Below are positions 1 through 64,000 of a stretch of DNA of 64,000 nucleotides, piece by piece; position 1 is the stretch's first letter, and each line of letters starts with the position of its first letter. The notes under the pieces are model-generated. The model saw only the letters and a list, made by a program, of their open reading frames with translations, had not been told where the DNA came from and did no database searches. The stretch covers positions 1 to 64,000 of the forward strand of contig NZ_JAAXLJ010000013.1 of the NCBI RefSeq assembly GCF_012641075.1, in the 5' to 3' direction. Made by a program: the position numbers and the translations under genes. This stretch comes from Secundilactobacillus angelensis. Lineage in GTDB: Bacteria; Bacillota; Bacilli; Lactobacillales; Lactobacillaceae.

Positions 1-99
1 AAGGATACACCTGTTCCCATGCCGAACACAGTAGTTAAGCTTCAGCACGCCAAGAGTAGTTGGGGGATCGCCCCCTGCGAGGGTAGGACGTTGCCACGC
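1..99 (+). rRNA. rrf: 5S ribosomal RNA, 3' part
   Basis: The sequence matches the lactobacillus 5S rRNA from about its 19th base to the 3' end. Visible landmarks are CACCTGTTCCCATGCCGAAC and, at the end, GGGTAGGACGTTGCCACGC. The window starts inside the gene, so roughly 18 bases of the 5' end are missing. It is the last gene of an rRNA operon whose 16S and 23S lie upstream of the window. An intrinsic terminator follows at once. Confidence 0.95.
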
Positions 100-102
100 A
101 AA

Positions 103-140
103 TAAAGCAGTCATCGTGTAATCGGTGGCTGCTTTTTTCG
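103..140 (+). terminator. Terminator of the rRNA operon
   Basis: AAGCAGTCATCG and CGGTGGCTGCTT form a stem with G-U pairs, followed by a run of T. It ends the 5S transcript, so the tRNAs downstream need their own promoters. Confidence 0.75.
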
Positions 141-207
141 TTTGAAGATATAAAACAATCCATTTATTACATTGACTCATGGAATGCTGTCTATCGTTTT
201 GAAAGAA

Positions 208-280
208 AGCCGCTTATCGGATTTGAACCGATGACCTCTTCCTTACCATGGAAGTGCTCTACCTTCTGAGCTACAGCGGC
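208..280 (-). tRNA. tRNA-Thr (GGT)
   Basis: Read on the minus strand, the 73 bases fold as a cloverleaf. The acceptor begins GCCGCT, the anticodon stem CTTCC/GGAAG encloses loop ATGGTAA with anticodon GGT, and the T arm is ATCGG-TTCAAAT-CCGAT. The seventh acceptor pair (G7-A66) is mismatched. No CCA is encoded. It points back towards the rRNA operon, opposite to the next two tRNAs. A TATAAT box at 288-293 on the minus strand lies just upstream, so transcription would begin almost at the mature 5' end. Confidence 0.93.
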
Positions 281-287
281 AACTCAT

Positions 288-293
288 ATTATA
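288..293 (-). promoter_or_regulatory. Likely -10 box of tRNA-Thr
   Basis: Perfect TATAAT on the minus strand, ending 7 bases before the tRNA-Thr 5' end. No good -35 is seen 17 bases upstream. Confidence 0.45.
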
Positions 294-410
294 CTACATC
301 CTTTAGGCTTCTTGGAAAGTTTCATGGCGACAAAATTGACCTCAAAATTTACTAGTAATAATTAATTCGGAGTAGTATACTAATATAGTTGGTAATTTAT
401 AAAACGACAT

Positions 411-484
411 CGGGAAGTAGCTCAGCTTGGTAGAGCACCTGGTTTGGGACCAGGGGGTCGCAGGTTCGAATCCTGTCTTCCCGA
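411..484 (+). tRNA. tRNA-Pro (TGG)
   Basis: The 74-base cloverleaf has acceptor CGGGAAG/CTTCCCG, anticodon stem CCTGG/CCAGG around TTTGGGA (anticodon TGG), and T arm GCAGG-TTCGAAT-CCTGT. The discriminator is A and no CCA is encoded. Confidence 0.95.
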
Positions 485-537
485 TAGCAATCAATTATCT
501 TGGATAGATATGAAGTGCTACATTTTTTCATGAACAT

Positions 538-622
538 GCCGGAGTGGCGGAACTGGCAGACGCGCTGGACTCAAAATCCAGTGTCCGTTGAGGACGTGTG
601 GGTTCGAACCCCACCTCCGGTA
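538..622 (+). tRNA. tRNA-Leu (CAA)
   Basis: This is a class II tRNA of 85 bases with a long variable arm (GTCCGTTGAGGAC). The anticodon stem CTGGA/TCCAG encloses CTCAAAA, giving anticodon CAA. The acceptor GCCGGAG/CTCCGGT has a G-U first pair, and the discriminator is A as expected for Leu. No CCA is encoded. Confidence 0.95.
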
Positions 623-636
623 TCAAAACACCAAGA

Positions 637-670
637 AGCAGCCTGCTTTTTATAGCAGGTTGCTTTTTTT
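637..670 (+). terminator. Terminator after the tRNA-Leu gene
   Basis: AGCAGCCTGCT and AGCAGGTTGCT form an 11-bp stem followed by eight T. It sits between the tRNAs and the converging NUDIX gene. Confidence 0.85.
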
Positions 671-675
671 TACGA

Positions 676-1227
676 TTAAGCCAGGTAAAGCTGGTAGAAA
701 CCAATTGCGGCTAATGCCTGTGCTGTATTTATTCTCCCCATTCTGATCCATTCAATCACCTGGTTTAACCCAAATAGTTGAACCGAAACAAACTCATCCG
801 GATCGAAATGAGTAGCAGTCCGTTTTGTCGGATCAAACCGCAATAAAACTAAGGCTGCAGTTTGATCCATGAATCCTTCGGAAGAGGTAACGGTTGTCAT
901 GACCTGAACTGACTTAGCAACATAACCAGTTTCTTCTTGAAATTCACGCCTGGCTGCTGCTTCTGGTGTTTCTCCTGGATTAATAATGCCAGCGGGTAAA
1001 GAAACTGAATCAGCGTTGATGCCAACGCGGTACTCACTTGTTAGTGCTACTTGATCATCATCGGTTAGCGCCAAAATAGTAATCGTTGGGGCGGTATGGA
1101 TTAAATCTCGCTCAACCGAAAGGCCATCCGGCGTATCGATTTCACATTGCATGACTGAAAAGACGGGTCCCTGATACTGCTTCGTTTGTTTTTTGATGTG
1201 ACCAGCTTGATGCCAATTTTTAAACAT
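676..1227 (-). CDS. NUDIX hydrolase, ADP-ribose pyrophosphatase type
   Basis: This 183-residue protein should hydrolyse a nucleoside-diphosphate-linked substrate such as ADP-ribose. The full NUDIX box (G-x5-E-x7-RE-x2-EE-x-G) is present near residues 80-105 as GIINPGE followed by RREFQEETGY, preceded by an N-terminal beta domain. Length and layout fit the ADP-ribose pyrophosphatase branch, but substrates in this family cannot be told from sequence alone. ATG at 1227 is chosen because AAGGGA lies 10 bases upstream; a TTG two codons earlier lies only 4 bases from that site. It faces the tRNAs and shares the terminator at 637-670. Confidence 0.85.
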   Translation of the reverse strand: MFKNWHQAGHIKKQTKQYQGPVFSVMQCEIDTPDGLSVERDLIHTAPTITILALTDDDQVALTSEYRVGINADSVSLPAGIINPGETPEAAARREFQEETGYVAKSVQVMTTVTSSEGFMDQTAALVLLRFDPTKRTATHFDPDEFVSVQLFGLNQVIEWIRMGRINTAQALAAIGFYQLYLA

Positions 1228-1311
1228 GGACAAGATTTCCCTTCTGGTTAGTGTTATATTTTAGTTAGTGCTGGATTATGCAGCACTATTTTACTACAAG
1301 AGGTGGTTAGT

Positions 1312-2499
1312 GTGAATTTTATCGGAACTTTATGCCTCCTGCTAGTTTTGACGACCTTTGCCGGACACTTCTCAAACCGAATGGGGATTCCATCCGTTAT
1401 TGGTCAAATATTAGTGGGAATCGTAGTTGGACCAGCTATGTTTAACTGGGTTCAACCCAATCAGTTATTGAACGTTTTCTCAGACATAGGCGTTATTCTG
1501 CTGATGTTTATCGGTGGATTAGAGAGTAATCTCGCTCTCCTACGCCGCTTTTTTAAGCCAGCAATTGTCGTTGCACTGTGTGGTGTCATCATGCCCGTAG
1601 CACTAATGGGTGGCACTGCCATGGCCTTTCATTTTTCCGCCTTTGAGGCAACCTACATAGGAGTTATTTTTAGTGCTACATCGGTTTCCATATCCGTGGC
1701 AGTGTTACGTGAATACCATGCTCTCGATACTTCTGAAGGGGCGACAATTCTTGGTGCAGCGGTGGCAGACGATATCGTGGGTGTGATTTTATTGTCAGTC
1801 ATGATCAGTTTGATGGGTACACAGGGGTTGAAGACTAGTGGGCAAAATACAAATATTATTCTGATTTTACTGGAACAAATGGCTTTTTTCGGTGGGACTT
1901 ATTTGGTCGTTCGATGGATTGCACCCTATTTAATGGGAATCAGCGAAAAACTATTGATGAACTCCAGTGTCACCATCATGTCCATGGTGATTTGTTTAGG
2001 AATGGCCTGGGTTGCAGATGCAGTCGGCTTGAGTGGTGCGGTAGGTGCCTTTTTCGCAGGAATCGCAGTTGCTCATACGCCTTATCGGGAAGTCGTTGAA
2101 GCCCATACGGAACCGATTGGGTATGCGGCTTTTGTTCCGCTGTTTTTTGTTGGTATTGGGCTAAGTATGTCCTTTAAGTATTTGGGCCAATCTCTTGGCC
2201 TGATCATTGTGATGACACTATTAGCCTGCTTGACTAAATTATTGGGTTGCGGGTTGGGCGCTCGACTCACCGGTTTTAGTTGGCACAGCAGCTACGTGGT
2301 TGGAACAGGAATGATTTCTCGTGGCGAGATGGGAATGATTACCGTTCAAATTGGGTTACAGGCGGGGCTACTATCGAATGCGACTTATTCTAAAATGGTG
2401 TTGGTGATTATTCTGGCAACCATCATTGCACCGTTTATGCTGAAGCAAGCGTTGAAGCCAAATAAGCAGGAACCAAATCCAGTCAGTGATAAACCATAA
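1312..2499 (+). CDS. Cation:proton antiporter (CPA2 family)
   Basis: This 395-residue membrane protein has about twelve hydrophobic segments and belongs to the monovalent cation:proton antiporter-2 family (NapA/KefB-like membrane domain). It probably exchanges Na+ or K+ for H+ across the cytoplasmic membrane. The motif AAVADDIVGV near residues 145-155 contains the paired acidic residues used for ion binding in the family. No TrkA-N regulatory domain follows. GTG at 1312 is preferred because AGAGGTGG lies about 5 bases upstream; the in-frame GTG at 1303 lies inside that ribosome site. It is a single-gene unit. Confidence 0.85.
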   Translation: MNFIGTLCLLLVLTTFAGHFSNRMGIPSVIGQILVGIVVGPAMFNWVQPNQLLNVFSDIGVILLMFIGGLESNLALLRRFFKPAIVVALCGVIMPVALMGGTAMAFHFSAFEATYIGVIFSATSVSISVAVLREYHALDTSEGATILGAAVADDIVGVILLSVMISLMGTQGLKTSGQNTNIILILLEQMAFFGGTYLVVRWIAPYLMGISEKLLMNSSVTIMSMVICLGMAWVADAVGLSGAVGAFFAGIAVAHTPYREVVEAHTEPIGYAAFVPLFFVGIGLSMSFKYLGQSLGLIIVMTLLACLTKLLGCGLGARLTGFSWHSSYVVGTGMISRGEMGMITVQIGLQAGLLSNATYSKMVLVIILATIIAPFMLKQALKPNKQEPNPVSDKP

Positions 2500-2502
2500 T
2501 TT

Positions 2503-2553
2503 AAAACACCAGCATCATCAGTCGATTTGCGAGTGATGATGCTGGTGTTTTTG
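2503..2553. terminator. Bidirectional terminator between antiporter and helD
   Basis: AACACCAGCATCATCA and TGATGATGCTGGTGTT form a long perfect stem flanked by A and T runs, serving both converging genes. Confidence 0.9.
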
Positions 2554-2561
2554 AGGTTCAA

Positions 2562-4871
2562 TTAATTCGTTAATTCATGTTCAATCTGCAAGACTGATTT
2601 TGGCATTTTATTCGACGCAATTAAGGGGGATACTGGTCCCAAGCTTATGAGCACCAGTTGATGCATTGCCCGCGTAGCAATTGTGTATAAGGTGCCAGTG
2701 AACCGGTCATCGGGAAAGTTAGCGGCAGAAACGTTCCAAGCAATCACCGCATCAAATTCCAATCCCTTAGCCAGGTAGATCGGCATTACAAGGGTTCCCT
2801 TGGGTAACGATAAGTCGGCATCGGTCATTAAAGTCACATCGTTGTTCTCGTGATGTAATTTTTGATAAACCTCGTGTGCTTGTTCGAGATTCTTGGTCAG
2901 AATAGCTACGGTGCCATTACCAGATCGTAAGCTGGTGACCTCATCCTCCAATGCCTCATAGCAACTTTCGGTGTCGTAACGAATGACTAGTCGCGGCAGT
3001 TGGCCAGGACGATTAAATGCTTCAATCTGGTCACCGTCTGGCAGCAGTGCCTTAGCGAAGGTCGTTATTGGTAAAGTCGATCGGTAAGAACGATTGAGCT
3101 TCAACAAACGAGGATGATGAACGTGGAAGGCATCACGCAGACTGTTTAGTAAGCCTTCAGGAGTCTGTACTGCTTTGAACAGGGCTTGTTCAGCATCGCC
3201 CAGGAAAGTCATATGAGCCTTTGGAAACGCGTGGTGTAGATACTGTAGTTGCGCAATCGAATAGTCTTGCATCTCATCCACAAATAAATGATGCATGGCG
3301 TGATTCTGACCGCCACCAGTGAGAATGTCACGGATATAAAGCAACGGGGCAGCGTCCACTAATTCGCATTTGTGAAATTCAATATCGTGTAAAAAGGCTT
3401 TCTTACTTGCAGCCATCACGGTTGCAGGCAGGTTATCAGGAATCGCAACCGTGTCCATAAAGTCCGCGTACTGGCTGTAGATATCTAAGAAGTAGTTGTT
3501 GTAAATGGCATCGTAAACTTTTCGTAGTCGCCGAGTCACAATTTTGCGTGCAATGTAATTGGTTTCAGCATCGACTTCCTGAAAATCGTGCAGGCGTTTT
3601 GAACCTAGTAGGTTATGATATTCTTCATCAGATAATTGATCGATTTCTTCAGCTACCCAGTCTGATTTAGCTTCCTGGTTAATTCGGCGTTTTAATTGCT
3701 TAATGAGGATGTTTTTGGTTCTTAAGAACCGTTCAGCTGGCTGTAAGTGTGGCAACCCTTGATAAATTTTTTCGATAGCCGCCTTATTGAAGAAAATTCG
3801 GCCGTCAAAATAAATATGGTTGAACTTAAAATGAGTTGGCTCCAAATTTTGACAATAGTCCGCGATTTGATGCATGTACTGTGAAGATGATTTGTAATCA
3901 ACTAACGCTTGTTGGTCAGCAGATAAATCAACATCCTTTTCGTAATGATCGAATAGTGATTCCACATTCAGGCCCTGAAGCCGTTGAGTAAGAAAATCCG
4001 CCAAAGTGACTTGCCGCATGTTTCGTTCGCCTAAACTTGGCAGAACATCTGAAATGTAGTGGCTAAACAGTTTGTTGGGTGAGAAAAGAACAATCTGGTC
4101 TGCTTGTAATTCCCGGCGACTATGGTAGAGCAAAAAAGCGATCCGCTGTAAAATGGCAGAAGTCTTACCAGAACCAGCGACCCCTTGAACCACTAGGAGG
4201 TCAGAACGAGTGTCGCGAATGATGTCATTTTGCTCACGCTGAATTGTCGCCACGATATTTTGCATGGTCTCATCGTTTTGTTGACCCAAAACATGTTGCA
4301 GCATTTCGTCACCAACGGTTTCGTTAGTATCAAACATAGATTCAATCTTGCCGTTCTGAATCAAAAATTGACGTTTTTTAGTCAGTGTAGTGAGCTGTTT
4401 CCCAGCGGGAGTGTCGTAGGTCACATCGCCTAAAGTCCCGTTATAGTAAATGGCTGAGATGGGTGCCCGCCAGTCATAGACTAAAAAGTTAGACTCATCG
4501 TCGGTAAACGAAGCCGTGCCAATATAGAGTTTCTCTTGCTCAGCTTCACCAGGGTCTTGAATATCAATTCGGCCGAAGTATGGTGATTGTTCCAGGTCTT
4601 TGTAGACGTGTAACTGATTCGAGATAATCTGTTCGTTTTCAATCAGCCGAGATGCTAAGGCCCGTTGCTGTTGCAGTTCGGCAGAAGTATCAATCCGATC
4701 ATCAACTTCTACGTAGTTAACAGAAGTGTTAGCGCTGTAATTTTGCTGAACCGACTTCATTTCCGCGTGAGCCTTACTGTACTCCAGCGAGACTGACTTG
4801 ATTTTTGCGGTAATTTGATTGATCACCGAATCAACGCGCTGCTGTTCAACTTTTTGTTCCCGTGATTCCAA
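2562..4871 (-). CDS. helD: HelD-like RNA polymerase recycling ATPase (UvrD/Rep superfamily)
   Basis: The 769-residue length matches Bacillus HelD, a superfamily 1 motor protein that frees stalled or sigma-bound RNA polymerase using ATP. The N-terminal ~80 residues are polar and predicted to form the antiparallel coiled coil that enters the polymerase secondary channel. Walker A (GVAGSGKT) lies near residues 228-236 and Walker B (LFVDEMQD) near residue 527. Later UvrD-type motifs include the QALFKAV and LNRSYRS regions and a C-terminal LAKGLEFDAV segment. The start is TTG at 4871, with AAAGAGGCG about 8 bases upstream. It is transcribed alone, away from the trpS promoter. A plain UvrD-type DNA helicase is less likely because of the N-terminal coil and the overall length. 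Confidence 0.85.
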   Translation of the reverse strand: MESREQKVEQQRVDSVINQITAKIKSVSLEYSKAHAEMKSVQQNYSANTSVNYVEVDDRIDTSAELQQQRALASRLIENEQIISNQLHVYKDLEQSPYFGRIDIQDPGEAEQEKLYIGTASFTDDESNFLVYDWRAPISAIYYNGTLGDVTYDTPAGKQLTTLTKKRQFLIQNGKIESMFDTNETVGDEMLQHVLGQQNDETMQNIVATIQREQNDIIRDTRSDLLVVQGVAGSGKTSAILQRIAFLLYHSRRELQADQIVLFSPNKLFSHYISDVLPSLGERNMRQVTLADFLTQRLQGLNVESLFDHYEKDVDLSADQQALVDYKSSSQYMHQIADYCQNLEPTHFKFNHIYFDGRIFFNKAAIEKIYQGLPHLQPAERFLRTKNILIKQLKRRINQEAKSDWVAEEIDQLSDEEYHNLLGSKRLHDFQEVDAETNYIARKIVTRRLRKVYDAIYNNYFLDIYSQYADFMDTVAIPDNLPATVMAASKKAFLHDIEFHKCELVDAAPLLYIRDILTGGGQNHAMHHLFVDEMQDYSIAQLQYLHHAFPKAHMTFLGDAEQALFKAVQTPEGLLNSLRDAFHVHHPRLLKLNRSYRSTLPITTFAKALLPDGDQIEAFNRPGQLPRLVIRYDTESCYEALEDEVTSLRSGNGTVAILTKNLEQAHEVYQKLHHENNDVTLMTDADLSLPKGTLVMPIYLAKGLEFDAVIAWNVSAANFPDDRFTGTLYTIATRAMHQLVLISLGPVSPLIASNKMPKSVLQIEHELTN

Positions 4872-4959
4872 AAAAACGCCTCTTTCGTTTAATGTGCTTG
4901 AACCATTCTAGTGTGATTAGGTGGTTGTGTCAATTGGAAAAGCTCAGCACATGCCAACT

Positions 4960-4988
4960 TTGACAACAACCGTTAAAATGCTTAAAAT
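4960..4988 (+). promoter_or_regulatory. Promoter of the trpS T-box transcript
   Basis: TTGACA (4960-4965) and TAAAAT (4983-4988) are separated by exactly 17 bases, a near-consensus sigma-A promoter. Confidence 0.85.
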
Positions 4989-4994
4989 AGAAAC

Positions 4995-5198
4995 CATTAT
5001 ATAGATAGAATTCGTCAGTGCGTTAGATCATCATTACAGAGAGACCATGTTTGCTGAAAATGGTCGCAATGATCACTTTGGAGCTGACAAGTGAATTTTA
5101 GGGTGCCTCCTTATCGGTGAGAGTGGTGACTTTTGGTCACAAATTTAGGTGGTACCGCGGTTGACGTCCTTTTGCATGCGCAATGGGGCGTCTTTTTT
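4995..5198 (+). promoter_or_regulatory. Tryptophan T-box leader
   Basis: This is a T-box riboswitch that senses uncharged tRNA-Trp and lets transcription pass into trpS. The conserved T-box sequence AGGTGGTACCGCGG is at 5147-5160. It is followed by a terminator stem GACGTCC (5163-5169) and GGGGCGTC (5185-5192) with a T run. A TGG at 5079-5081, followed by A, in the stem I region is the likely specifier codon and fits the gene downstream. I located the specifier by eye without folding the whole leader. Confidence 0.92.
5163..5198 (+). terminator. T-box regulated terminator
   Basis: A stem of GACGTCC with GGGGCGTC, followed by six T, lies directly after the T-box sequence. It is the off state of the riboswitch. 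Confidence 0.85.
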
Positions 5199-5202
5199 AT
5201 GA

Positions 5203-6270
<1,068 letters not shown>

Positions 6271-6302
6271 AATTTGGTTGATACAATAAGGGGTGTCGGG
6301 TG

Positions 6303-7229
6303 ATGGATAATTTAGTGATCGTTGATTTGGGTTCTAATTCAGTCCGGATGACGATTAATGAAATTCGGCCGGATAAAACCTTTCGAGAAGTGGCCCGTTA
6401 TAAGGAAGATTCGCGGATATCTGAGGGAATGGGCGATGAAAAAGAGCTGCAAGAACCGGCCATTCAACGGACATTAGACGCGCTTCGTAAATTTAAAACT
6501 TATTATGAAGCACTCCCTCATTTAACGGTTAAAGCAATTACCACGGCAGCCGTGCGCCAGGCACGCAACCAGGCGGAATTTCTAAAAAGAGTTGAACAGG
6601 CAGTTGGCCTGAAATTGGACGTTTTATCTGGTGATGATGAGGCTTATTACGATTATTTGGGGGTTAAGAATCGTTTGCGGGTGGCAGATGCACTCATGCT
6701 TGATGTGGGTGGCGCTAGCCTAGAAATGGTGCATATTCAATCCGGTAAAGAAAGCAACCTGATCAGTATCCCCTTTGGAGCCGTTAACTTGTCCGAACAG
6801 TTTCATTTGGCAGATAAAGTGTTCGCAGCTGACTTTTTTAACGCGTCAATTTTTCTTAGAAAACGACTGCGAGATATTTGGTGGTTGCACGAAGCACAGA
6901 ACAAGCCCTTAATTTTGCTGGGCGGTGCTAATCGTTCGCTGGCACGGATGAGTCGGCGTCAGCAGCAAATTCTGCACGTTGAACAAATTCACGGCTACCA
7001 GCTGACCAGTCCAGAAGTTTTCAGACTTTTTAGCATGTTATTAAGCAAGAGTCTGGCTGAACGACAGGAAATATCTGGCCTTGAACCGGATCGGGCTGAC
7101 ATCATCGTTGGTGGTATTATGCCTTTGGTATTATTATTGCAAATGTTAGATTCAGACCGAGTGATATTCTCGGAAAGCGGTGTGCGGGAAGGTATCATAC
7201 ACGCATATCTCAATCACGACTATAATTAA
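6303..7229 (+). CDS. ppx: Ppx/GppA family phosphatase (exopolyphosphatase type)
   Basis: This 308-residue protein carries the N-terminal half of the Ppx/GppA fold: phosphate-1 motif IVDLGSNSVRM near residues 5-15 and the second glycine loop MLDVGGASLEM near residue 136. Relatives release phosphate from polyphosphate or pppGpp. It lacks the C-terminal HD domain of long Ppx enzymes, as is common in Firmicutes. GTG at 6300 is an alternative start; AAGGGG (6288-6293) is 6 and 9 bases from the two candidates. No ppk is nearby. It lies in the run after trpS, 20 bases before mvaA. Confidence 0.82.
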   Translation: MDNLVIVDLGSNSVRMTINEIRPDKTFREVARYKEDSRISEGMGDEKELQEPAIQRTLDALRKFKTYYEALPHLTVKAITTAAVRQARNQAEFLKRVEQAVGLKLDVLSGDDEAYYDYLGVKNRLRVADALMLDVGGASLEMVHIQSGKESNLISIPFGAVNLSEQFHLADKVFAADFFNASIFLRKRLRDIWWLHEAQNKPLILLGGANRSLARMSRRQQQILHVEQIHGYQLTSPEVFRLFSMLLSKSLAERQEISGLEPDRADIIVGGIMPLVLLLQMLDSDRVIFSESGVREGIIHAYLNHDYN

Positions 7230-7249
7230 GAGAGCAAGGATAGGTGAAC

Positions 7250-8518
7250 ATGGAAGCGGGGTATTCACAGTTTTACAAGCGGACACCGGAGGAGCGGTTA
7301 GCGATAATAGCAGATCAGCTGGGGTTGTCTAAGCCTGAGCAACAAGTGCTTAAGCAGCATGCAACAGCTGATGATTTATCGTTACTGGTTGAAAATTACT
7401 TGACAACGTATCAGTTACCAGAGGGCATCGCGGTAAATTTTCGCGTGAATGATCACGATTACGTGGTACCAATGGTCACAGAAGAACCAAGTGTGATTGC
7501 GGCAGCTAGCAACGGCGCTAAACAGTTAGCGAAGGCGGGGGGAATTAAGGCTACAGTCAATTCCCGCTTGCTGACGGGTCAAGTGGTTCTCAGTGATGTG
7601 AAAGTGTTTGCTTCTATCGATGACTGGGTGGCATTGCACCAAAATGAATTACTGGATGCTGCAAGACAGGCACATCCTTCTATCGTTAAGCGTGGTGGTG
7701 GTCCAAAATCAATTCGAACGCGTGATTTAGGTGAAGGGTTTGTTTCAATTGACCTAGTCGTTGACGTGAAAGCCGCGATGGGCGCCAATATGATGAACAC
7801 GATGTTGGAAGCAGTTGCGGATGTTGTACAAAATAAACTGCACCACACGACCTTATTTAGTATCCTATCAAATGCTGGTGATCAGAGCCTCACAACGGCA
7901 ACGGTATCAGTCCCAGTTGCTCAATTGGCTGATGAACAACAAAAAGCCCAACAAGTTGCAACTCGAATCGCACAGGCTAGTCGCATTGCGCAACTAGACC
8001 CTATGAGGGCAGTTACTCACAATAAGGGGATCATGAATGGTGTCGACGCGGTGGTCCTTGCAATGGGGAATGACTGGCGGGCAATCGAGAGTGCGTCTCA
8101 TGCTTATGCAGCAGTAGATGGGCAATATCGCGGGTTGAGTCAGTGGCAGCTTGAGGATGACCAGTTAACGGGAACCTTGACCTTGCCGATGCCGATTGGA
8201 ACGGTCGGCGGTGCAACAAAGGTTTTACCACTAGTCGGCATTAATCAAAAGATTGCCAGTATCGATTCGCCAGAGGAACTCATGATGGTGATTGTTTCAG
8301 TGGGGCTTGCCCAAAACTTTGCTGCACTTAAGGCGCTGGTGACCAGCGGTATTCAACAGGGGCATATGAAGATGCAACTGCGCTCTTTGGCCATGTCTGT
8401 GGGCGCAAGTGCGGTGGAAGTGCCAGCTCTGGTGAACCAGTTAATAAAAGCCAGTGATCCGAATGAAGCTAGTGCTAGACGCTTATTGGAACAAATTAGA
8501 AATAACAAGGAGACATGA
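7250..8518 (+). CDS. mvaA: Hydroxymethylglutaryl-CoA reductase, class II
   Basis: This 422-residue enzyme makes mevalonate from HMG-CoA, the committed step of the mevalonate route to isopentenyl diphosphate. Features of the class II enzyme include the N-terminal YKRTPEERL segment, the ENYL...PEGIAVNF region, VIAAASNGAK, the NKGIMNGVDAVVLAMGNDWR stretch with the catalytic Lys and Asp, and the GTVGGATK glycine loop. ATG at 7250 has AAGGA 9 bases upstream; GTG at 7244 is too close to it. It lies in the trpS-ppx run and its stop overlaps the ATGA just before the next start. The pathway matters because an ispE-type kinase of the other isoprenoid route is also in this window. Confidence 0.95.
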   Translation: MEAGYSQFYKRTPEERLAIIADQLGLSKPEQQVLKQHATADDLSLLVENYLTTYQLPEGIAVNFRVNDHDYVVPMVTEEPSVIAAASNGAKQLAKAGGIKATVNSRLLTGQVVLSDVKVFASIDDWVALHQNELLDAARQAHPSIVKRGGGPKSIRTRDLGEGFVSIDLVVDVKAAMGANMMNTMLEAVADVVQNKLHHTTLFSILSNAGDQSLTTATVSVPVAQLADEQQKAQQVATRIAQASRIAQLDPMRAVTHNKGIMNGVDAVVLAMGNDWRAIESASHAYAAVDGQYRGLSQWQLEDDQLTGTLTLPMPIGTVGGATKVLPLVGINQKIASIDSPEELMMVIVSVGLAQNFAALKALVTSGIQQGHMKMQLRSLAMSVGASAVEVPALVNQLIKASDPNEASARRLLEQIRNNKET

Positions 8519-9481
8519 ATGATGCAAAACGTAGAGATCAATCCGGAAACGCAATCTTTATTAGATGCAGTCAATAAAATTTTCCCTGGAAAAGTAGAAT
8601 TACAGTTCATCGGGAAGCTGCAAAACGGCTACGTCCGTCATGATCAGGCTCAGGCCGTTCAGGACAAGGATAATATTATGGTTCAAATCAGTGATCTTTC
8701 AGCACCGGATTACACGGCCTCCCATGAGCTCTTGCACCTCTTAATGACGCTGCGTGGTTTCCCACAAATTTTCTTTGCCATCTCCACTGGCGAAGAACAG
8801 CTGGACCAGCAGTTAATGATGCTTGGTACAGAACTCTATGACACCGTTTCACACATCGTAGTGGTCAGTGAGCAACGCAAGCACGGACTAATCACTGATG
8901 AAATCGAACAGATGTATCTGAAAGGTGTGCAAGCCACGATTCAGCCTGAACCAACACCAGTCGATGATAAAATGACGTTACGGTTGTTGACACTGACGGA
9001 TGCACTCGTCTTTTTCGGTGACGGGAATAAAAAAGTTAACGATCAGCTTGCAAAGGATTATCCAAATTCGTTTGCAGCTGCCAAAAAATTATACGCGCTG
9101 ATTACTGAAAAACCTGTAGACTCACCATTTACCCTTCGCCGTAATATTGTGAAACTCTTTAAGGCATTTGATGAACAGTTGAAAGCCTGGGGGTTGCCGC
9201 CAATTAACATGACTGAATTTGCCACCGTTTCCAATGTGGTGTCTGAGCGGCAATTGCGCTTGGAGGTTCGTCAAATGTTTGAACTGTACCATTCTGATAT
9301 GGTTGATATTAAGAGCAAGCGGCGAGCATACGTTGGCATTAACCGAGCTGACGGGCAGAACTCATTTGTGATTTCTGCGCCAACCAAAGCCAACGATAAT
9401 CCCGAGTACTATAAAGCCATTTATTCGTTATCAGTTGAAGCACTATTTAAGAAACTGGAAATGCCGTATATTTTACGTTAA
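8519..9481 (+). CDS. Conserved HEXXH protein (IpaB/EvcA family)
   Basis: This 320-residue protein resembles lactobacillus proteins annotated as IpaB/EvcA family, for which I know no established function. It has no signal peptide or membrane segment. The motif HELLH at residues 69-73 matches the HEXXH zinc-metallopeptidase signature, and a Glu at residue 105 (GTELYD) could be the third ligand as in gluzincins. The C-terminal half is rich in charged residues and has no motif I recognise. It begins directly at the mvaA stop, with AAGGAG 6 bases upstream; a second ATG follows immediately at 8522. Peptidase activity is an inference from one short motif. Confidence 0.7.
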   Translation: MMQNVEINPETQSLLDAVNKIFPGKVELQFIGKLQNGYVRHDQAQAVQDKDNIMVQISDLSAPDYTASHELLHLLMTLRGFPQIFFAISTGEEQLDQQLMMLGTELYDTVSHIVVVSEQRKHGLITDEIEQMYLKGVQATIQPEPTPVDDKMTLRLLTLTDALVFFGDGNKKVNDQLAKDYPNSFAAAKKLYALITEKPVDSPFTLRRNIVKLFKAFDEQLKAWGLPPINMTEFATVSNVVSERQLRLEVRQMFELYHSDMVDIKSKRRAYVGINRADGQNSFVISAPTKANDNPEYYKAIYSLSVEALFKKLEMPYILR

Positions 9482-9505
9482 TACGGGTGATGAGGGGGTC
9501 TTACA

Positions 9506-10204
9506 ATGGATGAAACAATTCAACGGGCGTTTGAACAATCTAAGCACATCGTTTTCCTAACGGGGGCTGGTGTTTCGACACCTTCTGGCATACCAGATTA
9601 CCGCTCAAATAATGGGTTATATACCCATCATAAGAACGCAGAATATTATTTGAGTCACACGTGTTTAACTCAGGAGCCAGATGTGTTCTATGATTACGTC
9701 AAGACGAACTTGTACAAGCCAGACGCTAAACCCAACGTGATTCATGAAAAACAAGCTGCGCTGACCCAACAGGACCGAGCAACGATCGTGACCCAAAACA
9801 TCGATAACTTGTACCGGGTAGCAGGAGCCAAGCACTTGGTTGAATTTCACGGCAACCTCTACCGGGTTTATTGCCAAAAATGTCATCAGCCAGTAGACTG
9901 GCACGACTACCTGAAAAGTCCGGTACATGAAGGGTGCGGTGGCCAATTACGACCTGATGTTGTGCTGTACGAAGAGGGTTTAAACGAAACCAATATCTCG
10001 AACGCGGTCAATGCCATGGCAAACGCGGATTTAATCGTGATTACCGGTACTTCCATGCGCGTGTATCCCTTTGCCGGGTTATTGGACTATCGCAATCCTA
10101 CGGCGCCAGTTATTGTTGTTAATAACGAACCATTGTCCTTTTCATTTAACTTTGAAATGGTTCAAGAAGATGCGGCTACGTTTTATGATCAACTGAAAAT
10201 CTGA
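9506..10204 (+). CDS. NAD-dependent protein deacylase, Sir2 family
   Basis: This 232-residue sirtuin should remove acyl groups from protein lysines using NAD+. The NAD-binding loop (FLTGAGVSTPSGIPDYRS, residues 17-34), TQNIDNLY with the conserved NID, and catalytic His in VEFHGNLY are all present. The zinc site is unusual: the first pair is C-x2-C (CQKC) but the second is H-x2-C (HEGC), where classical sirtuins have two Cys. It is the fifth gene after the T-box, 24 bases downstream of the HEXXH protein gene. A protein target cannot be inferred. Confidence 0.9.
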   Translation: MDETIQRAFEQSKHIVFLTGAGVSTPSGIPDYRSNNGLYTHHKNAEYYLSHTCLTQEPDVFYDYVKTNLYKPDAKPNVIHEKQAALTQQDRATIVTQNIDNLYRVAGAKHLVEFHGNLYRVYCQKCHQPVDWHDYLKSPVHEGCGGQLRPDVVLYEEGLNETNISNAVNAMANADLIVITGTSMRVYPFAGLLDYRNPTAPVIVVNNEPLSFSFNFEMVQEDAATFYDQLKI

Positions 10205-10266
10205 GTATCACTAATCACTTTTGACCGGTTCATCCGGTCAGTACATAAATATAGGGGGAACCGTCA

Positions 10267-10872
10267 ATGAGTAAATCGCGGTTGGAAGCATTTACCGATG
10301 GCGTCATGGCCATTATCGTCACGATTTTAGTGCTGGAGATTCCAGAACCAGACGGCACAACTTTTGCTGCTTTATGGCCGTTACGTTATAAGTTGATTCT
10401 TTACTTACTGAGTTTTTTAACGGTGGCAGTCTACTGGAACAATCACCATCACTTGTTCCAGATTACCGAAACAGTCAGCGGGTCAGTGCTATGGGCAAAT
10501 AATTTATTTTTGCTAACCATCAGTTTAATGCCGATTGCGACGGCCTGGGCGGGCAGCCATACTGAATACACAGCACCAGAGGCGACGATGGGAATTATTT
10601 TTTTAGCGGTCAATATTAGTTTTTACGTTTTAGTTAAAAGCCTTTTAGCTGCTCATGAGCCTGATTCGGTGTTTACGAAGTTCTTTGGTAAGGGTCAGCG
10701 GAAGTCCTGGTATTCAATGTTAATGGTTCTGATTGGCATTGCGTTATCGTCTGTCTGGCCACCAGCTTCTGCAATTCTCTGTTTCGGTTCACTGATTCCC
10801 TGGATTATTCCAGATCACCGGGTTGACCGTTATTTAATGAAAAAGAGTCGGCAGCAATCGTTAAAAAAGTAA
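10267..10872 (+). CDS. TMEM175 (DUF1211) family membrane protein
   Basis: This 201-residue protein has about six hydrophobic segments. It starts with the family signature RLEAFTDGVMAIIVTI (residues 5-20), equivalent to the R-x3-F(S/T)D motif that lines the pore in bacterial TMEM175 potassium channels. It therefore probably passes K+ across the membrane. AGGGGGA precedes ATG 10267. A short perfect hairpin (TGACCGG/CCGGTCA) lies in the 62-base gap before it but lacks a T run, so it is not a terminator and the run from trpS may continue. Confidence 0.85.
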   Translation: MSKSRLEAFTDGVMAIIVTILVLEIPEPDGTTFAALWPLRYKLILYLLSFLTVAVYWNNHHHLFQITETVSGSVLWANNLFLLTISLMPIATAWAGSHTEYTAPEATMGIIFLAVNISFYVLVKSLLAAHEPDSVFTKFFGKGQRKSWYSMLMVLIGIALSSVWPPASAILCFGSLIPWIIPDHRVDRYLMKKSRQQSLKK

Positions 10873-10887
10873 GCGAGGTGTGTTTTG

Positions 10888-11733
10888 ATGATTACGATTG
10901 GTTTAACAACCTGGAAAGAGCATCCAGCTTTAATACAAGATCAACAACGGGATGTGACTTTACCAGAGTACGCCGCAATTTTGCCCGTCGTTGAGTTAGA
11001 CACGCCGTTTTATGGTATTCCGAGAGCTTCCACGGTCGCTAATTGGCAAAAACAAGTACCGGCCACGTTCCAGTTTATCCTTAAAGCAAACAAACTCATG
11101 ACCAAACACGATTTTGGCAAAGAAGAAGCCAGCGATGAAGAGCGGCAGCAGGCCTTTACTGAATATCGTAGAATGGTGCGGCCGTTGGTTAAATCCCACC
11201 AGTTAAAAACGGTGCTATTCCAATTTCCTCCTTTTTTTCAGCGAACCACAGAGAATCTTCAATGGTTATTTGAAATTCGCGATCAGATGGCTGATTTGCC
11301 GATTGCAGTCGAGTTTCGTAACCCTAGCTGGTACGATCCTGACTTAACGGAGGACTTGATGCGCTACTTAAAGGGGCTTCATATGACACATGTCATTGTG
11401 GATGAACCTCATCGTTTAAACGATGGGGTGCCCTTCGTGGCAGAAGTGGCAGATGATCGACTGGCATTATTACGACTACACGGGCGCAACGAGCAGGGCT
11501 GGTTTAATCAAGGCAAAGATTGGCGTGGCGTTCGGACGCTGTATCAATACAACGACGACGAACTAACTGGGTTTGCCAAAACGGTTTCCAGTTTATCTGA
11601 TCAGGTGCAGGAAGTCTGCGTTATTTTTAATAATAATTCTGGCCGAGATGCCGCTCCCAACGCTCTGGCATTAAGAGATCTACTGCATTTATCCTGGCAG
11701 GGATTAGGTCCTCAGCAGATGAGCTTATTTTAA
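10888..11733 (+). CDS. DUF72 domain protein
   Basis: This 281-residue protein belongs to the DUF72 (YecE-like) family, which has a TIM-barrel fold and no firmly known activity. Family marks include the early GLTTWKEHP, ELDTPFYGIP, PFQF-like FQFILKAN, and the late LLRLHGRN and VCVIFNNN segments. ATG at 10888 has GAGGTG 7 bases upstream; the TTG one codon earlier is less well placed. It ends the run that begins at trpS. No clear terminator follows; metG has its own promoter. Confidence 0.85.
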   Translation: MITIGLTTWKEHPALIQDQQRDVTLPEYAAILPVVELDTPFYGIPRASTVANWQKQVPATFQFILKANKLMTKHDFGKEEASDEERQQAFTEYRRMVRPLVKSHQLKTVLFQFPPFFQRTTENLQWLFEIRDQMADLPIAVEFRNPSWYDPDLTEDLMRYLKGLHMTHVIVDEPHRLNDGVPFVAEVADDRLALLRLHGRNEQGWFNQGKDWRGVRTLYQYNDDELTGFAKTVSSLSDQVQEVCVIFNNNSGRDAAPNALALRDLLHLSWQGLGPQQMSLF

Positions 11734-11813
11734 TAGCTGAGCTGAATTGGCTGAAAATTAGCTCAAAAACCGGCCGTTGATGTCTGAGAGTTATTTCTCC
11801 GGCGGGTCAGATA

Positions 11814-11822
11814 TGCTATAAT
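11814..11822 (+). promoter_or_regulatory. Extended -10 promoter of metG
   Basis: TGCTATAAT is a perfect extended -10 element. No -35 of note is seen. Transcription would start near 11829, leaving a leader of about 70 bases with no T-box or other riboswitch that I can see. Confidence 0.75.
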
Positions 11823-11861
11823 GTTGAAGACTTTCTAGAAGCAAAACTGAATGAAAATTAA

Positions 11862-13949
<2,088 letters not shown>

Positions 13950-13979
13950 TTACTGAAATTCCGCGATGAGCGGAAGGCG

Positions 13980-14016
13980 AAATCCGAATATTCAGTTGTT
14001 GAATATTCGGATTTTT
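13980..14016 (+). terminator. Terminator after metG
   Basis: AATCCGAATATTCA and TGAATATTCGGATT form a 14-bp perfect stem followed by T residues. Confidence 0.9.
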
Positions 14017-14041
14017 GTTTCAATGTAGGAGAATAAAGGTT

Positions 14042-14818
14042 ATGAAAATTTTTGATTCACACACTCATTTAAATAGCGAAGAATTTATTAATGATGTTCC
14101 GCGCTATATTGCTCGGGCAGCTGATTTAGACGTAGTGGAAATGACCATTGTTGGGTCTAACACTGAGTTAAACAAACAAGCGGTTCGTTTAGCTCAGGAA
14201 TATCCTCAACTTCACGCGGCGGTTGGTTGGCATCCGGAAGATTCCAAGTTCTATGATGCTGATAAAGAAAAGGTGTTGGAACAACAACTAGAAGAAGACC
14301 GAGTCGTTGCGTTGGGTGAAATCGGGTTGGACTATCACTGGGATAGTTCTCCTCAGGATGTACAGCGACGGGTGTTTAAACGCCAGATTGAGATTGCCAA
14401 GGACCATGGGTTGCCAATTGTGGTCCACAACCGGGATGCTTTCGAGGACACGTATAACATCATTAAGTCAGTGGGCATTCAAGAAACAGGCGGTGTTATG
14501 CACAGCTTTAACGGTGATCCAGAATGGTTGCAGAAATTTCTGGACCTGGGTATGATGATTTCGTATTCCGGGGTGGCAAGTTTTAAAAATGCCCACGAGG
14601 TTCACGATTCCGTTCGGGCAACGCCGCTGGACCGGATGATGGTTGAGACGGATGCACCTTATTTGACGCCAGAGCCTCATCGAGGAGAACAGAATGAGCC
14701 CGGGTTCACCCGGTATACCGTAGAAGCTATAGCTAAAGAACGGGAAACGACGCCAGAAGCAATTGCTGCAGCAACGTGGCAAAACGCACACCGATTTTTT
14801 AAGATTAAGGAGTCCTAG
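14042..14818 (+). CDS. tatD: TatD family deoxyribonuclease
   Basis: This 258-residue metal-dependent hydrolase has the TatD fold. Metal ligands are visible as FDSHTHLN at the N-terminus, GEIGLDYHWD near residue 93, VVHNRDA, and VETDAPYLTPEP near residue 203. The family degrades DNA, or processes 3' ends, and is linked to DNA repair. ATG at 14042 has AGGAG 10 bases upstream; the 9 upstream in-frame codons overlap the metG terminator. The next gene starts one base after the stop, so tatD-rnmV-rsmA are translationally linked. Confidence 0.95.
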   Translation: MKIFDSHTHLNSEEFINDVPRYIARAADLDVVEMTIVGSNTELNKQAVRLAQEYPQLHAAVGWHPEDSKFYDADKEKVLEQQLEEDRVVALGEIGLDYHWDSSPQDVQRRVFKRQIEIAKDHGLPIVVHNRDAFEDTYNIIKSVGIQETGGVMHSFNGDPEWLQKFLDLGMMISYSGVASFKNAHEVHDSVRATPLDRMMVETDAPYLTPEPHRGEQNEPGFTRYTVEAIAKERETTPEAIAAATWQNAHRFFKIKES

Positions 14819-14819
14819 A

Positions 14820-15389
14820 TTGAAAACCATTAAAGAAGTCATCGTGGTTGAGGGCAAGGATGATACGAAACAAATTGCTAAAGCCGTGAACGCCGATACG
14901 ATTGAAACTCGTGGATCGGCCGTCCCAGAAGAAACGCTTGATTTAATTGAAGAAGTGGCCAAAAAACGCGGTATCATCATTTTTACCGATCCCGATTTTT
15001 CGGGGGAAAAAATTCGCAAAATTGTCTCCGAAGTGGTTCCCAATGCCAAACATGCTTTTTTACCAAAAGCTGAGGGGGTTCCGACCAAGACTGGTGGATC
15101 CTTAGGCGTGGAACACGCTAGTCCAGAAGCAATTCGCGAAGCGTTAGCTCACGTGTATACTGAAGGTGATTCAACCGTTGAGCAAATTACACAGGCTGAT
15201 TTAATCAAAGCTCGATTAGTGGGTACGCCAGAGGCAAAGACTCGCCGCGAAGCTTTAGGTGAACAATTGCGAATCGGCTATGTGAATGGTAAACAGCTTA
15301 AGAAACGGCTGCAGATGTTTCAAATCAATCAAGAAACATTTTGGCAGGCGATTCAACTGATCGACCAAGAGGAGAGTGAACGCCAATGA
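14820..15389 (+). CDS. rnmV: Ribonuclease M5
   Basis: This 189-residue TOPRIM nuclease makes the final cuts that mature 5S rRNA. The TOPRIM motifs are clear: IVVEGKDDTK near residue 8 and FTDPDFSGEKIR near residue 60. It starts with TTG at 14820, with AAGGAG 7 bases upstream and one base after the tatD stop. The stop TGA overlaps the rsmA start (ATGA). Confidence 0.95.
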   Translation: MKTIKEVIVVEGKDDTKQIAKAVNADTIETRGSAVPEETLDLIEEVAKKRGIIIFTDPDFSGEKIRKIVSEVVPNAKHAFLPKAEGVPTKTGGSLGVEHASPEAIREALAHVYTEGDSTVEQITQADLIKARLVGTPEAKTRREALGEQLRIGYVNGKQLKKRLQMFQINQETFWQAIQLIDQEESERQ

Positions 15390-16270
15390 GTACACCATTG
15401 ATTGCTAGTCCCGCAAGAACACAGGCGATTATTAACCGATATGGGTTGAACGTTAAAAAAAGTCTCGGACAAAACTTTTTGACTGATATTAATATTTTGG
15501 AACACATTGTTCAGGCAGCTGACCTTTCCGAGAAGGATAATGTCATTGAAATTGGTCCTGGAATCGGCGGTTTAACCGAATTTTTAGCTCAAAACAGCCA
15601 TCACGTCTTAGCGTTTGAAATTGATGAACAATTGGTTCCCATCCTAGGCGAAACCCTGTCACAGTACGACAACATTACGATTCTGAATCAAGATATTTTG
15701 AAGGCTAATTTGCCCCAGGTGATCAAAGAAAACTTTGATACTGACCGGCCGCTAAAACTGGTCGCAAATCTGCCGTACTACATTACGACACCAATCCTGA
15801 TGAACGTTTTACAAAGTGGCATTCAGTTTGAATCGATCACCGTTATGATGCAAAAAGAAGTGGCTGATCGGTTAGTGGCTGTTCCAGGAACGAAAGCCTA
15901 TGGTTCTTTGTCGATTGCCGTTCAGTATCAAACGGATGCTCAGGTGGCGTTTACAGTGCCACGAACTGCGTTTATTCCGCAACCTAACGTGGATTCAGCC
16001 ATTGTTACCATGGAGAAGCGCGCACCGTTTGATCCAGCGCCTTTTGATGAAAAGGTCTTTTCAAAATTTGTTAAAGGCAGTTTCCTGCATCGGCGTAAGA
16101 GCTATTGGAATAACCTCTGCGCGATATTCGGTAAGGATCAGGATATCAAAGATCGCATCACTAACGTCCTTGGTAAGGTCAGAATTTCCCCACAGATTAG
16201 GGCTGAGAAGCTGACAATTGAACAGTTTATTGAATTGACGAACGCTTTGCACGTGGAAGGTTTACTTTAG
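15386..16270 (+). CDS. rsmA: 16S rRNA (adenine-N6,N6)-dimethyltransferase
   Basis: This 294-residue SAM-dependent methylase (KsgA) dimethylates two adenines in helix 45 of 16S rRNA during small-subunit assembly. Visible motifs: SLGQNFL at the N-terminus, SAM loop EIGPGIGGLT near residue 55, and the catalytic NLPYYITTP near residue 131. It overlaps rnmV by 4 bases. A weak hairpin with T residues (16343-16366) follows. Confidence 0.97.
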   Translation: MSTPLIASPARTQAIINRYGLNVKKSLGQNFLTDINILEHIVQAADLSEKDNVIEIGPGIGGLTEFLAQNSHHVLAFEIDEQLVPILGETLSQYDNITILNQDILKANLPQVIKENFDTDRPLKLVANLPYYITTPILMNVLQSGIQFESITVMMQKEVADRLVAVPGTKAYGSLSIAVQYQTDAQVAFTVPRTAFIPQPNVDSAIVTMEKRAPFDPAPFDEKVFSKFVKGSFLHRRKSYWNNLCAIFGKDQDIKDRITNVLGKVRISPQIRAEKLTIEQFIELTNALHVEGLL

Positions 16271-16342
16271 AGAAAACTATTTTAACTCTAGCTAATTCAA
16301 CAATCAGTTTACCGTGTTGGAGAGCTGGTCACAATATAGCTT

Positions 16343-16382
16343 AAATCCTATCATGAAAGGATTTTTATCTATTTTTTCATGA
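16343..16382 (+). terminator. Weak terminator or alternating hairpin after rsmA
   Basis: AAATCCT (16343-16349) pairs with AGGATTT (16358-16364), followed by T residues. An overlapping perfect inverted repeat, TCATGAAA (16351-16358) and TTTCATGA (16375-16382), could form instead. Confidence 0.45.
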
Positions 16383-16390
16383 CAAAATAC

Positions 16391-16449
16391 TTGTTGTAAA
16401 TTAATGGTTGTGGTATAATCTTGACTTTCCTGTGAAACCGTGATAAAAT
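16391..16449 (+). promoter_or_regulatory. Two tandem promoters of veg
   Basis: Promoter 1 is TTGTTG (16391-16396), 17 bases, TATAAT (16414-16419), with extended -10 TGG. Promoter 2 is TTGACT (16421-16426), 17 bases, TAAAAT (16444-16449), with extended -10 TGA. They lie end to end, 30 bases apart in register. Both spacings are ideal. Confidence 0.85.
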
Positions 16450-16471
16450 GTTTCACACAAGGGGTGAGGTC

Positions 16472-16729
16472 ATGCCAACAAGTTTAGCAACTATTAAGGA
16501 CCGGCTTTCAACGCATATTGGGCAGGAACTTATGGTAGTCGCCCAGGCAGGGCGCAAAAAAACAACTGAACGGCACGGAATTCTTAAAGAAACGTATCCT
16601 GCTGTTTTCGTTGTGGATCTGGACCAAGATGAAAATTCATTCGAACGTGTTTCCTACAGTTATACTGATATTTTGACACAAAATATTCAGATTGACTTTG
16701 GCAACAATAATGAGGATGACAATCAATAA
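16472..16729 (+). CDS. veg: Veg family protein
   Basis: This 85-residue protein matches the Veg family, reported to stimulate biofilm matrix formation in Bacillus; the biochemical role is unclear. The family core LATIKDRLSTHIGQEL...GRKKTTERHGIL is obvious. ATG at 16472 is used, preceded by AAGGGGTGAGG. Position between rsmA and ispE is the same as in Bacillus. Two strong tandem promoters precede it, as expected for a gene known for very strong transcription. Confidence 0.95.
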   Translation: MPTSLATIKDRLSTHIGQELMVVAQAGRKKTTERHGILKETYPAVFVVDLDQDENSFERVSYSYTDILTQNIQIDFGNNNEDDNQ

Positions 16730-16758
16730 AAAATAGGTCGGTAAGGCCTTTTTTTATT
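16727..16758 (+). terminator. Terminator after veg
   Basis: An A-rich arm with TAGG pairs with CCT and a T run around the short GGTAAG loop. Confidence 0.6.
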
Positions 16759-16769
16759 GGATTATTTTG

Positions 16770-16816
16770 AAGCGCACCAGTTTCTGTTCATAGCTGACAG
16801 AGTCTGGTGCGCTTTA
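16770..16816. terminator. Second hairpin after veg
   Basis: AAGCGCACCAG (16770-16780) and CTGGTGCGCTT (16804-16814) form a perfect 11-bp stem with a 23-base loop. Only three T follow, so it may be an RNA stabiliser or backup terminator. Confidence 0.6.
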
Positions 16817-16957
16817 TTTGTATTGAATTGACCCATGACATTTGTGATACTATGATAACGTACATCAATTTTGAACAGCTTTTTGAAGTTTTTCGGGTTA
16901 CACTATCAGCTGCGAGGGAGAGAAAGTACGACTACTAAATTCTGGGGAGATTTTTAG

Positions 16958-18037
16958 ATGAAACGTATAAGTTTGATGACAAGCGCCATTGCTGGGACAG
17001 TGGCACTGTTTGGTTTTGTGGGAACTGCTAATGCTGCTTCGTATACGCAAAAGAGTAATGCCATTTCGCAATATTCTTCAGGTAGTTTACGGACGGTCAA
17101 CAATAAAGCAACTGGGTTTGTTAAGGCTGGTTCCTACTCGTTTGCCAAGAATCCTGGTGGCAGCAATACGATTGCAAGTGTTAGTGGCAATCAAAAATGG
17201 ACATTAAAAACAGCTTACCAGTTGCCCAATACGCATACTGCTAAGGGAAGTTCTAAGTACGATATGACTAATCCGCAATCAGCTGCTTATGATGGTGGTC
17301 ACTATCTGTACGTCGTCTATCAGCCACACTACACCAAGGGAATGACTAACAAGGGGTTTGTTGCCCGGTATGACCTTAACAAGCTCAAGGGGATGTCACA
17401 CGCTAAACAGCAATCCTTAATGAACGGTAAATCTGGTAGTTCCGCTGTTAAAGTCGGTGGGATCTTTACCACCGGTCACGGTCAATCATTAGCCTACGAT
17501 AAAAAGCATCATTCACTTTATATGTGGCGTGATACCACGCTAGGGGCCACTCGGACCTCGACGTTGCAACGAATTAGCACCTCTTCATTGAAGCCTAATA
17601 AAGCCATTACCTTCCACATGACCAATCATGGTGCTAACGTGCCTGGTGGCCACGATTTAACCTTTGACCACAGTGGTAACGCTTATTACTGGACCGTTTC
17701 TGGCTCCAAAGTCAAAGTTTATAAAGGGACGATTGGATCTAAGTCAGTTCATTTCCGTTTAACTAAGCAGCTGTTTGACCACCGTCCAGGCACCCATGAA
17801 CAAGCAATGGGCTATAACGGTCACAATGGCCGGCTGTATCTGGTTGCCGACGATTCTATCACGAGTTTTCCAGCTAAGAAGCTGAACGGCAATGGTTCAT
17901 TGAAAGCCAGTGACTTTAAGTATTCCAAATTTAATTCTCATCGTGAATTTGAATCTCTAAACTTTGATAACAGCGGTCACGGGATGCTGTTAAGTAACCG
18001 GGACCCCGAAATTCTGCGAAGCACGACGGCTTATTAA
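16958..18037 (+). CDS. Secreted protein with propeller-like repeats, function unknown
   Basis: I do not recognise this 359-residue protein. Residues 1-26 form a signal peptide ending in the cleavage motif ANA, so it is exported; there is no LPXTG or lipobox. Five segments share the pattern (hydrophobic)-x-(Y/F)-(D/N)-x2-x-(G/H)-x-(L/Y)-hydrophobic near residues 107, 176, 232, 281 and 331, spaced about 50-70 residues. This is typical of beta-propeller blades. The mature part is rich in His, Ser, Lys and Gly. It is followed 27 bases later by a second small secreted protein, probably in one transcript. The pair interrupts the otherwise Bacillus-like veg-ispE order. Confidence 0.75.
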   Translation: MKRISLMTSAIAGTVALFGFVGTANAASYTQKSNAISQYSSGSLRTVNNKATGFVKAGSYSFAKNPGGSNTIASVSGNQKWTLKTAYQLPNTHTAKGSSKYDMTNPQSAAYDGGHYLYVVYQPHYTKGMTNKGFVARYDLNKLKGMSHAKQQSLMNGKSGSSAVKVGGIFTTGHGQSLAYDKKHHSLYMWRDTTLGATRTSTLQRISTSSLKPNKAITFHMTNHGANVPGGHDLTFDHSGNAYYWTVSGSKVKVYKGTIGSKSVHFRLTKQLFDHRPGTHEQAMGYNGHNGRLYLVADDSITSFPAKKLNGNGSLKASDFKYSKFNSHREFESLNFDNSGHGMLLSNRDPEILRSTTAY

Positions 18038-18064
18038 TCACTTGTCTGGGAGGAAATTGAGACG

Positions 18065-18490
18065 TTGAAAAAATCAACCATATTTAGACTGCTGCTGGTA
18101 TTTGGTTTTGCAGCTGCATTAGGGCTCACCAGTACAACAGCATCTGCCAGTTCATGGCATAAGGGCACACCCAGTTTTTTGATTCACAAATACTATCGGA
18201 CATCGATTAAGCATGGTTACGCTGGTGTTCCACAGTTTAACTATGTTTATGGCTCCAAAAAATCCTTTATCTATAAAGTTGCTCAAGCCGATGGTAGCGG
18301 CGGGAGTGCGTCGTATAAAAAGTCAGGTTCAACCTACACCATTCGGACTAAAAATGCTTGGGGAAGCCAGTATTTTACGATTAAAAAATTGAGTTCAACT
18401 AAGTTTAAGGTAAAGACGGGTTCTAGTCGCTATGAAACAATGACCAGGTTCTATCACTTTCCAAAGTATAAAGGTTCTGCGGTCAGGTGA
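18065..18490 (+). CDS. Small secreted protein, function unknown
   Basis: This 141-residue product has a clear signal peptide (charged start, hydrophobic core, cleavage near ASA at about residue 29). The mature part is basic and rich in Lys, Ser, Tyr and Thr, with beta-strand-like alternation and no Cys. No family is recognised. TTG at 18065 is supported by GGGAGGAA upstream. It follows the larger secreted protein and ends the pair with a terminator. Joint expression and export suggest a shared extracellular role, but this is inference. Confidence 0.75.
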   Translation: MKKSTIFRLLLVFGFAAALGLTSTTASASSWHKGTPSFLIHKYYRTSIKHGYAGVPQFNYVYGSKKSFIYKVAQADGSGGSASYKKSGSTYTIRTKNAWGSQYFTIKKLSSTKFKVKTGSSRYETMTRFYHFPKYKGSAVR

Positions 18491-18540
18491 AATTTATCGC
18501 ACATTTGCAAAATTTAAAATTTTATAGCCTTTAAAGTATG

Positions 18541-18577
18541 AAGCGCTCATCAGGAAAAACTGGTGAGTGCTTTTTTA
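18541..18577 (+). terminator. Terminator after the secreted pair
   Basis: AAGCGCTCATCAG and CTGGTGAGTGCTT pair around GAAAAA and are followed by T residues. Confidence 0.88.
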
Positions 18578-18584
18578 AGCCTCT

Positions 18585-18612
18585 TTAACAGCTTGTTTAT
18601 TTCGAGTATAAT
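18585..18612 (+). promoter_or_regulatory. Promoter of ispE
   Basis: TTAACA (18585-18590), 16 bases, perfect TATAAT (18607-18612). Confidence 0.7.
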
Positions 18613-18687
18613 ATCCCTAATAACAAAACTTGAGGGAGCAGTAAGTATAAGAAAACGATTCTCAATTGAAGTGTAGGTGATCAAAAT

Positions 18688-19539
18688 TTGATAGTAGTGG
18701 AAAAGGCAGCGGCCAAGGTCAACCTTGGTTTAGATACACCGTTTCGCCACGCTGATGGTCAGCCCGAATGGGACATGGTGATGACATCCATTGACCTTGC
18801 TGACTACGTGGAGGTCCGTTCCACCGGCTCGAGTACGATCGTCGTTTCTTCCAACTCGGGATTTTTGCCGAATGATCAGCGTAACCTGGCGTTTCAAGCA
18901 GCTTCTTTGCTGCAGCGCACGTTTAAAGTTAAACATGGTGCCCATATTAAGATCCAAAAAAACATTCCAGTAGCAGCTGGTTTGGGTGGTGGTTCATCTG
19001 ACGCCGCCGCGGTTTTGCGCGCTTTGAATCAACTATGGGAGCTTAATTTACCAATCGCAGAATTAGCTAAGTTAAGTTTGAAGGTAGATTCAGACGTACC
19101 TTATTGTGTGTATAGTAAAACCGCTCATGTGACCGGACTGGGCGAGCAGATTGAGGTACTGAAACCGGCGTTAAAACCGGTTTGGATCGTCTTGGCTAAG
19201 CCTAATGTCAGTGTGTCCACCCCTAGTATTTTGCGTCAGATTGATTATGATGCACTGGCTCATCCCAATATTCAAGGTGTACTAGACGCCATTGCCACAG
19301 GTGACCACCAACAGCTGGTGACGAACATGGGTAATGCACTGGAACCAATTTCAGTTCACCGCTATCCAGAGATTCAACAGATCAAAGAACGCATGCAAGG
19401 CTTTAGCGCGCAGAGTGCTGTGATGAGTGGCACTGGACCGACTGTATTTTCAGTTTTTAATAAAGAATCCCGGGCTCAACGGGTGTTTAATAGTATTCGG
19501 GGCTTTTGTCCCGAAGCTTATCTTGTCCGCTCATTATAA
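18688..19539 (+). CDS. ispE: IspE-type GHMP kinase (CDP-methyl-erythritol kinase family)
   Basis: This 283-residue GHMP kinase is of the IspE type, which phosphorylates diphosphocytidyl-methylerythritol in the MEP isoprenoid pathway. Signature motifs are EKAAAKVNLGLD at the N-terminus, the ATP loop PVAAGLGGGSSDAAAVL near residue 92, and a C-terminal MSGTGPTVF glycine motif near residue 250. TTG at 18688 gives the expected N-terminus. The organism carries mvaA, so the MEP route is probably incomplete and this copy may have another substrate; orphan ispE genes at this locus are common in lactobacilli. It keeps the Bacillus position before purR, though three genes are inserted. Confidence 0.88.
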   Translation: MIVVEKAAAKVNLGLDTPFRHADGQPEWDMVMTSIDLADYVEVRSTGSSTIVVSSNSGFLPNDQRNLAFQAASLLQRTFKVKHGAHIKIQKNIPVAAGLGGGSSDAAAVLRALNQLWELNLPIAELAKLSLKVDSDVPYCVYSKTAHVTGLGEQIEVLKPALKPVWIVLAKPNVSVSTPSILRQIDYDALAHPNIQGVLDAIATGDHQQLVTNMGNALEPISVHRYPEIQQIKERMQGFSAQSAVMSGTGPTVFSVFNKESRAQRVFNSIRGFCPEAYLVRSL

Positions 19540-19551
19540 GGAGTGATTGAT

Positions 19552-20475
19552 TTGTCCAAATGGCTTAAAATTTCGGCTGCTACAGTAGCGACTGGCGTGA
19601 CAGCCGCGGTGGCAGCAAGTGTCGCAGTTTATCATAATTTGACCCATATCAGCGATTCGGAAAAAGAAAAGGGCCATCACAAAGCAGTGTCAGAGAACAC
19701 GGCTGCCGATAATGTCTGGTATCTAAAACAGCCCATTCAAGAGTGGCGGCAAACCACACCGGATGGTCTGACTTTGCGTGCCAGCTATATCCCAGCAGCG
19801 GGTAAAAGTCTGCGGGTGGTGATCCTGGCTCATAGCATTAATCATGCTCGTGAACAGATGATTCCACTGGCAAAATTATTTCATGATCATGGTTACAACG
19901 TTTTGATGCCTGACGCACGGGCGCAGGGTCAAAGCGACGGTCATCGAATCGGCTTCGGTTGGCCAGATCGGAAAGATTACCTTGGCTGGATTGAAAAAGT
20001 GATTAGTGAATTAGGGGATAACGTCAAAATTGTTTTGATGGGATTGAGTATGGGAGCTGCTACCGTGTTAGCAACTGCCGGTGAACATTTGCCGCAAAAC
20101 GTCAAAGCGGTAGTTGCTGACTCCGGGTTCGCCTCAATTTATCAAATGGCTAAAACTACCTTACGTCGTGATTTTCATTTGCCGGCGAATCCAATTGTGC
20201 CGATTGCCGACTGGTTGGCCCGTTTTCGGACTGGTTCCCGGTTAAGCCAGGAGCGGGTGGATGACCAACTCAAGCGTGCAATGGTACCGGTGCTGATTAT
20301 TCACGGAGAGGACGACCAAGTGGTACCAGTCAAGCACGCCAAAGTTTTGTATGAGGCTATTAAGGGACCTAAAAAAGCCTATATCGTGCCGCACGCAAAA
20401 CATATTCAGGCGTATGCCCATGATCCTGAACACTATCAGCAAGTACTAAGCGACTTTTTATCGCAATATGTTTAA
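19552..20475 (+). CDS. Membrane-anchored alpha/beta hydrolase
   Basis: This 307-residue protein has an N-terminal hydrophobic segment (about residues 5-27) that probably anchors it with the enzyme domain outside. The hydrolase core shows VVILAHSINH (oxyanion region), nucleophile elbow GLSMGA near residue 165, an Asp in GEDDQVVPV near 252, and a C-terminal catalytic His in PHAKHIQ near 283. An S9-type or acyl-esterase activity is likely; the substrate is unknown. TTG at 19552 is chosen, since AAGGAGTG lies about 8 bases upstream and covers the alternative GTG at 19543. It starts 12 bases after ispE and is probably co-transcribed. Confidence 0.85.
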   Translation: MSKWLKISAATVATGVTAAVAASVAVYHNLTHISDSEKEKGHHKAVSENTAADNVWYLKQPIQEWRQTTPDGLTLRASYIPAAGKSLRVVILAHSINHAREQMIPLAKLFHDHGYNVLMPDARAQGQSDGHRIGFGWPDRKDYLGWIEKVISELGDNVKIVLMGLSMGAATVLATAGEHLPQNVKAVVADSGFASIYQMAKTTLRRDFHLPANPIVPIADWLARFRTGSRLSQERVDDQLKRAMVPVLIIHGEDDQVVPVKHAKVLYEAIKGPKKAYIVPHAKHIQAYAHDPEHYQQVLSDFLSQYV

Positions 20476-20481
20476 AAGAGA

Positions 20482-20509
20482 TTGACTTCTCCATAGAAAC
20501 CTTTACAAT
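20482..20509 (+). promoter_or_regulatory. Promoter of the zinc-type ABC operon
   Basis: TTGACT (20482-20487), 16 bases, TACAAT (20504-20509). A Zur-like palindrome starts 2 bases after the -10. Confidence 0.6.
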
Positions 20510-20510
20510 A

Positions 20511-20538
20511 AAATAGTAATCATTACTGTTTGCAGTAA
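20511..20538 (+). promoter_or_regulatory. Zur-like operator
   Basis: AGTAATCATTACT (20515-20527) is a perfect 6-1-6 palindrome within a 21-base stretch that agrees at most positions with the Bacillus Zur box (core GTAATNATTAC, A/T-rich flanks). A third half site, CAGTAA (20533-20538), lies beside it. Position over the likely start site and before a metal-type ABC transporter supports zinc-dependent repression. Another Fur-family member (Fur, PerR) remains possible. Confidence 0.65.
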
Positions 20539-20541
20539 ACT

Positions 20542-20567
20542 AAAAAGCACATCATGTGCTTTTTTTA
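20542..20567 (+). terminator. Terminator between the Zur-like box and the ABC operon
   Basis: AAAAAGCACA and TGTGCTTTTT pair around TCA, followed by more T. It can end the hydrolase transcript, but it also lies downstream of the putative ABC promoter and only 13 bases before the ATG. Confidence 0.85.
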
Positions 20568-20580
20568 TTGAGGAGCTTCT

Positions 20581-21276
20581 ATGACTGAATCGATACTACA
20601 ATTAAAACAATTATCCTTCTCTTTTCCCGATAAGAAAGTTCTGACCGATTTGAACTATGACTTAAAACGTGGTGACTTTTTAAGCATTGTTGGTGAAAAT
20701 GGTGTCGGAAAGACGACGTTGATGCGGTTGATCTTACAAGAGCTGAAGCCGACCAGTGGCAGTCTAGAATTTTTACCTAACCGACAAGCTGTGCCAGTCG
20801 GCTACGTGCCACAATTTCGCAATATTGACGTGGAATACCCACTGAGTATTCAGGATTTTGTCGGTTTGAATTTCGCCAAAGTAGGGCTGCCTTGGTTAAC
20901 TGCCAAAGAACGTGCAAGGGTCAATGAAATCTTACATGAGACCAAACTGTATGATATCCGGAGACGACCGATGGGACAGGCTTCAGGCGGTGAAAAACAG
21001 AAGGCTTATTTAGCCCAAGCCTTGTTAGACCAGCCCAGTTTGCTGATTTTGGATGAGTCGACGGCTAGCCTGGATCCAGTGGCTAAAACTGAGCTGCTTG
21101 ATTTGGTCAAACAAATTAATGAAAACCAGCAGCTAACGGTGATTTTTGTGACTCATGATATTCCCCTAGCTCGCCGATATGCCGACCATTACCTGTTCTT
21201 GACACCAGGACACTATGAGGCTGGTAATATCGCAGAACTGACTAACGAGAAAGTAGGCGCGATGAATAATGCTTAG
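20581..21276 (+). CDS. znuC: Metal ABC transporter ATP-binding protein (ZnuC/AdcC-like)
   Basis: This 231-residue ATPase powers import of a divalent metal. Walker A is GENGVGKTT near residue 39, the signature is ASGGEKQK, Walker B is LLILDEST, followed by the H-loop VTHDI. GAGGAG lies 5 bases before the ATG. It overlaps the permease gene by 8 bases. The Zur-like box points to zinc; manganese or iron is possible. No substrate-binding lipoprotein is encoded nearby, so it must be supplied from elsewhere. Confidence 0.85.
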   Translation: MTESILQLKQLSFSFPDKKVLTDLNYDLKRGDFLSIVGENGVGKTTLMRLILQELKPTSGSLEFLPNRQAVPVGYVPQFRNIDVEYPLSIQDFVGLNFAKVGLPWLTAKERARVNEILHETKLYDIRRRPMGQASGGEKQKAYLAQALLDQPSLLILDESTASLDPVAKTELLDLVKQINENQQLTVIFVTHDIPLARRYADHYLFLTPGHYEAGNIAELTNEKVGAMNNA

Positions 21277-22060
21277 TTATCCTTTTATGCAAAATGCCTA
21301 CATGGCCGGTACATTAATCGCAATTATTTCAGGGATCATGGGTGTCTTTGTGATTGCGCGGAATATGTCCTTTTTAACGCATACCTTGTCTGAAATTGGC
21401 TTTGCGGGAGCTGCTTTTGGTATTTTTATGGGGTGGCAGCCGTTAAATGGGATGTTGTTATTCACCACAGTCAGTTCAATTGGCGTTGGTGAGCTTGGAG
21501 CAAAATCCTCCAGGAGAGAGAATTCCATTACGGCGATTTCAGCTTTAGCAATCGGTTTAGGCATCCTTTTTCTATCCTTAGCTGACAGTAATGCCAGTTA
21601 CGCTACGGGAATTTTATTTGGTAGCGTGATTGGTATTAGTCGCGCAAACGTGATTCAAATGATGATCCTATCCATTTCGGTTTTGGTCATTGTTATGGTG
21701 ATCTACCGTTACTTGAAGTTTGATTCCTTTGATCCAATTGGCGCCCAAGTTAAGGGATTGTGGACCCGAACTTTGTCAGTCGTCTTTTTGGTTCTGCTGG
21801 CCTTTTCAGTTAGCGTGGCTGCTCAAATCGTGGGCTCGTTATTGATTTTTATTCTGCTGACATTACCGGCAGCTGCGGCGAAGTATTTTGCTCATACTGT
21901 TGGCATGATGATCAGCGTAGCAGTAGCTTTTTCATTAATTGGCGTTTGGTTGGGGCTTTACCTCAGTTACATGACAAACTGGCCCGTCAGTTTCTTCATT
22001 GCTGTCATTGAAGTGATCTTTTACTTTAGCGCGCTGATTTATCAGCGTATGTGCCAGTAA
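21269..22060 (+). CDS. znuB: Metal ABC transporter permease (ZnuB/AdcB-like)
   Basis: This 263-residue membrane protein of the ABC-3 family has about eight hydrophobic segments. The start region YPFMQNAYMAGTLIAIISGIMGVFV and the SHTLSEIGFAG-like stretch (SFLTHTLSEIGFAG, about residues 34-47) are typical. It is the partner of the ATPase upstream, overlapping it by 8 bases, and a terminator follows. Confidence 0.87.
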   Translation: MLSYPFMQNAYMAGTLIAIISGIMGVFVIARNMSFLTHTLSEIGFAGAAFGIFMGWQPLNGMLLFTTVSSIGVGELGAKSSRRENSITAISALAIGLGILFLSLADSNASYATGILFGSVIGISRANVIQMMILSISVLVIVMVIYRYLKFDSFDPIGAQVKGLWTRTLSVVFLVLLAFSVSVAAQIVGSLLIFILLTLPAAAAKYFAHTVGMMISVAVAFSLIGVWLGLYLSYMTNWPVSFFIAVIEVIFYFSALIYQRMCQ

Positions 22061-22072
22061 AACAAAGTAAGG

Positions 22073-22104
22073 CAAGCCACGGCAATCTGCACCGTGGCTT
22101 TTTT
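22073..22104 (+). terminator. Terminator after znuB
   Basis: AAGCCACGG and CCGTGGCTT pair around a 9-base loop with a T run. Confidence 0.9.
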
Positions 22105-22205
22105 CGTGACCTTATCCGTATATCTCGAGAATTTAACAAGAGGTAAAACGAGTAAACTTCAGATGTTTCTTAATAAAACTATGAGATTCAAAGAAACTAG
22201 CCCTT

Positions 22206-22229
22206 AAACCCGAACATTTATGCTAAAAT
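22206..22229 (+). promoter_or_regulatory. purR promoter with a PurBox-like site
   Basis: CCGAACAT at 22210-22217, with AAA before it, matches half of a PurR operator. An extended -10 TGCTAAAAT follows at 22221-22229. Auto-control by PurR is likely, though I could not find the second inverted PurBox at the usual 16-17 base spacing. Confidence 0.5.
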
Positions 22230-22272
22230 AATAATATTAAATCTGAAGTTATGTGACATGGAGGAAACCAAA

Positions 22273-23112
22273 GTGAAAGTAAGAAGAAGCGACCGGCTAA
22301 TTGATATGACCCGGTATTTATTGGAGCGGCCCCATCAATTAGTGTCGTTGACCTTTTTTTCTGAGCGATATGGATCAGCAAAATCTTCGATCAGTGAAGA
22401 TTTGACGATTTTAAAACGAACGCTTAAAGCTCGGGGGACGGGTTTGTTAGAAACGGTTCCTGGTGCAGCTGGCGGTGCACAGTTTATTCCGTATATTCCT
22501 CAACAAGAGGCGACGGACTTCGTCGATGGTGTGATTGAATCGTTATCGGAATCTGAGCGATTTTTACCCGGCGGTTACGTCTACATGTCAGATTTACTTG
22601 GTCGACCAAACGTTTTACGGCAAGTCGGTCGCTTAGTGGCCACTCAGTACTTAGAAGATGAAGTTGATACGGTGTTAACCGTTGCAACCAAAGGAATTCC
22701 GATTGCCCAAAGTATTTCGGACTATTTAAACGTGCCGTTTGTGATTGCTCGGCATGATTCTCAGATTACTGAAGGATCTACTGTTAGTGTCAACTACGTC
22801 TCTGGCTCAAGCAGTCGAATTGAAAAAATGGCACTGTCAAAGCGGAGCCTCACCCCCGGTTCTCGTGTTCTAATCGTCGATGACTACATGAAGGGCGGCG
22901 GAACTGTCGGCGGTATGCAGTCGTTAGTTAAGGAATTTGACGCGGAAGTTGCCGGTGTTGCCGTATTTGCAGAAGGCACTTTTGAAGGTGAAAGAAAGGT
23001 GCCTAAGTACACGTCATTACTCAACATTCATGCAACTAATGACCACGTTGATGTGACTGCAGGGAACTTTGTTGAACAAATCTATACGCCAGAGCGATTG
23101 GCACAATTTTAA
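22273..23112 (+). CDS. purR: Purine operon repressor
   Basis: This 279-residue repressor controls purine synthesis and transport genes in response to PRPP. The N-terminal winged helix (VRRSDRLIDMTRYLLERPHQ) is followed by a phosphoribosyltransferase-like domain with PRPP motif VLIVDDYMKGGGT near residue 200. GTG at 22273 has GGAGG 8 bases upstream and gives the standard N-terminus; the ATG at 22258 overlaps that ribosome site. It keeps its Bacillus position upstream of glmU. prs, also in this window, makes its effector. Confidence 0.96.
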   Translation: MKVRRSDRLIDMTRYLLERPHQLVSLTFFSERYGSAKSSISEDLTILKRTLKARGTGLLETVPGAAGGAQFIPYIPQQEATDFVDGVIESLSESERFLPGGYVYMSDLLGRPNVLRQVGRLVATQYLEDEVDTVLTVATKGIPIAQSISDYLNVPFVIARHDSQITEGSTVSVNYVSGSSSRIEKMALSKRSLTPGSRVLIVDDYMKGGGTVGGMQSLVKEFDAEVAGVAVFAEGTFEGERKVPKYTSLLNIHATNDHVDVTAGNFVEQIYTPERLAQF

Positions 23113-23152
23113 ATTTTATGGGTTCGAATAAAACGTTAAGGAGTTTGTCTAA

Positions 23153-24532
23153 ATGAGTACTAGAAATACGATTATTCTTGCTGCTGGCAAGGGAACAAGA
23201 ATGAAATCGAAACTGTATAAAGTTTTACATCAAGTTTGTGGTCGCTCAATGGTTGATCACGTATTGACCCAAGTGGAAAAGACCCACATGGATCAAATCG
23301 TAACGGTGGTTGGGTATGGTGCAGAACAGGTTGAAGAAACCTTAGGTAAGCGTACCAAGTACGTCCTGCAAAAGGAACAGCTTGGGACGGGTCACGCAGT
23401 TTTGCAGACCGAACCGCTGTTAAAGGATCAGGATGGGACTACTCTAGTGGTGAGTGGTGACACCCCATTATTTCGGGCGGAAACCTTCGAAAAATTATTT
23501 CAATATCACGAAGCCAAGAAGGCCGTTGCAACCATTTTAACGTCTCAAGCACCGGATCCAACCGGCTATGGTCGAATCGTTCGCAACGACATTGGCATTG
23601 TTGAAAAAATCGTCGAGCAAAAAGATGCCACCAAGCAAGAACAAGAGATCAACGAGATCAATACTGGTGTGTACGTTTTTGATAACAAGGCGCTTTTTGC
23701 TGCGCTTCATAAAACTTCTAATCACAACGCTCAGGGTGAGTATTACCTCACGGACGTGATTCAGATTTTGAAGGAGCAGGGCGATATTGTGGCTGCTTAT
23801 CGGATGCCATCGTTTGAGGAGTCAATGGGTGTTAATGACCGGGTTGCGCTGTCCAAAGCTACTAAAGTTATGCAACGTCGGATAAACGAGTACCATATGA
23901 ATAACGGTGTGACTTTGATCAATCCTGAAGATACTTATATCGATGTTGACATCAAGATTGGCGCTGATACAATCATTGAACCGGGTGTACTTTTAAAGGG
24001 TCAAACAGTGATCGGCGAAAATTGTCACATTGGCGCGCATTCTGAGTTGCATGATACTGTTTTACATGATAATGTGACGGTGACATCTTCTTATTTGGAA
24101 GATTCTGAGATGGAAGATGGCAGCAATATTGGCCCAATGAGTCACTTACGGCCAGATTCACATATTGGTAAACACGTTCATTTGGGTAATTTTGTTGAAG
24201 TTAAAAAGGCGACGATTGATGAGGGTACTAAGGTAGGACACTTGACCTATGTTGGTAATGCGCACTTAGGCAAACGGATCAACGTTGGCTGTGGTGTGGT
24301 CTTTGTTAACTATGATGGCGCCCACAAGCATGAAACCACGGTTGGCGATGACGCCTTTATTGGCAGTAATTCTAACTTGATTGCACCATTAACGGTGGCA
24401 GATCATTCCTTTATTGCCGCGGGTTCAACCATTACCGACGAAGTGAGCCAGTACGACATGGCTATTGCCCGTTCTCGGCAAACCAACAAACCTGGGTATT
24501 TCAAAAAGTTACCGTATGACCCAGAAAAGTAA
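23153..24532 (+). CDS. glmU: Bifunctional UDP-N-acetylglucosamine pyrophosphorylase/glucosamine-1-phosphate acetyltransferase
   Basis: This 459-residue enzyme makes UDP-GlcNAc for peptidoglycan and wall polymers in two steps. The N-terminal uridyltransferase has the nucleotide loop [18 protein letters not shown] near residue 9. The C-terminal half is a left-handed beta helix of hexapeptide repeats (for example [23 protein letters not shown]) carrying acetyltransferase activity. AAGGAG precedes the ATG. spoVG, which lies between purR and glmU in Bacillus, is absent. Confidence 0.97.
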
Positions 24533-24591
24533 TGTACTGAATTTGTTAGTTAGTGTAGAATGTATCTAGAATTAAGCCATTGGAGGATCCC

Positions 24592-25569
24592 ATGTCAGAG
24601 AAATATAATGACCCAAAGTTGAAAATCTTTGCGTTAAATTCCAACAAGCCACTTGCCCAGCGGATTGCTGATGAAGTTGGTGTTAGTCTTGGAAAAACGT
24701 CAGTTGACCGTTTTAGTGACGGTGAGATCCGGATCAACATTGAAGAGAGTATTCGTGGTTGCCACGTTTTTGTTATTCAATCGACTTCCGCACCCGTTAA
24801 TGACAATTTGATGGAACTGTTGATTATGGTTGATGCACTTCGTCGCGCTAGTGCAGCGACGATTAATGTGGTTATCCCATATTACGGCTATGCCCGACAA
24901 GACCGTAAAGCACGTTCTCGTGAACCAATTACGGCCAAGCTGGTTGCCAATATGTTGGAAAAGGCTGGTATCAGTCGAGTTGTTGCGCTAGACTTGCATG
25001 CCGCCCAAATTCAAGGATTCTTTGATGTGCCAGTTGACCATTTGATGGGTGCCCCCTTGTTAGCGGATTATTTTATTAATCATGGTATTGCAGATAATGC
25101 GGTCGTGGTCTCTCCTGACCATGGGGGTGTTACCCGTGCTCGTGCATTGGCTGAGTTTTTGAAGGCACCGATTGCCATCATTGATAAACGACGGCCAAAA
25201 GCCAACGTTGCTGAGATCATGAACATTATTGGTGACGTTAAGGGCAAGCGTGCCATCATGATTGATGATATGATTGATACGGCAGGGACCATTACTCTTG
25301 GTGCGCAAGCTTTAATCGATGCTGGCGCTACTGAAGTCTATGCCAGTGCAACCCACCCAGTACTTTCCGGACCAGCCATTGACCGAATTTCGAATTCCGC
25401 TATCAAGCAATTGATTGTGACTGATTCGATTCAGTTACCGAAGGAAAAACAAATAGATAAAATTAAACAGATTTCTGTTGGACCGCTAATTGGCGATGCT
25501 ATCATTCGCATTCACGAAAATCGACCAGTTAGTCCACTGTTCCACAACCGTTTTCACGGCGCAGAATAA
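24592..25569 (+). CDS. prs: Ribose-phosphate pyrophosphokinase
   Basis: This 325-residue enzyme forms PRPP from ribose-5-phosphate and ATP. It shows the flexible-loop region [14 protein letters not shown] near residue 97 and the PRPP site [14 protein letters not shown] near residue 221. ATG at 24592 has GGAGG 5-6 bases upstream; the upstream in-frame ATG at 24580 lies over that site. The PRPP made here feeds purine, pyrimidine and salvage reactions (pyrG route, hpt) and signals to PurR. Confidence 0.97.
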
Positions 25570-25577
25570 TTGAACGT

Positions 25578-25617
25578 TAAGCCACAATCGTCTTTTGATG
25601 ATTGTGGCTTTTATTTT
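25578..25617 (+). terminator. Terminator after prs
   Basis: GCCACAATC and GATTGTGGC form a stem followed by TTTTATTTT. Confidence 0.9.
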
Positions 25618-25723
25618 GCCGGAATGACTAATATCATTTATCAGAAAGCGTAAAGTTTGTGAATGATTGTGTGAAATTGTACAATAAGTTAAGTTTAAAA
25701 AATAAGGTTAAGGAGTGGTCGTA

Positions 25724-26473
25724 TTGACTGATCGTTTGAAGAATAAAGTTGCTATCATTACAGGTGGCGTTGCAGGTATTGGTTTGGGAATTGCCGAATG
25801 TTACATCGAAGAAGGTGCTAACGTAGTACTCACCGCCAATCACAACGTTGAAGGCGGCAAAAAAGCGGTGGCAAAGTTTGGTGATGACCGGGCGTTATTT
25901 GTGCAACAAGACGTCTCTCAAGAGGCTGATTGGCAAAAGGTCATTGATGCGACTATCTCTAAATTTGGGAAACTCGATATTTTGGTTAACAATGCTGGTG
26001 TTGGTGGGGATGGCAAGCCAATCGAAGATAAGCCATTAGCTGACTGGCAGCAAGTGATTGATATCAACTTAACCGGTAACTTTCTTGGTATGAAAGCCGG
26101 CATTAACGCCATGAAGAAGACGAATAATGCTACCGGATCCATTATCAATGTTTCCTCTGTTGCGGGATTGGTTGGGTTGCCAATGGCACCTGATTATTCT
26201 GCCAGCAAAGGCGGTAGCCGGATGCTGACTCGTGCGGCTGCTTCTTCACTGGCACGTCGCGGCATCAAAATCCGGGTTAATTCAGTTCACCCTGGCTGGA
26301 TTGATACGAATATTGTACCGGAAGACGCTAAGACTCAGATTATTCAGACGATTCCTGCTGGTCACCTTGGCGAACCGAAGGATATTGGTGAAATTTGTGT
26401 CTATCTTGGCAGTGATGAATCCAAGTATGCTATCGGTGGTGAATTTACAGTCGATGGTGGCGTGAGAGCTTAA
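25724..26473 (+). CDS. SDR family oxidoreductase (alcohol dehydrogenase-like)
   Basis: This 249-residue short-chain dehydrogenase has the classical motifs: cofactor loop TGGVAGIG (residues 15-22), NNAG near residue 89, catalytic Ser in INVSSVAG and YSASK near residues 155-159. The C-terminus (GGEFTVDGG) resembles the R-specific alcohol dehydrogenases of lactobacilli. NAD or NADP preference is not clear from the second strand (LTANHN). TTG at 25724 has AAGGAG 8 bases upstream. It stands alone between two terminators. Confidence 0.88.
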
Positions 26474-26496
26474 CGCGTCCAATAGTCTAATTCTAG

Positions 26497-26547
26497 AAAA
26501 CAACACTATTTAATGGCCGTTAATTTGGTCAAAATAGTGTTGTTTTT
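26497..26547. terminator. Terminator after the SDR gene
   Basis: AAAACAACACTATTT and AAATAGTGTTGTTTT form a 15-bp stem with a 19-base loop and flanking A and T runs. Confidence 0.9.
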
Positions 26548-26736
26548 ACTTTGCATTAAATCTTTTGAGTATCAATTGATTGCTACCAATCAGATTTTAG
26601 CAGTAAAAGAAGACAGACTCTGATAAAATGTAACTGAGAAAGAAGAAGAATCTGAAATAAAAGCGCATAATGGGCAAAGTTGCTCATCAGTCATCTAGGC
26701 GAAGTCGAAGGACAATTATTAAATATTAATCAATAG

Positions 26737-26763
26737 TTGACTCTATCAATTTTAGTCTATAAT
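26737..26763 (+). promoter_or_regulatory. Promoter of the ABC transporter gene
   Basis: TTGACT (26737-26742) and TATAAT (26758-26763) are separated by 15 bases, slightly short of ideal. Confidence 0.55.
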
Positions 26764-26790
26764 CGCCTTTATACTATGGAGGTCTCAAGA

Positions 26791-29124
26791 ATGCTAGAAC
26801 TTAAACATTTAAAAAAGTATTATCATGTCGGTGACACGATTACCAAGGCACTGGATGATGTTTCAGTGGCTTTTCGAAAGCAAGAATTCGTTGCAATCCT
26901 AGGTCCTAGTGGTTCCGGGAAAACAACGCTGTTAAATAATATTGGTGGCTTAGACGTTTATGATTCTGGCGACTTGATCATTAAGGGAAAATCTACCAAG
27001 GAATTTAAAGCATCAGACTGGGACGCTTACCGGAATAACTCTGTCGGCTTCATTTTTCAAAGTTATAATTTAATTGGTCATTTAGGGATCATTGATAACG
27101 TTGAATTAGGGATGACACTGAGTGGTGTTTCTACTTCAGAAAAAAAGGAACGCGCTATTACTGCCTTAAAACGGGTTGGTCTGGAAGAACATATGTATAA
27201 GAAGACCAACCAGCTCTCTGGTGGGCAAATGCAACGGGTGGCTATCGCTCGTGCGATTGCGAATGATCCAGAAATCCTGCTGTGTGATGAACCAACGGGT
27301 GCACTGGATACTGAAACCAGCCAGGAAATTATGCAGATCATCAAAGACCTGTCTAAGGAACGGCTAGTTATTATGGTCACCCATAACCCGGAACTGGCTG
27401 ACCAGTACGCTGACCGGATTATCCGCTTTGCTGACGGAAAGATTCAGTCTGATACTGATGCCTACGATGAACAGGAAGAAAATCAGACTTTTTCGTTGAA
27501 GAAAACGAAGATGACCTACTGGACCGCATTGAAGTTATCGTTCACCAATATTCGTACCAAGAAGGGTCGAACATTTCTAACGGCCTTTGCTTCAAGTATT
27601 GGGATCATTGGGATTGCCATTGTTTTGGCACTTTCCAACGGGTTTCAAAAGCAGATCGATAAAACTCAGTCTAATACGCTGGCACAATACCCAGTAACGA
27701 TTTCGCAAATGGCATCGTCTCAAAACGGTGCTGATAGCGGTCAAAAGAAAGAGCATTTTTCTAAGGATAAGGCTGTAACTGCCGAAACAAGTGAGGCAGA
27801 CAAAGCGCAGCACACGAATAAGATCTCCCAAAAATACGTTAACTATGTTAAAAAATTAAATCCGAAATACAGTAAAAATATTGGCTACACCTATACCACT
27901 GGCATGAATTTGCTACGTCATGTGAATGGTAAGGTCAAACCAGTTCAGTTCTCCAACCAAAACCAGAAGAACGCCAATGGGCCTGATGTTTCCAGTATGA
28001 TGGCCAATTCAGTTGGAGTAGGTGTTTCGTCATATCCGACTGATAATAACGGTAAAGTCAGTTTTCTGCATAAACATTATAAGGTGATGGCTGGTCAATT
28101 TCCAAGTAAGCCAACGGATGTCGTACTTGTGATCAATAAGGACAACTCGACAAACATCAACGGATTGAAGAACTTAGGCTTTGACGTTAAAAACGGCCAA
28201 AAAATCAATTTCAATAAAATCGTTGGTACCACCGTTAAAGCAGTTAATAATGATACGTATTACACGCAAAGGATGGGCATGTATTTACCAAGCAACAATT
28301 ACAAGTCAATGTACGATAATAGCAGTAATAAGACCCTCCGCGTTGCCGGCGTACTGCGGGTCAAGTCAGCTAATGAGGAAAACATCCTAGCACCTGGCTT
28401 TGTTTACAGTGACCGCCTGACCAAGGAAATGGTTGATCAAAACGCCGATTCTAAAATTGTGAAGGCCCAAAAAGCTAGTTCACGCAACGTTCTAACGGGA
28501 CAGACTTTAACTGGTAGTACGGCTAAAGACCAAGTTATCAACGCTTTAGGCGGTTCTAAGATGCCTGCCAGCATTATGATTTACCCGAATACTTTCCAAA
28601 ACAAGGACAAAGTGCTGAGCTATCTGGATGGTTATAATAAGGGCAAGTCCAAGGCTGATAAGATTATTTATACTGATATGGCGGGGTCAGTTTCTAAGTT
28701 GACCGGTGGCTTGATGAACGCGATTACCTACGTTTTGATTGCCTTTGCCGCAATCTCGCTGATAACCAGTATGATTATGATCAGTATCATCACGTACACC
28801 TCTGTCCTTGAACGGACCAAAGAAATTGGGGTGTTAAAGGCCTTAGGTGCGCGTAAAAAGGACATCACACGGGTCTTCGATGCCGAAACAGCCATCCTGG
28901 GTGTTGCTTCAGGTGTAATCGGGATTGTCATTGCTTGGTTAGCAACCTTCCCAATCAACGCGGTTATTAAGAATTTAACTAATCTCAATAACGTTGCTCA
29001 GCTGAGTCTGGTAGCTGCAGTGATTCTGATCATTATCAGTACGGTGCTGACCATCATTGGCGGGCACATCCCAGCCCGGATGGCTTCCAAGAAGGATGCA
29101 GCAACGGCCTTAAGAAGCGAATAA
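26791..29124 (+). CDS. ABC transporter, fused ATPase and FtsX-type permease (MacB-like)
   Basis: This 777-residue protein joins an ATPase (about residues 1-230: Walker [10 protein letters not shown] near 38, signature LSGGQMQR, Walker [12 protein letters not shown]) to a MacB/FtsX permease. The permease has one membrane helix near residues 265-287, a large outer region of about 350 residues rich in Lys, Asn and Ser, then three helices near the C-terminus (last about 140 residues). Such proteins expel peptides or lipoprotein-like substrates, or act mechanically on envelope enzymes. ATG at 26791 has GGAGG 8 bases upstream. No two-component system or substrate gene is adjacent, so the cargo is unknown. 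Confidence 0.85.
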
Positions 29125-29153
29125 CTAATTCAGTTGAATAGTGTTGACGAAAG

Positions 29154-29192
29154 CTGACGGATGCTTAGTATATCTAAGTGTCTGCCAGTTTT
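29154..29192 (+). terminator. Terminator after the ABC transporter
   Basis: A 15-bp stem between 29154-29168 and 29174-29188 (ends CTTAG/CTAAG, several G-U pairs) is followed by TTTT. Confidence 0.65.
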
Positions 29193-29247
29193 ATGATTTA
29201 CGGCAATGAACTTATCTCAAAATACAGCGGTAAGTTAGGGAATAGTC

Positions 29248-29256
29248 TGGTAAAAT
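29248..29256 (+). promoter_or_regulatory. Extended -10 promoter of the DUF2207 gene
   Basis: TGGTAAAAT is an extended -10 element. The transcript would start near 29263, just before the ribosome site AAGGAGGGG. Confidence 0.6.
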
Positions 29257-29284
29257 AATGAATGATTAAGGAGGGGACGTCATT

Positions 29285-31156
29285 TTGAAAAAGCGACTGT
29301 TATTTTTATGTACGGTGATTTTTACTGTGCTATTTTGGGGATGGGGGAATAGTACAGCGAGTGCAGCAGGTTATAGTATTGACCGCTATCACATCAACGT
29401 CGATATCCAAAAGAATGGTGACGCGGATGTCACACAACGGATCAAGTATCACTTTGATGATTTATTTCACGGGGTTTTCCTGAAACAGGATTATGCGGGA
29501 ACCGGTGGCATTGCAGGTAAGCCGACTGTGTCAATTTTAACCCACGGTCATGAGACTGCCGTTAAGCCAGAAAATTCAGGTGAATCTGACACTTATGAAA
29601 CTTCAGATTCGGGTAAAATTTACCAAATTAAGGTCTATCATTTGGCATCTGACGAGACCGTGACTTACGTATACAAGTATCGGATTCGCAACGTGGCTGT
29701 CAACTATGCCGATACAGCTGAACTCAATTGGAAAATTATTGGTCGAGGCTGGACGGTGCCATTGAATCACGTTCAAATTGCGGTTCAACTACCGGAGAAA
29801 AACGTGAAGCAGTTGCAGGCTTGGACACATGGTCCCTTGAGTGGTCACACTCAGGTCAATCGAGCAGCTGGTAAAGTGACGATGACTGTCGCTAAAGTAC
29901 CAGCGAAAACCTTTGTTGAAAGCCACATGGTTTTTCCAACCACAGTCATATCAACTAATACGAGGACTTCTGATAAAAAACGTTTAGCAACAGTTCAAAA
30001 ACAAGAAGCGAAGCTAGCCAAGCAAGCTAATCTGAAACGGCTTCAGGCGCTGCTGATACCACTTGGTGTGATGGTGGTTTTACTCGGAATCGGCATTTTC
30101 TATCTGCTAAGCAGATTGCGCTGGTTCAAAAAGCACGTTGGTTCGCCGGTCAAAGAAACACCAAAGGTTCATAACTTTGAAATTCCCAGTTATTCGGCTG
30201 TGACCAGTCAAAGTATCTTGACTGAGAGTCAACCAGATGCCAAGGCCTTTACAGCTTGGCTCATGGAATTAGCTGCCGATGGCGAATTGACTATTAAACC
30301 AGATAAGGATCGTTTTTCGACCACTTACCGGATTACAGAAACGCCCAAGATGAAGGTGGAACATCAAAACAATCCATTATTGGCATTCTTATTTAACACA
30401 GTGGGCAAAGGGAATAAGCCTGACCGTACGTTTACTTTAAGTGAAATTCATGATTATAACCTCAATCATCCTAATTCATTGACGTTGAACCAAAAATTCA
30501 CGGCTTGGCGAAAGACATCTTACGAGGAAACGGATGCACTAGGGCTTTTCAATCATCAGACTGATGATGTTGGAACTAAGGGTTGGCTGTTAATCGTGTT
30601 TAGTGTGATTCTTGGCGGCTTCAGTTCCGTGGCTGCTATCTTCTTGACACTTCCCGTTTTACGTGTCGCAGGTGTGATCGTAAGTGTTGGCTATATCGTT
30701 ACCAGTATTGCAGTGGCAATTAAGTACATGCGTCATTTGTCGCATTACACGCAAGCTGGCGAGGACGCAGCTGGTCAAATTCGTAATTTCCGTAGTATGT
30801 TGCATGATATTGGGGAATTTGATCGTTCACAAGTTGGTGATTTGATTTTGTGGGAACGGATGCTACCATACGCGGTTGCATTCGGGCTTGCTAAACGGGT
30901 GTTGAAGGCAATGGCGGCTAACTTTAGCGCTGCTGAATTAACGCCATTTTTCCAGAGCTATTACCCAATGTACTTGGATGATCAATATTCGGGTGCTGAT
31001 TTCAGTACTGCTTTCACATCAACTTTCACTGCGGCTAGTGCCGATACGAGCACTAGTGACAGTTCTGATTTTTCATCAGGCAGCGGTGGCTCCGGTGGCT
31101 TTAGCGGCGGTAATTCCGGTGGCTTCGGTGGTGGCTCCGGTGGGGGTGCTTTTTAA
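29285..31156 (+). CDS. DUF2207 family membrane protein
   Basis: This 623-residue protein has a signal peptide (residues 1-27), an outer beta-rich DUF2207 domain (about residues 30-220), a membrane helix near 254-276, a cytoplasmic part, two more helices near 430-480, and a low-complexity tail of Gly and Ser ending GGGSGGGAF. The family is widespread in lactobacilli and its biochemical role is unknown. TTG at 29285 has a strong AAGGAGGGG upstream. It is followed by a small DUF3899 membrane protein with no clear terminator between. Confidence 0.88.
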   Translation: MKKRLLFLCTVIFTVLFWGWGNSTASAAGYSIDRYHINVDIQKNGDADVTQRIKYHFDDLFHGVFLKQDYAGTGGIAGKPTVSILTHGHETAVKPENSGESDTYETSDSGKIYQIKVYHLASDETVTYVYKYRIRNVAVNYADTAELNWKIIGRGWTVPLNHVQIAVQLPEKNVKQLQAWTHGPLSGHTQVNRAAGKVTMTVAKVPAKTFVESHMVFPTTVISTNTRTSDKKRLATVQKQEAKLAKQANLKRLQALLIPLGVMVVLLGIGIFYLLSRLRWFKKHVGSPVKETPKVHNFEIPSYSAVTSQSILTESQPDAKAFTAWLMELAADGELTIKPDKDRFSTTYRITETPKMKVEHQNNPLLAFLFNTVGKGNKPDRTFTLSEIHDYNLNHPNSLTLNQKFTAWRKTSYEETDALGLFNHQTDDVGTKGWLLIVFSVILGGFSSVAAIFLTLPVLRVAGVIVSVGYIVTSIAVAIKYMRHLSHYTQAGEDAAGQIRNFRSMLHDIGEFDRSQVGDLILWERMLPYAVAFGLAKRVLKAMAANFSAAELTPFFQSYYPMYLDDQYSGADFSTAFTSTFTAASADTSTSDSSDFSSGSGGSGGFSGGNSGGFGGGSGGGAF

Positions 31157-31238
31157 CCCCGCAGACTGAAGAGTACTTGCACTGAAGTGAAATTCCAACT
31201 ATGCTTGAGCACATCAAGAGTTGAATAGGTGAGTTGAA

Positions 31239-31589
31239 TTGAAAAATATAAAACAGAATCGCTGGGCGTTACTGACACTGGCAGTCATTGTTATTGCGGG
31301 CCTACTGACCCTACCATGGCAATCAATCATGGTTGTGGCTAACTTTTGGTTTATGCTGGGATTGGTCTTTTTAATGGGTGCTGCGTTTTTCATCTTGGAA
31401 AAAGGGCATCTATTTGCTGGCTGGCGTAGACGACGGCACAAAGGTGAGGAACCGTTGCCCGAAGAAAAAGTACCCGCACGAGAAGTTGGGCGGCTTAAGA
31501 ACGCGCCAATTGTGGTAAACAAGTACGCCTGGTTTTGTTTGATCAACGCCATCGGCTTGATTGCGTTGGGGATTATTTTTACCGTGTGA
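31239..31589 (+). CDS. DUF3899 family small membrane protein
   Basis: This 116-residue protein has three hydrophobic segments: residues 8-26, 31-51 and 95-115. Between them lies a basic and acidic loop (RRRRHKGEEPLPEEK). It fits the DUF3899 family of unknown function. TTG at 31239 is preceded by TAGGTGAG. It probably shares a transcript with the DUF2207 gene. Confidence 0.75.
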   Translation: MKNIKQNRWALLTLAVIVIAGLLTLPWQSIMVVANFWFMLGLVFLMGAAFFILEKGHLFAGWRRRRHKGEEPLPEEKVPAREVGRLKNAPIVVNKYAWFCLINAIGLIALGIIFTV

Positions 31590-31597
31590 ATGACGTA

Positions 31598-31648
31598 AAA
31601 AAACAGGCTAACGCTTAGTTGTAGTAACTAAGCGCTAGCCTGTTTTTT
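31598..31648. terminator. Bidirectional terminator
   Basis: A 23-bp almost perfect stem (ACAGGCTAACGCTTAGTT with AACTAAGCGCTAGCCTGT) is flanked by A and T runs. It serves both converging genes. Confidence 0.95.
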
Positions 31649-31654
31649 GATTGA

Positions 31655-32461
31655 TTAAAGCGCGAATTTCTCGATGGCATATGCTACGCCATCTTCTTCA
31701 TTAGTTTGAGTAATAAATTGAGCAGCGGCTTTCACCTCATCAATTGCATTACCCATTGCCACACCAGTACCGGCGTACTTTACCATGGTCAGGTCATTGC
31801 CCTGATCACCAAGTGCCATCACTTCATCTGCCGTAAAGCCAAGTTTGGTTGCTAATTCTGCAATGGCATTACCTTTGCTGGCTTTCTTGTTCATTGCTTC
31901 AAAGAAGTAAGGTTCACTTTGTACAACGTAGAAACGTTCTTTTAGATCTGCAGGGAAACTTTCGATGAAGGCGGACAATTTTTGGGGTTCATCGATAAAC
32001 ATACCCTTGGAAATCGTTAATTCGTCCGTAATTTCTTCGGGTGTTCGATAGCGAATTGGCATCCGAACAATAAATGATTCAGCAATTGTGTATGGACTAA
32101 TATCACGGTTGGCAGTGTAAATATGATCCAGGGTTTCCATATGGAAGTGGATGTTAGATTTACGTGCAAGCGTTTCTAAGTCAATGTAGTCTTCTAAAGT
32201 GATGTTATGGCTAACGATTGGGGTACCAGCAATCGTCTGAGCCAGGCTACCGTTGAACGTGACAACGTATTCGTCATCACCACTAATGTCCAAGGGGTTT
32301 AAGTACTGTTGCACGCCCGTAATTGGTCGGCCGGTGCACAGGACAACTTTGATGCCCTTTTGACGTGCCTTGGTGATGGTGTCAATCGTATGTTGTGTGA
32401 GTTCTTTATTGTCGGTAACTAAAGTGCCATCGATATCGATGGCGATAAGTTTGATTGCCAT
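31655..32461 (-). CDS. HAD family sugar-phosphatase (Cof/YidA-like)
   Basis: This 268-residue HAD hydrolase of the Cof type (IIB cap) starts with the catalytic AIDIDGTLV (residues 7-15) and ends with GDQGNDLTM near residue 215, which holds the metal-binding acids. Relatives remove phosphate from sugar phosphates or similar small molecules. It lies 15 bases after the HD-domain gene on the same strand. Confidence 0.88.
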
Positions 32462-32476
32462 GTGTAAGCTCCTTAA

Positions 32477-33826
32477 TTAAATGATGTAGTCGTTGTGTAA
32501 ATGGGCTTGAAAAGCTTTATAAACGGGGTCGAACAGTTCAACGTTACCGTCTGTTGAAGCGAGCATTTCCTTTGGGAAGAAGAAGCGCTGATCCCCGGAG
32601 AATTTCCCTGTGATGGCACTGACCAAAGCGCTCACGGTGGAGAGTTCGATCAGATGACCATCAGACTGCATGAGTTCGATTTGAGTCATGGGATTCTTCA
32701 TATTGGGATCGTATGCATCGTATGGCAGATCGTAGCTGTTGTTCGTGTCCGTGTAGTAGGTTGAATTGAAACCTGCTTTCTCGATAAGTTGCTTGAGTTC
32801 AGGTATTTCTGCCTTAGTTTGCTCATCAAATTTCACGGACTTTAGTGGTTTCCGATCCAAAAAGCGGTGTGCGAGATCAGCGAGGATAGGGTCACTAGAC
32901 TGCCGCCAGTGGGCAAAGTAGGTCGTCAATGTACCATCATCTAGTAATAGGTAGTCATCCAGATTAAACTCATGGTCAAAGAAGGGGAACAAGAGATACG
33001 GTGCGGCAGCTTCGTTTTTGTTGCTGGTTTTTTCATAATCCTCTTTTGCCCGTTTTAAGAGATGGTTTAAGATGACTTCCATAGAACGGGAGACCGGGTG
33101 AAAATAAATCTGTTGATACATTTGGAATCGACTGACGATGTAATCCTCCACGGCATGCATCCCGCTCACTTCAAAGCAAATACCATCCTTATAGGGCCGC
33201 ATCACCCTTAAAATCCGGGTTAGGTCAAAGGTACCGTACTTGGTGCCGGTGTGATACGCGTCTCGTAACAGATAATCCATTCGGTCAGCGTCGATTTGGC
33301 TAGAAATCATCTGAACCACTTGTGGATTGGGATAAGTTTTTTTAATGACGGAAGCGACCTGCTCTGGAAATTCAGGACTAACGCTACGTAGGACTTGATT
33401 AACTTCCGTTGTGGGCGAAGTTAAAATGGCTACCGTAATCGCTTCATGATCAGTCTGAAAGATGTGTTCGAAAGTGTGACTGTATGGTCCGTGGCCGATA
33501 TCGTGCAACAACGCTGCACACAATGCGACCAGTCGCTCGTTGTCGTCCCAGAGACCGTCGCCTGGAGTTTGAGTAGGGAAGTTACGTTGAAAATTGTCAC
33601 AGATCCGTCGCGTAATCTCGTATACGCCTAGTGAGTGGGTGAAACGGGTGTGTTCGGCACCGTGAAAGACTAATGAGGCCGTTCCCAGCTGTTTGATTCG
33701 CCGTAACCGTTGAAATTCTTTGGTGTTGATTAAATCTAAAATGATCCGGTGTTGAATATAAATATAGTTATGAACGGGATCACGAAAAACTTTTTCGCGG
33801 GGAAGCCGTTCTGCTGAATATGGCAA
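32477..33826 (-). CDS. HD-domain phosphohydrolase (YwfO/dNTPase-like)
   Basis: This 449-residue protein has the metal-binding HD motif (HTRFTHSLGVYE near residue 60 and ALLHDIGHGPYSH near residue 111, Asp in SSQIDADRMDYL). It resembles Bacillus YwfO and the Enterococcus dNTP triphosphohydrolase of the same family, which cleave dNTPs to nucleosides and tripolyphosphate. TTG start with AAAGGAGGC 11 bases upstream. It forms a minus-strand unit with the lipL-type gene before it and the HAD gene after it. Confidence 0.85.
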   Translation of the reverse strand: MPYSAERLPREKVFRDPVHNYIYIQHRIILDLINTKEFQRLRRIKQLGTASLVFHGAEHTRFTHSLGVYEITRRICDNFQRNFPTQTPGDGLWDDNERLVALCAALLHDIGHGPYSHTFEHIFQTDHEAITVAILTSPTTEVNQVLRSVSPEFPEQVASVIKKTYPNPQVVQMISSQIDADRMDYLLRDAYHTGTKYGTFDLTRILRVMRPYKDGICFEVSGMHAVEDYIVSRFQMYQQIYFHPVSRSMEVILNHLLKRAKEDYEKTSNKNEAAAPYLLFPFFDHEFNLDDYLLLDDGTLTTYFAHWRQSSDPILADLAHRFLDRKPLKSVKFDEQTKAEIPELKQLIEKAGFNSTYYTDTNNSYDLPYDAYDPNMKNPMTQIELMQSDGHLIELSTVSALVSAITGKFSGDQRFFFPKEMLASTDGNVELFDPVYKAFQAHLHNDYII

Positions 33827-33849
33827 TTTTTAAACTGCCTCCTTTAAGG

Positions 33850-34674
33850 TTAAATACCAAGCTGTCTTTTTTGCATCTTAGCGAGTTCTTTATTATAGAT
33901 TTCCTGAAATTCAGGTGACTGGGTACTAGACATCAATGTGGTCAAATCAAGTTGCACATCTTGTTGCTGATACGAAGCTAAAATGGCACTTTTTACTTCG
34001 GTAATGGTGAGTGGCTGTTGCATAGCATCGGCAACGTTGATCATCGTGTCAGGCCAAACGTCGGGGAAACCAAGCTCGTTTTGATGCCCAGCCAAGCCTG
34101 CATCATAAAAATCACGAACTAAAGTGCCACGAAAAGTCTGATCGCCTAAAATGCTGATATATGCCATGACCACCAGTGCATTGGTGCTACGCCGTTGTGA
34201 AATTCCCGCAAACTTTTTTCCATTAAAGCTGAGGTCATAATCGCCAGGACAATAGGAGTGGGTGATTTCATAGCTTTCAATCGTCAGATTAGGAAAAGTC
34301 TGCTGAAGTAACTGTTTCATGAGCTCATACCCATTATCTACGGAAAGGTGGCGCGAGGCGGTTTGCGGAATGAATAGTGACACGTTCAGTACACCGCCAT
34401 CACTCACAACCGCCAAGCCACCGGAATTACGGATGAAATGAGCATACCCGTTATCAGTGACCGTGGCTAAGGCCGCCTCTAGTTCCGGTAAATGGCGGTC
34501 TTTTAAGCCAAGAATCAAAGTTGGTGGCAACGTCCAAAAGTGCAATAGTGCACGGTTGGTACTACCACAGAGATCCAGTAGGGCATTGGTCATCCCAAAT
34601 GCTGCCAATTGGTTGTCCCGAGTCAAAGGTGTGTCAATGACTTGCAAAGATGAAAACAATGGTTGTCTTTTCAT
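33850..34674 (-). CDS. lipL: Lipoyl/octanoyl transferase, LipL-like
   Basis: This 274-residue member of the biotin/lipoate protein ligase fold resembles Bacillus LipL, which moves octanoyl or lipoyl groups from GcvH to E2 subunits. Conserved parts are RNSGGLAVVSDGGVLNVSLF near residue 81 and HSYCPGDYDLSFNGKKFAGI near residue 138, the Cys being the likely acyl-carrying residue, followed by SQRR. In Bacillus the homologue also lies near ywfO. A simple lipoate ligase role cannot be excluded. RBS GAGGGA precedes the ATG. Confidence 0.8.
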   Translation of the reverse strand: MKRQPLFSSLQVIDTPLTRDNQLAAFGMTNALLDLCGSTNRALLHFWTLPPTLILGLKDRHLPELEAALATVTDNGYAHFIRNSGGLAVVSDGGVLNVSLFIPQTASRHLSVDNGYELMKQLLQQTFPNLTIESYEITHSYCPGDYDLSFNGKKFAGISQRRSTNALVVMAYISILGDQTFRGTLVRDFYDAGLAGHQNELGFPDVWPDTMINVADAMQQPLTITEVKSAILASYQQQDVQLDLTTLMSSTQSPEFQEIYNKELAKMQKRQLGI

Positions 34675-34867
34675 AATATCCCTCGTTGATCTAAGAACAA
34701 TTCTTTGTTCATTATAACGGAAATCAAGCCAGCCGTCACTAATTTTGGACTAGCCCATTATTTTAGCAGAAAAAGCGGCTCACAATGGGATTTTGAGCGT
34801 CGAATTGTTTCATTTTTACGCGAGATTCAGCCAGAGGTTAATCGTGCAAATTCACGAATAAAAGCGT

Positions 34868-34873
34868 TATAAT
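34868..34873 (+). promoter_or_regulatory. -10 box of the DUF1934-rpoE unit
   Basis: A perfect TATAAT lies 37 bases before the start. The -35 is poor. Confidence 0.5.
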
Positions 34874-34910
34874 AAACACAGCGTACTAAAAATGGAAAGG
34901 AAGGGTTGCT

Positions 34911-35354
34911 ATGGATGACTTGTCAACCAGCATTCCAGTTGGCATTCACTTGACGACTCATACCGTACAAGATGGTCAAGCTTCTGATTATGCAATTGAT
35001 GTTGAAGGCCAGATTGTTCAAATCGGTGAGACAATTTATTTACGATACCAGGAACCAGAATCTGACGAAGAGGACGGCAACGTGCCGGTGACGATAAAAT
35101 TTTTGCCTAACGGAGACGTGACATTGACTCGCAGCGGGACTAATCGGTTACGGATGCATTTTAGTGCCGGCAAGCGAATTCGTGCAACGTATCGCACACC
35201 CTATGGTTTAGTGCCAGTTGAAACGGTAACACCGCAACTGCGGGTAGGTTTCCACGAAAGACCATTTGGTGGTTCGGCATCAATTGACTACCTACTTTAT
35301 GCTGGGGAACAATTGTTAGGAAATTACGAGATTAGATTGCAATTTACGGTTTAA
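34911..35354 (+). CDS. DUF1934 (YwiB-like) calycin-type protein
   Basis: This 147-residue protein matches the DUF1934/YwiB family, small beta-barrel proteins of unknown function that sit before argS or rpoE in Firmicutes. The sequence is mostly beta-strand pattern, with the region GDVTLTRSG followed by LRMHF and a C-terminal LGNYEIRLQF. AAAGGAAGGG precedes ATG 34911. rpoE follows 44 bases later; argS, usually between them, is absent here. Confidence 0.82.
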   Translation: MDDLSTSIPVGIHLTTHTVQDGQASDYAIDVEGQIVQIGETIYLRYQEPESDEEDGNVPVTIKFLPNGDVTLTRSGTNRLRMHFSAGKRIRATYRTPYGLVPVETVTPQLRVGFHERPFGGSASIDYLLYAGEQLLGNYEIRLQFTV

Positions 35355-35398
35355 TCTAGTATAGTGATTCGTAGACTGTGGAAGGGACGTGCACCAGT

Positions 35399-36037
35399 TT
35401 GGAATTAAAAGTCTTAGAAGGCCAAAACAAAAACGAATTATCGATGATTGAAGTAGCTCACGCCATTTTATCTGAGCGCGGGGATGCCATGCCGTTTGTT
35501 GACTTAGCCAATGAGGTACAGACATACCTGGGCGACTCGGATAAGGAAATTCGCGAGCGGCTTTCTCAATTCTATACTGATTTGAACATTGATGGCAGTT
35601 TCATTTCGTTAGGTGACAACGTCTGGGGTTTACGGACCTGGTATCCTTTCGAATCAATTGATGAAGCTACTGTTGGTGCCGAAGAGGATGAGGAACATCC
35701 AAAGAAGAAGCATAAGAAGGTTAATGCTTTCTTAGCTGATTCGGCCGATGACGATGACGTTATCGATTATGATGACGATGATCCTGAAGATCAAGACGAC
35801 GTTGATGTAGATGACGATGATCTTGACGCTGATTATGATGAAGATGATGACGACGAAACCGATGATAGCACTAAAGAACTTGGTAAGTACAAGAATGATT
35901 TAGCTGATATCGATGACGGTGATGACGATGATGATGACGACAACATGCCAGATGGTATTGAAGGTCAATTATCAGAGTTTAACGAAGATGATGATGATTT
36001 CGACGACGATGATGACGACGAAAAATCAGATAAGTAG
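35399..36037 (+). CDS. rpoE: DNA-directed RNA polymerase subunit delta
   Basis: This 212-residue protein is the Firmicutes delta subunit, which helps release nucleic acid from RNA polymerase and tunes promoter sensitivity to the first NTP. The ordered N-terminal HARE-HTH domain ([10 protein letters not shown]...[14 protein letters not shown]) covers about the first 80 residues. The remaining ~110 residues are disordered and dominated by Asp and Glu. TTG at 35399 matches lactobacillus homologues, with AAGGGA 11 bases upstream; GTG at 35378 is an alternative. Confidence 0.95.
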
Positions 36038-36044
36038 TAGAGAT

Positions 36045-36070
36045 AACTCAGCTGTTAGCTGAGTTTTTTT
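36045..36070 (+). terminator. Terminator after rpoE
   Basis: AACTCAGC and GCTGAGTT form a stem, followed by a T run. Confidence 0.88.
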
Positions 36071-36123
36071 GTGCCTTCGTTTGTGGGATATTAAGCTCTT
36101 AGGTTCAATCTGAGTACTCGGGC

Positions 36124-36163
36124 TTGACGCAACTGAAACAACTTGTTATTATGTTTTTTGGGC
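36124..36163 (+). promoter_or_regulatory. pyrG promoter with GGGC start
   Basis: TTGACG (36124-36129), 17 bases, TATTAT (36147-36152), then a start site GGGC at 36160-36163, placed 8 bases from the -10. The three G followed by C is the arrangement needed for CTP-dependent repeated G addition. Confidence 0.8.
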
Positions 36164-36202
36164 ACCTTACGAGGAATCGTGAGGTCAACGTTCGGAATAA
36201 CC

Positions 36203-36234
36203 GCTCCCTATTCGTCATGAATAGGGAGCTTTTT
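36203..36234 (+). terminator. pyrG attenuator
   Basis: GCTCCCTATTC (36203-36213) and GAATAGGGAGC (36219-36229) form an 11-bp stem followed by TTTTT, between the pyrG promoter and gene. The 5' arm contains CTCCC, able to pair with a G-extended transcript start, which would block the terminator when CTP is low. This is the mechanism known for Bacillus pyrG. Confidence 0.82.
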
Positions 36235-36264
36235 ATTGGTTTACGTCTGTTTTCCCAAAACTAA

Positions 36265-37893
<1,629 letters not shown>

Positions 37894-37907
37894 TTTAAAT
37901 AGCATTG

Positions 37908-37943
37908 AAGCCACGCGGTCATTGCGATCGGGTGGCTTTTTTT
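37908..37943 (+). terminator. Terminator after pyrG
   Basis: AAGCCAC and GTGGCTT with a 17-base loop and a T run. Confidence 0.8.
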
Positions 37944-38099
37944 GTTGAGACAGATATCCTTTTCAATTAAGGTTAGCTTAACCCTCAAATATTACAATTT
38001 AAGAGAATCGACGTTAAACTATTGTATTTTAACTGTTCATTATTTATCATAAGTTAAGACTGCATCACGCACGACTTTATAGTAGAGGAAAATGACGTC

Positions 38100-39380
38100 A
38101 TGAAAAAAATGATAATCCACGGTGGACAGCGCCTGTCAGGCAGCGTCAACATCGGTGGTGCTAAAAATAGCACGGTCGCACTCATACCAGCGGCAATCCT
38201 GGCAGATACACCAGTTAAATTTGATATGGTACCAGATATTTTAGATGTTCATAATCTGATGCTGATTTTGGAGTCCATGAACGTGCACTCCAGATTTGCT
38301 GATGGTGTATTAACCATTGATCCCACTGAAATCGTGGAGGCACCTATGCCCAGTAAAGCGATTAAAAGCTTACGGGCTTCTTATTACTTTATGGGTGCGC
38401 TACTTGGCCGATTTGGTCGTGCCACGCTAACTTTTCCTGGCGGTGATAACATTGGGCCACGACCGATCGACCAGCACATTAAGGCGTTTAAAGCGCTTGG
38501 TGCTGAGGTTGAAGATAATCATGGAACCGTCCGTATTACCACGGGGGATAAGGGATTACACGGTGCCAGAATTTTCTTGGACGTTGTTTCAGTTGGCGCC
38601 ACGATCAATACAATTTTGGCAGCGGTGAAGGCTGACGGTCTGACCACCATTGAAAATGCGGCCAAGGAACCTGAGATTATTGATATCGCAACCTTCTTAA
38701 ATAATATGGGTGCGCATGTTCGTGGCGCCGGAACGGATGTTATTCGAATCGAAGGGGTGCCCGTCTTGCGTGCCACCAATGTTCATACCATCATTCCCGA
38801 TCGGATTGAAGCCGGTACTTTTTTGGCAATGGCCGCTGCAATGGGAGATGGTGTGGCGATTCATAACATTATTCCTGAGCATTTGGAGTCCTTTACAGCT
38901 AAACTGATTGAAATGGGTGTTGACCTACAGATTGGCGAAGATTCAGCATACGTTGGTGAATCTCGTAATTTAAAGGCCATTCAAGTTAAAACGATGCCGT
39001 TTCCAGGCTTTGCCACGGACTTGCAACAACCCATTACACCCTTGTTACTGAAGGCCTCAGGGAGCAGTATCATTGTGGATACCATTTATCCTCAACGGTT
39101 GAAGCACGTGCCTGAACTGAAAAAAATGGGCGCAAAGATACGACCGGAAAAAGACATGATCGTCGTTGATCACACTGAACATCTGGCTGGGGCAACCGTG
39201 GACGCGGGTGAAATTCGTGCTGGGGCTTCGTTAATGATTGCAGCATTGATGGCTGAAGGTACCACAACGATTACCAGCGCAGAAAACATTTTACGCGGCT
39301 ATGGCAGTATTGTTGATAAACTCACAGCGCTAAATGCTGACGTGAGAATTGAAAGCAGCGATCGCGTAGAGGAATTATAA
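38100..39380 (+). CDS. murA: UDP-N-acetylglucosamine 1-carboxyvinyltransferase, with Asp in place of the active-site Cys
   Basis: This 426-residue enzyme adds enolpyruvate to UDP-GlcNAc, the first committed step of peptidoglycan synthesis. [10 protein letters not shown] near residue 22 holds the catalytic Lys, and the RP motif follows the active loop. That loop reads [12 protein letters not shown], so residue 116 is Asp (codon GAT at 38445-38447) where E. coli MurA has Cys115, the residue alkylated by fosfomycin. The Asp version is known to be active and fosfomycin-insensitive in other bacteria. Its location after pyrG matches the second MurA paralogue (MurAB/MurZ) of Bacillus; another copy may exist elsewhere. 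Confidence 0.95.
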
Positions 39381-39383
39381 GAG

Positions 39384-39412
39384 TTGACTTGAATTAGACC
39401 AATTCTTATGAT
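39384..39412 (+). promoter_or_regulatory. Promoter of rpmE2
   Basis: TTGACT (39384-39389), 17 bases, TATGAT (39407-39412). Confidence 0.75.
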
Positions 39413-39484
39413 ATTCTATTTAGGTTGACGATAACAATCAATCTCTGTTTCAGTATATGATTCAGGGCAAAGGAGCGAAACATT

Positions 39485-39742
39485 ATGAAAAAAGGAATTC
39501 ATCCAGATTACCACCAAGTGGTATTCCAAGACTCAAGTACCGGTTACAAATTTTTGTCAGGTTCAACTGCAACTTCTGCAGAAACAATCGACTGGGAAGA
39601 TGGCAACACTTATCCATTGATTCGTGTTGAAATTTCTTCTGACTCACATCCTTTCTACACTGGTAAGCAAAAGTTTGCCCAAGCAGATGGTGCTGTGGAT
39701 CGTTTCAACAAGAAGTACGGTTTAAAAAACGACCAAAATTAA
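39485..39742 (+). CDS. rpmE2: Ribosomal protein L31, type B
   Basis: This 85-residue protein of the large ribosomal subunit starts [16 protein letters not shown] and ends near FNKKYGLK. It lacks the CXXC zinc pair, so it is the zinc-free (type B) form, able to replace zinc-binding L31 when zinc is short. No zinc-type L31 is seen in this window. It has its own promoter and terminator. In Bacillus the rpmE gene also follows murA and rho here; rho is missing. Confidence 0.95.
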
Positions 39743-39748
39743 TCAGTG

Positions 39749-39785
39749 AACCACTTATCTTTTTTGGGATAGGTGGTTTTTTTAA
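39749..39785 (+). terminator. Terminator after rpmE2
   Basis: AACCACTTATC and GATAGGTGGTT form a stem followed by T residues. Confidence 0.88.
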
Positions 39786-39803
39786 TTTTCAGGGGAGATT
39801 AAA

Positions 39804-39847
39804 AGCGCCACGTCCAGTCATACTGGACGTGGCGCTCTGCTTTTTTA
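39804..39847. terminator. Second strong hairpin after rpmE2
   Basis: AGCGCCACGTCCAG and CTGGACGTGGCGCT form a perfect 14-bp stem around TCATA, then a T run after CTGC. It can also end the MFS gene transcript from the other side. Confidence 0.75.
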
Positions 39848-39865
39848 TTGAGTAAACGTGCTCAG

Positions 39866-39950
39866 GCATGCAGGGAGCTGCATGCAGGGGACTTACGGCA
39901 CAAATCCAAGTTCGGGATTTATACCATAAGTCCCCTGCACTCCGCTCCCT
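39866..39950. repeat. Long imperfect palindrome, possibly a dispersed intergenic element
   Basis: The two 25-base arms are 39883-39907 and 39915-39939, around a 7-base loop AAGTTCG. Three positions differ, and all three become G-U pairs in the minus-strand RNA but C-A mismatches in the plus-strand RNA. An outer stem AGGGAGC (39872-39878) and GCTCCCT (39944-39950) extends it. The left side also holds a direct repeat GCATGCAGGG (39866-39875 and 39880-39889). It lies just past the 3' end of the MFS gene. No protein is encoded. Confidence 0.7.
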
Positions 39951-39969
39951 AACCGCTTGCCTTCGCACT

Positions 39970-41208
39970 CTAGCTATTTAAATGTTTTCTCCTCAAACTA
40001 GCGGTATTATGCCACACTAGCAGGAAGTTCATCAGGACTAGAATCGATGTTGAGATGAAGACCCCTGAATAATCGAATATTGTGGATACTACCGAGCCAA
40101 TCATTGGGCCTAACACGCTGCCGACCGCTTGGAAAGACTGATTCCAACTGAAAATGCGACCCGTAACTTCTGGGGGCGTATTCTTCGAGAGAATTGTTTG
40201 CACAGCCGGAAGCATCGTCGCGTTTGAAACGCCAATCAGGAATCGTAAGAACATCAGCTGCCAAACATTTGTGACGAACGCCATTGGTAGGTAGACTATA
40301 ATAGCGAAGATAAAGCCAATCGACAGGATTAATTCGGTGCCGACTCGGTCACCTAGGCGGCCTAATTGAGGAGCCGCGAAGAGGGTAGCAACCCCTGGAA
40401 TAGCTGCAACGACACCGCTAAATAACGTGATTGCGGAGCCCTTCGGCATAATTTCTCGCACGTACAGTGATAGAATGGGTGAAATAGACATGTTAGAAGC
40501 TTGGATTATCAATGTAGTAATGAACATCCCTAGAATTAATTTGGGATGATGAATGACACCCAGGACTTCTTTACTAGACAACATGTTTTCCTTTTTTACG
40601 GGAGTAAACGATTCTGTGACGAAGAAGTAGCTGACGAAAAAGACGGATAGTAAGAGTGCACCAGTAATGAAAAAAGTGACTCTGTATGAGAATACTTCGG
40701 CTAAAATACCGCCGACTAGCGGGCCAAATAGTGAGCCAGCGACGTAGCCGGTAGATAAAGTGCCTAGTGCCTGACCGCTTTTGCTCTTTGGTGCTTGGGT
40801 CGCCATTAATGCGTTGGCGTTACTAATATAACCTGAGAAAATACCTTGGATAAAGCGTAATGCCATTAATTCCCACACGTTTGTTACGGCACCCATCAGA
40901 CCGAGGACAACTGCCATCCCCAGCGAGGCTCGTATCAGCATCAGCTTGCGTCCCTTCCGATCAGCTAACCGGCCCCACAAAGGACTGGCAACCGCGGTGA
41001 CGAGGTAGGTGGCTGAAAAGGTGATCCCTGAATACAAGTTAAGCTGATCCTTGGTGAAGTTACCAAGTGTATCCACGTAAAGGGATAAAAATGGCATGAT
41101 TTCACTAAAAGCAAGGCCAGCCATGAAAGTACCGAACCACAGGACGAATAAGTTGCGGCGCCAGACGGGCCGAGTAGGTTTGGTGGCAGCGGGTTCTGGT
41201 TCAGTCAA
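39970..41208 (-). CDS. MFS drug-type exporter
   Basis: This 412-residue protein has twelve predicted membrane helices and belongs to the DHA1 drug:H+ antiporter group. Motif A is GRLADRKGRKLM near residue 79, and motif C-like glycines lie in GYVAGSLFGPLVGG near residue 154. Substrate is unknown; multidrug efflux is the usual label. TTG at 41208 is the start, with a weak ribosome site (AAGAAAGAAG). It is divergent from srtA. An 8-base inverted repeat (TAGCACGT, ACGTGCTA) in the shared upstream region could be an operator. Confidence 0.88.
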   Translation of the reverse strand: MTEPEPAATKPTRPVWRRNLFVLWFGTFMAGLAFSEIMPFLSLYVDTLGNFTKDQLNLYSGITFSATYLVTAVASPLWGRLADRKGRKLMLIRASLGMAVVLGLMGAVTNVWELMALRFIQGIFSGYISNANALMATQAPKSKSGQALGTLSTGYVAGSLFGPLVGGILAEVFSYRVTFFITGALLLSVFFVSYFFVTESFTPVKKENMLSSKEVLGVIHHPKLILGMFITTLIIQASNMSISPILSLYVREIMPKGSAITLFSGVVAAIPGVATLFAAPQLGRLGDRVGTELILSIGFIFAIIVYLPMAFVTNVWQLMFLRFLIGVSNATMLPAVQTILSKNTPPEVTGRIFSWNQSFQAVGSVLGPMIGSVVSTIFDYSGVFISTSILVLMNFLLVWHNTASLRRKHLNS

Positions 41209-41275
41209 TGAATATCAATCTTCTTTCTTTTAAAAATGCCTTCAATCGAGTAAAATATAGCAGTAATATTAAGGG

Positions 41276-41321
41276 TAGCACGTTTTCCTTTTGTAACCAA
41301 GGGTATACCAATGACGTGCTA
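41276..41321. promoter_or_regulatory. Inverted repeats between the MFS and sortase genes
   Basis: TAGCACGT (41276-41283) and ACGTGCTA (41314-41321) are perfect complements, and the palindrome GGTATACC (41302-41309) lies between. A regulator-binding site is possible. Confidence 0.35.
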
Positions 41322-41374
41322 AATGCGTTGGACCGCTTTCATCAGTGATTCAATAGGGATAATGGGGAGATAAA

Positions 41375-42076
41375 ATGAAAAATAAAAGCCGTAACCAATT
41401 TTCAAAATGGTTGTACCGAATTGTTTTAGTGCTGCTGTTACTAGTTTCACTGGGACTGATATTCAATCAACAGATCAAAAATTACATGGTGAGTTCATAC
41501 CAGCCAAAAATTACGGCGAAGTCAGCCGCAAATAATGATCAAAAGAAAGCTAATTTTAACTTTAAGAACGCCAAGTCCCTGAATTTTTCGACCGTGGCGA
41601 AAGCACGGATGAATGCGAAAAAGATTCTGCCGGTTGGACAGATCTTAGTCCCAAAGTCCGACGTCCATTTACCAATTGCCAAAGGGGTTGCCAACACCAC
41701 GTTAGCACTTGCTGCCGGGACAATGCGGTCTGATCAAAAGATGGGCCACGGTAACTACCCCTTGGCTGGTCACCACATGGTGCGAAAAGATATCCTGTTC
41801 TCACCACTGTATTTTAAAACCAGAGTGGGTGACACGATTTACACCACTGATATGAAAAAGGTTTATACCTTTAAAGTTTACCGGCGTGAGTTCATTGATG
41901 CCACTCGAATCGACGTGGTGAACCAGACCAAGTCAAACATCATTACGTTGATCACTTGTGATGCAACGGGTGCTCGTCGGTTAATGATTCGTGGTCGGCT
42001 GACACAAACTGCAAAATATTCAGATACACCGGTTAAAGTCCAAAGAGAATTTGCCGCGAAATTCAATAACAAGTAG
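41375..42076 (+). CDS. srtA: Class A sortase
   Basis: This 233-residue transpeptidase anchors LPXTG proteins to the wall. An N-terminal membrane helix (residues 12-33) places the enzyme domain outside. The catalytic His is in LAGHHM (His133), the Cys in TLITCDATG (Cys195), and the Arg in the following GARRLMIRGR. TLITC matches the TLXTC signature. It has its own ribosome site and a terminator. Confidence 0.95.
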   Translation: MKNKSRNQFSKWLYRIVLVLLLLVSLGLIFNQQIKNYMVSSYQPKITAKSAANNDQKKANFNFKNAKSLNFSTVAKARMNAKKILPVGQILVPKSDVHLPIAKGVANTTLALAAGTMRSDQKMGHGNYPLAGHHMVRKDILFSPLYFKTRVGDTIYTTDMKKVYTFKVYRREFIDATRIDVVNQTKSNIITLITCDATGARRLMIRGRLTQTAKYSDTPVKVQREFAAKFNNK

Positions 42077-42086
42077 TCGAGTATCG

Positions 42087-42132
42087 AAAAAGTCGCATGA
42101 CTGGCCTCAAAGGACCGGTCATGCGGCTTTTT
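42087..42132. terminator. Bidirectional terminator, srtA and phosphatase
   Basis: AAGTCGCATGACTGG and CCGGTCATGCGGCTT form a long stem with A and T runs on either side. Confidence 0.9.
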
Positions 42133-42144
42133 AGTATGTCAAAG

Positions 42145-42603
42145 TTAGCCAGTAATTTTGTCCAACCAGGCGGGCAGGGCGGATTGTAACACCTGGTAGG
42201 TATACTCAAAACGGTGAGTATACCAAGGGTCGGGAATTTCTTGACCACGGTTGTCTGGCAAGATATCCAAACAGAGGTGAATCTTGTTCCGATCAGCTGC
42301 TGGGGCCATCTGCGTCAGGTTAAAAACGTTTTGATTATCCATGGTGATGATGTAATCAGCCCAGTTGAAATCTTGTTCGGTGATGGGGCGAGAGTGCATA
42401 TAGCTGTAGTCTAGGCCATGGGCAGCCATTACTTTACGGGCGCCTGGATGGGGTGGGTTTCCCTCTTCTTCGCTACTAGTGGCGCAAGAGTCCACTTGAA
42501 TTTGGTCCTGCAGACCAGCTTTTGCAACCAAGTTTTTAAAAATTGCCTCAGCCATTGGTGATCGGCAAATATTGCCTAAGCAGACAAAGAGTACGTTCGT
42601 CAT
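42145..42603 (-). CDS. Low molecular weight protein-tyrosine phosphatase
   Basis: This 152-residue phosphatase has the active-site loop C-x5-R as VCLGNICRSPMAE (Cys8 to Arg14, followed by Ser) and the general-acid Asp in IPDPWYTH near residue 122. It should dephosphorylate protein tyrosines; in Gram-positives such enzymes often act on capsule or envelope regulators, but no tyrosine kinase gene is close by. AAGGAG precedes the ATG. It converges with srtA and diverges from the next gene. Confidence 0.93.
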   Translation of the reverse strand: MTNVLFVCLGNICRSPMAEAIFKNLVAKAGLQDQIQVDSCATSSEEEGNPPHPGARKVMAAHGLDYSYMHSRPITEQDFNWADYIITMDNQNVFNLTQMAPAADRNKIHLCLDILPDNRGQEIPDPWYTHRFEYTYQVLQSALPAWLDKITG

Positions 42604-42772
42604 AATGGAAACTCCTTTTGAGTATTTCCCCCATATTATTTGATAATCAGCAACCCGTCAAGAGACGTGACCGGCATAATAAATTTTAGCCGATTAATCG
42701 TTTAACGTCCTTTTCAGATGAAATTCGTAGTACAATAAAAATGTCTATAATTGAGAGAGTGTGGGAAAAGTG

Positions 42773-43558
42773 ATGCAAGGGAATTTTGTCTATATCAATT
42801 GGGAGCAGGTGAACAATCTCGTGATTTCGTACGGGATTTCTTCAGCTGATTTTGTGAACGGCATACCAGATGTTCCCCAACGAATCGTTCTGATTGACGG
42901 CCAGCTTGAAGGAAACCAGGTCAATAATCACACCCGTTTTCAGACGGTAACTGGTCAGAATGCGGTCCGGGAATTTTTACTATCACGGACTGAGTCACCC
43001 AAGATGTGGTTAGATTATCATGAAGGTGATGACCTTGATTTAATGATGCCTAGCGAGATTGCTGAGCTCTTATACATGGCACATATGGGTACGCACTATC
43101 ACCTCCCGCTCTACTCGAAATTACAAAATGCGTATGCTTATTTAAGCACTCATACTGGCTTCGTGAAAGTTTACTACCGTGAGATGGAAACGTTTGAACA
43201 CATTTTGGATGTTTCATTAAAACGTCATTTAAGGCTGTTGCACAGTAACCGTTGGATGATGTTTAACCGGCCATTCTCAGTTAGTGATGTGCCAGTGGAA
43301 ATCATTCAAAAGGTGCGAACGGCTTTTTCGGAAGGATTGGTCTTTGCGTTTGATCAAGCCGTTGAACGACGCCGGCGATATTTGATTCCTTTGCGGCTTC
43401 AGGAACACCCAGAACGGCAAAACTGGTGGCGCGACCGGATGGACGTGTACGAAACGACCCGTCAAGTTGGCACGCTGAGTTACGATGTGGAACAAAAACA
43501 GTGGGGGATTGAAATCACCGATGAATCCCCCTTTACAGGAAACGAAATGGATTTATAG
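42773..43558 (+). CDS. Conserved protein of unknown function before murF
   Basis: I do not recognise this 261-residue protein. It has no signal peptide or membrane segment. The composition is normal for a soluble protein, with many aromatic residues, and a basic patch AVERRRRYLIPLRL near residue 200. ATG at 42773 is preferred: TATAAT at 42746-42751 would start transcription near 42758, too close for the GTG at 42761. A terminator separates it from murF, whose usual partner ddl is absent here. Confidence 0.7.
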   Translation: MQGNFVYINWEQVNNLVISYGISSADFVNGIPDVPQRIVLIDGQLEGNQVNNHTRFQTVTGQNAVREFLLSRTESPKMWLDYHEGDDLDLMMPSEIAELLYMAHMGTHYHLPLYSKLQNAYAYLSTHTGFVKVYYREMETFEHILDVSLKRHLRLLHSNRWMMFNRPFSVSDVPVEIIQKVRTAFSEGLVFAFDQAVERRRRYLIPLRLQEHPERQNWWRDRMDVYETTRQVGTLSYDVEQKQWGIEITDESPFTGNEMDL

Positions 43559-43601
43559 GCGGAATCTCTCAAGTGAATGCTTGAGAGATCCTCGCCTTTT
43601 T
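43558..43601 (+). terminator. Terminator before murF
   Basis: GGCGGAATCTCTCAAG and CTTGAGAGATCCTCGCC form a stem, then TTTTT. It overlaps the last base of the upstream gene. Confidence 0.9.
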
Positions 43602-43613
43602 CAGATGTGACCG

Positions 43614-43622
43614 TGGTATAAT
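43614..43622 (+). promoter_or_regulatory. Extended -10 promoter of murF
   Basis: TGGTATAAT is a perfect extended -10. Confidence 0.7.
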
Positions 43623-43667
43623 ATTCGGCGTGAAATAAAAAAGAGACAAAATAGGAGATTGTGTTCA

Positions 43668-45038
43668 ATGAAGATGCAACTTGGTGAAATCGCCAGTGCG
43701 GTTTCTGCTCAAAATGATACAAGTGCCTGGAACGAGATTGAGGTTTCAAGTGTCGCTTTTGATAGTCGTCATCTCTCCGCTGGGGCGTTGTTTGTCCCTC
43801 TAGAAGGAGAGCGGGACGGACATGAATTCGTTCAAAACGCAGGTAAAAACGGTGCAGTTGCCACACTCTGGAAAGCGGATCACGGAGAAGCACCTGCTGA
43901 CTTGCCAGTGCTGGTTGTAGATGACCCATTAGCTGCCCTACAAGCACTTAGTCAGCATTATCTGCTTAAAATCAACCCTAAAGTGGTGGCAGTAACTGGC
44001 TCTAATGGGAAGACCACGACTAAAGACATGGTGGCCGCTATCCTTGCAACTCATTTTAACGTGACAAAAACAATGGATAACTTTAATAATGAAATCGGTG
44101 TTCCCGTGACTATTTTGTCAATGGAACCTAATACCGAGGTGTTAGTGATTGAAATGGGGATGGATCGGCCAGGACAGTTGGACTTCTTAAGTCGCCTGGT
44201 TGAGCCTGACGTTGCTATTATCACAATGATCGGAGAAGCCCACATCGAGTTCTTTGGGACACGGGATAAGATTGCTGATGCCAAGCTGGAAATTACGCAC
44301 GGCTTGAAAGAGGACGGCACGTTTATTTATGATGGTGATGAGCCATTACTCGTTGAGCGCGCAAAGCAGGTTTCCCAGCGCCAATTAACGTTTGGCCGGC
44401 AGGAAAGCGATGATATGTATGCTTTAAACGTGAAGGGAACAGATACTCAGACAACGTTTTTCGCTAATGAGTGGCCAGATCAAGAGATGACTGTTCCAAT
44501 GATTGGTGACTATAACGTCAATAATGCCTTAGCTGCACTGAGTGTTGCCAAGCTCTACCGAATTGCCCCTCAAGCCTCAGCTGGTGCCTTCACTAACCTT
44601 AATTTGACAGAAAATCGGGCGGAGTGGGTTCAAGGCAGTGCTGGAGAACGAATTTTAAGTGATGTTTATAATTCCAATCCAACCGCGGTCAAAGAAGTCA
44701 TGGCAGCTTTCTCTGCAGTTGCTACTAACGGTAAGCGGCGGGTGGTACTGGGAGACATGCTGGAATTAGGTGACCAGTCTGATAGCCTACACGCAAGCCT
44801 TGAAACAGTATTTGATTCAAAGCTCGTGAGCGACGTTTATTTGGTTGGCCCCCACATGAAGGCCCTGTATACGGCGTTGCTGGACAGATTTGATCAGGCT
44901 CATCTCCACCTGTACGGTACAGATGAACAGGCCAAATTGATTACCCAGCTAAAAAGCGATCTGACACCAGAAGATATTGTGCTGATCAAGGGCAGTCACG
45001 GCATTCATCTTGAGAATGTTTTGGCAGCTTTACAGTAA
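43668..45038 (+). CDS. murF: UDP-N-acetylmuramoyl-tripeptide-D-alanyl-D-alanine ligase
   Basis: This 456-residue ligase adds D-Ala-D-Ala to the peptidoglycan precursor. The ATP loop VTGSNGKTTTKDM lies near residue 108, with ENRAEW and YNSNPTAV in the later domains, typical of Mur ligases. ATG at 43668 has AGGAGA 9 bases upstream. It is followed by cshA as in Bacillus. D-Ala for its substrate comes from alr, 2.3 kb downstream. Confidence 0.96.
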   Translation: MKMQLGEIASAVSAQNDTSAWNEIEVSSVAFDSRHLSAGALFVPLEGERDGHEFVQNAGKNGAVATLWKADHGEAPADLPVLVVDDPLAALQALSQHYLLKINPKVVAVTGSNGKTTTKDMVAAILATHFNVTKTMDNFNNEIGVPVTILSMEPNTEVLVIEMGMDRPGQLDFLSRLVEPDVAIITMIGEAHIEFFGTRDKIADAKLEITHGLKEDGTFIYDGDEPLLVERAKQVSQRQLTFGRQESDDMYALNVKGTDTQTTFFANEWPDQEMTVPMIGDYNVNNALAALSVAKLYRIAPQASAGAFTNLNLTENRAEWVQGSAGERILSDVYNSNPTAVKEVMAAFSAVATNGKRRVVLGDMLELGDQSDSLHASLETVFDSKLVSDVYLVGPHMKALYTALLDRFDQAHLHLYGTDEQAKLITQLKSDLTPEDIVLIKGSHGIHLENVLAALQ

Positions 45039-45075
45039 ATAGAAAGTGATGACTTCACCGCTAAGATAATAATTG

Positions 45076-45104
45076 TTGCTTTTATTGGTCGTGTGATGTA
45101 TGAT
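45076..45104 (+). promoter_or_regulatory. Promoter of cshA
   Basis: TTGCTT (45076-45081), 17 bases, TATGAT (45099-45104). It implies a leader of about 110 bases. Confidence 0.6.
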
Positions 45105-45145
45105 ACTTTAGTTGTATTTCTTTTGAACTATCGTTTGTTAAAACG

Positions 45146-45191
45146 GGAAATAAGACGCAACACGAGACGGATTTCTCATAGTCTTATTTCC
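45146..45191 (+). promoter_or_regulatory. Stem-loop in the cshA leader
   Basis: GGAAATAAGAC (45146-45156) and GTCTTATTTCC (45181-45191) are perfect complements. Inside the loop GAGA and TCTC can pair again. The structure ends 16 bases before the ribosome site. It lacks a good T run, so a role in RNA stability or helicase feedback is more likely than termination. Confidence 0.65.
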
Positions 45192-45221
45192 TTTGTAAAA
45201 GCCTATTAGGAGGATACTTAT

Positions 45222-46763
45222 TTGAAGTTTTCAGAACTCGGGTTAACAAAAGCTTTACTCGAAGCCGTTGAACGAAACGGGTACGAGGAGGCAACCCCCA
45301 TTCAAGCAGAAACCATTCCAATGGTATTGGAAGGTAAAGACGTTATCGGTCAGGCACAAACAGGAACTGGGAAGACTGCGGCCTTCGCATTACCAATTTT
45401 GCAAAACATCGACCGGGATGATCCCAACGTTCAAGCATTAGTCATTTCACCAACTCGTGAATTGGCGATTCAAACCCAGGAACAGATTTTCCAATTGGGT
45501 CGAGAAGAACATGCTAAGGTTCAGGTTGTCTACGGTGGTGCCGATATTCGTCGTCAAATCAACAGCTTGAAGAACCATCCCCAAGTCTTAGTCGGAACAC
45601 CAGGCCGTCTGTTGGATCACATGAACCGTCGGACGGTGAAGTTAGACCACATTAAGATGCTGGTCTTAGATGAAGCCGATGAGATGTTAAACATGGGATT
45701 CTTGGACGATATTGAATCTATTATCAAGGCAACGCCAACTGAACGGCAAACCATGCTGTTCTCGGCGACAATGCCACCAGAGATCAAGCGTGTTGGTGTG
45801 CAGTTTATGCACGATCCTACTCACGTGAAGATCAAAGCAAAAGAATTAACGACTGACTTAATTGAACAATATTACGTCCGTGCTAAGGACTACGAAAAGT
45901 TTGATGTCATGACTCGGATGTTTGATGTCCAAGCACCTGACCTGAGTATTGTTTTCACCCGGACAAAACGTCGGGTAGATGAGATTACTCGTGGCCTTGA
46001 AGCCCGTGGTTATAATGCTGCTGGAATTCATGGTGACTTGACTCAAAAGAGTCGTTCACAAATCTTAAACCGTTTCAAGCACGGTAAGTTAGATATCTTA
46101 GTAGCAACCGATGTTGCCGCTCGTGGGATCGATGTTGAAGATGTGACACATGTCTTTAACTACGATATTCCTCAAGATCCAGATAGTTACGTGCACCGTG
46201 TCGGTCGTACTGGCCGTGCCGGACACCATGGTGTTTCATTAACATTCGTGACACCAAACGAAATGGATTACTTGCGTGAGATCGAGAAGTTAACTAAGGT
46301 GCGGATGTTGCCATTGAAGCCACCTTCGGAAGCCGAAGCTTTTAACGGTCAATTAAGCAATGCTGAAGAGACTGTTAAGAACTTGGTTGAAAAGACTGAT
46401 ACTGAAAAGTACGCTGACGTTGCTTCGAAGCTGCTTGATCAGTACGAAGCAGTGGACTTAGTTGCTGCACTCTTGAACGACTTAACCAAGGATAACTCTA
46501 ATCAAGTACCCGTTAAGATTACGCCAGAACGGCCATTACCTCGTCACAAGGGTGGCGGCGGTAACCGGAACTATCGTGGCGGTCATGGCGGTGGCCATGG
46601 TCGTGGCGGTAACAACCGTCGTTACGGCAAGAGTAATGACAATCACCGTCGCTTTGGTGGTTCTAACAAGGATCATCGGGATCATGGTGGTAGTCGTGAT
46701 CGTCGTAAGAGCAGCGCTGGTTCAGGTACCAAGCACGGCTTTACGATCCGTAAAAAAGACTAA
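45222..46763 (+). CDS. cshA: DEAD-box RNA helicase CshA
   Basis: This 513-residue helicase unwinds RNA in ribosome assembly and mRNA decay. All motifs are present: Q motif EEATPIQAETIP, Walker A AQTGTGKT near residue 46, DEAD near 150, SAT near 184, and HRVGRTGR near 326. The last ~75 residues form a basic tail rich in Gly, Arg, His and Asn, for RNA contact. TTG at 45222 has AGGAGG 8 bases upstream. The order murF-cshA-acpS-alr matches Bacillus. Confidence 0.96.
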   Translation: MKFSELGLTKALLEAVERNGYEEATPIQAETIPMVLEGKDVIGQAQTGTGKTAAFALPILQNIDRDDPNVQALVISPTRELAIQTQEQIFQLGREEHAKVQVVYGGADIRRQINSLKNHPQVLVGTPGRLLDHMNRRTVKLDHIKMLVLDEADEMLNMGFLDDIESIIKATPTERQTMLFSATMPPEIKRVGVQFMHDPTHVKIKAKELTTDLIEQYYVRAKDYEKFDVMTRMFDVQAPDLSIVFTRTKRRVDEITRGLEARGYNAAGIHGDLTQKSRSQILNRFKHGKLDILVATDVAARGIDVEDVTHVFNYDIPQDPDSYVHRVGRTGRAGHHGVSLTFVTPNEMDYLREIEKLTKVRMLPLKPPSEAEAFNGQLSNAEETVKNLVEKTDTEKYADVASKLLDQYEAVDLVAALLNDLTKDNSNQVPVKITPERPLPRHKGGGGNRNYRGGHGGGHGRGGNNRRYGKSNDNHRRFGGSNKDHRDHGGSRDRRKSSAGSGTKHGFTIRKKD

Positions 46764-46778
46764 TTTTAAAACAAATGG

Positions 46779-46814
46779 AGATTCTTCAGTCAGTGAGCTG
46801 AAGAATCTTTTTTT
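46779..46814 (+). terminator. Terminator after cshA
   Basis: AGATTCTTCAG and CTGAAGAATCT form a stem, followed by T residues. Confidence 0.9.
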
Positions 46815-46894
46815 GGTCTTTTTTATTAAAAATTAGCGAGTGAAAATGCATCAACTCAGCGTGAGTAGGTATCATGTTACCAGCTAAGTGAATG

Positions 46895-46903
46895 TGTTAA
46901 AAT
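46895..46903 (+). promoter_or_regulatory. Extended -10 promoter of acpS-alr
   Basis: TGTTAAAAT, an extended -10 element, 37 bases before the acpS start. Confidence 0.6.
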
Positions 46904-46939
46904 TAGAGCACGAAAACAGTGCGAAAGTGAGGCCACGGC

Positions 46940-47302
46940 TTGATATACGGAATTGGAGTAGATATTGAAGAAATTAGCCGGATTTGTGAGGTATCCGATC
47001 AAGAACGGTTCGTAAAGAAGGTACTGACCCCAAAAGAGACTGCGGTGTATCAGACTTTAAGCGGAAAGCATGCCGCAGAATTTCTTGCTGGTCGTTGGTC
47101 TGCTAAGGAAGCCTATAGTAAGGCATTGGGAACTGGTATTGGTGTGGCGGTTTCGTTTCAAGATGTGGAGATATTAGATGATGCTACGGGTAAGCCAGAA
47201 CTAGTTAAACACCCATTTAATGGCCATGGCTTCGTCTCAATCTCGCACACTCGTGAATTAGTGATGGCTCAAGTTCTGCTAGAAGGAGATGCAGTGAAAT
47301 GA
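46940..47302 (+). CDS. acpS: Holo-[acyl-carrier-protein] synthase
   Basis: This 120-residue enzyme transfers phosphopantetheine from CoA to acyl carrier protein. The signature [12 protein letters not shown] (residues 4-15) and [16 protein letters not shown] (near 52-67) carry the magnesium-binding Asp and Glu. TTG at 46940 has GTGAGG 7 bases upstream. The stop overlaps the alr start (ATGA). Confidence 0.96.
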
Positions 47303-48408
47303 CAATTGGTATTCATCGGCCGACTCAGTTGGTCATTGATCAGTCAGCTATTTTTCAAAATATTGCCACTGAAAAGTCCCGGCTAAAGCCCGGGGTTGAG
47401 CTGTTTCAAGTTGTTAAAGCTAATGGTTATGGTCACGGCATCATCCAAGTTGCCAGAGTAGCGGAAAAAGCTGGTGCCACTGGTTTTTGTGTTGCCATTT
47501 TAGACGAGGCATTAACGCTGCGAGAGGCTGGTTTTATGCAGCCAATTTTAGTATTGGGCATTATGGAACCACAGTATGCCGATATAATGGCAGCTCAGCA
47601 TATTTCGGCCACTGTTGGGTCAATTCAGTGGTTGGAAGAAGCAACAAGGTATTTGGCTGATGCACATCAATTAGCCGTTCATTTAGCCCTAGATACTGGT
47701 ATGGGACGGATTGGATTTCAGCACCCTGCAGAGTTAAGCCAAGCCGTTGAGTACCTTGAGGGCAAGAACCAGTTTGATTTCGAGGGGATCTTTACCCATT
47801 TTTCCAAAGCCGACTCTGCGGATACCGCTTATTTTCAGCAGCAGATTGGCCGGTGGGAAGCTTTCATGGCCGTTTTACCTACCCGGCCAAAATATGTTCA
47901 CGTGTCTAACTCAGCCACTAGTCTTTGGCACGACGCTTGCAATGGCAATATGATTCGCTACGGAGTGGCGGCGTATGGGTTGAATCCTTCAGGCACTGAA
48001 TTGACCGTCCCATTTGATTTGAAACCGGCCATGAGCTTGACCACCAAAATGACGTTTGTCAAAGAGTTGCCCAAAGGTTATTCTGTGAGTTACGGTGCGA
48101 CCTACACTGCACAACAAGATGAGTGGGTAGGCACGTTACCAATTGGTTATGCAGACGGCTATGAGAGACGATTGCAAGGCTTTCATGTGCTCGTTAACGG
48201 CGAGTATTGCGAAATCATTGGCCGGGTCTGCATGGATCAGATGATGATTCGATTACCTCACGAATATCCGGTAGGAACCATAGTGACATTAGTTGGTGAG
48301 AATCATGGAAAAACAATTAGTTTGCAGGACGTGGCAGACTATTGCAGTACGATTCATTATGAAATTGCCTGCGGTTTCACACAGCGTTTGAAGCGAACTT
48401 ATAAGTAA
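47299..48408 (+). CDS. alr: Alanine racemase
   Basis: This 369-residue PLP enzyme makes D-alanine for peptidoglycan and teichoic acids. The PLP Lys is in [10 protein letters not shown] near residue 40 and the catalytic Tyr in [10 protein letters not shown] near residue 267, with [13 protein letters not shown] near residue 222. It overlaps acpS by 4 bases. A terminator separates it from the mazF-type gene. Confidence 0.97.
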
Positions 48409-48415
48409 CTCGTAC

Positions 48416-48457
48416 GAATCTTTTGCCTGACCAAAACCGGGCAAGGGGTTCTTTTTT
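48416..48457 (+). terminator. Terminator after alr
   Basis: GAATCTTTTGCC and GGCAAGGGGTTC pair over 12 bases (four G-U pairs), followed by seven T. Confidence 0.8.
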
Positions 48458-48699
48458 TATGATTGCAATGGTAGAATTATAAGAATGAGTAACGGAGAAA
48501 TAGGAGTCTATCAAGGAAAGTTATAACTTACTAAGTATAATTAGTGGGAAAGTTGTCTAAGTATTAACTTTTCAAGTACCGATTGTTATCGGCTTAACGG
48601 ATCTGACGGAATCTTTGATCACCGGCTACGAATAATAAGCCACTCAGCTATAGTAGGAGGATTCATAACTGATAGTGACGAATGACAGGGGATGAATGG
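48458..48699 (+). other. Intergenic region between alr and mazF, no antitoxin seen
   Basis: This is where Bacillus and many relatives encode the mazE-type antitoxin. Here I find only very short frames (13 codons or fewer from ATG) in any phase. Two similar blocks starting GGAAAGTT (about 48515 and 48548), each followed by AAGTAT, form an imperfect direct repeat, the first with a TATAAT at 48536-48541. A perfect AGGAGG at 48655-48660 has no good start codon at the right distance. Confidence 0.55.
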
Positions 48700-49086
48700 A
48701 TGGCGAATGACGAGATCAAACGGGGAGATATTTACTATGCCGATTTATCCCCAGTGGTTGGGTCGGAACAGGGTGGTGTCCGGCCGGTATTGATCGTTCA
48801 GAACAATATTGGTAATCATTACAGTCCTACAGTGATTGTGGCTGCGATAACGGCCAGAATATCTAAGCCCAAAATGCCAACTCACGTGCCGATTAAAGCC
48901 CATCATACAGGCATCGAAAAAGATTCGGTGATTCTGTTGGAGCAGGTTCGCACAATCGATAAGCAGCGATTGAAGGATCACGTGGCGCAGTTAGACGATG
49001 CAACCATGCAACAGGTTGATCACGCATTAGAAGTGAGCATCGGTTTAACTAAGAAAAATGACCATAAGCAGCATAAACGAGCTTAA
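48700..49086 (+). CDS. mazF: MazF/EndoA-type mRNA interferase
   Basis: This 128-residue toxin of the MazF/PemK family cuts mRNA at short motifs. The fold marks are intact: [32 protein letters not shown] with the catalytic Arg, [10 protein letters not shown] with the catalytic Thr region, and [10 protein letters not shown]. It closely resembles Bacillus EndoA and has the same location after alr. ATG at 48700 has AGGGG 8 bases upstream; ATG 48682 is the alternative. No antitoxin gene precedes it. It is followed by a strong bidirectional terminator. Confidence 0.9.
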
Positions 49087-49143
49087 TTTTTGTTAACTTA
49101 CATAATTTAGAGTACGACTGATTCTATTACTTTTAACCAAAAC

Positions 49144-49190
49144 AAACGAGCCTCGTTCCGATTAGCATTCGGAATGAGACTCGTTTATTT
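49144..49190. terminator. Bidirectional terminator, mazF and cbpA
   Basis: AAACGAGCCTCGTTCCGA and TCGGAATGAGACTCGTTT form an 18-base stem with few mismatches between the converging genes. Confidence 0.88.
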
Positions 49191-49212
49191 ATACTAAGTT
49201 GACGTTTAACAA

Positions 49213-49854
49213 CTAGATTTCATTGTTTAAATTTTCAATTTCTGGCACTCTAAATTCTTTTCGTTCTAATGCATGAACAATGCGATCGAGTTTATTCTTG
49301 TCCACATCAGCAGGTAGGGTGAACATGATCCGATGAACGAGTTCACCATCCTGGGCATCAAGGCTGATAACGCTGGCGATGTTGGTGTACTTGGTGATGA
49401 TCTTAGCGATACCAACTAAGTCGCCACGAGTACCTGGTGAAACAACGGTTAACACGTAGGAACCAATGTTGACGTTCCATGATTGCGAAAGCATATCCAT
49501 TAATCGAGTGTGGGTTAAGATACCGTAAAATTTATTTTCTGCATCCAGGACCGCGATATACGGAAGATCCTTGATTGAGAAAAAGACGTTGAAAAACGCG
49601 GCGTCGATTTTGATGAACTTGGTGGCGTTTTTCAATAACGTCGTCACTGGCAGTTGCATATCACCACCACGAGATTTGTGTCGATAAATGTGCATCTTAT
49701 AGATATTACCCCGGAAAATCGTCCCGGTTTCATCTAAAATTGGTACACAGCGATAACCGGAATCTTCAAGCACCTTCAGAGCTTCTTCTAAAGTGACGTT
49801 TTCTTGGACTGTCACCAATCGCTCTTTGGGCTTAATCAAGGATTTCAACAACAT
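49213..49854 (-). CDS. cbpA: CBS-domain protein, CbpA-like (cyclic di-AMP binding type)
   Basis: This 213-residue protein has two CBS motifs: one near residues 10-60 (VTLEEALKVLEDSGYRCVPIL) and a second near 80-140 (LPYIAVLDAENKFYGILTHTRLM). A C-terminal ACT-like region (VNIGSYVLTVVSP...) follows. The layout matches lactobacillus and Listeria proteins called CbpA, which bind cyclic di-AMP. Binding here is inferred from family likeness. AGGAGG precedes the ATG, and an extended -10 (TGTTATGAT, minus strand, 49901-49909) lies upstream. Confidence 0.8.
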   Translation of the reverse strand: MLLKSLIKPKERLVTVQENVTLEEALKVLEDSGYRCVPILDETGTIFRGNIYKMHIYRHKSRGGDMQLPVTTLLKNATKFIKIDAAFFNVFFSIKDLPYIAVLDAENKFYGILTHTRLMDMLSQSWNVNIGSYVLTVVSPGTRGDLVGIAKIITKYTNIASVISLDAQDGELVHRIMFTLPADVDKNKLDRIVHALERKEFRVPEIENLNNEI

Positions 49855-50178
49855 TGAGTGTAACCTCCTAATAATTAGAACTCTCTAATAAACTAAAAAT
49901 ATCATAACATAAAATTTACCCGATAAACAATATGAATACCGAGTTATTAAGGAAAAACAACAATTTGGTAAATTAAAATCCGCCGAATTTTTGCTGGTCA
50001 GCATAACAAGTTAATGGCGATGGAGAACTACTTATCTTTAACCGCCGAGGAACTGGCCTTTTGCTAGAAATTGGGCGTCCAAACACGAATTCCAGTCGTT
50101 TAACGTAAACATGCCTATCCCAACAAAGATCGTTGAAATAGGCATGTTTTGTTTTAAATACTGTTTGTTACAGGATCA
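49855..50178. other. Intergenic region between cbpA and the L,D-transpeptidase
   Basis: The right end of this gap is the 3' side of the L,D-transpeptidase. The left end carries the cbpA promoter. The middle has only a 17-codon frame (from 50014, beginning MAMENYLSL) without a ribosome site, which I do not call a gene. A hairpin at 50108-50148 is followed by T residues on the plus strand. Confidence 0.55.
50108..50155. terminator. Terminator-like hairpin after the L,D-transpeptidase
   Basis: AACATGCCTAT (50108-50118) and ATAGGCATGTT (50138-50148) are perfect complements. The T run (TTTTGTTTT) is on the plus-strand side; on the minus strand only three T follow. Confidence 0.65.
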
Positions 50179-51558
50179 CTAATAAATGACAACCGGTGTG
50201 TGTAATGGTACCGCAGCAAACACTTTGCTAACAACAGAAGGCGGGGTATTCACACAACCATGTGAGCCATGAGTTAAATACCAGTTACCACCGTAGCGAG
50301 GTTGCCATGGTGAATCGTGAATGCCGACACCCGTGTTGTCAATAGGCATCCAGTATTTCACTGGTGATGCATAGTTGGAACCATCATCGTTTTTTCCACG
50401 CAAGGTGGCATTTCGCTGCTTACTCCAAACGTCAAAGACCCCTGATGGCGTAGTTCCAGAAACCGGTTTACCGGTGACAACAGCCGTGGAGATAATGACT
50501 TTGCCGTTCTTATGAACCCACATGTGCTGAGCAGACTTCGAAACTTCGATGTAGGTACTGCCAAGGTCGGAACCATCTTTGTGGTAGCCCGTGCCTTGAA
50601 TGACTGGTGTTCGCGTCATTGACTTGCCAGCCAAAACTGCTTTAGCAAGGATCGGCGTTTCAGAGGCAACTTTAATGCTCCAGCCATAGATACCGGCTGG
50701 CACTTTTACTGTTTTACCATCGTGAGCTTTAAAATGACGAGTCTTGTGAATGGTGCCATACTGATAACTTAGTTTGGTTAAATAGGCTTCAATTTTACTA
50801 TTTGAAGCAGCAATCTTGCCATTTTTGCTGGTTAACCAACTGGCAATTGTGTCGCTTGGAACTTTGATAGAGTGGTTGGTAATGTGATAGGTGATCTGAT
50901 TTTTAGCTAATTTTTCTGCCTGATTTTTCGCTTTGACCAGTGCCTTACTCTTCTCAGTTACAGTTGGTTTGACGTAAGCCCGAGCCAAGTTGATGGTTGA
51001 TTGGTGTTTTTCAATGGCATCTGCAAGTGCAGACTTAACAGATGCTTGCGAAACTTCAGTCCCATAAACTGGTTTTTGAATGGTAAATTGATGACCTTTG
51101 TAAGCCAGCTTGGCGTTATGAGTTGACGTCCGATTTGTGCCCGCAGTTTGCACGATTCGAGTTGCCAAAGTGGTTAAATCGGCATCGTTTAGTGCACTAG
51201 CGCTCAGTCGTTTATCATCAGCTGAAGCGCTGATGATATGGGCTGGCCAACTAAACGCATTTTGCTTGGCAATCATTTGTTTAAGCTGAGTTGTCGAATA
51301 AGCCTTCACACCGGCTTCACGTGAAGTAAATTGAGCTAGTGATTTTGAATGTTCCTTGACTGTATAAGTTTGATTAGACAGTTTTGTTTTTAATGTTTGG
51401 GCTGCTTGTTCAGCGGTCTGGCCACCAACTTGAATGCCACCAATTTGGGTGTCGCTCAAGAAGTGACTATTATAATGGGCCGTTCGCCAACCGTAACCAA
51501 TCGCAAGAATTGCAATTACAGTTAAGCCCGCGGAGACCCAACGTGAACGATGTGTCAT
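50179..51558 (-). CDS. L,D-transpeptidase (YkuD family)
   Basis: This 459-residue wall enzyme has an N-terminal membrane anchor (about residues 8-26). A long outer part follows with a peptidoglycan-binding-4-like domain, and a C-terminal YkuD domain carries catalytic Cys in THGSHGCVNTPP near residue 440. It should form 3-3 cross-links or attach proteins or modify stem peptides. ATG at 51558 has AAGGAGGAT upstream; 19 additional upstream codons are unlikely to be used. It is in the same direction as ldh, separated by a terminator. Confidence 0.88.
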   Translation of the reverse strand: MTHRSRWVSAGLTVIAILAIGYGWRTAHYNSHFLSDTQIGGIQVGGQTAEQAAQTLKTKLSNQTYTVKEHSKSLAQFTSREAGVKAYSTTQLKQMIAKQNAFSWPAHIISASADDKRLSASALNDADLTTLATRIVQTAGTNRTSTHNAKLAYKGHQFTIQKPVYGTEVSQASVKSALADAIEKHQSTINLARAYVKPTVTEKSKALVKAKNQAEKLAKNQITYHITNHSIKVPSDTIASWLTSKNGKIAASNSKIEAYLTKLSYQYGTIHKTRHFKAHDGKTVKVPAGIYGWSIKVASETPILAKAVLAGKSMTRTPVIQGTGYHKDGSDLGSTYIEVSKSAQHMWVHKNGKVIISTAVVTGKPVSGTTPSGVFDVWSKQRNATLRGKNDDGSNYASPVKYWMPIDNTGVGIHDSPWQPRYGGNWYLTHGSHGCVNTPPSVVSKVFAAVPLHTPVVIY

Positions 51559-51627
51559 GTTCTGATCCTCCTTATGGTCATCTATAAGGATAAGGCATAT
51601 TCGGCCAAAACTCAATTTATCTTAGTC

Positions 51628-51655
51628 AAAAAAGCACCCCCTAAATAGGAGGCGC
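51628..51655 (-). terminator. Terminator of ldh
   Basis: On the minus strand GCGCCTCCT and AGGGGGTGC form a stem followed by six T. Confidence 0.8.
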
Positions 51656-51686
51656 CAGACTTGATGCTGCGTGTTTTAGCGAGCTA

Positions 51687-52655
<969 letters not shown>

Positions 52656-52686
52656 TCAGAATATTAAACTGTTACCATAAGATAGT

Positions 52687-52716
52687 TTATCATGAAATGG
52701 GAAGCGCTTACAACTG
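52687..52716 (-). promoter_or_regulatory. ldh promoter with overlapping cre-like site
   Basis: On the minus strand TTGTAA, 18 bases, TAAACT with extended TGA. The plus strand reads GGGAAGCGCTTACA at 52699-52712, differing from the CcpA cre consensus at two places and centred on palindrome AAGCGCTT. It overlaps the -35 and the spacer. Confidence 0.6.
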
Positions 52717-52924
52717 TTTAACATTATGAAATTGGAACTTTCATTGGGCTGATTTGTGAAAGCAGGTGTGGTACGGAACTGCTACTATTAAAAGGATAGA
52801 CCAACTAGTTAATTTTCATTGCACAAACTCATAATAAGCTGATTATAATAAGGCTGATCAAATACATGGCTGAACTTAACCCACTTCTTTCAGAGTAAGA
52901 TGGCATGCATCCGCGAGGGACATA

Positions 52925-52933
52925 TGCTATACT
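52925..52933 (+). promoter_or_regulatory. Extended -10 promoter of pth-mfd
   Basis: TGCTATACT. It implies a leader of about 120 bases before pth. Confidence 0.6.
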
Positions 52934-52978
52934 TTGACATGATATTGAGTGATAAATTAGTTCGTAAGAATTTTTTAC

Positions 52979-53005
52979 GCTGAACGGTTGAGACTACCGT
53001 TCAGC
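52979..53005 (+). promoter_or_regulatory. Stem-loop in the pth leader
   Basis: GCTGAACGGT and ACCGTTCAGC form a perfect 10-bp stem with a 7-base loop. The following TATTTTG is a poor T run, so it may be a weak attenuator or an RNA-stabilising element. Confidence 0.6.
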
Positions 53006-53058
53006 TATTTTGCATGTTTTAATGTATAGACGAAGAGAAATAGGGAGCGAATTTAGAG

Positions 53059-53616
53059 ATGAAGATGATCGTTGGCCTTGGAAATATTGGGCCACAATAT
53101 AAGAAAACCCGGCATAATACTGGGTTTATGGTCGTAGAGCAGTTTGCACAGAAGGCCGGGCTCGAGTTTACTAGTCGGAAGATGGAAGCGAAACTGGCGA
53201 CTGGCCAAGTGAATGGTGAAAAAGTCATGCTCGTTGAGCCCACGACGTTTATGAATGAATCCGGTCGGGCAGTTGGTGCATTGATGCACTTTTACAAACT
53301 GGATATTGATGATTTAATCGTGGTTCACGATGATATGGACATGCCGTTAGGAAAGATCCGGATTCGGCCAAAGGGTTCTGCTGGTGGTCACAATGGCATT
53401 AAAAGCATTATTGCAGCATTAGGAACAAGTGAATTTAACCGGATTAAGGTGGGCATTCAACACCCTCAAAAGAGTACGGTGGTCAACTACGTTCTGGGCA
53501 AATTCACGGAGGAACAGCAAGTCGACTTCAACGTTGCAGCTGACCACGCGGTTGCTGCATTATTTGATTGGGTCGATGGGAAATCAATTCCCGATTTAGA
53601 GAATCAATACAATTAA
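53059..53616 (+). CDS. pth: Peptidyl-tRNA hydrolase
   Basis: This 185-residue enzyme frees tRNA from dropped-off peptidyl-tRNA. Conserved parts are MIVGLGNIGPQYKKTRHNTGF with the catalytic His20, the FMNESG motif near residue 72, and the VVHDDMDMPLGKIR segment with the catalytic Asp near residue 93, then GGHNGIKSI. It starts the pth-mfd unit, 13 bases before mfd. Confidence 0.97.
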   Translation: MKMIVGLGNIGPQYKKTRHNTGFMVVEQFAQKAGLEFTSRKMEAKLATGQVNGEKVMLVEPTTFMNESGRAVGALMHFYKLDIDDLIVVHDDMDMPLGKIRIRPKGSAGGHNGIKSIIAALGTSEFNRIKVGIQHPQKSTVVNYVLGKFTEEQQVDFNVAADHAVAALFDWVDGKSIPDLENQYN

Positions 53617-53629
53617 GGAGTGAGGTTAA

Positions 53630-56600
53630 GTGCAACTTGCAGATTTTTTTGCAAATATGCCACAGTATCAGAAAATAGTTGCTGGTTTTGATGGGTCACA
53701 CCGGTCACTATTGACTGGCATTGCGGGCTCAGCTCGATCACTGCTAATTTCGACCCTGTTGCAAAAGGAACAAAGGCCGATGATTTTTGTGACTGACACG
53801 ATGTATCATGCCGATCAGCTGACCGACGAATTAAGCGGGCAACTGACTGATGATCAGTTGTATGAATTTCCAGTTGAGGAGCTATTAGCAGCGGAAATTG
53901 CCACCAGTTCGCCCGATTTTCAAAGTCAGCGGATTCAGGCGTTAAGTGCATTGACGCAACAAAAGCCAGCGGTCATTGTGACGTCAGTTTCCGGTTTGCG
54001 CCGACAGTTGCCTCAACCTGAGTTATTTAGTCAGGCGCAAATCCCACTAAAGACCGATGGTGAAGTTGACCTAGAAGACCTTGCTGCAAGGCTGCAGCGG
54101 ATGGGTTATGTCCGGCAAAAGCTGGTTGACGCTCCGGGCGATTTTGCCATTCGAGGGTCGATTATCGACATTTACCCGTTGGATACAGAATACCCCGTTC
54201 GAGTGGACTTATTTGATACTGAAATCGATTCATTACGTTATTTTGATGCCAGCACGCAGCGAAGCGTTGAAAATGTGGATTCCGTCACCATTCATCCCGT
54301 TAGCGACATGTTAATGACACCAGAACAACGTCAAACAGCGGCCGACGAATTAAATAAGAAGTTAGCCAAGGAACGAAAAAAACTATCCGATGATGATGGC
54401 GATTTATTAGCCAATAGCATCACCCCCCTGATTGAATCTTTAACCAAGGGGGATGTTTCAGCTGAATTGAGATTGTTTGCCAACGACTTTTTTGGCAAAA
54501 CGAACCTCTTGGACTATTTAAGCGACAACGGGTTGTTGCTGATTGATGATTACCCGAGATTGCGGGATGCCAATAAGCAGCTGGAAACGGATGAAGCAAA
54601 CTGGATGGTTGATAAGCTAAGAGCTCATCAAGTTTTTAGTGACCAGCAATTTGGCTTGCATTTTCAAGACGTACTGAAACGCGACCAGCACGCTGAGGTG
54701 TTCTTTGCGCTCTTCCAAAAGGGCATGGGTAACATGCGTTTTGATCAATTGGTTGAAATCAAAACGCGAGCGATGCAACAGTTCTTTGGCCAGATGCCTT
54801 TATTGAAGCAGGAAATCAACCGCTGGCAGGCATCTAAGCAAACCGTCGTGATGATGATGGCAAACGAGGAACGATTGAACAAGGTGTCACAGACGCTGGA
54901 TGATTTCGGTATCAATGCCGTGATGACAAAAGCCAGTGATATCCAACCCGGCGTGGTCCAAATTATTCCGGATTCTAGTCAAAGCGGCTTCGAGTTACCG
55001 GATGCTAAATTAGTGATCATTACCGAATCGGAAATGTTCAAGCAGGTGACGAAACATCATCGTCGTCGGCAAACGATGCAAAACGCTGAACGGTTAAAGT
55101 CGTATACAGACTTGAAACCAGGTGACTACGTGGTTCACGTTAACCACGGGATCGGTCGCTTTGAGGGGATGCAGACGCTAGAAGTGGACGGTGTTCACCA
55201 AGACTACATGACAATTGCTTATCAGAGTGATGCCAAACTTTTCATTCCGGTGACGCAACTCAACCTGATTCAAAAATACGTTTCGTCAGAAGATAAGAAA
55301 CCGCATATTAACAAACTTGGTGGTGCCGACTGGGCCAAGACGAAGAAGAAGGTCGCCGCTAAGATTGAAGATATCGCTGACGACTTGATTGAACTCTATG
55401 CTAAGCGGGATTCAGAAAAGGGTTATGCTTTCCCTCGTGATGACAGCTATCAAAAAGAGTTCGATGATGAGTTTCCGTATTCCGAAACACCCGACCAATT
55501 ACGCAGTATTGAAGAAATAAAGCATGACATGGAAAAAAACAAACCAATGGATCGCCTGTTAGTTGGTGACGTTGGCTACGGTAAAACCGAAGTGGCATTA
55601 CGAGCCGCTTTTAAGGCAATTGAAGCTGGTAAGCAAGTTGCTTTCTTGGTGCCCACGACGATTTTGGCACAACAACACTACGATACCATGACCAACCGTT
55701 TCGAAGGTTTCCCCGTCAATGTAGCAATCCTGTCACGGTTCCAGACGACTAAAGAAGTTCATCAGATTATCCATGGCCTAGAGGACGGCAGTATTGACGT
55801 GGTCGTTGGCACACATCGTTTATTATCTAAAGACGTGAAGTTTAAAGATCTTGGCCTTTTGTTAGTCGACGAGGAGCAACGGTTTGGTGTAAAGCATAAG
55901 GAGAAGCTGAAGCAGATGAAGTCACAAGTGGATGTTTTGACGTTAACTGCCACGCCAATTCCAAGAACGTTGCACATGTCAATGCTTGGTGTTCGAGACC
56001 TTTCCGTTATTGAAACCCCACCAGCAAACCGGTTTCCTATTCAGACCTATGTGATGGAACAAAACGCCGGCGCGCTTCAGGATGGTATTCGGCGTGAAAT
56101 GCAGCGTGGTGGTCAAGTCTTTTACCTGCATAATCGGGTTGGCGACATTGAAGAGACGGTCAGTCAGATCAAAGCGCTAGTGCCGGATGCTGAAGTGGCC
56201 TATATTCACGGACAGATGACTGAAGCGCAGCTGGAAGGTATTTTATACGACTTCATTCGTGGTGAATACGATGTGCTGGTAACCACGACGATTATTGAAA
56301 CCGGGATGGATATTCCAAACGCCAATACGCTGTTTGTTGAAGATGCTGATCATATGGGATTGTCACAGCTCTATCAGTTGCGTGGTCGAATTGGCCGAAG
56401 CAACCGGGTGGCTTACGCCTACTTTATGTATCAGCCGAACAAGGTGCTGACAGAAGTGAGTGAAAAACGGTTGGAGGCCATCAAAGACTTTACCGAATTA
56501 GGTTCTGGGTTCAAAATTGCCATGCGAGACCTGTCAATTCGTGGGGCAGGTAACTTGCTGGGTAAGCAGCAAAGTGGCTTTATTGATTCGGTGGGGTATG

Positions 56601-57145
56601 ATTTGTATACTCAAATGCTGACAGAGGCAGTCTCGAAGAAGCAGGGTAAAAAGGCTAAGCCAAAGACTGACACGACAGTTGAACTTGGCCTAGAAGCTTA
56701 CCTCCCAGATACGTACATTGGTGATCAGCAGCAAAAAATCGAAATGTATAAGCGAATTCGCCAGATTGAAGGACCAGATGACATCACTGAAGTTCAGGAT
56801 GACTTAATTGATCGGTTTGGTGAATATCCAATTGAAGTGACAAACTTATTGGCAATCAGTCAGGTGAAACTTCAAGCGGATGACGCATTGATTGAAAAGA
56901 TTCACCGCATTAAAGACCAGATTGAAGTCACCTTCTCAAGTAAGGGAACGGAACGGTTCAGCGGTGAAAACGTGTTTAAGGCGCTATCCGATACCAAGTT
57001 GAAGGCAAGTGTGGGCTTGTCTAATGATAAATTAGTTGTTAAGTTGGTCATTCAGCCTAAGATGACGCCTAAGAATTGGATGGATGAACTGGATCAATTT
57101 GTGAAGGCACTAAGTGAAATGGCTGCTGAGGCAACGACAAAATAG
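53630..57145 (+). CDS. mfd: Transcription-repair coupling factor
   Basis: This 1171-residue ATP-driven translocase removes stalled RNA polymerase and recruits UvrA. Domains in order: UvrB-homology module (about 1-350), RNA polymerase-interacting domain near 495-550 (GDYVVHVNHGIGRFEG), motor domains with Walker A GDVGYGKTEVA near 645 and DEEQRFG near 746, TRG region, and a C-terminal regulatory domain. GTG at 53630 has AAGGAG 10 bases upstream. It is linked to pth upstream and to the flippase gene 7 bases downstream. Confidence 0.97.
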   Translation: MQLADFFANMPQYQKIVAGFDGSHRSLLTGIAGSARSLLISTLLQKEQRPMIFVTDTMYHADQLTDELSGQLTDDQLYEFPVEELLAAEIATSSPDFQSQRIQALSALTQQKPAVIVTSVSGLRRQLPQPELFSQAQIPLKTDGEVDLEDLAARLQRMGYVRQKLVDAPGDFAIRGSIIDIYPLDTEYPVRVDLFDTEIDSLRYFDASTQRSVENVDSVTIHPVSDMLMTPEQRQTAADELNKKLAKERKKLSDDDGDLLANSITPLIESLTKGDVSAELRLFANDFFGKTNLLDYLSDNGLLLIDDYPRLRDANKQLETDEANWMVDKLRAHQVFSDQQFGLHFQDVLKRDQHAEVFFALFQKGMGNMRFDQLVEIKTRAMQQFFGQMPLLKQEINRWQASKQTVVMMMANEERLNKVSQTLDDFGINAVMTKASDIQPGVVQIIPDSSQSGFELPDAKLVIITESEMFKQVTKHHRRRQTMQNAERLKSYTDLKPGDYVVHVNHGIGRFEGMQTLEVDGVHQDYMTIAYQSDAKLFIPVTQLNLIQKYVSSEDKKPHINKLGGADWAKTKKKVAAKIEDIADDLIELYAKRDSEKGYAFPRDDSYQKEFDDEFPYSETPDQLRSIEEIKHDMEKNKPMDRLLVGDVGYGKTEVALRAAFKAIEAGKQVAFLVPTTILAQQHYDTMTNRFEGFPVNVAILSRFQTTKEVHQIIHGLEDGSIDVVVGTHRLLSKDVKFKDLGLLLVDEEQRFGVKHKEKLKQMKSQVDVLTLTATPIPRTLHMSMLGVRDLSVIETPPANRFPIQTYVMEQNAGALQDGIRREMQRGGQVFYLHNRVGDIEETVSQIKALVPDAEVAYIHGQMTEAQLEGILYDFIRGEYDVLVTTTIIETGMDIPNANTLFVEDADHMGLSQLYQLRGRIGRSNRVAYAYFMYQPNKVLTEVSEKRLEAIKDFTELGSGFKIAMRDLSIRGAGNLLGKQQSGFIDSVGYDLYTQMLTEAVSKKQGKKAKPKTDTTVELGLEAYLPDTYIGDQQQKIEMYKRIRQIEGPDDITEVQDDLIDRFGEYPIEVTNLLAISQVKLQADDALIEKIHRIKDQIEVTFSSKGTERFSGENVFKALSDTKLKASVGLSNDKLVVKLVIQPKMTPKNWMDELDQFVKALSEMAAEATTK

Positions 57146-57152
57146 GTGGATT

Positions 57153-58739
57153 ATGCAACGTAAAACGATGAAAACAGTGATGCAAGGTGCACTTTTACTT
57201 TCGGTGGCATCGTTGATTGCAAAAATTTTGAGTGCAATATATCGGGTTCCCTTCCAGAACATGGTCGGCAACACCGGTTTTTACGTGTATCAACAAATTT
57301 ATCCTATTTATGGAATCGGGATGACCTTCGCGCTGAGTGGCCTACCAATGTTTATTTCTAAATTGGTGGCCGAAAGTGATAGCGGTGAAGTTAAGCGGTC
57401 GTTGATTTCCAGAATCTTCATTATTTTAGCTGGTTTCTCATTAGTGGTGTTTTTGGGACTGCAAGTCTTTGCGTTACCTATTGCTGGGGCAATGGGTGAT
57501 CCCGGCTTAACCCCGATTATTCGATCCGTGAGTTGGTTATTTTTGTTTTCACCATTTTTGGCCGTGAGCCGTGGTTATTTTCAGGGCCAATACGAGATGC
57601 GACCCACGGCTTTATCCCAGCTGGTTGAGCAAGCTATCCGGGTAGGCGTGATTCTGTGCGTGGCCTACTGGGCGATGAAACATCACTGGAACGTTTATCA
57701 AATGGGTAAATGGGCTATGAGCAGTGCGCCCATTGCGGCAATCTTTGCCTCAGCAGTCATGCTATATTATGTTTGGCAGCATCAGTTGAAATTTTTGAAG
57801 CCGTCTGCACAACTCGTGACGTCGGACACTAGTTATGGTGTGTTGGTCAAGCGGTTGTTAATTGAAGGCGGGACGATCAGTTTGTTCGCGTCCATGATGG
57901 TCTTGTTGCAGCTAGTGGATTCATTTACGGTGATGCGAGGATTGATGATGCAAGGCACGCCACCGTTAATCGCCAAGTCCATTAAAGGGGTCTATGACCG
58001 GGGACAACCACTCGTGCAATTAGGTCTCGTGGTTGCCACTTCATTTTCTTCCTCACTGTTACCTTCACTGACAGAATCACTCGTACACGGGACGCATCGG
58101 CAGTTTGTTCGGCAAGCCAATACGGTGATCAGAATGAGTCTGGCTATTGCTACCGCCGCTGCTGTTGGCTTGATCGCGTTGATGCCAGAGGTCAACGTGT
58201 TATTATTTGGTAATCAGCAAGGTAATGCGGTGTTATCGGTGTATGTTCTGAGCATTATTTTTGCAACTTTGATTATGATTGATAACAGTATTCTACAGAG
58301 TTTGAATCAATTTGCCGTCACAATTGCGGGATTAACGCTGGGATTAGTTGTTAAAGTGCTTTTGAATCAGTGGGCGGTGATTCATTTTGGAGCCATTGGC
58401 GCTAGTTGGATAACGGTGTTGGCATTATTACTCATGACCGGTTTTTTGATGCGACAGTTACGAAAAGAACAGTTGAGAGCTCTTAAGCACGGCTTTTTGC
58501 CGAAACTGGTTTTAATTTCGCTAGTCATGCTCATAGCAGTTCGATTGATTATCCCGGTGGGTAACTGGCTGACAGCTGCCTGGTCACCACGGATGACGGC
58601 GTTGGCCGATGCAGCCTTAGGGATTCTCGTTGGCGTAGTCATCTTCGTATCATTAGCGTTAAAATTAAAATTACTATCGCTGCGTGAGTGGCTGCTGCTT
58701 CCCCACGCCGAACACCTGTTACGTTGGTTAAATAAGTAA
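57153..58739 (+). CDS. Lipid/polysaccharide flippase, MurJ/SpoVB family
   Basis: This 528-residue protein has about fourteen membrane helices and belongs to the MATE-like polysaccharide flippase group (YabM/SpoVB/MurJ). The N-terminal region [23 protein letters not shown] is typical. It may move lipid II or another lipid-linked sugar; the neighbouring gene order matches Bacillus yabM. ATG at 57153 lies 7 bases after mfd, with TAGGTGG as ribosome site. Confidence 0.88.
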
Positions 58740-58755
58740 ATTCTGGAGGCTCAAA

Positions 58756-59028
58756 ATGAGACTAGATAAATTTTTGAAGGTATCACGCATTATTAAAAGA
58801 CGCACCGTTGCTAAAGAGATTGCTGATCAGGGCCGAATCACGATTAACGACCGGGTGGCTAAATCGTCCACCGATGTGTCGCCCAATGACGTCCTGGTCA
58901 TTAAATTCGGTAACAAAACACTCACTGTTCAGGTGCTGCAGTTATTAGAGACAACCAAAAAGCAGGATGCTGAAAACATGTTTAAGATCGTCAGTGAGGA
59001 TTACGAGAAGGATTACCGTAACGAATGA
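58756..59028 (+). CDS. rqcP: S4-domain RNA-binding protein RqcP (YabO)
   Basis: This 90-residue protein has one S4 RNA-binding domain ([22 protein letters not shown]). It matches Bacillus RqcP/YabO, which works with RqcH on stalled 50S subunits to add C-terminal Ala tails. It keeps the Bacillus position between the flippase and divIC genes. It starts 16 bases after the flippase stop. Confidence 0.93.
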
Positions 59029-59193
59029 AGGTAAATGAGTCATTTGTTACGTTCTGCGTTTTAACCGCTTAGTTTCAGTTTTGTACTGTTACAGTTATGT
59101 GACATTCGGTGAATCCGCTTTAAATCTCATAGACAACCCCATTGAACGTTGATATACTTTTAATATGAGGATATTGGCGTGGGGGGCGTTAAA

Positions 59194-59580
59194 ATGGCAA
59201 AACAATCGAATATTACGCAGCTTGATAATCAATACACAAGAGAAGTGAATAAAAGCACGCACCGAGCAGTGTTGAGCAAACAGCGCAAAAAACGTGCTTT
59301 GATCATTATTAGCGGCTTTTGTTTGGCGTTTTTCGTGTTAGGTTTTAAGATTGTACAGGCTAAAAATACAATGAGCCAAACTAACGTCCAAATTACACGT
59401 CAACAGCAAAAACTGACGCGGGTGAAGCAAACCCATCAGAATCTGAATGAACATGTGAAACTTTTGAATAATAAGAATTATTTAGAAAATCTCATTCGTT
59501 CAAAGTACTATTATGCCAAGTCAGGAGAAACGATTTATAGTCTTCCTAATGATAAGGCAAATGATGTGACGGCGAAGTAG
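59194..59580 (+). CDS. divIC: Septum formation protein DivIC (FtsB family)
   Basis: This 128-residue division protein has a short cytoplasmic N-terminus, one membrane helix near residues 39-58 (ALIIISGFCLAFFVLGF), and an outer coiled coil (residues 60-105), then a C-terminal YYYAKSGETIYSLP. It forms a complex with FtsL and DivIB. ATG at 59194 is used, as the upstream GTG at 59179 lies before the G-rich ribosome site. A terminator follows. Confidence 0.93.
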   Translation: MAKQSNITQLDNQYTREVNKSTHRAVLSKQRKKRALIIISGFCLAFFVLGFKIVQAKNTMSQTNVQITRQQQKLTRVKQTHQNLNEHVKLLNNKNYLENLIRSKYYYAKSGETIYSLPNDKANDVTAK

Positions 59581-59597
59581 AGGTCAGTTGAGAACTA

Positions 59598-59645
59598 AAA
59601 TGAAGCTGGTTTCAAGTGTGAACTTGTGTCCAGCTTCATTTTTAT
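59598..59645 (+). terminator. Terminator after divIC
   Basis: AATGAAGCTGG and CCAGCTTCATT form a stem with a 20-base loop, then TTT. Confidence 0.85.
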
Positions 59646-59706
59646 GTTTGAGATGAGATTTTGATTAAATATTCGCGCTATGTTCAGGCTTGTTTGACAA
59701 GAAATG

Positions 59707-59715
59707 TGCTATACT
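59707..59715 (+). promoter_or_regulatory. Extended -10 promoter of the S1-domain gene
   Basis: TGCTATACT. A TTGACA at 59694-59699 is too close for this -10 but could serve TATTAC at 59718-59723 with an 18-base spacer. Confidence 0.55.
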
Positions 59716-59748
59716 ATTATTACAAATTTAAGGAGGAAATTCTTGTTT

Positions 59749-60255
59749 ATGGCAATCGAGGTTGGAGCAAAAGTTGCTGGTAAAGTTTCAGGTATCACGA
59801 ATTTTGGTGCGTTCATTGATTTAGGCGATCATAAGACCGGATTGGTGCACATCAGTGAAGTCTCAGATGGCTTCGTAAAGGATATTCATGATGTCTTGAG
59901 TATCGGCGACGAGGTGACAGTAAAGGTTCTAAACATCGGTGATGATGGTAAGATAGCATTATCGATCCGTAAGGCTCAGGATAAACCTGAAGGCCACTCT
60001 GAACACGAGCATCATGATCATGAGCGTCACGAAAGTAATAGTAATCACCACAGTGGCGGTAATAGCCATTATCGTAGCAGCAACAACAACGGTGGTGGAC
60101 ACCCCCGAAACAATAGTAACCACTCGAATTCAAACCATAAGGAGAGTTTCGATGACTTAATGTCTGGCTTTCTTAAGGAAAGTGAAGACCGGTTAGCAAC
60201 ACTTAAGCGTAATACTGAAGGTAAACGCGGTGGTCGTGGCGGCCGTCGAAGCTAA
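59749..60255 (+). CDS. S1 RNA-binding domain protein (YabR-like)
   Basis: This 168-residue protein has one S1 domain (residues 1-75: VGAKVAGKVSGITNFGAFID, GLVHISEVSDGFV) and then a low-complexity tail rich in His, Asn, Ser and Gly, ending in an RGGRGGRR basic motif. It should bind RNA or ribosomes; the family is general stress protein 13/YabR type. ATG at 59749 is 12 bases from AAGGAGG; an in-frame TTG at 59743 is better spaced and may be the real start. Confidence 0.88.
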   Translation: MAIEVGAKVAGKVSGITNFGAFIDLGDHKTGLVHISEVSDGFVKDIHDVLSIGDEVTVKVLNIGDDGKIALSIRKAQDKPEGHSEHEHHDHERHESNSNHHSGGNSHYRSSNNNGGGHPRNNSNHSNSNHKESFDDLMSGFLKESEDRLATLKRNTEGKRGGRGGRRS

Positions 60256-60277
60256 TAAATTCGATAATAATTAAACC

Positions 60278-60326
60278 GAAGTGTCCGTTTGCAAAATAGC
60301 CGTTTTGTAAAGGACACTTCTTTTTT
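60278..60326 (+). terminator. Terminator after the S1-domain gene
   Basis: GAAGTGTCC and GGACACTTC enclose TGCAAAA/TTTTGTA, then TTTTTT. Confidence 0.9.
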
Positions 60327-60344
60327 ATTGAAGAGGGATACAAG

Positions 60345-61700
60345 ATGAACATTGCGAAACAATTTAAATCACGATTGGCGTCGACTGGGTGCTTTGATGC
60401 TGGCAAAACTGTGATTGTGGCTGTCTCTACTGGGGTCGATTCCATGCTCTTGTTGACTTTGATGGAGCAGTTACCTGATAGTGTACGACCCAAACTGGTG
60501 GTTGCACACGTGAACCATCAGCTACGAGCGCAAAGTCGAGTTGAAGAGCAGTTTATTAGAGAATACTGTTCGAAACACCAGATTCAATTAGCCGTTACCC
60601 GTTGGTCAGTTGAGGAACACCCACAAACGGGAATAGAGGCGGCAGCTCGGCAATTTCGATATGACTTTTTTGCTGATGTGATGCGAAAATACCATGCCGA
60701 AATTTTGCTGACTGCTCACCACGCAGACGATCAGGCGGAGACGGTTTTAATGAAGCTCGTTCGGGGTGGGCAATTATCGCAACTGGAGGGTATTTTGCCC
60801 GAGCAACCCTTTGAGAATGGCCTGCTTATTCGACCCTTATTACCCTTTAGCAAACAGGCAATCAGAGCCTATGCTGAGACTAGCCATTTACAATGGTATG
60901 AAGATGAAACTAATCAGGTAGACGACATCTTCCGGAATCGGATTAGGCACCAGCTGATGCCTGCACTCAAACAAGAAAATCCCGCTTTTCTGAAGCACGT
61001 TCAGAACTATTCGACGCAGTTGATTGCAGCACTACAGTTGGCCAACGAACGGACGGTAGAACTACTTACGCAAATCCGGAGAGATGACGAGTCATACAGT
61101 GTCAGTCTCTGGCAGGGACTCACCGCTGTGCAAAAACGGGCAGTTCTCAGCATGATTTTTCAAGACGCAGAGTTACCTGTTACTGATTCCTATTTGGATG
61201 AAACGAGTCAGTTGCTGAATAATCAAAAAAAGCCAACCGCTGAGCTTAATTTAGCGGCATCTAAACACCTCGAAAAAGCCTATGATCGCTTTTCGATTAA
61301 ATCGGAATTAAAAGTTCCCCCATTTAGCCAACCGGCGGATAGAATTGTGGTAATATCTAACCAGTGGGTTCAGTTATCACGGGGGTTACAAGCACGTCTT
61401 GTACCAGTGAAAACCGTTAACAAAAACGCTGCGGGACACATGTTACTTCAGTTGCAGCCGTTTGAGATGCCGTTGCGGGTCAGAACCGCACAACCGAATG
61501 ACCGGATTAAACTTGTTGGCGGCGGCCATAAGACCATCAGGCGAATTTTGATCGATCATAAAATACCGGTGTCAAAGCGACAACAGCAATCTGTGGTCGT
61601 GACCGCCAATGGCGAGGTCCTGTGGTTGATAGGACTGCAGCGTAGTGCTCGTGATTATACTGAACCAAACTACGAACTTGTTTTAAAACAATCTGATTAG
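60345..61700 (+). CDS. tilS: tRNA(Ile)-lysidine synthase
   Basis: This 451-residue N-type ATP pyrophosphatase adds lysine to C34 of tRNA-Ile(CAT), changing it to read AUA. The PP loop is VAVSTGVDSM near residues 25-34, with STG in place of the commoner SGG. ARQFRYDFF and TAHHADDQAETVLM motifs follow, then the C-terminal TilS domain (about residues 360-450). It is linked to hpt, which starts 12 bases later. Confidence 0.94.
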   Translation: MNIAKQFKSRLASTGCFDAGKTVIVAVSTGVDSMLLLTLMEQLPDSVRPKLVVAHVNHQLRAQSRVEEQFIREYCSKHQIQLAVTRWSVEEHPQTGIEAAARQFRYDFFADVMRKYHAEILLTAHHADDQAETVLMKLVRGGQLSQLEGILPEQPFENGLLIRPLLPFSKQAIRAYAETSHLQWYEDETNQVDDIFRNRIRHQLMPALKQENPAFLKHVQNYSTQLIAALQLANERTVELLTQIRRDDESYSVSLWQGLTAVQKRAVLSMIFQDAELPVTDSYLDETSQLLNNQKKPTAELNLAASKHLEKAYDRFSIKSELKVPPFSQPADRIVVISNQWVQLSRGLQARLVPVKTVNKNAAGHMLLQLQPFEMPLRVRTAQPNDRIKLVGGGHKTIRRILIDHKIPVSKRQQQSVVVTANGEVLWLIGLQRSARDYTEPNYELVLKQSD

Positions 61701-61712
61701 AGGAGAATTTGA

Positions 61713-62252
61713 ATGAATAACGATATCGAGCGTGTTTTGTACAGCCAAGACGACATTAAGGCTGCTTGTCAACGTTTGGGAGCTGATATTACCCGGGACT
61801 ATGCGGGCAAAAATCCGCTGTTCATCGGTGTATTAAAGGGCGTTATCTTCTTCATGACCGACCTTTTGCGCGAGCTGGATTTTCTGGCTGACATCGATTT
61901 CATCGACGTTTCCAGTTACCATGGTGGCACCTCTTCAACCGGTGAAATCACTTTAGTTCACGATATTGATACTGATATCAGTGGTCGGGACGTCATTGTG
62001 GTTGAAGATATTTTAGATAGCGGTCGGACACTGGCGTACTTGCGGGATCGTTTATCAGAGCGAAATCCTAAGTCATTGAAGGTTTGCACGCTGCTCGATA
62101 AACCTGAAGGCCGAGTAGTTGAAGCTAAAGCGGATTATGTGGGCTTTAACGTTCCCAATGAGTTCCTGGTTGGCTACGGACTGGACTACATTGAATACTA
62201 CCGAAATTTGCCGTATGTTGGTGTTTTAAAACCCGAAGTTTATGCCAATTAG
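61713..62252 (+). CDS. hpt: Hypoxanthine phosphoribosyltransferase
   Basis: This 179-residue salvage enzyme forms IMP (and often GMP) from the base and PRPP. The PRPP loop is VIVVEDILDSGRTLAYL near residue 98, and the FIDVSSYHGG region is near residue 62. The order tilS-hpt-ftsH is highly conserved in Firmicutes. AGAGGAG precedes the ATG. Confidence 0.96.
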   Translation: MNNDIERVLYSQDDIKAACQRLGADITRDYAGKNPLFIGVLKGVIFFMTDLLRELDFLADIDFIDVSSYHGGTSSTGEITLVHDIDTDISGRDVIVVEDILDSGRTLAYLRDRLSERNPKSLKVCTLLDKPEGRVVEAKADYVGFNVPNEFLVGYGLDYIEYYRNLPYVGVLKPEVYAN

Positions 62253-62258
62253 AGAATT

Positions 62259-62309
62259 GGTCAAAAAAGGTCAAATTTTCGAATAAAACATTAGTCAAAT
62301 AAGGTCAAA
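62259..62309 (+). promoter_or_regulatory. Two CtsR boxes upstream of ftsH
   Basis: Box 1 is GGTCAAAAAAGGTCAAA (62259-62275), a perfect heptad-N3-heptad CtsR operator. Box 2 is AGTCAAATAAGGTCAAA (62293-62309), one base different. The starts are 34 bases apart, about three helical turns. Box 2 covers the likely -35. Confidence 0.9.
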
Positions 62310-62311
62310 TG

Positions 62312-62320
62312 TGATAATAT
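62312..62320 (+). promoter_or_regulatory. Extended -10 promoter of ftsH
   Basis: TGATAATAT (62312-62320) with TAGTCA at 62292-62297 as a poor -35, 17 bases away. The leader holds a hairpin TTCCC/GGGAA near 62359-62376. Confidence 0.6.
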
Positions 62321-62395
62321 GATTTTTATCAACGGGGGGAATCGTCCCTCAGTTTCGTTCCCAATTAATCGGGAATCGAAGTAAGGAGGCACTAA

Positions 62396-64000
62396 ATGAA
62401 CAATCGAAGAAATGGGCTTTTTCGAAATAGTCTTTTCTACATTGTGATCTTCTTGTTGGTCATGGGTGTTATTTACTTCTTTCAAGGAAATAACTCAAGC
62501 TCGCAGTCCCAAGAAATTCAATCCAGCGAGTTTATCCAACAACTGAAAGATAACAACGTAAAGAACTTCTCCGTTCAACCTTCTGGTGGCGTATACAAAG
62601 TTACCGGTGAGTATCGGACAGCTCAAAAGGCTAAGACCCAGACTGGTTTTACCCTAGGTGGCAATACCAGCTCTAAGGTGACAAACTTCACCACCGCGAT
62701 GTTGCAAAACAACTCCAGTGTCACTGAAGTAACGCGTTATGCAAGGGATCATAACGTTAAGATGAATACGAAGCCTGAGGAGTCCAGCGGCTTTTGGGTA
62801 AACTTATTAGTTTACGTCTTGCCTCTTCTCGCGTTCATTTTCTTCTTCTACATGATGATGGGTCAGGCCGGCCAAGGTGGCGGGAATGGCAAGGTCATGA
62901 ACTTTGGTAAATCCAAAGCAAAGCCAACGGACAGTAAAGAAAACAAAGTTCGCTTTACTGATGTTGCTGGTGAGGAAGAGGAGAAACAAGAACTGGTCGA
63001 AGTTGTCGAGTTCTTGAAAGATCCGCGCAAGTTCGTTTCATTAGGCGCTCGGATACCATCTGGTGTGTTACTAGAGGGGCCTCCTGGTACTGGTAAAACC
63101 TTACTTGCTAAGGCGGTTGCCGGTGAAGCTGGTGTACCGTTCTACTCAATCTCCGGTTCAGATTTCGTTGAAATGTTTGTTGGGGTTGGTGCTAGCCGTG
63201 TTCGTGACTTGTTTGATCAAGCTAAGAAGAACGCGCCTTCCATTATCTTCATTGATGAAATCGATGCCGTGGGTCGTCAACGTGGTGCTGGTATGGGTGG
63301 CGGTCATGATGAACGTGAACAAACCCTGAACCAATTGCTGGTTGAAATGGACGGTTTTACTGGTAACGAAGGTGTCATTGTTATGGCGGCTACCAACCGT
63401 TCAGATGTTTTGGATCCAGCCTTGCTTCGTCCGGGTCGTTTCGACCGGAAGATTTTGGTTGGCCGTCCAGATGTTAACGGCCGTGAAGCTATTTTGAAGG
63501 TTCACTCACGTAACAAGCCATTAGCCAGTGATGTCGACTTAAAGGAAATCGCCAAGCAAACTCCAGGGTTTGTCGGTGCCGATCTTGAAAACCTGTTAAA
63601 CGAAGGTGCACTGCTGGCTGCTCGTCGAAATAAGACACAGATTGATGCCTCTGATATCGATGAAGCTGAAGATCGTGTCATTGCTGGACCTGCTAAACGT
63701 AACCGAGTTATCAGTAAGAAGGAACGGGAAACCGTTGCTTATCATGAAGCCGGCCATACGATAGTTGGTTTGGTCTTAAACGATGCACGAGTCGTTCATA
63801 AAGTAACGATTGTACCTCGTGGTCGTGCAGGCGGGTACGCTATTATGCTACCTCGTGAAGATCAGATGCTGATGAGTAAGAAGGATGCTGAGGAGCAAAT
63901 GGCAGGCCTGATGGGTGGTCGAACAGCTGAAGAGTTGATCTTCCACTCCGAATCATCTGGCGCATCAAATGACTTCGAGCAGGCAACTCAAATCGCACGG
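62396..64000 (+). CDS. ftsH: ATP-dependent zinc metalloprotease FtsH, 3' end outside the window
   Basis: The first 535 residues of this membrane AAA+ protease are present; the gene runs past the window end. Two membrane helices (near residues 12-30 and 134-156) flank an outer domain. The AAA motor shows Walker [10 protein letters not shown] near residue 228, Walker [12 protein letters not shown], and pore motif MFVGVGASR. The zinc site HEAGH lies near residue 450. It degrades damaged membrane proteins and regulators. ATG at 62396 has AAGGAGG 7 bases upstream. Confidence 0.97.

Follow-up and report, generated by a model that had tools for sequence, protein, structure and literature searches.

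Several MurA enzymes that carry Asp at the position of the fosfomycin-target Cys have been described. One report indicates that the C115D variant of Escherichia coli MurA is active and insensitive to fosfomycin, and that the native Asp enzymes of Mycobacterium tuberculosis and Borrelia burgdorferi turn sensitive when Asp is replaced by Cys (PMC4790336). The C119D MurA of Enterococcus faecium was reported to keep its kcat and to escape inhibition by fosfomycin below 100 umol/L, with an approximately twofold lower kcat/Km for UDP-GlcNAc (PMC5652432). Lactobacilli appear to carry the Asp115 genotype according to a 2022 paper that reports Asp115 in a set of 47 including Leuconostoc gelidum, and that describes intrinsic fosfomycin resistance in Leuconostoc (PMC9733070). 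Intrinsic resistance has also been described in Weissella, where fosB and transporter genes, not MurA, were implicated (PMC4621295).

We analysed a 64,000-nucleotide stretch of Secundilactobacillus angelensis DNA (NZ_JAAXLJ010000013.1, positions 1 to 64,000), hereafter the window, which contains a murA gene of this type (Table 1). Taken together, our observations make it very probable that this gene is the murA2 of the Lactobacillaceae, that it encodes an active Asp enzyme refractory to fosfomycin, and that its Asp goes back to a single ancestral change. MurA2 would produce enolpyruvyl-UDP-GlcNAc, the first committed precursor of peptidoglycan, and Asp116 would take over the acid-base role of Cys115.

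Table 1. Features of the murA2 locus in the window.
Feature	Position	Strand	Basis
rpoE, RNA polymerase delta subunit	35378..36037	+	presumed name, from sequence and site
pyrG, CTP synthase, upstream neighbour	36268..37893	+	presumed name, from sequence
murA2 (MurAB/MurZ type), UDP-GlcNAc enolpyruvyl transferase, 426 aa	38100..39380	+	TIGR01072, 462 bits
GAT, Asp116, at the position of E. coli Cys115 (fosfomycin target)	38445..38447	+	codon and alignment to E. coli MurA
GAA ATT, Glu371-Ile372, at E. coli Asp369-Leu370; signature of the Lactobacillaceae MurA2 clade with Asp115	39210..39215	+	
rpmE2, ribosomal protein L31 type B, downstream neighbour	39485..39742	+	presumed name, from sequence

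A previous sequence-only reading had recognised a MurA with Asp in place of the fosfomycin-target Cys, and the alignment bears this out: codon 116 falls on Cys115 of E. coli K-12 MurA (sequence from NC_000913), and K22, N23, R91, R120, E188, D305, R331, R371 and R397 are all retained. Apart from E188, these residues form the MurA catalytic set, part of which is named in PMC4790336. The best match with a species name is S. yichangensis (96% identity over 426 aa), and the same Asp is found in 80 of 80 relatives from named records; Asp116 is therefore neither a read error nor a chance occurrence. The Pfam family of the protein, EPSP_synthase, is common to MurA and AroA and would also accommodate an AroA-like or other enolpyruvyl transferase. 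This identity is nevertheless extremely improbable, as the protein scores above the curated TIGR01072 cut-off of 392.7 bits, its nearest solved chain (3zh3) is a MurA, and the AroA-like gene of the same genome is a separate one that reaches only 80 bits against TIGR01072 and lies in what looks like a shikimate gene cluster.

The copy had further been assigned to the MurAB/MurZ site after pyrG, and the gene order rpoE-pyrG-murA2-rpmE2 agrees with that site, the neighbours being named from their sequences and, for rpoE, from its site as well. In Bacillus subtilis the order is rpoE-pyrG-murA2-rpmE. Within flanks of up to 3 kb, an L31 gene follows murA2 in all 80 named loci and pyrG precedes it in 55 of them.

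The window gene had been proposed to be either the sole or a second MurA. A TIGR01072 profile search of its own genome (2.6 Mb, 139 contigs, 99.98% complete) showed that it is the second, since one other MurA scored above the cut-off (C107:86057-87304). This other copy, a MurA1, has Cys at residue 115 (loop PGGCAIGSRP), and both copies are intact. It lies between the atp genes, which are upstream of it, and a presumed mbl, the other gene names following the Limosilactobacillus oris record. A L. oris record labelled as a plasmid (CP014788.1) carries the same ATP synthase-murA1-mbl arrangement and may be chromosomal DNA.

To establish how far the Asp extends, we searched 41 representative Lactobacillaceae genomes from 40 genera (two from Secundilactobacillus) with TIGR01072 and read the genes above the cut-off. 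MurA2 was present in 40 of the 41, with Asp in every case (a split gene in genome G018 being counted), and MurA1 was present in 19, always with Cys. Eighteen representatives thus have both copies, 22 have the Asp MurA2 only, and a single one, G028 (91% complete, 110 contigs), has the Cys MurA1 only. When the 80 named-record loci were added and G018 was excluded, Asp was found in 119 of 119 family MurA2, a number that includes near relatives and does not represent 119 independent cases. Conversely, Cys was found in 26 of 26 MurA1 and 25 of 25 MurA2 from sister families, a statement that rests on 51 genes read directly in 26 genomes of eight families. A search of the order with an Asp-loop pattern matched all 19 Lactobacillaceae and none of the 129 genomes from eight other families; the corresponding Cys-loop pattern, used as a positive control, matched 135 of the 148 genomes. 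Coverage of the whole family by the Asp-loop pattern was incomplete (at least 223 of 251 genomes) because the pattern demands Ile two positions past Asp and misses Leu loops such as the PGGDNLG of some Lactobacillaceae. Judging from these sequences, an Asp MurA2 is an ordinary trait of the Lactobacillaceae and not a peculiarity of the window; among the lactobacillus enzymes read, the Asp is clade-wide.

A few other matches deserve mention. A Cys-loop match in genome G011 (contig C12) was considered as a second MurA and discarded, as the locus has no MurA homology. In the beer isolate Loigolactobacillus backii TMW 1.1988, a mobilizable plasmid of 27 kb contains a partial MurA2 match (locus L314, 5001-5909; query residues 10-312, 79% identity) and an IS5 transposase gene. 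Five Asp-pattern matches were obtained in the class outside Lactobacillaceae, and only one, L224 in genome G518 of another Bacilli family, is MurA-like: a distant protein (36% identical) that has the Asp115-Glu369-Ile370 set. Beyond the class, several genera of the same phylum also have Asp-type MurAs. Here 29 Asp-loop loci (L281-L309) were fetched and read, 12 further matched places being left out; 18 of these loci (within L283-L309) hold a MurA and 11 do not.

The origin of the Asp was examined in a tree of 93 MurAs from which columns 115, 369 and 370 had been removed, built by a quick method with SH-aLRT support and without bootstrap. The 31 Lactobacillaceae MurA2 formed one clade (SH-aLRT 100) nested in a MurA2 group that also holds 21 Cys MurA2 from sister families (SH-aLRT 100), and this group, which includes the window gene, was separate from MurA1 (SH-aLRT 100). 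Because the tree contained no Cys MurAs of other classes, its three changes at site 115 are a minimum. Within the family, Cys was probably replaced by Asp a single time, in the common ancestor before diversification, and the clade would also have fixed Asp369Glu and Leu370Ile. The Cys-to-Asp replacement is not a one-step mutation, as going from TGY to GAY takes two base changes.

Sites 369 and 370, which adjoin Arg371, hold Glu and Ile in at least 118 of the 119 family MurA2, the intact rows showing no alternative combination, versus Asp and Leu in every one of the 70 Cys MurAs from three comparison groups. Among the groups compared, the Glu369/Ile370 pair is fixed in the Lactobacillaceae MurA2 clade only. 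The 276 aligned rows, with E. coli among them and some genes represented by more than one row, comprised 162 Asp-Glu-Ile (with the distant L224 among them), 111 Cys-Asp-Leu, and three rows of the split G018 gene that are gapped at 115 and have Glu-Ile. A strict coupling of Asp115 with Glu369/Ile370 held in all of these rows and was broken by the Asp MurAs from outside the class, 18 of 18 of which keep Asp369 and have Leu (12), Ile (5) or Val (1) at site 370. Glu369/Ile370 is therefore a signature of the clade and not a requirement, and it may represent a fine-tuning of the Asp enzyme.

In the 22 representatives without a Cys MurA above the TIGR01072 cut-off, the Asp enzyme is the only recognisable active MurA. 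Most of these genomes are drafts; seven consist of a single contig (G008, G009, G018, G027, G034, G037 and G039). A further weak MurA match was found in 14 of the 22; 13 of these score as AroA, and the remaining one is the decayed MurA1 of G005. These 13 matches, and a similar one in the Limosilactobacillus genome G1045, gave 287-427 bits to aroA versus 57-104 bits to murA (14 of 14), one of them (L394) falling 0.25 bit below the aroA cut-off. With no Cys MurA above the cut-off and these 13 weak matches scoring as AroA, wall synthesis in the Asp-only genomes must depend on the Asp enzyme. In the single contig of G018, the only MurA found is broken across two frames (L170, L279), which is either a sequencing error or real, and in the latter case a problem for this argument in that genome.

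The fate of MurA1 was followed in 50 genomes of a genus taken as Limosilactobacillus from the 98.9% match of one of its proteins (L344) to L. oris MurA1. MurA1 has the full catalytic set in 31 of them, one of which (66% complete) lacks a MurA2 match, and gave no match in three, G1040 (94% complete), G1044 (78%) and G1045 (100%), the remaining weak match of the last being AroA. In the other 16 genomes, MurA1 has lost catalytic residues (L171/L311 in G005, and L346-L360), and an Asp MurA2 is present in all 16. Lys22, Asn23 and the PGGC loop are all gone in 14 of these proteins; L346 has kept Lys22 and lost Asn23 and the loop, bringing the number without the loop to 15, and in L360 (G1036), where decay is at an early stage, the changes are R91H and C115G. 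All 16 genes are open over 408-504 aa from stop to stop, and all four that were checked with wide flanks (L311, L379, L380 and L381) still lie between atpC and mbl. When substitutions were introduced at random, the frame stayed free of stops in none of 2000 runs at 0.618 changes per site, in none of 2000 at 0.5, and in 34 of 2000 at 0.127. Among 13 pairs compared, the four in which silent change is not saturated, three of which fall in one lineage, gave dN/dS values of 0.057-0.162, with 0.013-0.031 for MurA2 of the same genomes and 0.077 for the sole unsaturated pair of full MurA1. Furthermore, conservation in 13 or more of the 15 dead MurA1 (L360 omitted) is seen at 69 positions, of which 34 fall between E. 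coli residues 194 and 291, and the Pfam family is still recognised in both dead MurA1 tested.

The most fitting reading of the decayed MurA1 is that it has been retained for a role other than catalysis. A literature search of openly available papers found no description of it; that it regulates MurA2 or rod-shape synthesis is our guess, and makes it a candidate regulator of wall synthesis. A wider scenario, which in our judgment falls just short of probable, is that a drug-proof and self-sufficient Asp-MurA2 (Asp115-Glu369-Ile370) at the root of the Lactobacillaceae freed the drug-sensitive MurA1 to change. Under this scenario MurA1 has disappeared in many genera, judging from their representatives, and some Limosilactobacillus have a dead yet selected form that may exert such regulation from the atp-mbl site.

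With regard to the window gene, its retained residues and the relatives that show no active Cys MurA argue for an active MurA2, and the Asp MurAs tested elsewhere suggest that it is insensitive to fosfomycin. A carboxylate is not alkylated by fosfomycin as a thiol is, hence the Asp enzyme should be refractory, and a contribution to the resistance of the cell is plausible. A search of the S. angelensis genome for GlpT (E<=0.001) gave no match, with 9 of 14 controls positive, so poor uptake may be another cause of any resistance; FosB gave no match either (10 of 14 controls matched), indicating that a FosB enzyme is not the cause. These absences, along with the age of the Asp and its fixation together with Glu369/Ile370, would suit an explanation in which the Asp-MurA2 is active and of minor importance for resistance, lactobacilli being resistant mainly through a lack of fosfomycin entry (no GlpT-type carrier) and the Asp having been fixed for a catalytic or regulatory reason. 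We regard this as a serious possibility but incline against it, because Asp at site 115 is a known insensitive form and the search among carriers and Fos enzymes covered the GlpT-type carrier and FosB only.

MurA paralogues of other Firmicutes share the work unequally, and both copies are intact in S. angelensis, which could mean that the Cys MurA1 is the main enzyme of the genus, that the Asp MurA2 is a minor or specialised paralogue, and that the cell is still sensitive to fosfomycin. Such an arrangement is unlikely given that no Cys MurA was seen in 22 of 41 relatives and that the copy lost or decayed is MurA1, not MurA2. An active MurA2 refractory to fosfomycin remains our preferred reading.

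That lactobacilli appear to carry the Asp MurA has already been reported, and our main finding is not new in this respect. The Asp characterises the family and is not a resistance mutation of individual strains, a distinction that matters in the screening of food strains for resistance genes. Lactobacilli also provide a natural setting in which to ask if the Cys enzyme can be permanently replaced by an Asp-MurA. As far as we have seen, the census of MurA paralogues, the fixation of Asp115-Glu369-Ile370 and the fate of MurA1 in Limosilactobacillus are new. The closest described case is that of Leuconostoc gelidum and other Lactobacillaceae, whose Asp115 MurA shows the same substitution in the same family; the accessible part of that account includes neither the Cys MurA1 paralogue, nor the Glu369/Ile370 partners, nor the loss of MurA1 (PMC9733070). 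MurA2 of the sister families belongs to the same orthologue group in the tree but has Cys115, Asp369 and Leu370 in 25 of 25 cases; likewise, the 3zh3 chain shares the GPRPID loop ending with the window MurA2 but has Cys and Asp-Leu. The MurAs of M. tuberculosis, Chlamydia and Borrelia have a native Asp at the fosfomycin site as here, in other phyla (PMC4790336). Finally, Cys119Asp of vancomycin-resistant E. faecium is the same change in an active enzyme uninhibited below 100 umol/L fosfomycin, a recent mutation reported in 4 of 890 clinical isolates (PMC5652432), whereas the Asp of the Lactobacillaceae is old and fixed.
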